A stretch of DNA of 27,780 nt from a virus. The notes under the pieces were generated by a model that saw nothing but the letters and a program-made list of their open reading frames with translations, made no database searches and was not told the origin of the DNA. The translations under genes and the position numbers were made by a program. Location of the stretch: positions 1 to 27,780 of IMG/VR virus record IMGVR_UViG_3300009180_000176. The stretch is one strand, 5' to 3'. Below are positions 1 to 27,780 of this stretch, in pieces. Positions within the stretch are counted from its first letter, which is position 1, and each line of letters begins with the position of its first letter.

Positions 1-192
1 ATCTACCACAGTACACATCTGTTCGAGTGCTGCTTTGGTGTTTGTGTATGCAAAGGCTACTGTGTTACCCTCAACATCGGTAGACATGATAGCTCCACAG
101 CCGAATTCTGCGAGAGCTTCTTCGAGTGTGTTAAATGAGTCCATCCCGAAGAGTTCTGGTGTGAGTGGGTTGAGTAACAGAAATTTAGTCAT
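1..192 (-). CDS. Small hypothetical phage protein, C-terminus cut by window edge
   Basis: The leftward reading frame starts at ATG 192-190 and stays open for 64 codons to the window edge, so the C-terminus is missing. A strong ribosome binding site, AAGGAGAAATAC, lies directly before the ATG. The protein begins MTKFLLLNPLTPELFG and has an acidic helical stretch (NTLEEALAEFG) followed by a short beta-like segment. It has no signal peptide, membrane segment or motif that I recognise. It is the last visible member of a leftward cluster of small genes. The start and frame are well supported by the binding site and by continuous coding; the function is unknown. Confidence 0.8.
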   Translation of the reverse strand, partial: MTKFLLLNPLTPELFGMDSFNTLEEALAEFGCGAIMSTDVEGNTVAFAYTNTKAALEQMCTVVD

Positions 193-242
193 GTATTTCT
201 CCTTGAATATGACTGTTGTGTATAGCGATATTGCCATACCCA

Positions 243-266
243 TAGACATCTCTTGAGAAATGTCTA
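243..266 (-). other. Intergenic RNA hairpin between two leftward genes
   Basis: Read on the minus strand this is a 10-bp stem (arm TAGACATTTC, one G-U pair) closed by a four-base TCAA loop. It lies between the stop of the 111-aa gene and the start of the next leftward gene. No T-run follows, so it is not a typical intrinsic terminator. It may be a processing or stability element. Confidence 0.55.
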
Positions 267-278
267 CAGGAATAGTTA

Positions 279-614
279 TTATTCAGTGATCACGATGTTG
301 TAGAACCATACGTTTGGATCGTTACCACCAGCTGCTACGAACTGGATGACTTCACCGTTATCGTATGCTTTCTGCAGGTCTCGTGTGAGATTCATCAGCA
401 TCTCTGTATCAGTGATACGATCAATACGACACTGACGCTTACGATTGTCAGAGCCTGTAGCCTCGATTGAACGAGTTGTCTCATTGAAGGTGAGTTCTTT
501 GAGGACAACTGCTTGAGACACACGATCTTCACCCAATGGGTTGTTAGTTGAGAACAACACATCGATCTTTGTGAGTGATGTGAACTTAGGTGTGAATGCT
601 TTAGCTTTAGTCAT
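279..614 (-). CDS. Hypothetical phage protein, 111 aa
   Basis: The frame is open further upstream, to 671, but I place the start at ATG 614 because AAAGGAAACTATC precedes it at good spacing and the upstream extension has no binding site. The protein begins MTKAKAFTPKFTSL. It alternates beta-like segments (KIDVLFSTN, SQAVVLKELTF) with charged stretches (GSDNRKRQCRIDRI) and ends in a hydrophobic strand (VWFYNIVITE). It is soluble, with no membrane segment. I do not recognise the family. It sits in the leftward cluster of small genes opposite the virion genes, where phages often keep early or host-interaction proteins; that role is only an inference. Confidence 0.8.
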   Translation of the reverse strand: MTKAKAFTPKFTSLTKIDVLFSTNNPLGEDRVSQAVVLKELTFNETTRSIEATGSDNRKRQCRIDRITDTEMLMNLTRDLQKAYDNGEVIQFVAAGGNDPNVWFYNIVITE

Positions 615-720
615 GATAGTTTCCTTTGAATGAATGAACAAGAACTTGGTACTTACCCCAAGAGGTCTCACTTATACTCGTGAAGAGTGGGTTGAGTTAG
701 TAGAGGCTTCGTCAGAAGAC

Positions 721-828
721 TCAGTAGCGAACCACTTCGTACTTAGATGGATGCCAGCTGTTAAGTGACAGTTCATCGGTAGTCTTAGTGATCAGCTTAC
801 CAGTGCGTTTGTTAAATACATAGTACAT
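721..828 (-). CDS. Very small hypothetical protein, 35 aa
   Basis: The short leftward frame runs from ATG 828-826 to a TGA at 723-721. AAGGAGTATTTCC directly before the ATG is a near-consensus ribosome binding site and is the main support. The product starts MYYVFNKRTGKLITKTTDEL and is basic and soluble. Its start lies inside the end of the upstream 49-aa gene (17-base overlap), which suggests translational coupling. The pattern YVFNKRTGKLI resembles small single-domain beta-hairpin phage peptides, but no family is recognised. Confidence 0.65.
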   Translation of the reverse strand: MYYVFNKRTGKLITKTTDELSLNSWHPSKYEVVRY

Positions 829-961
829 GGAAATACTCCTTGGTTTGTTCCATTGCAATCTCTTCAGCCATAGCACGAGGCATGTTAGCTTCGTACTCTA
901 AGATGCCAGCTCGTTCTTCGTAGAACTCCCTCTGGACTTCAGTCAACTCACTTACTTGCAT
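812..961 (-). CDS. Small acidic hypothetical protein, 49 aa
   Basis: The start is placed at ATG 961-959 because GAGGAGATTGT precedes it; the longer open frame up to 1021 lacks a binding site. The product begins MQVSELTEVQREFYEERAG and is a highly charged, probably all-helical peptide rich in Glu. It overlaps the upstream membrane-protein gene by 10 bases and the downstream 35-aa gene by 17 bases. The three therefore form a compact, probably co-translated leftward group. I cannot assign a function. Confidence 0.7.
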   Translation of the reverse strand: MQVSELTEVQREFYEERAGILEYEANMPRAMAEEIAMEQTKEYFHVLCI

Positions 962-1161
962 ACAATCTCCTCTACTTCTAACAATAACAAGAATGTCTGA
1001 GCACATGCAATGATACCACATAAGAAGAGGATCAATGCAATGAGGAAGTCACCACGATCATGCTCGATCTCAATGAGTGCATACATAGCGCATACACACC
1101 AGAATGCTGCAACAACAGCGTGGACGATGGTCTCAGTGAAGGTGAAAGGCGGTTTGTTCAT
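952..1161 (-). CDS. Small two-TM membrane protein, 69 aa
   Basis: The frame begins at ATG 1161-1159 with CTAAGGAGAATCAC just upstream, a strong ribosome binding site. Two hydrophobic segments, about residues 12-30 and 38-60, are separated by a short charged stretch (EIEHDRGD), predicting a hairpin inner-membrane protein with a small polar loop. It is the first gene of the leftward cluster, so a promoter for that cluster should lie in 1162-1462. The size and topology would fit a small membrane regulator or a holin-like protein. A holin and endopeptidase are already encoded near 24 kb, so I do not call it a holin. Confidence 0.8.
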   Translation of the reverse strand: MNKPPFTFTETIVHAVVAAFWCVCAMYALIEIEHDRGDFLIALILFLCGIIACAQTFLLLLEVEEIVCK

Positions 1162-1374
1162 GTGATTCTCCTTAGATATGAACGGGAACAGAGCAAGACG
1201 CTCTCAGCTGCCAGCACAGGAAGGCAGGCAGACGACAGCGACCAGCAGGCAGCAGCCAACACACGAGACAGGGGGGCTACGCAAGCTAGAAGGGGGTATA
1301 GTCAAATCATTTTAATCCTTTTACAGACACAAAGAAAAAGATACCCCCACCCCCTTAAAAAAATTATAGCAATT

Positions 1375-1411
1375 TTACCCCAGGAAAATTATAATAAATA
1401 TTACCCCAGGA
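1375..1411 (+). repeat. Two direct copies of TTACCCCAGGA
   Basis: The 11-mer TTACCCCAGGA occurs at 1375-1385 and again at 1401-1411, with a repeat pitch of 26 bases and a TATAAT-like sequence between the copies. The placement is consistent with a protein-binding site controlling the rightward or leftward promoter. No other copy was noticed in the window. Confidence 0.55.
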
Positions 1412-1418
1412 CTTTCCA

Positions 1419-1441
1419 TTTAGTCGGTTCCTATTAGGAAA
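1419..1441 (+). promoter_or_regulatory. Candidate phage RNA polymerase promoter upstream of terminase
   Basis: This 23-base segment ends in TCGGTTCCTATTAGGAAA and matches the segment at 24854-24876 at 20 of 23 positions. It contains a palindrome (TTCCTA-T-TAGGAA). The CTAWTAGGRA-like core resembles the initiation core CACTATAGGGA of T7-type promoters, with the expected start at the GG. It lies 22 bases before the terminase ATG. A promoter role is an inference; an operator is the alternative. Confidence 0.5.
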
Positions 1442-1462
1442 ACATTTTAATACTCTAAGGAC

Positions 1463-3097
1463 ATGATGAGTAACAGTCAAAAACTAGAAGCTCTCCGTGA
1501 GCTTAAACGTAGGGAGAAGATCAAAGAGTATGGGAGTAACTTTGAGTTATTTGCTTCAGAACAGATCCGTATTCTCCCTAAGGACTCCCGCGCCGGATTC
1601 CAGCCCTTTGTGTTTAACGAGGCGCAACATATTGTGAATGAAGCTATTGAGAGACAGTTGAGAGAGACTGGTAAAGTCAGAGCTATTATTCTTAAGGCTC
1701 GACAGATGGGCCTATCCACATACACAGCTTCTAGAGTATTCTGGAAAAGTTACTTTAACAAGTACAATAAGTCAGTTGTGATGGCCCATGATAGTGCCAC
1801 TTCTGACGCTCTCTTCACGATGAGTAAGAACGTTATTCAGCATATGGGTGAAGAGTTCAGACCAGAGATGAAGAAGTCTAACGCTAAAGAGATTATGTTT
1901 GAGCATAATGATTCAGGATACAGACTATATACCGCAGGATCTCCTGAAGCGGGTAGGGGTATTACGCCTACTATTGCACATCTTTCAGAAGTAGCCTTTT
2001 GGCTGCATGATGAGAAGATTTTGGCGGGACTCTTTCAGGGTATCTCCCAAGCAGACGGTACCGAAGTAATCCTTGAGAGTACAGCTAACGGGGTAGGTAA
2101 CTCATTCCATCGTTTATGGAAAGGTGCCGTAGAAGGTACTAACGAGTATATCCCTATCTTTGTTCCTTGGTACCTCATGAGTGAGTACCGTAGGAAAGCT
2201 CCTGAGGGGCTTGAAGTTACAGAGGAAGAAGAAGTACTTATTACGAGGTATCAATTAGACTTAGATCAGCTGTACTGGAGAAGGCTTAAGGTAGCTGAGG
2301 GTGGACTGGATAAGTTCCGTCAGGAGTACCCTAGTAACCCTGATGAAGCTTTTATTGTTTCAGGTAGTAACGTATTTAACGTAGAGAAGCTTAGTGCTCT
2401 TGTTCCTCAGCCTATACTGGCTCAGATGAACTTTAACTTTGAGTCTCAGATGATGGAGACTATAAAGAATGGTTCGATTGAAATATTTAAGTATCCTACT
2501 TTTGAAGATTCTTTTGCTGTTGGGGCTGACGTTAGTCTTGGGGTCGGTAAGGACTACTCTACGGCGGTAGTAATGAATGCTAAACGGGAGGTCTGTGCTG
2601 TATATAGAAATAATACTATTGACCCTTCTCAGTTTGGTGATCTGTTATTTTATCTCGGTCGCTATTACAACAATGCTCTCTTAGCAGTAGAATCAAACAG
2701 TATGGGTATTGCTACCCTGAATCGGCTCACTCAGATGGGTTACGTCAACATGTACTTCCAAACAAAGATGGCTAATGTCTCTAAGGAAGAGGGGACGAGA
2801 ATTGGGTGGAGAACCACTATGGCTAGTAAACCAGCTATTATTGGATTCTTAAAGAATGCTATTGAGCAAGAGGATATATGGATTCCTTCCCGGATAGTTA
2901 TTGGGGAATTGATGAACTATATTGCTGATGATAATGGCAGAACTAACGCTATTGTAGGTCATCATGATGATACTGTGATTGCGTTAGCTATTGTTCTTGA
3001 AGTTATTAGGACTCATGGGGACAGATTAACAACTAATAAAGTAACCTTTACACAAAAGATAGGTGCTTTTGAGACAGATAAAACACAATGGATTTAA
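1463..3097 (+). CDS. terL: Terminase large subunit (packaging ATPase-nuclease)
   Basis: At 544 aa this has the usual TerL length. The N-terminal ATPase has a deviant Walker A (KARQMGLST, residues 78-86), a Walker B/catalytic glutamate region (HLSEVAFW, 173-180, E176) and a coupling-like motif ESTANG (205-210). The C-terminal RNase H-like nuclease shows an acidic triad: D356 in GADVS, E410 in AVESNS, and the HHDD cluster at 500-503. TerL cuts concatemeric DNA and pumps it through the portal into the prohead. Two adjacent ATGs (1463 and 1466) follow AAGGAC; the second has more normal spacing. The gene is first in the rightward block, just after the promoter-like motif. No small terminase gene is evident beside it. 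Confidence 0.96.
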   Translation: MMSNSQKLEALRELKRREKIKEYGSNFELFASEQIRILPKDSRAGFQPFVFNEAQHIVNEAIERQLRETGKVRAIILKARQMGLSTYTASRVFWKSYFNKYNKSVVMAHDSATSDALFTMSKNVIQHMGEEFRPEMKKSNAKEIMFEHNDSGYRLYTAGSPEAGRGITPTIAHLSEVAFWLHDEKILAGLFQGISQADGTEVILESTANGVGNSFHRLWKGAVEGTNEYIPIFVPWYLMSEYRRKAPEGLEVTEEEEVLITRYQLDLDQLYWRRLKVAEGGLDKFRQEYPSNPDEAFIVSGSNVFNVEKLSALVPQPILAQMNFNFESQMMETIKNGSIEIFKYPTFEDSFAVGADVSLGVGKDYSTAVVMNAKREVCAVYRNNTIDPSQFGDLLFYLGRYYNNALLAVESNSMGIATLNRLTQMGYVNMYFQTKMANVSKEEGTRIGWRTTMASKPAIIGFLKNAIEQEDIWIPSRIVIGELMNYIADDNGRTNAIVGHHDDTVIALAIVLEVIRTHGDRLTTNKVTFTQKIGAFETDKTQWI

Positions 3098-3104
3098 GAA
3101 TCCA
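3089..3104 (+). other. Hairpin spanning the terL stop codon
   Basis: TGGATT (3089-3094) and AATCCA (3099-3104) form a perfect 6-bp stem around a TAAG loop, and the loop contains the TAA stop. No T-run follows, so termination is unlikely. It may mark the end of the terL message or act as a stability or processing element. Confidence 0.45.
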
Positions 3105-3126
3105 CAATTAATAAAAGGAAATAAAA

Positions 3127-3870
3127 ATGCCACAACTTAAAATTGGTTCAACTTATAAGAGCGAACCCTTTGAACTCTCAGCGTTGGCTTCAACAGCTGT
3201 ACCCGTTGTTATCCCCTCAAGCGGTACTATTGCTACGGCAGGTACTGTTACTTTGACTACTGCTCTTCCAACTACTTATGCTGGTGCTTGGATGTACTTC
3301 CCTGCTACGGCTTTTTCTGGTACTGTTGCTGCTGGTTTGTTCTGGGTAGTGATGAGTTCAACAACTGCTGGTACGGTGTATCAGACTAGTGTTGTTCCTG
3401 CAACACCCTTTGAAGCTTTTATTCCTACAGAGACATTGGTTGCTGTAGTAGGTAGCAATGCAGCCTACACACAGACTACTGCTTCTGACTTGGTTATGTT
3501 GCGTACTACAGTTCCCGGTGGTTTGATGGGTCTTTCAGGTGAAATTAACTATAACCTGTTGCTCACTACTAACGCTACTGCTAACAGCAAGCCAGTTAAA
3601 GTTACTATTGGTGGAACAGATGTTCACTCTGCCAGTTTGTCTAGTAATACTTCAACTGTTATTGATAAAGCATTTACTAACCGTAATGCTACTAACCGTC
3701 AAGTATCTCCTCCTTTGGTTGCTTTGGGTCATGGTTCACAAACTACTGCATCATTGTACCCAGCTATTGAAACCAATACTGACTTTGATTTTGTTATTAC
3801 TGGTCAGATTAATACGGCTACTGACTTTATTGTTTTGGAGTCTTCAAACGTTATTGCTATTGAAGGTTAA
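3127..3870 (+). CDS. Beta-rich putative virion protein, 247 aa
   Basis: AAAAGGAAATAAAA precedes the ATG. The protein is rich in Thr, Ser, Ala, Val and Gly with alternating hydrophobic residues, typical of all-beta virion proteins. It begins MPQLKIGSTYKSEPFEL and has no signal peptide, Cys or membrane segment. The C-terminal part (TDFDFVITGQINTATDFIVL) looks like strands of a jelly-roll or Ig-like domain. It directly follows terL and precedes three tiny genes. I do not recognise a family. A head-decoration, fibre-base or spike-like role is possible from composition and context, but that is an inference. Confidence 0.85.
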   Translation: MPQLKIGSTYKSEPFELSALASTAVPVVIPSSGTIATAGTVTLTTALPTTYAGAWMYFPATAFSGTVAAGLFWVVMSSTTAGTVYQTSVVPATPFEAFIPTETLVAVVGSNAAYTQTTASDLVMLRTTVPGGLMGLSGEINYNLLLTTNATANSKPVKVTIGGTDVHSASLSSNTSTVIDKAFTNRNATNRQVSPPLVALGHGSQTTASLYPAIETNTDFDFVITGQINTATDFIVLESSNVIAIEG

Positions 3871-3872
3871 GC

Positions 3873-4025
3873 ATGGCTAAACCCGGTTTATACGATAACA
3901 TCCATACTAAGCAAGAGCGTATTAAGGCTGGTTCTAAAGAAAAGATGCGTAAGCCGGGCGTTAAGGGTGCTCCAACAGACAAAGCTTTTAAAGATTCAGC
4001 TAAAACTGCTAAGAAAGTAAAGTAA
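3873..4025 (+). CDS. Small basic phage protein with GEKMRKPG-type motif, 50 aa
   Basis: The ATG at 3873 follows the previous stop by two bases, with GAAGG overlapping the end of that gene. The product begins MAKPGLYDNIHTKQERIKAG, continues with KEKMRKPGVKGAPTDKAF and ends in a Lys/Ala tail (KTAKKVK). From memory, this pattern is a widespread tiny phage family in aquatic Caudoviricetes whose consensus reads close to GSGEKMRKPGSKGAP. Its function is unknown. It is strongly basic, so nucleic-acid binding or packaging in the capsid is conceivable but unproven. It forms a pair with the next gene, another small basic protein. Confidence 0.85.
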   Translation: MAKPGLYDNIHTKQERIKAGSKEKMRKPGVKGAPTDKAFKDSAKTAKKVK

Positions 4026-4028
4026 AGT

Positions 4029-4289
4029 ATGGCAAAAGATCCTCGACTAGAGAGGGCAGGGGTGTCGGGGTTTAATAAACCTAAGGCTACCCCTAGCCAC
4101 CCCACTAAGAGTCACATTGTTGTGGCTAAGAGTGGTGATACAATTAAGACTATTCGTTTTGGTGCTCAAGGTGCTCATGGTAGCCCTGACGGTTCAAAGC
4201 GTAATGAAGCATTTAAGGCTCGTCATGCTTCTAATATTGCCAAAGGTCCTCTATCAGCGGCATACTGGGCTAACAAAGTAAAGTGGTAA
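4029..4289 (+). CDS. Small basic phage protein with KARH...SAAYWANKVKW C-terminus, 86 aa
   Basis: The ATG lies three bases after the previous stop. The binding site is weak (only AAAG-type purines), so coupling to the upstream gene is likely. Key segments are SHPTKSHIVVAKSGD, TIKTIRFGAQG and the C-terminal AFKARHASNIAKGPLSAAYW followed by ANKVKW. I recall this C-terminus as highly conserved in a small phage family that often sits near terminase or head genes in aquatic phages; I believe it carries a DUF name but cannot confirm the number. It is basic and Trp-tailed with no membrane segment. The function is unknown. Confidence 0.88.
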   Translation: MAKDPRLERAGVSGFNKPKATPSHPTKSHIVVAKSGDTIKTIRFGAQGAHGSPDGSKRNEAFKARHASNIAKGPLSAAYWANKVKW

Positions 4290-4290
4290 T

Positions 4291-4434
4291 ATGGCAGTAG
4301 ATTTAAAATTAACAGCAGAAGAAAAGAAACAAATGAGTTCTTTTGTTAAACCAACACCTCAAGGTAAACTAATTAATCCTCAGGAAAAGCTAGGCGATAA
4401 ATCTCCTAAGACTCTTCCTATCAGGGGTCAATAA
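4291..4434 (+). CDS. Small hypothetical protein, 47 aa
   Basis: The ATG begins one base after the previous TAA and has no clear ribosome binding site, so it is probably translated by re-initiation. The product begins MAVDLKLTAEEKKQMSSFVK and ends KSPKTLPIRGQ. It is polar and probably helical at the N-terminus with an extended tail. It completes a run of three tiny genes after the 247-aa gene. No family is recognised. The tight junction is the main reason to accept it. Confidence 0.65.
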   Translation: MAVDLKLTAEEKKQMSSFVKPTPQGKLINPQEKLGDKSPKTLPIRGQ

Positions 4435-4440
4435 TATCCC

Positions 4441-4533
4441 TTGTGTCCTATCCGTTGGCTACTCATGGCAGGGATGATAGTAGTAGCAACTAACACTAAA
4501 AAGGTAGATACATATGTCAAAGATTATTGCTAA
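4441..4533 (+). CDS. Doubtful 30-codon ORF in the gap before the 104-aa gene
   Basis: A TTG-initiated frame reads LCPIRWLLMAGMIVVATNTK and ends after VDTYVKDYC, overlapping the next gene by 20 bases. It would fill an otherwise unusual 79-base gap. AGGGG at 4423-4427 is the only binding-site candidate and is 13 bases away. Internal ATGs at 4465 and 4474 have no good site. The hydrophobic stretch could be a membrane segment. Support is weak and the frame may be chance. Confidence 0.22.
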   Translation: MCPIRWLLMAGMIVVATNTKKVDTYVKDYC

Positions 4534-4828
4534 GAAGGGTTCTACAACCACCCTTACATGCACCAAACGAAACAGTGATACAGGTGCAGCTGAGAGTGTA
4601 TCTGCCATAACTATTACTGCTAAACTGCGTGATGATGAGTTTAATAACTTAGCCACGTTAACAGTAACTAAGCCGGGTGGTACTGGTGTATTCACTATCC
4701 AGATCAATCCTGCAGATATTGCTGACTTACCTCCTACAACATTATTTTTATATATTAAGTATAACTATGGTACAGCGTCAGATATTCTTGACCCTGTTCC
4801 CGTAACTATTGTTCAGACGGGAGAATAA
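4514..4828 (+). CDS. Small beta-sandwich-like virion protein, 104 aa
   Basis: AAAAGGTAGATACAT precedes the ATG. The protein begins MSKIIAKKGSTTTLTCTKRN and alternates strands (AITITAKLRDD, ATLTVTKPGGTG, VFTIQINPADI, FLYIKYNYG, PVPVTIVQTGE). This layout is typical of the small Ig-like or BppU-N-like domains used as fibre attachment or baseplate modules in phages. The DLPPTTLFLYIKY segment supports that comparison, but I cannot confirm the family. It is followed after three bases by the collagen-like fibre gene, so the two probably work in one appendage. Confidence 0.82.
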   Translation: MSKIIAKKGSTTTLTCTKRNSDTGAAESVSAITITAKLRDDEFNNLATLTVTKPGGTGVFTIQINPADIADLPPTTLFLYIKYNYGTASDILDPVPVTIVQTGE

Positions 4829-4831
4829 AGT

Positions 4832-6109
4832 ATGTCTCAAACGGTTGTAGAAGTTAATGCTACTAGTGAAACAGATGTTTCTGTTAATAACACTAGTTTA
4901 ACACAAGTATCTTTTGTCAGTAGCTACAACACGTTAATTCAGACAGACTCTTCAGAGACAGTTGTACAAGTAGGCTCAACTAGTAGTGTAGATATTGCTG
5001 TTAATAACAACACAACAACACAAATAGTATCTACTAAAAACTACGATACATTACTACAGACAGGCGCTATTGGTTTACCTGGCCCTACAGGGGCTACGGG
5101 TGCAACAGGCCCACAGGGTATTCAGGGAGCTACTGGAGCAGCAGGCGCACAGGGTTCTCAAGGTTTAAAGGGCGATACAGGGGCTACAGGAGCCACTGGA
5201 GCAACAGGCCCACAAGGTATTCAAGGGGCTACAGGCCCACAAGGTGCCTCTATTACTGGTGCTAAAGGAGATAAAGGTGATACAGGAGCGACAGGCCCAC
5301 AAGGGCCTACAGGTACTTCTGCATCTATCTCTGTGTATAGTACTACTACAGGTGCTGCCGGAACATCTGCTTCTGTTACTAACGTTGGTACTTTTTCTGC
5401 AGCACAACTTAGCTTTGTTATTCCTCAGGGAGCCACTGGCCCTCAAGGTATTCAAGGTGCTACAGGCCCACAAGGTTCTATAGGTGCGACAGGAGCTATT
5501 GGCCCTACAGGAGCACAAGGGCCTCAAGGCCAAACAGGTGCTACGGGAGATACTGGCCCTCAAGGACTACAAGGTTTAAAGGGTGATACAGGCGCAACAG
5601 GTGCGCAGGGTATCCAAGGATTAACTGGTGCTACAGGTGCTCAAGGTATTCAAGGAATTAAAGGTGACACGGGAGCAACAGGAACTGCAGGAGCTACTGG
5701 CCCTATAGGTGACACTGGCCCTAAAGGTGATAAAGGTGACACTGGAGCGCAAGGTTTACAAGGTATAATGGGGTTGCAAGGTGTACAAGGCGTACCCGGC
5801 GCTACAGGAAGTACTGGCGCTACAGGTGCTCAAGGCCCTAAAGGTGACACTGGAGCAACAGGCCCACAGGGTATACAAGGTGTTAAAGGTGACACAGGAG
5901 ACGGTTACGTAGCCCTCATATCTCCTACTTTTACATATACATCTGGCTTGTTAACCTCTATTGTTTATGCTAGTGGTCAAACAAAAACATTCACATATAC
6001 TAGTGGAATACTAACACGGTTAGACTATGTTAATGGTGGTGTCACTATTAGAAAAACGTTTAACTATACTAGTGGTATTTTAACTTCTATTACACAGGTA
6101 ACTCTATAA
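4832..6109 (+). CDS. Collagen-like phage fibre protein, 425 aa
   Basis: GGGAGAATAAAGT precedes the ATG. Residues about 2-80 are two copies of a 40-residue unit ([19 protein letters not shown] and [19 protein letters not shown] are the matching starts). Gly-X-Y triplets follow from about 83, such as [15 protein letters not shown] and [13 protein letters not shown], forming a trimeric collagen-like rod. The rod is broken at about 165-200 by a beta segment ([17 protein letters not shown]) and resumes to about residue 358. The C-terminus has three beta-hairpin-like repeats around [18 protein letters not shown] and YTSGILTSI, probably the tip or trimerisation domain. Collagen-like proteins are common in phage head or tail fibres. 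The one-base gap to the next gene suggests joint expression. Confidence 0.92.
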
Positions 6110-6110
6110 T

Positions 6111-9100
6111 ATGGCAACCATTGACGTAACAACCTCACGTAACCTTACAGCGGTTACTTATGCAACAGGCGACACTATCAACGTGTTAGATGGTGTAACT
6201 CTTACTATTAACAGTCAATGGTCTACTAAGCCTAACTTGATTCAAGCCCTTGGTACAGGTCGTATTGAAGTAAGTAACTCTAGCACTACTACCCCGCATG
6301 TACAAGAGTTCTATATGCAGAACGCTTTGAACACTGGTGGTTTTGTTGTTCAACAGAACGGTGTGTTACAAACTCGTGGTGGATGGATCACTGTAGGAAC
6401 GTCTACAGGTGCAAACAACCAAGTACTATTCAACTCAAACAGCGTAGGTGGCGTAGCTATTGACTACCCCTCAATGATTCAAGTTGAAACAGGTAGCGGT
6501 ACTAACGTATGGGAAGTATGGCAAGCTATTCCTGAAGATGTTAGCTTAGGTACAAACAACGTATACGGCTTTAATGCTGATAACGCTACTGCTGGAACTG
6601 TAGCTATAACTACTGGTGGTGTTGTTACTGGTACGGGTACTAACTTTTTGTCTAGTCATGCTGGACTACCTTTTAAACTTCCTGGCATTGCTAGGGACTT
6701 TGTTGTTAGCTCGTTTACATCTACAACTCAAGTTACTATTCAAGAGCTTGACGGTACTACATACACAGGTGGCGTAATTGCAGCGGGTACTAGCTACATT
6801 ATTCGTTCAGGCTCACTAATTAACGCTGCACAAGTTGCTGCTAATGAAGTTGGTAAAGTGTTATTCTTTAACCCTTTAACTACAGCAGTAAGAATGGGTG
6901 ATGGAACTAACGGTACTAAAATACCTACAGGCGCTCGTGTACGTATCCCTAACATCCATTTTAATTCTGCATTACAACAGACAACACTTGCAACAGCTAT
7001 AACAAGTACAGCAGCTCAAGCCTTTACTTTAACGGCAGCCATTGGCCCAACAACAAACGGTGGTATTAACGTTAACCAAGACGTTGGTTCTTTTCTTTTA
7101 GTTAACGGTTCTACGTTTGAACGTATTCATTTCTTGTCTCGTTCAGGAGCAGTGGTTAGCGCAACCTCACAGTTAAGAGGTCAATACGGTACAACAGCAC
7201 AAGCTGCTTTTCCTATTGGTACTACTGTGTACTGGCTTCCTACACCTAATGCTACAACTAACAATGCTGGTTTTAGCTGTAACCCTTCAGGCACTATTGA
7301 TCTACAAATTTGTAGTATGGGTATGCGCTTTAGAAATGACTTCTCTAACTATGCAAACTTAACACTTAATAACTTTGGTTGTCAAGTAATTAACATTGGT
7401 AGCTCTGCTGGTACTTATAACTTAAACACATTAAGCATATTAGGTGCTAGTTGGAAAGCTCCTACTGCTATTTCTGCTACTGTTACTCTTAACTCTATGC
7501 TTGGTAGTGGAAGTATTTCAAGTATTCACGCTAACAATAATTATTCAGGTAACACAAGTGGAACAACCTACAACATTGCTAACATTCAGAACGCTCAAGC
7601 AATAAGTAATTTACGTTGTAGGCAATGGGGTCGAAATGCGTTGGCAACTACAGTATCACAACGTAGTTTCTTTTTTACAACTATTAAATGTGCTACTCCT
7701 GTAGATGGTCTTTATATGGCTGGTGGTGGATTTGCTATAGCTGCTACTACTAACATTGACGTAAAGAACATTTTTATTGCTTCATTACCTAACGGTAACA
7801 GCACAGGCTCTGCTGACGGCTCAATATTTTCAACAATAACTAGTACAGTAAACAGTACATTTAGAGGATTTCAAGTTTGGGGTGGTGGTATTGTTCCAAG
7901 AGGTGCATTAATTAGTATTGACTCATCTTGTGAAAGCGTTGTTTGTCACAACAAAGGATACCCTGCTATTGCAGGTTCATTACAAACAGCGTCTATTGTT
8001 ACAGATGCTGGATTGAACAGTATTGTTGCGTTTATATCTATTACAAACCCTCGTGTAGCTAACGTTGCACAAACTTATTTAACTGGTAACACTACTACTA
8101 ACAGCGGTGGATTATTCCGTATGTTGTTAATTGATTCTGTTACAAGTACAGCAGCAGGTACTGGTGGCGCATCAAAGAGTGGTGTAGAATTAGATATGGT
8201 TGCTGGACCACATCGTGTGTTTCAAACCGTTGCAACAGCCTCAATTATTCCAAACTTAGTTGATATCCAACCTATTGTTGTTTTGTCTAATACAGCTAAG
8301 ACTACTGGTTCAATTTATGTTGGTGGCTTTTCTGCACAAAGTTCTTTTGATATGTACACGTTTAGCGGAGGTACTTTCCAAGATAACTTGGGTCGTATTT
8401 ATTATCCTGCTATTAATGACTCAGTAATTATTAAATCTGTATTTGCTCTAAAAGGTATTACAAACTTTACTGGTACAGCGTTTGACTTTAACTATAACTT
8501 AGGTTCTGGTACTAATCCTATTCCAGCAGGTACAACTGTTGAATTTAGGATGACCAACTGGGGTACTGCTAACACAGGCTCATGGACAACATTTACAGAT
8601 AACTCTAGCCTTGAAACAGCTCGTGCTGCTTTAACTGGATATAGTTCTACTGTTGGATTAGACTTGCAACTACGTATTACTGGCACAACAGCTGTAGCAA
8701 GTCGCTATTTAATGAGCTTAAAGTTTCCAGCTACTATTGATTCAGCATATAACCCATCTGTGTATAGCACAAATATTGGTTTTACTGGTGCTCAAAGTGG
8801 AACTTTAATTGCAGGATACGATAATACTACACCAGCCACTCCAGTATTAAAGTCTAGTTTAACATTAGCGGGTAGCTCAGGCTCTGTGTCAATGCCTTAT
8901 GACTATGATGCTGTTCCAGTAGCTTATCGTTTAGTTGCACGTAAAGTGGGTTGGACATTTAGTAGTTTGACAGGTACTTATCTTAAGACTGCTATCAGTA
9001 TTCCTATTACACAGACTCAAGTTGTTGATGTTAATAACAACCCAATTTATGTTTCAGGTGTAACAGGCGTAACAGTAGACCACGTTGCTCAAACTATTAC

Positions 9101-11057
9101 TGTAAGTGCTTCTCGTTCAGCCGCAGAGATATGGAGTGCAGTACAAGATAATATTTCTTCACTTGCAAACTTAACTGTAGCAGACCCTTTTGTTACAACC
9201 AACGGAATAGTCTTTGATAGTAACTACACACTTATTGTTACAGGTAATATTACATCAGGTAATATTGACTCAAACGTTACATTAAGTGGAACACTCTCAA
9301 GCGGAGTAATCATTGTTGGTAACGTTACCCAAGCAACTCCTACTAGTTTAACTGGTGTTTCTATCTCTGGTAATTTAACTTATAACACAGCATCATCACC
9401 TACTGTAACTTTAACTAACACAAACGTTAGCGGAACAGTAAGTAACTCAGGTGCTGGAACAGTTACTATCAGTACAAGTGGAAGTACTATTGGTACAGTA
9501 GGCGCTAGGATTGTTACTCGTCCTGTTACTTCATTGAACATTACTGGTTTAACAGCTGGCTCACAAATTTATATTGCTAACGGTTCAAATACACAATTCG
9601 CATTTGTTGCTTCTAGTGGAACTAGTTATACGCTAGACACTACAGGTCAGACAGGTGTGTGGTCTTGGAAAGTTGCTCGATACGGATTTACATCTCAGTC
9701 AGGCGTACACTTACCAGCTTTTGCAAGTACAACAGTAGCGGTAGCATTACTAGCAGACTTGTTTGTTACTCAAACTAATAAAGCTACAGTAGCAGCATAT
9801 GAGTTTTTACCTAACATGGATAAGCTGTATGACTATGCAGCATATTATGAGACAACTAACGCAGGTATTCCTTACTCAAGGATTATTACTAAGGCAGGTA
9901 CTAACGCTTCTGCTGGCTCATACCCTGTAGAGTTAAATGATACAGGTGACTTGTTTGTCTTTGATGGTTCATCACTATCAATCTGGACTGGAAGTAGTCT
10001 TGTAGCTGGAACTACAATTACTGGTGCTTTATTTAGCTCTAGTAGTGTAACAATCCCTAATGTTTTTAATGACACAGCTATTACAGCTAATGTTATACAG
10101 CTTGTTCCCGGCGATTTGTCTGGTATGACTATTACAGGTAACTTGACTTACAATGATAGTGCTCCTTATGCTTATACTGCAATTATTACTAACAGTACTA
10201 TTACAGGTACAATTAGTAACATTGGAACAGCAGAAGTTAAAGTAATTAAAGCTGGTACTTCACCATTCTTTACGGCTGGTACTAGAGTACGTGTTGTAGG
10301 TATAGCTACGTTTAAGACACCTGATAACCTTGCTTTGACTACTTATGTTACTAAAAACGGTGGCGTAGACTTAGGTTTTGTAGTGCAAAATACTGCTAGG
10401 ACTGTAGAGGTTTCAGCAGGAGATACGTTTGCAGTGTATGCTGTAGCGTATGGATACAAACGAAAGTTATATTATCCTGTAGCTTCAGACTTTAATACGT
10501 TTACTACATCATTAGTTCCAGAGACAAACGTAGATACAACACTAGGTACTACTAATAGAAACTATATTGCAACACAGATAAGTACAGCTCTTGTTGGACA
10601 AGAAGTTGCAGTGTCAGTAGGTGCAGACTTACGTGCATATTCTCCAGCAGAAGTATTAAACGGACTACACTATTACACAGTTGTGTATGGTGAATTACCA
10701 GCTTATGTTTCAATTTTATCTGGGACTACAGCAGGTTTTGACATTATACAGGGTGGTGTTTATATTTCGTCTCCTGCATTTTATGCTAAAGTAAATGAAG
10801 CAATAACTTCTACAAACGAGTTAGGTATTTTGATTCCATTATACTTTCAAGTAGCTCCTTTTGTCTATACTCTTAATCCAGCGTATACACCAACAAAGAG
10901 AAATGCTTCAGGTATTGTGCTTCAGACAGCTCCTTGGACACAGCAAACAGCTGTTATTAGTGAGCCGGATAAAGCAAGTATTCGTAATGGTTTAGCTTTA
11001 GAAGCTAGTGTAACTTCTGTAAAGAATAACACAAACCTAATCCCCGGATTATTTTAA
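6111..11057 (+). CDS. Very large beta-rich virion fibre/spike protein, 1648 aa
   Basis: This is the longest gene in the window, one base after the collagen-like gene and with no clear ribosome binding site, which implies coupling. The protein is dominated by Thr, Ser, Asn, Gly and Val in short alternating strands (INVLDGVTLTINSQW, GNITSGNIDSNVTLSG), like beta-helix or stacked beta-sandwich adhesins. A diverged internal duplication can be seen. A block at about residues 1085-1190 (SISGNLTYNTASSPTVTLTN) matches one at about 1341-1450 (TITGNLTYNDSAPYAYTAII), each followed by a VGARI/AGTRVRV-type strand and a domain ending in an aromatic segment (YGFTSQSG, YGYKRKLYY). The C-terminus (ALEASVTSVKNNTNLIPGLF) is a short helix. 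It is probably a host-recognition or capsid/tail fibre. No enzymatic motif is recognised. Confidence 0.9.
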   Translation: MATIDVTTSRNLTAVTYATGDTINVLDGVTLTINSQWSTKPNLIQALGTGRIEVSNSSTTTPHVQEFYMQNALNTGGFVVQQNGVLQTRGGWITVGTSTGANNQVLFNSNSVGGVAIDYPSMIQVETGSGTNVWEVWQAIPEDVSLGTNNVYGFNADNATAGTVAITTGGVVTGTGTNFLSSHAGLPFKLPGIARDFVVSSFTSTTQVTIQELDGTTYTGGVIAAGTSYIIRSGSLINAAQVAANEVGKVLFFNPLTTAVRMGDGTNGTKIPTGARVRIPNIHFNSALQQTTLATAITSTAAQAFTLTAAIGPTTNGGINVNQDVGSFLLVNGSTFERIHFLSRSGAVVSATSQLRGQYGTTAQAAFPIGTTVYWLPTPNATTNNAGFSCNPSGTIDLQICSMGMRFRNDFSNYANLTLNNFGCQVINIGSSAGTYNLNTLSILGASWKAPTAISATVTLNSMLGSGSISSIHANNNYSGNTSGTTYNIANIQNAQAISNLRCRQWGRNALATTVSQRSFFFTTIKCATPVDGLYMAGGGFAIAATTNIDVKNIFIASLPNGNSTGSADGSIFSTITSTVNSTFRGFQVWGGGIVPRGALISIDSSCESVVCHNKGYPAIAGSLQTASIVTDAGLNSIVAFISITNPRVANVAQTYLTGNTTTNSGGLFRMLLIDSVTSTAAGTGGASKSGVELDMVAGPHRVFQTVATASIIPNLVDIQPIVVLSNTAKTTGSIYVGGFSAQSSFDMYTFSGGTFQDNLGRIYYPAINDSVIIKSVFALKGITNFTGTAFDFNYNLGSGTNPIPAGTTVEFRMTNWGTANTGSWTTFTDNSSLETARAALTGYSSTVGLDLQLRITGTTAVASRYLMSLKFPATIDSAYNPSVYSTNIGFTGAQSGTLIAGYDNTTPATPVLKSSLTLAGSSGSVSMPYDYDAVPVAYRLVARKVGWTFSSLTGTYLKTAISIPITQTQVVDVNNNPIYVSGVTGVTVDHVAQTITVSASRSAAEIWSAVQDNISSLANLTVADPFVTTNGIVFDSNYTLIVTGNITSGNIDSNVTLSGTLSSGVIIVGNVTQATPTSLTGVSISGNLTYNTASSPTVTLTNTNVSGTVSNSGAGTVTISTSGSTIGTVGARIVTRPVTSLNITGLTAGSQIYIANGSNTQFAFVASSGTSYTLDTTGQTGVWSWKVARYGFTSQSGVHLPAFASTTVAVALLADLFVTQTNKATVAAYEFLPNMDKLYDYAAYYETTNAGIPYSRIITKAGTNASAGSYPVELNDTGDLFVFDGSSLSIWTGSSLVAGTTITGALFSSSSVTIPNVFNDTAITANVIQLVPGDLSGMTITGNLTYNDSAPYAYTAIITNSTITGTISNIGTAEVKVIKAGTSPFFTAGTRVRVVGIATFKTPDNLALTTYVTKNGGVDLGFVVQNTARTVEVSAGDTFAVYAVAYGYKRKLYYPVASDFNTFTTSLVPETNVDTTLGTTNRNYIATQISTALVGQEVAVSVGADLRAYSPAEVLNGLHYYTVVYGELPAYVSILSGTTAGFDIIQGGVYISSPAFYAKVNEAITSTNELGILIPLYFQVAPFVYTLNPAYTPTKRNASGIVLQTAPWTQQTAVISEPDKASIRNGLALEASVTSVKNNTNLIPGLF

Positions 11058-11059
11058 AT

Positions 11060-11074
11060 AGGTCATTGTGACCT
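11060..11074 (+). other. Hairpin between the 1648-aa gene and portal
   Basis: AGGTCA (11060-11065) and TGACCT (11069-11074) form a perfect 6-bp stem with a TTG loop, beginning two bases after the stop codon. The following bases are a GAAT repeat rather than a T-run, so it is not a standard terminator. It could be a message-processing site or a protein-binding palindrome. Confidence 0.45.
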
Positions 11075-11107
11075 TGAATGAATGAATGAAACCAAGAAAG
11101 GTTTACA

Positions 11108-13363
11108 ATGACAGATAAGCAGAATATCACCCGCTTCAAAGCGGATAGATATAAAGAAGAAGTAGGGGATGACGAGTTATTGGCGATGATTGAACAGGGC
11201 ATTACCAACTCTGTAGGTGACTTTTTGAACAGTTCAGACTTAGCTCGTGAACGTCAGAAAGCTACCTACGAGTATGGTATGATGCCTCAGTTTCATCTGA
11301 CTCCTCAAGGTGTATCTCAGATTGTGTCATCTGACACTGTAGAGGCTGTTGAGGGTTACACAGCTATCTTAGCTGAACTTATGTTTAATAACAATAGGTT
11401 GGCTAGGTTTATTCCTGCTGGTAACTCACCTAAAGACTATCATGAAGCTAAGTCAGCATCTGACTTAGTTAACTATGCTATCTTTAAGCAGAACAATGGT
11501 TGGGAAATTCTCAATACATGGGTTAAGTCAGCTTTGTTGTGGAAGAACAGTATTGTTCGTTGGGAATATATTGAAGACTTTGAGTATAACTTTGAAGAGT
11601 ACGATACTATTAACCAAGACAACTTAGATATCTTGTTAGCTGAAGAAGGTATTGAAGTAATGGGTGAACTCCAGTACGACAATGAACTTACTAATGATGA
11701 ACAAGGTAACGCAGTATACTCAATGGTATACAAAAACGTTAGACTTCGCCGTAAGCATAATAAGACTCGTATCAACATTAAAAACGTACACCCAGAATGT
11801 TTCCGTATTACTCGTGATGCACATACACTAGATGATGCAGCCTTTGTAGGCATTCAAATTGATATGACTCGTTCTGAGATTCGTAAGTACTTTCCTGATA
11901 TCGCTGATGATATTAACTGGGATACTATTGGTGACGGTTCATATGACTGGGCTACTAAGTATACAGAAGAACAATCTGCTCGTAAGCGTCTGGTAGGTGA
12001 AGAGTATTGGTTGGGTGGTAACTCCCGCGAACTTTTTCCTTCAGAAGCTAACCGACAGATCACTGTAATCGAGTGTTGGTTGCGTGTAGATCGTGATGGT
12101 GATGGTATTGCTGAACTAAAGCACTTCATTATTGCTGGTGCAGTTATTTTGTTAGAGGAAGACTGTGAGTCTATTCCTCTAGCAACTCTCTGCCCATTTG
12201 AAGTACCCCACGAATTCTTTGGTTTGTCTGTTGCAGATATGATTCGTCCTGCCACATTAGCTACTACAGCTATTATGCGTGGTTTTGTAGAGAACGTATA
12301 CTTAACAAACTACTCACCTAAATTAGCCGACCCTAACGTAGTTGACTTTAGTGCTCTTCAAAACATGAAGCCTAAACAGATCATTGCTACCAACGGTAAT
12401 CCTGCAGGTGCTGTTCAATCGTTAACACCTGACACTATTAGTTCAGGTACTGTACCTCTGTTAGAGATGCTACAAATGCACAAAGAGCAAGCTACTGGTC
12501 TGTCAAAAGCAGCTCAGGGTCTCAATGACACGTTGTATGTATCAGGTAACAGTGAAGAAAAGATGGCACGAGCACAATCAGCAGCACAAGTACGTATTCA
12601 ATACATGGCACGTAGGTTTGCTGAGACAGGCTTTAAACGACTTACTGAGGGTATCTACAAAACTCTCCGTGATAAAATGCGTGGCAAAGTCATGCAATAC
12701 TACGATCAAAATGATTTATTCAAGAGTGTAGACCCAGGTACTTTACCTTCTAATCTCTTGTTGTACATTGATGTGGACGTAGGTGATAATTCTAACCATA
12801 GCACAATTAAAAAGATGACTATGGTAGGACAACAGTTGATTCCAGCGTTGCAACAAGCAGGTGCAGGTGGTGCGGTTAATCCCGAAGCTGCTGTACGTAT
12901 CGCTTGTAAGACTCTTGAAGCTATGGACTTAGATCCACTAGACTACTTAGTAGACTACACAGAACCTAAGTTTAGAGATCAAGCTATTAAGTCTCGTGAA
13001 GCTGAACAACAAGCCGCAGAGAAACAAAAAGCTCTTGAAGAACAAGCCAAGCAATTGGACTTAGCACAAAGACAGGCTACGGTCGATCTTACTAATGTAC
13101 AAGCTAAGAACGCTCTTCAAGATAATACAAAGCAGCTTATGGTTGCACTAGATAAGTCCTATCAAGAATGGGGCAAACTCTATATCATGGCGGCTAAAGA
13201 AGGTGTTGAACCTCCTAAGCAACCTGACATTAAAGAGCTGTTATCAATGGCTCAAGCTTTCATCAAAGGTGACTCGTCCGGTGATGCTTCCCGCCCACAA
13301 GGTGGTCAAGCAATGCCTCAGGTAAATGGACCAGCCGCTATGGGTGAGCAACCACAAATGTAA
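11108..13363 (+). CDS. Portal protein (large P22/N4/BPP-1-class)
   Basis: AAGAAAGGTTTACA precedes the ATG. The length of 751 aa fits the large portals of podoviruses. Characteristic features are the N-terminal segment ERQKATYEYGMMPQF, the DAAFVGIQIDMTRSEIRKYF region (about 243-262), the GDGIAELKHFIIAG strand-turn, and the helical signature FFGLSVADMIRPATLAT (about 370-386) followed by a long helix. The C-terminal part (about 628-680) is a Gln/Glu/Lys-rich coiled coil, ending in a flexible Gly/Pro/Gln tail. The protein forms the dodecameric ring at the capsid vertex through which TerL pumps DNA and on which the adaptor assembles. It heads a block of portal, two small genes, scaffold and capsid. 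The assignment as portal is firm; the subfamily is from memory. Confidence 0.93.
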   Translation: MTDKQNITRFKADRYKEEVGDDELLAMIEQGITNSVGDFLNSSDLARERQKATYEYGMMPQFHLTPQGVSQIVSSDTVEAVEGYTAILAELMFNNNRLARFIPAGNSPKDYHEAKSASDLVNYAIFKQNNGWEILNTWVKSALLWKNSIVRWEYIEDFEYNFEEYDTINQDNLDILLAEEGIEVMGELQYDNELTNDEQGNAVYSMVYKNVRLRRKHNKTRINIKNVHPECFRITRDAHTLDDAAFVGIQIDMTRSEIRKYFPDIADDINWDTIGDGSYDWATKYTEEQSARKRLVGEEYWLGGNSRELFPSEANRQITVIECWLRVDRDGDGIAELKHFIIAGAVILLEEDCESIPLATLCPFEVPHEFFGLSVADMIRPATLATTAIMRGFVENVYLTNYSPKLADPNVVDFSALQNMKPKQIIATNGNPAGAVQSLTPDTISSGTVPLLEMLQMHKEQATGLSKAAQGLNDTLYVSGNSEEKMARAQSAAQVRIQYMARRFAETGFKRLTEGIYKTLRDKMRGKVMQYYDQNDLFKSVDPGTLPSNLLLYIDVDVGDNSNHSTIKKMTMVGQQLIPALQQAGAGGAVNPEAAVRIACKTLEAMDLDPLDYLVDYTEPKFRDQAIKSREAEQQAAEKQKALEEQAKQLDLAQRQATVDLTNVQAKNALQDNTKQLMVALDKSYQEWGKLYIMAAKEGVEPPKQPDIKELLSMAQAFIKGDSSGDASRPQGGQAMPQVNGPAAMGEQPQM

Positions 13364-13369
13364 AAACCC

Positions 13370-13393
13370 GAACTTCCTCTATGGAGGGAGTTC
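13370..13393 (+). other. Strong hairpin after the portal gene
   Basis: GAACTTCCTC (13370-13379) pairs with GAGGGAGTTC (13384-13393) in a 10-bp stem with one G-U pair and a TATG loop. No T-tract follows. The 3' arm contains GGAGGG, the only Shine-Dalgarno-like sequence before the next gene, but it is 22 bases from that ATG and would be hidden in the stem. It may act in message processing or in limiting translation downstream. Confidence 0.6.
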
Positions 13394-13410
13394 ACTTAAC
13401 ACTTTAAATA

Positions 13411-13776
13411 ATGGATAAATACAAAGACGGCTTTCAGAAGAGAACAAAGCCAAAAATGAACCATGATACTGGCGAATATGTTGTTGAACCTTTCCGTGAT
13501 GCTCAGACATCATTAGGTAAAGCAGAATTCGCAGTACGAGAACGAGAACAATTCTTTGGTGAAGCATACTCAGAGATCTTAGCAGACCTCTTTGTTACTT
13601 GGCTAAAGACTGAGCCTCATGCTGTTAAAGAGCGTGAGTTCCTATACCATACAGCTATGGCATTAGGGAGCGTTAAAGAGAAGCTTGTTGGTATTGAAAT
13701 GCTTGGTAACAACATCAAATACATAAACAAGATGAAACAAGAAGCCAAAGAAGAGGGCAATGAAAATAATGAGTAA
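13411..13776 (+). CDS. Helical hypothetical protein between portal and scaffold, 121 aa
   Basis: The frame starts at ATG 13411 with no recognisable ribosome binding site (TTTAAATA precedes it). The product begins MDKYKDGFQKRTKPKMNHDT and then becomes helical (AEFAVREREQFFGEAYSEIL, FLYHTAMALGSVKEKLVGIE) with an acidic/Lys tail (KMKQEAKEEGNENNE). There are no membrane segments. It overlaps the next small gene by 17 bases. Position in the head block suggests a head-assembly or packaging accessory. Its size and helical character would suit a small terminase or a head-completion factor, but I see no diagnostic motif, so this is speculative. Confidence 0.8.
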   Translation: MDKYKDGFQKRTKPKMNHDTGEYVVEPFRDAQTSLGKAEFAVREREQFFGEAYSEILADLFVTWLKTEPHAVKEREFLYHTAMALGSVKEKLVGIEMLGNNIKYINKMKQEAKEEGNENNE

Positions 13777-14014
13777 AAACGTTAAAGCAAAAGAAGTTCT
13801 AATTCGTTCACGAAACGAAGTATTAAGTGAACTTGTTCGAGCAGGTGAGAGTGGTGGTACTGGGTTAGCCCAACGTTACGCCCCTATCCTTGTTAATTTA
13901 CAAGGTGCTATCGAGGCAATCGACCGCATGGATACTGAAGTTAAAGAAAACTTCTCTGAAAAAATGAAGGCTGCTAAAGCAGCTAAAAAAGCAGCTGAAG
14001 AAGTTGCACAATAA
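13760..14014 (+). CDS. Small helical head-region protein, 84 aa
   Basis: Two starts are possible: ATG 13760 (MKIMSKN), with GAAGAGGG just upstream and overlap with the previous gene, and ATG 13769 (MSKN). I keep the first because its purine-rich site is closer. The protein is helical and charged (VLIRSRNEVLSELVRAGESG, NLQGAIEAIDRMD) and ends with an Ala/Lys helix (MKAAKAAKKAAEEVAQ). It lies directly before the scaffold gene. The family is not recognised. A helical cofactor of head assembly is plausible from context. Confidence 0.78.
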   Translation: MKIMSKNVKAKEVLIRSRNEVLSELVRAGESGGTGLAQRYAPILVNLQGAIEAIDRMDTEVKENFSEKMKAAKAAKKAAEEVAQ

Positions 14015-14035
14015 ACGGACACAAGGAAATAACAT

Positions 14036-15166
14036 ATGAATTTACCACATCTCTCTACCGACACCCCTGCTTCAGAAGTAAGCAGTGCGAGTTTTGATGA
14101 CGGAAGTGTAAGTGCAGATTTGGAAGCAAAAAGTCTTGATGACATTCTACGTAATAGCCCCGCAGCTAAAATGCTTGGCTTGGAATCTCTACCAGAAGAA
14201 GACGAGAGCGTCCCAAATCCAGAGGATGAGTCGGCAGAAGAAGCCCAAGAGAACGACTCTGAAACTGAAAATGACCTAGATGAAAAAGAAGAATCAACTG
14301 AAACTAAAGAAGAGAATACTGCTGAGGATGACAAGTCTACCCAAAATGCAGAGCTACCAACTGAAGAAGATATTGATTGGGGTTATCAGGTACCCGTCAC
14401 TGTTGACGGTAAAACTGAGTATGTATCCCTAGAAGAAATCCGTAAGGGTTACTCTACTGACAAACATCTATCTCAAAAAGGGCGCGAACTCGGCGAGCTG
14501 AAGAAGCAGATCGAGACTGAAAGAAATGAAAAGCTCCAAGAACTAATCACATTAGGTTCTGTTGTTAATGAAGAATTAACAGCTATAGAAACTAAACATG
14601 CAAACGAGTATCACAAGATTAAGGCTGAAATTGATAAAGCCCGTGAAGAAGGTGATACATATACTGCTCGTGAATTAAAAGAGAAGCTTGAAGAAACCCA
14701 AGAAAAGTATTGGAACGCACGTAATAAACGTGAAGAAAATACAAACAAGGTAGCTGAACAATTTAAAGCACAACAAACGGAACAACAACAAGTGTTACTG
14801 AAAGCGTATGAGGATAACATTACGAAAGTAATACCTGAATATTCAGAAAAAGTTGCTTTATCAATCCGTGAATTTGCTATTAAAGAAGGCATCCCTGAAG
14901 GTCTCTTGGACGTAATCTATGATGTTAACGTAGTTAAGTTTATTAACGACTATCGTAAACTCAAGACAGCTAAAGATACTGGTGAAGTAAAGCGTAAAGC
15001 TACTCCAAGCGTTAAGTCGGTTCCCACTAAAAATGGATTACCTGCAACGAAGAAAGAGCAACAAGCTAATACTGAAGCCCGTTCTAAAGTTCTTTCTGGT
15101 CAAGGATCAAAACAAGACGAATTAGATTTTCTAAAACGTATTTCTTCTGTGAGCAAAAAACTATAA
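14036..15166 (+). CDS. Capsid scaffolding (head assembly) protein
   Basis: AAGGAAATAACAT precedes the ATG. The architecture of this 376-aa protein is that of phage scaffolds. It has an acidic, low-complexity N-terminal part (about 53-110, rich in Glu/Asp/Ser/Thr) and a small conserved segment, VTVDGKTEYVSLEEIRKGYS (121-140), followed by a Lys/Gln stretch. A long coiled coil covers about 145-255 and contains ELGELKKQIETERNEKLQEL. The C-terminus is basic (VKRKATPSVKSVPTKNG). The VDGK...VSLEEIRKGY pattern is typical of phage scaffold/capsid assembly proteins. Its place between portal and major capsid protein matches the standard order. It would direct assembly of capsid proteins into a prohead and then leave. 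Confidence 0.88.
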   Translation: MNLPHLSTDTPASEVSSASFDDGSVSADLEAKSLDDILRNSPAAKMLGLESLPEEDESVPNPEDESAEEAQENDSETENDLDEKEESTETKEENTAEDDKSTQNAELPTEEDIDWGYQVPVTVDGKTEYVSLEEIRKGYSTDKHLSQKGRELGELKKQIETERNEKLQELITLGSVVNEELTAIETKHANEYHKIKAEIDKAREEGDTYTARELKEKLEETQEKYWNARNKREENTNKVAEQFKAQQTEQQQVLLKAYEDNITKVIPEYSEKVALSIREFAIKEGIPEGLLDVIYDVNVVKFINDYRKLKTAKDTGEVKRKATPSVKSVPTKNGLPATKKEQQANTEARSKVLSGQGSKQDELDFLKRISSVSKKL

Positions 15167-15196
15167 AATCAAATTTTCACTTAAAGGAAAAATAAA

Positions 15197-16309
15197 ATGG
15201 CAGGTAATAACTTTGCAACTGGTGGTCCTAAGGCCGCCGCTCGTAGCGCATCCGCTACGGGTAACGCAGTCAACGCAGGTGAACGCGAAGACTTGGCTAA
15301 CTTCATTTCGATGATTAGCCGTGATGAAACTCCCTTTATGTCTTCTATCGGTAAGACTAAAGCAACCGCTGTTTTCCACGAATGGCAAACAGACGAATTG
15401 GCTGCTCCTACATCTGCTCCTGTGGCAGAAGGCGTATCCTATTCTACACAAAACTCTAACCAAACTGCAGAACCTTTCCGTACTCGTTTGGGCAATTACA
15501 CTCAAATCAACTCTAAGACTGTTACCGTGACTGGTACTAAGCGTGCTGTTGATCAAGCTGGTGTTGCTGACGAATACGCTTATCAACTCAAGAAGCGTGG
15601 CACTGAATTGCGCCGTGATGTTGAGTTTGATTTGGTTGGTTGGAAGTCAAGCAATGGCTCTGGTACTCGTACCTTTGGTGGCTACACATCGTGGATCAAC
15701 TACACTGCTGCTACTACTACTCCTGCTACAGCATTGAACGTGTTGACTACTACTTCTGAGTACACTGCTCCTACTAACCCAGGTGCTGGTATTACTGGTA
15801 CTTTCACTACTGTTACTTCTGCTGACAAGAACTCTTTGTCTTTGTCTCACGTTGACACAGTTATGCAAGCTATCTATGAGAACGGTGGTAAGGCCACTAA
15901 ACTCATGTTGTCTCCTGCTAACCGCCGTGTATTCTCTGCTAAGGCACAGTCTGCTGGTTCTAGCTCAAGCAATGCTGGTGACGGTAACGTTCGCCGTAAC
16001 ATTGACGCTGATGGTAAACTCCGTCAGTCAGTTGAAGTCTACATGTCTGACTTCGGTGAAATCATGGTTGTTCCTAACTATGTGATGGGTATTGCTAATA
16101 CTTCCGTTTCTGGTTTGGATAACGCTGCTAACTTTACAGCGTTCGTTTATGACCCAATGTGGTTTAGCTACGCTTCATTGCGTCCTCTGCAAGAAGTTGA
16201 CCTCGGTCAGCTTGGTGACTCTATCATTGGTCAGATCGTTGAAGAAGGTACCTTGGAGTGCCGTAACCCTAAGGGCTGCGGTTTGATCTTTGGTTTGTCT
16301 GGCGCTTAA
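15197..16309 (+). CDS. Major capsid protein (SU10-like family)
   Basis: CTTAAAGGAAAAATAAA precedes the ATG. The 370-aa protein has the N-terminal signature EREDLANFISMISRDETPFM (29-48), then FHEWQTDELAAP (60-71) and AEGVSYS. These match the SU10-type major capsid family (formerly a DUF, with an HK97-like fold). Further fold-typical strands are RTRLGNYTQINSKTVTVTGT and the long helix region AYQLKKRGTELRRDVEFDLV. The C-terminal part has the FAEIM-like segment (DFGEIMVVPNYVMG), an R-PLQEVDLGQLGDSIIG strand and the EEGTLECRNPKGCG loop. It builds the icosahedral shell. It is immediately downstream of the scaffold and upstream of a strong terminator. I see no N-terminal protease-cleaved delta domain. 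Confidence 0.93.
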   Translation: MAGNNFATGGPKAAARSASATGNAVNAGEREDLANFISMISRDETPFMSSIGKTKATAVFHEWQTDELAAPTSAPVAEGVSYSTQNSNQTAEPFRTRLGNYTQINSKTVTVTGTKRAVDQAGVADEYAYQLKKRGTELRRDVEFDLVGWKSSNGSGTRTFGGYTSWINYTAATTTPATALNVLTTTSEYTAPTNPGAGITGTFTTVTSADKNSLSLSHVDTVMQAIYENGGKATKLMLSPANRRVFSAKAQSAGSSSSNAGDGNVRRNIDADGKLRQSVEVYMSDFGEIMVVPNYVMGIANTSVSGLDNAANFTAFVYDPMWFSYASLRPLQEVDLGQLGDSIIGQIVEEGTLECRNPKGCGLIFGLSGA

Positions 16310-16318
16310 TAGCTAACT

Positions 16319-16353
16319 AAAAGGGAGAGGAGAAATCCTTTCCCTTTTTATTT
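16319..16353 (+). terminator. Intrinsic terminator after the major capsid gene
   Basis: AAAAGGGAGAGGA (16319-16331) pairs with TCCTTTCCCTTTT (16336-16348) in a 13-bp stem with one G-U pair, closed by a GAAA tetraloop and followed by TTTTTATTT. This is a textbook Rho-independent terminator, ten bases after the capsid stop. It should end or attenuate the head-gene transcript. Confidence 0.88.
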
Positions 16354-16364
16354 AAAAGGAAAAT

Positions 16365-16550
16365 ATGTACACTTTAAATCAAAACACTTCTGAGCAAATT
16401 GCTAATTCTGCTTTTGAACTTGTTGTTGCTTTAACAAATCTTATTGATGCTGTTAAAACTTTAGAAATTGAAGACGAATACGTTTTAAATTCTATTGTTG
16501 ATGCTCAAGAAGTATTAGTAAACACAACTAATTACACAGTATCCAAATAA
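16365..16550 (+). CDS. Small acidic hypothetical protein, 61 aa
   Basis: TTTAAAAGGAAAAT precedes the ATG. The protein begins MYTLNQNTSEQIANSAFELV and is almost entirely helical, with Leu/Ile/Val spaced as in a small helical bundle (VVALTNLIDAVKTLEIEDEY, LNSIVDAQEVLVN). It is acidic and has no Cys or membrane segment. It is the first gene after the capsid terminator and probably needs read-through or an unseen promoter. The family is not recognised; the ribosome binding site and short spacing to the next gene support it. Confidence 0.75.
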   Translation: MYTLNQNTSEQIANSAFELVVALTNLIDAVKTLEIEDEYVLNSIVDAQEVLVNTTNYTVSK

Positions 16551-16558
16551 GGACTAAA

Positions 16559-16846
16559 ATGGAATTCCTAAGAATTACAGCTACAGACGGTACTCGTCAA
16601 TACATTCCTGACAATCACGTTCTTAATGTTGCTACTAGTACAGACACAGTTGACGCTGGCTCTAACTATTCAGCACCTAAAGTTATTCGTGGTAAGATTA
16701 CTCAGGTAAAATACTTTGATGGTGCTAACGCTACGGCTGGCGCTATTGTAGTTGCATCTACACCTGCTTTTACAGGTGCTAACACAAAGTATGAATATGG
16801 TTGTTTCACCAATGACGGTGCATTTAGCAACTATATGACTAACTAA
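16559..16846 (+). CDS. Small beta-rich virion-associated protein, 95 aa
   Basis: TAAGGACTAAA precedes the ATG. The protein begins MEFLRITATDGTRQYIPDNH. It has beta-like segments (KVIRGKITQVKYFDG, AGAIVVASTPAFTG) and no helices, Cys or membrane segments. It lies between capsid and adaptor, the typical position of small head decoration or completion proteins. No family is recognised. A decoration or stabilising role on the capsid is only inferred from position and composition. Confidence 0.78.
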   Translation: MEFLRITATDGTRQYIPDNHVLNVATSTDTVDAGSNYSAPKVIRGKITQVKYFDGANATAGAIVVASTPAFTGANTKYEYGCFTNDGAFSNYMTN

Positions 16847-16861
16847 AACAAAGAGGACACA

Positions 16862-17185
16862 ATGGGGTTTTTATCACAAGAAGACAATAAAAATAGTTTC
16901 CAAGTTAAAACAGATGAAAAAGATTTTAAGTTGGAACAAAACGTTCAAGCATACAAAGACTATGCTGCCCTTTCCCGTGAGCAAGATTCAATTGCATCTA
17001 ACGGAAGAACATATCGATCATTTGCTATCATTCCAGATATTGTAGCTATTGATATGTTAACTAAATATGGTTTGGATATTCATTCACCCGACTTTATGAG
17101 TAATCCTGCGAACCTAAGAAAATTAAAACAAGTCATTGAGTCAGATTATCCTCTACTCAAGACAAGTAATGTAAGAGCCTTATAA
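16862..17185 (+). CDS. Conserved-looking hypothetical protein, 107 aa
   Basis: AGAGGACACA precedes the ATG. The N-terminal third is charged (EDNKNSFQVKTDEKDFKLEQ). A segment then reads GRTYRSFAIIPDIVAIDMLT, followed by GLDIHSPDFMSNP and LRKLKQVIESDYPLLKTSN. The run of aromatic-Arg-x-Phe-Ala-x-Ile-Pro and a later Asp-Tyr-Pro recalls a small phage family found just after the capsid gene in several tailed phages, whose function is not established. The stop codon overlaps the ribosome binding site of the next gene, so the two are coupled. Confidence 0.8.
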   Translation: MGFLSQEDNKNSFQVKTDEKDFKLEQNVQAYKDYAALSREQDSIASNGRTYRSFAIIPDIVAIDMLTKYGLDIHSPDFMSNPANLRKLKQVIESDYPLLKTSNVRAL

Positions 17186-17197
17186 GGAGAACAACAT

Positions 17198-18109
17198 ATG
17201 GCAACACCTAAGTTTGACGCATTAGTCGCCAAAGTAAGAGACTGGTCAAATAAACCCGAAGTACAAACTATACCCGACAGCGTTATTCAGGATTGCCTAT
17301 CATACTCTGCTGATGAATGCTATCGACAATTAAGAATTCCTCCATTAGAAGCAACAACAGTTTATACAGTTACAGCTTTGGATAATACTGGAGAGAATAG
17401 TTTAGGTTTACCATTTGGTAATGCGTATACTTCTTTTGCAATACCAGAAGATTTAACACAATTTAATTATATTAGAACTCTTGCACAAGAAAATGCAGGT
17501 ACTTCTTATTCAACATTCCCTTCTAATGTTAGTAAAGTATTTAATGAAATAACAGATAAACGTACTTTCTTTGACCTTTACGGTGAAAAGTATTCAGTAT
17601 ATAACTGGATGTGGATGGATAATAAAATCTTTATTCATCCACAGTTAGCTGTAGGAGCTACTGTTGAGATACATTATTACAGGAGACTTCCTGCATTAAA
17701 TGCTACATATAGCATCGTACCAATTAACTATTTAATTGGTTTAACAGATGCAGAACAACCGTATTTAACTTTAGTAACTTCTAATGGTACTAATCTTTAT
17801 TTTTCTACTTCATCGGGTATAACTAAGTGTTTTGCAACATTAGCAGAAGCTACTGCATATAACCCTACAGTAACAACAAAAATGTATATTGGAAAAGAAG
17901 TTCCTAATTGGTTAAGAGATCAAAATGAAAGATTAGTTCTTTGGGGTGGTTTAAAAGAATTAGGTGCATATCTTTTTGATACTACTATGGAACAACGATA
18001 CGAAAAACGTTTTAACGAAACAATATTTTCTTTAAATAAAGAAGAGAAGTGGCGTAGAGCTTCTGGTGGTAACGTTCAAGTTAACTTTAACACTAATGGT
18101 TTGATTTAA
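17198..18109 (+). CDS. Head-to-tail adaptor-like protein, 303 aa
   Basis: TAAGGAGAACAACAT precedes the ATG. The N-terminus is helical (FDALVAKVRDWSNKPEVQTI, then PDSVIQDCLSYSADECYRQL) and ends in LRIPPLE. This WSN...IPDSVIQDCLSYSADECYRQLR pattern, with a Trp/Asn motif followed by a helix full of Glu/Arg/Leu, is what I recall for podovirus adaptor proteins of the SU10/gp6-like group. The middle is beta-rich (YNWMWMDNKIFIHP, VEIHYYRRLPALN). The C-terminus returns to helices (WLRDQNERLVLWGGLKELGA, YLFDTTMEQRYEKRF). Such proteins sit under the portal and join head to tail. The position after capsid and before tail-fibre genes agrees. Exact family unverified. Confidence 0.78.
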   Translation: MATPKFDALVAKVRDWSNKPEVQTIPDSVIQDCLSYSADECYRQLRIPPLEATTVYTVTALDNTGENSLGLPFGNAYTSFAIPEDLTQFNYIRTLAQENAGTSYSTFPSNVSKVFNEITDKRTFFDLYGEKYSVYNWMWMDNKIFIHPQLAVGATVEIHYYRRLPALNATYSIVPINYLIGLTDAEQPYLTLVTSNGTNLYFSTSSGITKCFATLAEATAYNPTVTTKMYIGKEVPNWLRDQNERLVLWGGLKELGAYLFDTTMEQRYEKRFNETIFSLNKEEKWRRASGGNVQVNFNTNGLI

Positions 18110-18118
18110 GGAGATAGT

Positions 18119-19930
18119 ATGGGTTACCAACAAACACCAGGAATGACTGGTAGTATCTCTGCAGGTGGAGAATACGATGATTTAAATACTACTAATTCAA
18201 ACGTATATCCAAATTTAGCTGCGGAAGATGCTGCGGCGGCGGCTATTAGTGCTGCTGATGCTTTAGCTTCTAAAAATGCTGCTGCAACGTCAGCTACTAA
18301 TGCTGCATCAAGCGCAACTACTGCATCAACCAACGCTACTACAGCGACTACTCAAGCATCTAACGCTGCTACTTCAGCTACTGCTGCACAAGCTGCTAAT
18401 ACAGCTGCTGGTGTAGCTAGAACAGGTGCTGAAGCTGCTCGTGACGCTACATATGCAACTTACGATAATTTTGATGATCGTTATTTAGGTGAAAAGACAT
18501 CTAATCCTACAGTAAACAATGATGGTGATCCTTTAATTACGGGTGCTCTTTATTTTAACAGTACTTCTAGTGTAATGCGAGTTTACACAGGTACTACTTG
18601 GATGGATATTGCTTCAGGTGGAGGCGGCGGTGGCGGCTCAGTTACTTCTGTTGGTTTGTCAGCACCTACTTTTTTATCCGTTAGTAATAGTCCAATTACT
18701 TCATATGGAACAATTGCTTTAAGTTATTCTGGTACTCCGCTTCCTGTAACTAATGGAGGAACAGGGGCTACTACTGCTTCAGGTGCTCGTAGTAACTTAG
18801 GTTTAGTCATTGGTACTGATGTGCTTGCCCCTAACGGAAGTGCAGCATCTCTTACTAGCTTCCCCACGTTTAATCAGAATACTACGGGCAATGCTGCTAA
18901 CGTAACAGGAATTGTGGCTGTTGCTAATGGCGGTACAAACGCTACATCTGCAGCAGACGCTAGAACTAATCTTGGATTAGGAACTGCTGCTGTATTAGCT
19001 GCTGGTTCTGCTTTTGGCGCTGCTACTCTAGACGCTGGTGGTACTATTCCTTTGGCTCAAATTCCTGCTTCAATTAAAGGCGGTGTAAGCTATCAAGGAA
19101 CATGGAACGCAACAACTAACACACCAACATTAACATCTGGTTCTGGCACTAAAGGCTATTATTACGTTATTAGTGTTGTTGGCTCAACAAGTTTAGATGG
19201 TATTACTGATTGGAAAATTGGTGATTGGGCTATTTTTAATGGAACTGTTTGGCAAAAAGTTGATAACACAGACGCTGTTACATCAGTAAACGGATATACA
19301 GGAACTGTTGCTCTTGCCTATTCTGATTTAGGAACTGTTCCAGTTGCTAATGGTGGAACAAATATAACAACTTACGCAACAGGTGATATTCTTTACGCTT
19401 CTGCTGCTAATACTTTATCTAAGTTAACTGCTGGTACAAACGGAAATGTTTTAACGCTGGCAAGCGGAGTACCATCTTGGGCAGCTGCAAGTGGCGGTGG
19501 TGGTACGCCCGGCGGTTCAAGCGGTCAACTCCAATACAACAACAGCAGTGCTTTTGGTGGCGTTACAAACATTACTGTTGCATCTGGGCAGACTACAGCA
19601 AGGATAGACCCACGGGTTTTTATTGGCGGGAATACAGACACAACACTAGCCCCAAACATAAGCCAGTACGATATGTACGTCTACACGGCGTTGGCTAATA
19701 ATTTATTTATTGATGTTCCAACAGGAACTCCATTAAACGGAGACAAGATAATGTTTAGATTTGCTGATAATGGAACCTCTAAGATTTTATCTTGGAACGG
19801 TATTTACAGATTAATGAACGTACCTATCCCAACATCTACTGGCGGCAGTGGAAAAATTACATACGTGGGTTGTATTTACAATTCTTTTTCTTCAACTTGG
19901 GATGTAATTGCATCCGGAACACAGATTTAA
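18119..19930 (+). CDS. Tail fibre protein with Ala-rich coiled coil, 603 aa
   Basis: TTAAGGAGATAGT precedes the ATG. The N-terminus is extended (GYQQTPGMTGSISAGGEYDD). It is followed by a long Ala/Thr/Ser/Asn coiled coil (about 34-115), typical of trimeric tail-fibre shafts. The segment DNFDDRYLGEKTSNPTVNND leads to a conserved fibre patch (GALYFNSTSSVMRVYTGTTW). A poly-Gly linker and three NGGT-type fibre repeats (about 212, 268 and 410, as in GGTGATTASGARSNLGL) follow. The C-terminal domain (about 500-603) ends with a YNSFSSTWDVIASGTQI strand common in tail-spike tips. It would bind host receptors. Base composition changes inside the last part (see findings). Confidence 0.9.
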   Translation: MGYQQTPGMTGSISAGGEYDDLNTTNSNVYPNLAAEDAAAAAISAADALASKNAAATSATNAASSATTASTNATTATTQASNAATSATAAQAANTAAGVARTGAEAARDATYATYDNFDDRYLGEKTSNPTVNNDGDPLITGALYFNSTSSVMRVYTGTTWMDIASGGGGGGGSVTSVGLSAPTFLSVSNSPITSYGTIALSYSGTPLPVTNGGTGATTASGARSNLGLVIGTDVLAPNGSAASLTSFPTFNQNTTGNAANVTGIVAVANGGTNATSAADARTNLGLGTAAVLAAGSAFGAATLDAGGTIPLAQIPASIKGGVSYQGTWNATTNTPTLTSGSGTKGYYYVISVVGSTSLDGITDWKIGDWAIFNGTVWQKVDNTDAVTSVNGYTGTVALAYSDLGTVPVANGGTNITTYATGDILYASAANTLSKLTAGTNGNVLTLASGVPSWAAASGGGGTPGGSSGQLQYNNSSAFGGVTNITVASGQTTARIDPRVFIGGNTDTTLAPNISQYDMYVYTALANNLFIDVPTGTPLNGDKIMFRFADNGTSKILSWNGIYRLMNVPIPTSTGGSGKITYVGCIYNSFSSTWDVIASGTQI

Positions 19931-19933
19931 TAT

Positions 19934-22891
19934 ATGGCAAACAGATACTGGGTTAGAAACGCCGTAGGAAACTGGAACAACACAGCAAACTGGTCTACAA
20001 GTTCAGCTGCAACTACGGGCGGCGCATCTGTTCCAACTACTGGCGATGTGGCGCTCTTTAATGCTAACGCATTAGCGGGCAACTGTACGGTAGATATAAG
20101 CCCAACGGTTCAATCCGTGAACATGACTGGATACACAGGCACGTTAACTTTTAATTCTGCTGGAAACTTTATAACTATTACAACAACGGGGACTATTTTT
20201 ACAGGAAGTACGTCCGCCACAATTGTAAGAAGTGGGTCTTCTGTAAACGGCACTAATATTCGTACTTTAGGAACTACTACCGCTACAAAAACAATAACTA
20301 CTGGAGCTGTATCCGAATCCAATGCGCTTAATTTTGATATTAGCGGCGTGGGTACATACGCCCTTGGAACTGGTTCGTTTGGAAGTTTAATAATAAACGC
20401 AACAACAACTTTTACGTCAATAACGGTGTATGGAGATTACAGGCATACCTCCCAAACCGTAGCGCCGAATTCTGGCACTATTATCACTATGCTTTCTAGC
20501 GTATCCGTAGCGGCAACAGCAATGGTTGTTGGAACAACGTACACAATTACAGGCGTGGGTACTACAGACTTTACGCTGTACGGAGCAGCAGAAAATATCC
20601 CTAATACTGTTTTTGTGGCTACAGGCTCAGGAACTGGTACAGGAACAGTAACGCCAACTAGGTTTATTACTAGCGCTTCTAATAACTTTTCTCAAATTAT
20701 TATTGGAAATGGATCAATCAGGGGTTGCGTTGCTTTAAGTTCGGTACAGGGTTTTGATGGTGGATTACAAATAGTTAGTGGATTTTTTAATAATCGTGGA
20801 TATGGTATTATAATGAATAGTGGCTCGTTTGATTATAATAATTCTTTTTCAAGAAATATAAAAATAACCCACAATCCCGCCACCGCCGTTAGTGGTGTTT
20901 ATACTATATCATCTGGTAGCGGGAGTTTTGTTGGGTCCAATTTTAATTCAACAGTAGATTTTTCTACTGCAATACTGAATTTTGTACCAGGCATTAATAA
21001 AAGCTATGTTTTTTCATACGGTATGGTGGTTGGTAGTGTGAGAATAGCCAATAATGGATTCTTAAACCCAACAGTTAATCTAGGTGGAGACAACATTACT
21101 TTTAAAACACTAGACATTTCGCAAACAGTTAGCGGAGGCTATCGTACAACAGTAACCTTTGATAGCGGTGCAAATGTGTATGTGGGAAATTTAAAAATAT
21201 ACTCAGTCCCTACTAGTATAAATATATCTAAATTAATAAAAAGTTCCTCTAGTGGAACGCCTTTTACGTTAAATAAAATTGGCGGCGGGTGCGATTATTT
21301 TCCTAATACGACTATTCAAGATTGCACGGGCGCTCCCGCAAACACTTGGTATGCAAACACTACCGTACCCGTTTTGCCTTACGTCATCCCTCCAATGCCA
21401 AGTTATAGTTACCTATTTCCTTACTATTTAGGTGTAGCAAACAATGCTGCGTTTGATTTTGGTTCGGAAAATTGGACAATTGAATTTTGGGTAAACTCCG
21501 CGTATATTGAAGATCAACAACAAGCAATTTACAATAAAACCGCGTCTATAGGGGGCCTTAGTCCAATTTATTTGTATTTATATCCTGATATAGATACAGG
21601 TCGAAACAGTCTTGGTGTTCTTGCTTCTACTGGAGGCAGTGGAACTTTTAATATTAATTTAGTAAGCAAGCTACAACTACCAAACAACCAGTGGTCGCAT
21701 ATTGCTGTAGTTAGAAACGGAACAACAATTCAAGGCTACATAAACGGGTATGCTGACCCTGCTTTACTATCTAGTAACGCCACAGGGGTAATGTTTGCAA
21801 ACACGGCAGGGGTTTCCCTTGGGTCAAGTACTATAAATGCTTATGACACTCTTTTTATAGGGTACATGTCTAACCTAAGAGTGGTTAAAGGAACTGCTGT
21901 GTATACCGGGGGTTTTACACCATCAACAACGCCGCTTACTACAACAAGCCAAGGGGTAACAGCTTCTCAGGTTTCGTTGCTAACGTGCCAATCACCAACC
22001 ATAGTTGACAACAGCCCAAATAATTTTACGATTATTAATTACGGAGCCAGACCTGTAATTTTAGCCCCATTTTCATCCCCTCCAGTACCAAGTTATTTTA
22101 ACGAGCTTTCTGCTGGTTCTTTTAGCGCCCCTGATAACGCAGCGTTTGATTTTGGTTCAGGAAACTGGACAATTGAAACTTGGGTAAAAAGAACCAGTGG
22201 TTCTGGGTTTAGCACTTATACATGGTTTTATTCTAAGGCCGCTGGTATGCTTACGGGGCAGTTAGGGCCTGTTTTATTGAGTATGGAAGATCTAGGTAAT
22301 AATGAATTTTATTTTCAAGTTAATCTTTCAAAAGACGGTAATAATTATCAATTTAGCAAAAGGTCTATTACACCAATACCGTTTAACACATGGACGCATG
22401 TAGCCATAGTTAGAAACGGAACAACAATTCAAGGCTACATAAACGGATATGCTGATCCCAGCTTAAGTGATACAGAGTTTACTGGAGCACTAGTAACAAA
22501 CACAGAACTCCCCCAAATTGGCAAAGCATATAATGGTGCTGGCGCTCTTTTTGGCGGTGCGCTATCTAACTTCAGGATTGTTAAAGGCACAGCTGTTTAC
22601 ACAAGTAACTTTACGCCAAGCACAACACCATTAACTGCAATATCAGGCACGAGCTTGTTGACTTGCCAGTCTTCAACAATAGTGGATAACAGCGCTAATG
22701 GTTTTACACTCACCCCCACTGGTACTGTTGTTGTTTCGGCCACCACTACTCCAACCCCTGCCGCTACGCCTCCAAACGTAAATGAATATCTAAACGCTTT
22801 ATATTTTGGGCAAAACGTAGACGCTGGCGGCAACACAAACATCAACTTTACTCAGTACCCCGCATTAGGCGGCTTCAACGAGTTTTTTTAA
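19934..22891 (+). CDS. Tail fibre/adhesin with two LamG-like lectin domains, 985 aa
   Basis: The ATG follows the previous stop by three bases and has no strong ribosome binding site. The N-terminus, MANRYWVRNAVGNWNNTANW followed by a VPTTGD segment, is an aromatic-rich beta head that I recall in phage virion proteins. A long beta-solenoid-like part runs to about 470. Two Concanavalin A/LamG-like domains follow. The first, at about 491-705, contains AAFDFGSENWTIEFWV, VVRNGTTIQGYINGYADP and VVKGTAVYTGGFTPSTTPL. The second, at about 720-935, contains AAFDFGSGNWTIETWV, IVRNGTTIQGYINGYADP and IVKGTAVYTSNFTPSTTPL. These domains bind sugars and suit host-surface recognition. A Pro/Thr linker near residue 935 (TTTPTPAATPPN) precedes a short tail. 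The gene directly follows another tail-fibre gene. Confidence 0.9.
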   Translation: MANRYWVRNAVGNWNNTANWSTSSAATTGGASVPTTGDVALFNANALAGNCTVDISPTVQSVNMTGYTGTLTFNSAGNFITITTTGTIFTGSTSATIVRSGSSVNGTNIRTLGTTTATKTITTGAVSESNALNFDISGVGTYALGTGSFGSLIINATTTFTSITVYGDYRHTSQTVAPNSGTIITMLSSVSVAATAMVVGTTYTITGVGTTDFTLYGAAENIPNTVFVATGSGTGTGTVTPTRFITSASNNFSQIIIGNGSIRGCVALSSVQGFDGGLQIVSGFFNNRGYGIIMNSGSFDYNNSFSRNIKITHNPATAVSGVYTISSGSGSFVGSNFNSTVDFSTAILNFVPGINKSYVFSYGMVVGSVRIANNGFLNPTVNLGGDNITFKTLDISQTVSGGYRTTVTFDSGANVYVGNLKIYSVPTSINISKLIKSSSSGTPFTLNKIGGGCDYFPNTTIQDCTGAPANTWYANTTVPVLPYVIPPMPSYSYLFPYYLGVANNAAFDFGSENWTIEFWVNSAYIEDQQQAIYNKTASIGGLSPIYLYLYPDIDTGRNSLGVLASTGGSGTFNINLVSKLQLPNNQWSHIAVVRNGTTIQGYINGYADPALLSSNATGVMFANTAGVSLGSSTINAYDTLFIGYMSNLRVVKGTAVYTGGFTPSTTPLTTTSQGVTASQVSLLTCQSPTIVDNSPNNFTIINYGARPVILAPFSSPPVPSYFNELSAGSFSAPDNAAFDFGSGNWTIETWVKRTSGSGFSTYTWFYSKAAGMLTGQLGPVLLSMEDLGNNEFYFQVNLSKDGNNYQFSKRSITPIPFNTWTHVAIVRNGTTIQGYINGYADPSLSDTEFTGALVTNTELPQIGKAYNGAGALFGGALSNFRIVKGTAVYTSNFTPSTTPLTAISGTSLLTCQSSTIVDNSANGFTLTPTGTVVVSATTTPTPAATPPNVNEYLNALYFGQNVDAGGNTNINFTQYPALGGFNEFF
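21708..22446 (+). repeat. LamG-like duplication with a 40-base identical core
   Basis: The two lectin-domain copies within the 985-aa gene are diverged overall. They nevertheless share 40 identical bases at 21708-21747 and 22407-22446, encoding the VRNGTTIQGYING strand-loop. The identity includes synonymous positions, consistent with recent gene conversion or strong constraint. The listed span covers both copies of this core. Confidence 0.85.
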
Positions 22892-22909
22892 AAGCATAGG
22901 ATATATTAA

Positions 22910-23089
22910 ATGACAACGATTGATGCAACAGAAGCACGTATTTCTTCCCACGAAGAACTCTGTGCTTTACGCTATGAGATGATTAATGCTCGGCTTAAAC
23001 GGTTAGAGAGTATTTTAATTACAGTATGTGGCGTATTGCTAACTAGCATGGGTGGGATTATCTTTACTTTTCTAAACCATGGTAAATAA
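22910..23089 (+). CDS. Small coiled-coil/TM protein, 59 aa (XhlA-like arrangement)
   Basis: ATAGGATATATTAA precedes the ATG at 22910. Residues 1-33 form an amphipathic helix (HEELCALRYEMINARLKRLE), followed by a single hydrophobic segment at about 34-56 (ILITVCGVLLTSMGGIIFTF). The layout of a short cytoplasmic helix plus one TM matches small phage membrane proteins of the XhlA/holin-accessory type and many unnamed phage proteins with HE(x)ECALRYE-like helices. It opens the membrane/lysis block before holin and endopeptidase. I infer a role in lysis or membrane anchoring; the family is not confirmed. Confidence 0.78.
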   Translation: MTTIDATEARISSHEELCALRYEMINARLKRLESILITVCGVLLTSMGGIIFTFLNHGK

Positions 23090-23091
23090 GT

Positions 23092-23199
23092 ATGAATGAA
23101 CTAGTTAACCTATTAAGATTTATAACACCTAAAATAGCTTCTGGGGTTGCTGGCCCCGGAGCTGCTGCTGAATTCTTTAAGAAGACAGTAGGTATGTAA
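23092..23199 (+). CDS. 35-aa peptide similar to the holin N-terminus
   Basis: The ORF runs from ATG 23092, three bases after the previous stop, to TAA 23197-23199, which touches the next ATG. The ribosome binding site is weak, so it is probably coupled. The product is MNELVNLLRFITPKIASGVA followed by GPGAAAEFFKKTVGM. It aligns with the start of the 151-aa holin (MNDLFNLLKGIAPTLATAVA then GPLGGAAV), sharing MN(D/E)L, NLL, I-P and AGP. It could be a truncated paralogue of the holin or a short membrane-active peptide controlling it. That it is a separate small gene rather than a chance ORF is supported by the tight junctions and the similarity. Confidence 0.65.
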   Translation: MNELVNLLRFITPKIASGVAGPGAAAEFFKKTVGM

Positions 23200-23931
23200 A
23201 TGCCTCTTATTCTTCTTGCAGGAGCTATCAAAGCGGTTGAGGCTATTCAGCAAGGTTGCGAGATGTACAAAGAATATAAGGGAACAGTTCTTAGAGCAAA
23301 AAAGACATTTGATGAGGTTAAAGGTATTGCTCAGGAAGTTACTTCTGTAAGCACAAATATCTGGGGATTTCTTAAATCAAAATTATTTTCTGAAGAACCT
23401 CCTCAAGTCGTTGCCTCCAAAACCGTAAAAGAAATTAAGAAAACAATTAAAGCTAAAGAAGAATTTCAAGAGTTTGATGAACAGTCTGTTAAGACTGATT
23501 TAATAAAAAATCTTAAAATATTTTTTAAAGCTATGATTGCTATAAAAAAGAAAATAGCAGAACAACAGGAAAGAATTGATCATTCAATGATTGATCCTGA
23601 TGAACTTTTAGATATATCTCTTGATCATGTAATAGTTCTTAAAGAGATGGAAAAATTACAAAAAGAAATTCGAGAGATAATGGTTTATCAAAGCCCTCCT
23701 GAGTTAGGTGCATTATATACAGACGTAGTTAATATGTTTGGTATTGTACAAGAAAAACAAGAAGCAACTCATTTGCTTAATATGAGAAAAAGAAAAGAAG
23801 ATTATCAAAGAAAACAAATGTCTGTTAGTAAAATGAGACACAGAGTTCTTTGGTTAGTTGCTATAGCAGTAATTATACTTGAGATATGGGGGTTGATATT
23901 TACAATACATCTAGCGAGACAGCCTATATAA
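23200..23931 (+). CDS. Long helical protein with C-terminal TM anchor, 243 aa
   Basis: The ATG begins one base after the preceding TAA, with GTAGG upstream. After a hydrophobic start (MPLILLAGAIKAVEAIQQGC), residues 25-210 are helical and very Lys/Glu-rich (KTVKEIKKTIKAKEEFQEFD, KEMEKLQKEIREIMVYQSPP). A single TM lies at about 215-237 (RVLWLVAIAVIILEIWGLIF). The C-terminus, ARQPI, is basic. It may be a membrane-anchored coiled-coil rod. No family is recognised; similar proteins of unknown role lie near lysis genes in aquatic phages. It is not a standard spanin: the TM is at the C-terminus and no lipobox is present. Confidence 0.82.
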   Translation: MPLILLAGAIKAVEAIQQGCEMYKEYKGTVLRAKKTFDEVKGIAQEVTSVSTNIWGFLKSKLFSEEPPQVVASKTVKEIKKTIKAKEEFQEFDEQSVKTDLIKNLKIFFKAMIAIKKKIAEQQERIDHSMIDPDELLDISLDHVIVLKEMEKLQKEIREIMVYQSPPELGALYTDVVNMFGIVQEKQEATHLLNMRKRKEDYQRKQMSVSKMRHRVLWLVAIAVIILEIWGLIFTIHLARQPI

Positions 23932-24035
23932 GTTTTCTTATATTACTGACTATATTATTTTTTCTTATTTTACCTTTTGAGTTGTATTTATATATTATTG
24001 TAAAGGACGCTGTTGAAGCGTGTAAATTAAAATGA
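23886..24035 (+). CDS. Overlapping 49-aa single-TM membrane protein
   Basis: In the frame -1 to the 243-aa gene, an ORF begins at ATG 23886 and runs 49 codons to TGA 24033-24035. It overlaps the upstream gene by 46 bases and the holin start by four (ATGA). It fills the otherwise unexplained 100-base gap between those genes. The product begins MGVDIYNTSSETAYISFLIL, continues with a hydrophobic TM (about 14-39, containing LLTILFFLILPFELYLYIIV) and ends KDAVEACKLK. The acidic N-terminus and Lys-rich C-terminus suggest N-out/C-in topology. Only a weak GAG site precedes it. It could be a holin partner or antiholin-like protein. It may be chance in T-rich DNA, but the exact ATGA junction argues for translation. 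Confidence 0.55.
   Translation: MGVDIYNTSSETAYISFLILLTILFFLILPFELYLYIIVKDAVEACKLK
24002..24034 (+). promoter_or_regulatory. Shine-Dalgarno with hairpin spacer before the holin start
   Basis: AAAGGA (24002-24007) is a good ribosome binding site but lies 24 bases before the holin ATG (24032). A hairpin, ACGCT (24007-24011) pairing with AGCGT (24017-24021) around a GTTGA loop, sits between them. Folding it would shorten the gap to about ten bases. Such hairpin-bridged starts are known, for example T4 gene 38. The only nearer purine-rich site is absent, so this hairpin may decide holin translation. Confidence 0.45.
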
Positions 24036-24487
24036 ATGACTTATTTAACCTTTTAAAAGGTATTGCACCTACACTAGCTACTGCGGTTGCTGGCCCTTTG
24101 GGTGGTGCTGCTGTATCAGCGTTAGCTACTAAGTTTGGTGTGTCTGATAGTGTTGATGCTGTAGCTAAGGCTATTGCTGGTGACCCTCAAGCTGCTCAGA
24201 AATTAGCAGAGATGGAGTTAGAGTATTACAAGACAGAACAAAACAATCTAACAGCACGACTGCAAGCTGACATGGCTAGTGACTCTTGGTTATCTAAGAA
24301 CATTCGTCCTGCCACTTTAATCTTCTTGTTAGTTGCTTACAGTGGTTTCGCTGTAGCATCTATCTTTGGGTATGAGACTCGTGGTGCTTACGTAGAACTG
24401 CTAGGCCAATGGGGTATGTTAGTTATGTCCTTTTACTTTGGTGGTCGCACTATGGAGAAGATTGCTGATAAGGTAAGGAAGAAATGA
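24032..24487 (+). CDS. Holin, three-TM GTA-type family
   Basis: The 151-aa protein begins MNDLFNLLKGIAPTLATAVA with a weakly hydrophobic first segment (about 10-33). A Gln/Glu helix (EMELEYYKTEQNNLTARLQA, 61-80) leads to the hallmark SWLSKNIRPATL (85-96). Two clear TMs follow, at about 93-113 (LIFLLVAYSGFAVASIFG) and 119-138. The SW(x)xxxxRPATL motif matches the three-TM holins first described for gene-transfer-agent release (GTA_holin_3TM). It would form inner-membrane lesions that release the endopeptidase. Its start overlaps the small membrane ORF by four bases and its stop overlaps the M15 gene start (ATGA), so the three are coupled. A distant binding site is bridged by a hairpin. Confidence 0.86.
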   Translation: MNDLFNLLKGIAPTLATAVAGPLGGAAVSALATKFGVSDSVDAVAKAIAGDPQAAQKLAEMELEYYKTEQNNLTARLQADMASDSWLSKNIRPATLIFLLVAYSGFAVASIFGYETRGAYVELLGQWGMLVMSFYFGGRTMEKIADKVRKK

Positions 24488-24852
24488 CTTATACTTTGTC
24501 ACAAAAATCTTTAGATAAGCTTAAGGGTGTTGATGATAAACTAGTTAGTGTTGTCAAACGAGCTATTGAACTTACTACAGTAGATTTTACAGTTCTTGAA
24601 GGACTCCGTTCAAAGGAACGTCAACAAGAACTCTACAATGATGGTAAGAGTCAAACACTAAATTCTAAGCACTTGGTTGGTCGTGCTGTAGACTTAGGTG
24701 TTTTGAAAGATGGTAAGATATCTTGGGAAAAGGAAGACTATACTAAACTGGCAGTAGTCGTTAAACAAGCTGCCAGTGAACTCAATGTTAACATCAAATG
24801 GGGTGGGGACTTCAAATCTTTCTTTGATGGCCCTCACTTCGAATTAGTATAA
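24484..24852 (+). CDS. M15 peptidoglycan endopeptidase (endolysin), 122 aa
   Basis: GTAAGGAAGAA precedes the ATG, which overlaps the holin stop by four bases. The protein is a compact zinc peptidase of the M15/VanY-like class. Arg42 lies in EGLRSKERQ. The zinc ligands are H63 and D70 (SKHLVGRAVDL) and H118 (GPHFEL). The strand WGGDFKSFFDGPHFE (106-120) is the characteristic C-terminal motif. The family includes L-alanyl-D-glutamate endopeptidases such as that of phage T5, which cut the peptide stems of Gram-negative peptidoglycan. It has no signal peptide, as expected for release through a holin. It is the main lysis enzyme in the window. The nominal specificity is inferred from the family. 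Confidence 0.92.
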   Translation: MTYTLSQKSLDKLKGVDDKLVSVVKRAIELTTVDFTVLEGLRSKERQQELYNDGKSQTLNSKHLVGRAVDLGVLKDGKISWEKEDYTKLAVVVKQAASELNVNIKWGGDFKSFFDGPHFELV

Positions 24853-24853
24853 C

Positions 24854-24876
24854 TTTAATCGGTACCTAATAGGAAA
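24854..24876 (+). promoter_or_regulatory. Second copy of the promoter-like motif, upstream of phoH
   Basis: Ends in TCGGTACCTAATAGGAAA, matching the 1419-1441 segment at 20 of 23 bases, with the same palindrome core (CCTA-A-TAGG). It begins two bases after the endopeptidase stop and its AGGAA also serves as the ribosome binding site of phoH. A sigma70-like pair, TTGATG at 24824-24829 and TATAAC at 24848-24853 (18-base spacer), would start transcription inside the motif. Either a single-subunit RNA polymerase promoter or an operator is possible. Confidence 0.5.
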
Positions 24877-24880
24877 CAAA

Positions 24881-25564
24881 TTGAAAAGAAACCAACGTAA
24901 ACAAAAAGATAACTTGGCAAAGGCACCTCGTTCTTTCCACATCCAACCCAAGACACACAACCAAGGACTATTGTTAGATGCTATTGAACACTTCCCCATC
25001 ACTGTTACTTTGGGTGCAGCGGGTGTAGGTAAAACTTATTGTGCAGCTTCAAAGATTGCACAGCTATTTCAGTCGGGTAATTATGACCACATTATTCTTA
25101 CACGGAGTAATGTACCTACAGGACGGTCATTAGGTTTCTTTCCCGGAGATATCAAAGAGAAGTTAGCACCGTGGTTGTTACCAATGATCACAGTGTTACA
25201 GAAACAATTAACACAAACTAAGTACGAGTATTTACTTGCTAAGGATACTATTCAATATCAACCTATTGAGACTATTAGGGGGCGTTCATTTGAGAACTCC
25301 CTTATCTTAGTTGATGAGGTACAGAACATTACTATTGAAGAGCTTAAAGCTATTACTACTCGCTTAGGTGAGAACAGTAAGATGGTTCTTATGGGTGATG
25401 CATCTCAGTCAGACATTAATAACGGTAAAGATATTCTTAAGTTCTGCAAGATGTGTGAGAACGCAGGTATTGAAATTCCTATTGTAAGGTTTACAATAGA
25501 TGATATTGTAAGGTCAGATATTGTAGGTGACTTAGTTAGAATGTTTATTAAAGAAAAGATCTAA
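24881..25564 (+). CDS. phoH: PhoH-like ATPase
   Basis: This P-loop ATPase of 227 aa has the usual phage PhoH length. It shows Walker A GAAGVGKT (45-52), the conserved RSNVPTGRSLGFFPGDIKEK (75-94), the TIRGRSF motif (131-137), Walker B LILVDE (141-146) and the GDASQ sensor (172-176). PhoH-like proteins have phosphate-starvation-related names and probable RNA-linked ATPase activity. In phages their precise role is unsettled. The start is TTG at 24881, preceded by AGGAAACAAA; no ATG lies in frame near enough, and a Lys/Arg-rich N-terminus follows. The gene sits between the lysis genes and tail genes and has its own promoter-like motif. Confidence 0.95.
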   Translation: MKRNQRKQKDNLAKAPRSFHIQPKTHNQGLLLDAIEHFPITVTLGAAGVGKTYCAASKIAQLFQSGNYDHIILTRSNVPTGRSLGFFPGDIKEKLAPWLLPMITVLQKQLTQTKYEYLLAKDTIQYQPIETIRGRSFENSLILVDEVQNITIEELKAITTRLGENSKMVLMGDASQSDINNGKDILKFCKMCENAGIEIPIVRFTIDDIVRSDIVGDLVRMFIKEKI

Positions 25565-25573
25565 AGGAATATT

Positions 25574-27115
25574 ATGGCAATACCAGTAGAACAACTAGGT
25601 AAAGGCGGTTTAAACACTGATCTTCCACCTATGATTGTACCTCCGAATACGTTTACGGATTTATTAAACGTGCGATTTGATGATGATAGCGTACAAACTA
25701 CTACTGGTGAAACCACTCATAGGGTAGTAAGTATTACTCCTGACTATGGCATTCATTGGAGAAGGCCAGATCAAGGATACAATATCTTTGCTAAGAATGG
25801 CAATATTGTTCGTGTAGATGCGGCAGGTAGTAGCTCATCAATGTTTTCTAGTGCTGATTCAGTATACACAAACAGTGATTGGCAAGGTACTTTATTTAAC
25901 GGAGGTTATGCAATTGTTCTTAATAACGGTACTTCTACTCCTCTATATTGTTTATATGGAAGCACTACCGCTGGTTCTTCTTTTCAACCTTTACCCGGAT
26001 GGAATTATGTTTCAGGGCTTACGGTTACAGCCAAAGTAGTTAGATCACTTAACTATTCTTTAGTAGCAGCTAACTTAACATTAACTCAAAGTGGTACAAC
26101 TACTTATGCACCTTCTACTATTAGAGTGTCAGTGCAAGCAAACACAGGTAGTATCCCAACTATATGGCAACCTGGAATAACAACAGATACTGCTGATGAA
26201 TTTGAATTAAATTCTACTTCTCCTATTTTGGATATGGCTGAGTTAAGAGGTAATATGTTTGTATATTCTTCTGATTCAATTAGTATTTTAACTATTGGTA
26301 CTGTAACTCGTGTATCTCCTTATAGCAAATCATATGGTATTTTAAATACAGATTGTGTTATCGAAGTTGATGGTAAACATTTTGTAGTTGATCGTAATGA
26401 TATTTATGTTCACAACGGTTCTGGTGCTATTGAATCATTAGCTGACTTTAGGGTTAAAAAATATTTCTTTAGTAATCTTAATAAAAATGCTGTTGATAAA
26501 GTACATTTAGTTAAAAATTCTTTTTATAAAGAAATTTGGATTAACTATCCTAAAGGTTCTTCTATTGTTTGTAACGAAGCTTTAGTATATAATTATAAAA
26601 ATAGTACATGGTCTAAAAGAGTATTACCCTCAATAACTTACGCATTTACTGGCCCTTCAAATATATCTAATGCTTTTCAGTATGCTAACGAAGTGGTTTA
26701 TATGACAACTAATTCTACACAAACATTAGTTACTGATAGTAATTATTTAATGTGGAATGGTTCTGCATTAGCTTCATATACTTCTTATATTGAGAAAAAG
26801 AAACTTAATACTGGTGATGTCACTGGTAGTTCTCTTATTAATTCTATATATCCTATTTTTGATAAAGTACCTAATGATGCATCTATTACTATTCGTGTAG
26901 TAGGTCAGAACAATTATATTGATGATGTTGATTTGTCAGCAGATGATCCTGATTTAAAAGATACATTTACTTTTTTACCTAACAACCAAAAATCACAAGG
27001 CTACAAAGTAGACCCGCGAGTTAATGGTCGTATTATTAATTATAGAATTTCTTCAACAGGCCCTTGGCGTATGGCTATGATGGCACTTGATGCTAAAGCT
27101 GCAGACAGGAGATAA
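25574..27115 (+). CDS. Tail nozzle-like (tubular protein B-type) protein, 513 aa
   Basis: CTAAAGGAATATT precedes the ATG. The N-terminus AIPVEQLGKGGLNTDLPPMI with the following PPNTFTDLLNVRFDDDSVQT is characteristic of podovirus nozzle proteins (T7 gp12, P22 gp10-type). There Gly/Asp/Leu/Pro motifs precede blades of a beta-propeller. Repeated blade-like strands follow (YNIFAKNGNIVRVDA, MAELRGNMFVYSSDSISIL, VDGKHFVVDRNDIYVHNGSG, LVYNYKNSTWSKRVLPSITY). The C-terminal part ends in YRISSTGPWRMAMMALDAKA, often seen in this family. It would close the tail end below the adaptor. The gene is apart from the adaptor gene, after phoH. The family call is from sequence pattern memory. Confidence 0.82.
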   Translation: MAIPVEQLGKGGLNTDLPPMIVPPNTFTDLLNVRFDDDSVQTTTGETTHRVVSITPDYGIHWRRPDQGYNIFAKNGNIVRVDAAGSSSSMFSSADSVYTNSDWQGTLFNGGYAIVLNNGTSTPLYCLYGSTTAGSSFQPLPGWNYVSGLTVTAKVVRSLNYSLVAANLTLTQSGTTTYAPSTIRVSVQANTGSIPTIWQPGITTDTADEFELNSTSPILDMAELRGNMFVYSSDSISILTIGTVTRVSPYSKSYGILNTDCVIEVDGKHFVVDRNDIYVHNGSGAIESLADFRVKKYFFSNLNKNAVDKVHLVKNSFYKEIWINYPKGSSIVCNEALVYNYKNSTWSKRVLPSITYAFTGPSNISNAFQYANEVVYMTTNSTQTLVTDSNYLMWNGSALASYTSYIEKKKLNTGDVTGSSLINSIYPIFDKVPNDASITIRVVGQNNYIDDVDLSADDPDLKDTFTFLPNNQKSQGYKVDPRVNGRIINYRISSTGPWRMAMMALDAKAADRR

Positions 27116-27118
27116 GTT

Positions 27119-27780
27119 ATGATGAACCCACCTATTACAGGTATTTCTGAGTTAGATGCGTATTTATATAATCTCCATGTTAATGGGTTTGATGATGTTA
27201 CTTCAAGTTATTCTTCTAATCCTGCTAATGGTCAAATTACGGATTCAAGTGGTAATGTAGTAGGATACCTCTACGAGTTTATTCATGTTAAATATGCTGA
27301 TGATAATGTAGGTACTGGGTTATCTGATACTCAAACTGGAAAGTATTATTACGGTATTAATAACAGTACATCCTCTACGGAGTCAACTAATCCAGCAGAC
27401 TATACTTGGTACTTTGTTACTTCTGGGTTTGGAACTCTTAAAACTTTGTACTATCAAATCCTTGGTGGTAGACAGATTAAGTTTGATGTTAATACAGCAC
27501 CTATAAATTATAGATGGTTACCAGCACCTACTACAGCTATTGATTTAGATATTATAGTACCTCCACAAACTATTACTGGTTCAGAAATTTTAAATGCTAC
27601 ATTAAGTGCAAACAAATTAAATGTTGCAGCATTAGATCAATCTACAGGTGCTCTTGTACCTAATGCAGTATCAGCTGAAACAATTGCAGCTAATGCAGTT
27701 ACAGAATTAAAGCTTGCTTCAGGTGCTGTTACAGGAACTAAAATTGCAGCAGAAACTATTACTGGTAACAATATTGCAGC
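27119..27780 (+). CDS. Tail fibre/appendage protein, 5' part (cut by window edge)
   Basis: AGGAGATAAGTT precedes ATG 27119, with a second ATG directly after. About 220 codons are open to the window edge, so the C-terminus is missing. The first part (MMNPPITGISELDAYLYNLH, YLYEFIHVKYADDNVGTG, KYYYGINNSTSSTESTNP, YTWYFVTSGFG) is a beta domain rich in Tyr/Trp. It is followed by TTAIDLDIIVPPQTITG and then repeats of the form (A/T)xTIxxxxI (SEILNATLSANKLNV, AVSAETIAANAVTELK, TKIAAETITGNNIA). Such repeats occur in the shaft region of host-specificity and central fibre proteins. It follows the nozzle gene by three bases, fitting a tail-tip fibre. No homology can be verified here. Confidence 0.85.
   Translation, partial: MMNPPITGISELDAYLYNLHVNGFDDVTSSYSSNPANGQITDSSGNVVGYLYEFIHVKYADDNVGTGLSDTQTGKYYYGINNSTSSTESTNPADYTWYFVTSGFGTLKTLYYQILGGRQIKFDVNTAPINYRWLPAPTTAIDLDIIVPPQTITGSEILNATLSANKLNVAALDQSTGALVPNAVSAETIAANAVTELKLASGAVTGTKIAAETITGNNIA

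Follow-up and report, generated by a model that had tools for sequence, protein, structure and literature searches.

What occupies the DNA directly upstream of the holin-like gene in the lysis region of this virus, and does it take part in lysis? The virus record was analyzed in its entirety (27,780 bases, referred to as “the window”) and encodes a terminase, an SU10-type portal, and a lysis region. In the latter, a first-pass annotation had proposed a hidden, overlapping membrane ORF of 49 codons, with one strong transmembrane (TM) segment and an ATGA junction to the holin gene, and all of these features were found as claimed. In the following, this ORF is termed gene B, and the larger gene that it overlaps is termed gene A.

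A conserved overlapping gene at the front of the lysis cassette

Gene A (positions 23200–23931, + strand) encodes a mostly helical protein of 243 aa with a C-terminal TM segment, which belongs to an uncharacterized family. Gene B (23886–24035, +) is an ATG-initiated frame of 49 codons closed by a TGA, and its product is a single-pass membrane microprotein of 49 aa (MGVDIYNTSSETAYISFLILLTILFFLILPFELYLYIIVKDAVEACKLK); the assignment is based on the ORF, its conservation, and its coding constraint. B overlaps the last 46 nt of A, and this dual-coding segment (23886–23931, +) is read by B in the +2 (= −1) frame relative to A. At its other end, the TGA of B shares four nucleotides (ATGA; 24032–24035, +) with the ATG of a gene (24032–24487, +) for a holin-like protein of 151 aa with three TM segments, which matches phrog_3427 (holin, 1.8e-14) and, below the curated cut-off, PF11351 (GTA_holin_3TM, 6.1e-4). 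A second ATGA junction leads from the holin-like gene into the endolysin gene (24484–24852, +), which encodes an M15 peptidase (PF13539, 2.9e-11; phrog_465 endolysin, 4.9e-56). An in-frame TGA at 23880–23882 makes position 23886 the earliest possible start of B in the window.

Two short genes precede A. The first (22910–23089, +) encodes a 59-aa protein with a coil and a TM segment (phrog_38642, 2.4e-06); a further match, to NCBIfam NF048001 (GTA head formation protein, RCAP_rcc01685 family), falls below cut-off at 2.5e-05. The second is a 35-aa ORF (23092–23199, +), which stops immediately before the ATG of A. Its sequence is similar to the N-terminus of the holin-like protein, and in relatives its matches fall at the holin-like N-terminus as well; it may be a recombination scar or a partial duplication. 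Among the upstream neighbors of A that were tabulated, this ORF occurs in the window only. The large terminase subunit (1463–3097) has its closest relative in Roseobacter phage CRP-7 (58% identity), which provides a possible lead to the host. Neither A nor B is present in the CRP-7 stretch gp36–gp41, and CRP-7 is also absent from the phage-collection matches to A.

A scan of viral contigs with B recovered relatives in 67 of 410 pattern matches; the same scan of the genome_contigs set gave none among 226 pattern matches, and B was unmatched in the phage collection. Over all loci collected, B is present in 107 rows with 72 distinct ORF DNAs, the copy in the window included. The ATG lies at the same codon in 67 of the 69 B genes with a complete 5′ end, and two codons later in the remaining two (L031 and L033). 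Counting from this ATG, the overlap with A could be measured in 67 cases; it amounts to 46 nt in 64 of them, 40 nt in L031 and L033, and 55 nt in one locus (L163). A break of the frame in close relatives would have spoken against the gene; the frame is kept, with the exception of one truncated copy of 38 aa (L034). Fifteen positions are invariant among 47 aligned sequences, including the motif PFELYLY and C46; these comprise P30 and E32 of the TM segment and the Cys in the short tail. B has one strong hydrophobic segment (Kyte–Doolittle maximum 2.60, residues 13–31), and the AlphaFold model consists of a single helix spanning residues 9–47 (mean pLDDT 81.5).

This conservation is accompanied by a clear signature of selection, which was assessed after dropping sequences that are at least 97% identical, in the close relatives as well as in a group of distant ones. 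For codons 16–46 of B (57 sequences), pN/pS is 0.10, as compared to 0.93 and 5.2 when the same DNA is read in the other two frames. Conversely, the fraction of synonymous differences in A amounts to 0.169 within the overlap vs. 0.436 elsewhere, and none of 205 non-overlap windows is as low (56 sequences). Among the distant relatives (26 of 33 loci, namely those with a 106-nt overlap and an A of at least 225 aa), synonymous change in A is likewise reduced, with 0.267 in the overlap vs. 0.470 elsewhere (0 of 168 windows as low); here, B is under weaker constraint outside the overlap (pN/pS 0.47). With purifying selection in its own frame and a conserved start, B is a genuine gene whose protein product is subject to selection, and its conservation among uncultured phages is strong; being selectively maintained, the gene is presumably translated. 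Moreover, A/B provides a clean case of long-lived dual coding, in which a change in overlap length can be traced.

The expectation that such a gene would escape gene calling is borne out by a public record: for MW202484 (locus L176, 4585–4875), GenBank gives only the last 46 aa of the B homologue, where a frame of 96 aa is open. In another record, MW202462 (L177, 4824–5027), the B homologue shares its end with a 67-aa lipoprotein-like gene (lipobox LLTGC).

Linkage and co-inheritance of A and B

The strongest TM segment of A begins at about residue 216, and the structural model of A is helical throughout (pLDDT 73), with the TM segment carried by a long C-terminal helix. This model matches no PDB fold at E ≤ 0.001. 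A search of BFVD gave six matches at this threshold, all of them uncharacterized proteins of uncultured phages; one of these, A0A6J5L7T4 from an uncultured Caudovirales phage, belongs to the A family (structure search E 8.1e-20, 58% identity). Neither A nor B has a significant family in Pfam, PHROGs, NCBIfam, PADLOC, or PDB sequences. The weak matches, among them those of two distant B proteins (LapA_dom, 0.001, and Pox_A9, 0.0041, respectively), lie below curated cut-offs and are typical of TM and coil segments. Searching the phage collection with A returned only three Manatee Spring records, and A proteins of the type found in L032 remained unmatched there. In one locus (L016, 2722–3502), A is divided between two frames, owing to a sequencing error or a broken copy.

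For an unbiased test of linkage, loci were retrieved by A alone, and an ORF of at least 40 aa that contains a TM-like segment and spans the stop codon of A was sought. All 66 close and all 33 distant distinct loci have such a membrane ORF in the +2 frame, and the +1 frame yielded none in either group (0/66 and 0/33). The loci assessed comprise 66 of 77 close ones (71 with A, two of which lie too near a contig end) and 33 of 39 distant ones (38 with A); contig-edge and duplicate loci were dropped, as in the locus collection and the selection analysis above, three of the 80 A-retrieved loci, which carry older identifiers, were left out, and many of the A-retrieved contigs were already known from earlier scans. 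A and B are thus constantly linked in one frame. In 58 of the 66 close loci, the ATG of B lies exactly 46 nt before the end of A.

The A proteins of the distant loci share 19–28% identity with A of the window in alignments, and their B proteins are longer and mostly begin with MATR. The overlap with A measures 106 nt in 27 of 33 loci, 148 nt in one, and 154 nt in five. Comparison of the TM regions of close and distant B proteins with hhalign gave a probability of 84.9%. Four loci (L289–L291 and L294) combine the MATR start with a PFELYLY-like core, so that long and short B look like members of one family. Among the close loci, 19 of 69 keep an open extension of 28 codons upstream of the conserved ATG, most of them beginning with MAT. 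An in-frame start codon further upstream of the ATG is available in 47 of 69 close loci and is missing in the other 22, which implies that longer forms of B are possible in relatives; in the window, this option was lost through the TGA at 23880–23882. The internal ATG is kept in long and short forms alike. Loci such as L003 and L021 have both the MAT-type start 28 codons upstream and the internal ATG, and it is conceivable that relatives with a long frame make nested long and short B products.

Does B evolve together with A, or with the gene that follows it? In 47 of 59 close loci, which were used for this comparison, pairwise distances of the non-overlapping DNA of B correlate at 0.72 with those of A (none of 999 permutations) and at 0.20 with those of the gene downstream (10 of 999); for A and this downstream gene, the value is 0.12 (60 of 999). 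Mere linkage would affect both flanks of B alike, and genetic exchange therefore seems to occur just after B. The distant group (16 of the 26 loci above) behaves differently, with 0.08 for A and B (197 of 999), 0.06 for B and the downstream gene (260 of 999), and 0.51 for A and the downstream gene (0 of 999). A pairing of B with A is therefore supported by covariation in the window’s own group only, and in addition by the constant linkage. No covariation between glutamates in the TM segments of A and B was seen by eye in the distant loci.

The role of the A–B pair

Within the lysis region, the surroundings of the pair are constant on one side and variable on the other. All 89 loci that extend for 1.5 kb or more beyond B have a holin-like and/or endolysin match downstream: all 58 close loci have both, as do 22 of the 31 distant ones, and the other distant loci have the endolysin only (seven) or the holin-like gene only (two). 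With this constant neighborhood, B sits in the lysis cassette, at its front. Upstream of A, 55 loci show a gene of at least 300 aa (37 loci), a 59-aa gene (10), a 62–64-aa gene (six), a 75-aa gene (one), or, in the window, the 35-aa ORF. The 59-aa gene of relatives encodes a coil and a TM segment and is similar to the 59-aa gene of the window; one of the 62–64-aa genes was tested and represents a T7-type holin (PF10746, 7.7e-07; phrog_920).

In 66 of 66 cases, B lacks Lys and Arg in residues 1–13, and in 66 of 66 it carries one or more of them from residue 39 onwards; A has four to seven Lys/Arg among the 14 residues that precede its TM segment (59 of 59). The positive-inside rule allows the orientation of TM segments to be assigned from such patterns: A is predicted to keep its N-terminus and its coiled domain in the cytoplasm (N-in) and to cross the membrane with a C-terminal TM segment, and B to be N-out/C-in, with one TM segment and a short cytoplasmic tail. 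The reading that we prefer, albeit tentatively, is that A and B are a heritable pair that heads the lysis cassette, forms a complex in the inner membrane, and serves as an accessory control on when lysis begins. B might pack against the C-terminal TM helix of A, and the resulting complex would tune the onset of lysis at the inner membrane, possibly as a general modulator for different holins instead of an inhibitor of one. The overlap, together with the ATGA coupling, might link the levels of A, B, and holin to one another. A bolder proposal, which we consider possible but distinctly speculative, is that the pair represents a two-protein module for lysis control, not described so far, in uncultured tailed phages, in which a tail-anchored coiled protein and a TM microprotein would sense or gate the inner membrane for whichever holin comes next; the frame of the overlap would have been kept while the N-terminus of B was shortened, and relatives with a long frame may give two products. 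The functions of A and B are predicted, with no characterized homologue found.

Of the competing explanations, the one that survives best, although we regard it as rather unlikely, places the pair outside lysis, as a moron or a virion-related unit (e.g., a membrane complex for ejection or superinfection exclusion) located between late structural and lysis genes. The genes of at least 300 aa, which directly precede A in 37 of 55 loci and were taken for virion proteins, fit this explanation, as does the observation that at least one of them, that of L116, ends in a lytic-transglycosylase-like part (by eye). However, it is at odds with the holin-like and/or endolysin genes that invariably follow, and with the variety of the upstream neighbors, including the 62–64-aa genes in six loci.

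The first-pass annotation had considered B as a holin partner or inhibitor, i.e., in its strictest form, a dedicated partner or antiholin of the adjacent 3TM holin. In its favor, the ATGA junction with the holin-like start, the single TM segment, and the position in the lysis cassette are all as one would expect. The holin-specific part is weakened, as B tracks A and not the holin-like gene in the close loci, and co-inheritance with a cognate holin is not seen in the distant loci either. Furthermore, the gene downstream of B encodes a protein of 145–170 aa in 47 of 54 loci and one of 84–90 aa, with two hydrophobic stretches by eye, in the other seven. In L081, which is of the latter type and whose B protein is 87% identical to that of the window, the next gene encodes an 87-aa protein with no detectable similarity to the window’s holin, and Rz/Rz1-like genes come after it. 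Conversely, many loci with a close relative of the holin lack a B of the window type. Covariation of B with A and the downstream exchange in L081 make a dedicated inhibitor of the window’s holin unlikely, and a holin-specific role is less likely than one as a partner of A in an accessory module of the lysis cassette, although B may act on lysis in a general way.

Could the pair instead disrupt the outer membrane, as an unorthodox spanin in phages without Rz/Rz1? An overlapping gene pair with a coil and TM segments would suit such a role, and a lipobox scan of the 27.8-kb window gave three frames, which are implausible and lie outside the lysis region. Spanin-less phages are known, and N-out/C-in proteins have been considered possible spanins (PMC6139136). 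Yet neither A nor B has a lipobox, the coil of A is predicted to be cytoplasmic, and Rz-like spanin genes occur alongside A–B in 13 of 89 loci. In a lipobox scan of 83 A loci, 10 were flagged, of which eight contain convincing Rz1-like lipoproteins downstream and two (L018 and L150) were judged not to. In the three examined loci of the 84–90-aa type (L081, L086, and L163), the lipoprotein is embedded within an Rz-like gene, which is followed by the endolysin; the genes identified in L086 are an Rz-like spanin, an Rz-like small subunit, and an M15_3 endolysin. A spanin function was rejected as the main role of A–B, given the coexisting Rz/Rz1-like genes, and we consider it improbable altogether.

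Two mechanistic alternatives are hardly tenable. According to the first, B would merely couple translation from A to the holin, its sequence being immaterial. The stop-start junction does have the spacing of −3 (ATGA) between B and the holin-like gene in 40 of 58 loci in which this holin type was recognized, but the low pN/pS and the 15 invariant residues contradict an immaterial sequence. The second, just as doubtful, is that B is reached by −1 frameshifting and forms a C-terminal extension of A. Although each of the 99 loci assessed has B in the −1 frame, none of the overlaps from 64 close and 33 distant loci contains a slippery heptamer of the form X-XXY-YYZ, for which reason a fusion of A and B by frameshifting was rejected; the aligned ATG, its fixed distance to the end of A, and the TGA just upstream in the window speak against it as well. 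Finally, a chance open frame, suggested by a length too short for gene finders to trust by itself, is refuted by conservation and retains a negligible probability.

Comparison with known lysis systems

The preferred reading, an inner-membrane pair that acts as an accessory controller of lysis, can be set against three established arrangements. Like Rz/Rz1 spanin pairs (PF03245; Rz-like spanins in PHROGs), A–B combines a small lysis-cassette gene with a larger gene for a membrane and coil protein, which it overlaps in another frame. The differences are that B has no lipobox and hence does not resemble an outer-membrane lipoprotein, and that the TM segment of A is C-terminal instead of N-terminal, so that A, as predicted, does not correspond to an inner-membrane spanin with a periplasmic coil. 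The overlapping Rz/Rz1 genes are themselves often misannotated, and a bias against overlap hides spanin genes, with no spanin found in about 13% of the genomes analyzed, as reported in PMC6139136.

The pair may also be compared to two-component holin systems. XhlA/XhlB-type cassettes contain a protein with a coil plus a C-terminal TM segment beside holin and endolysin, and A, with its coil and C-terminal TM segment, is found in the same position. In contrast to XhlA, neither A nor B matches the Pfam XhlA family, and B is encoded in an overlapping frame. Antiholins and holin partners are small single-TM proteins that are encoded at the start of the holin gene and coupled to it, which is true of B, too; what distinguishes B is the absence of a sequence match to them and, in the close group, of covariation with the holin-like gene.

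Among the literature matches listed, the A–B gene pair is not described. In the usual description, a phage lysis cassette consists of holin, endolysin, and spanins. Where no Rz-like gene is detected in a locus, B is a candidate for parts of the lysis pathway that are missing there. B, which is conserved, lies outside the family libraries, and has been cut short in one public annotation, suggests that the cassette has a further standing component.
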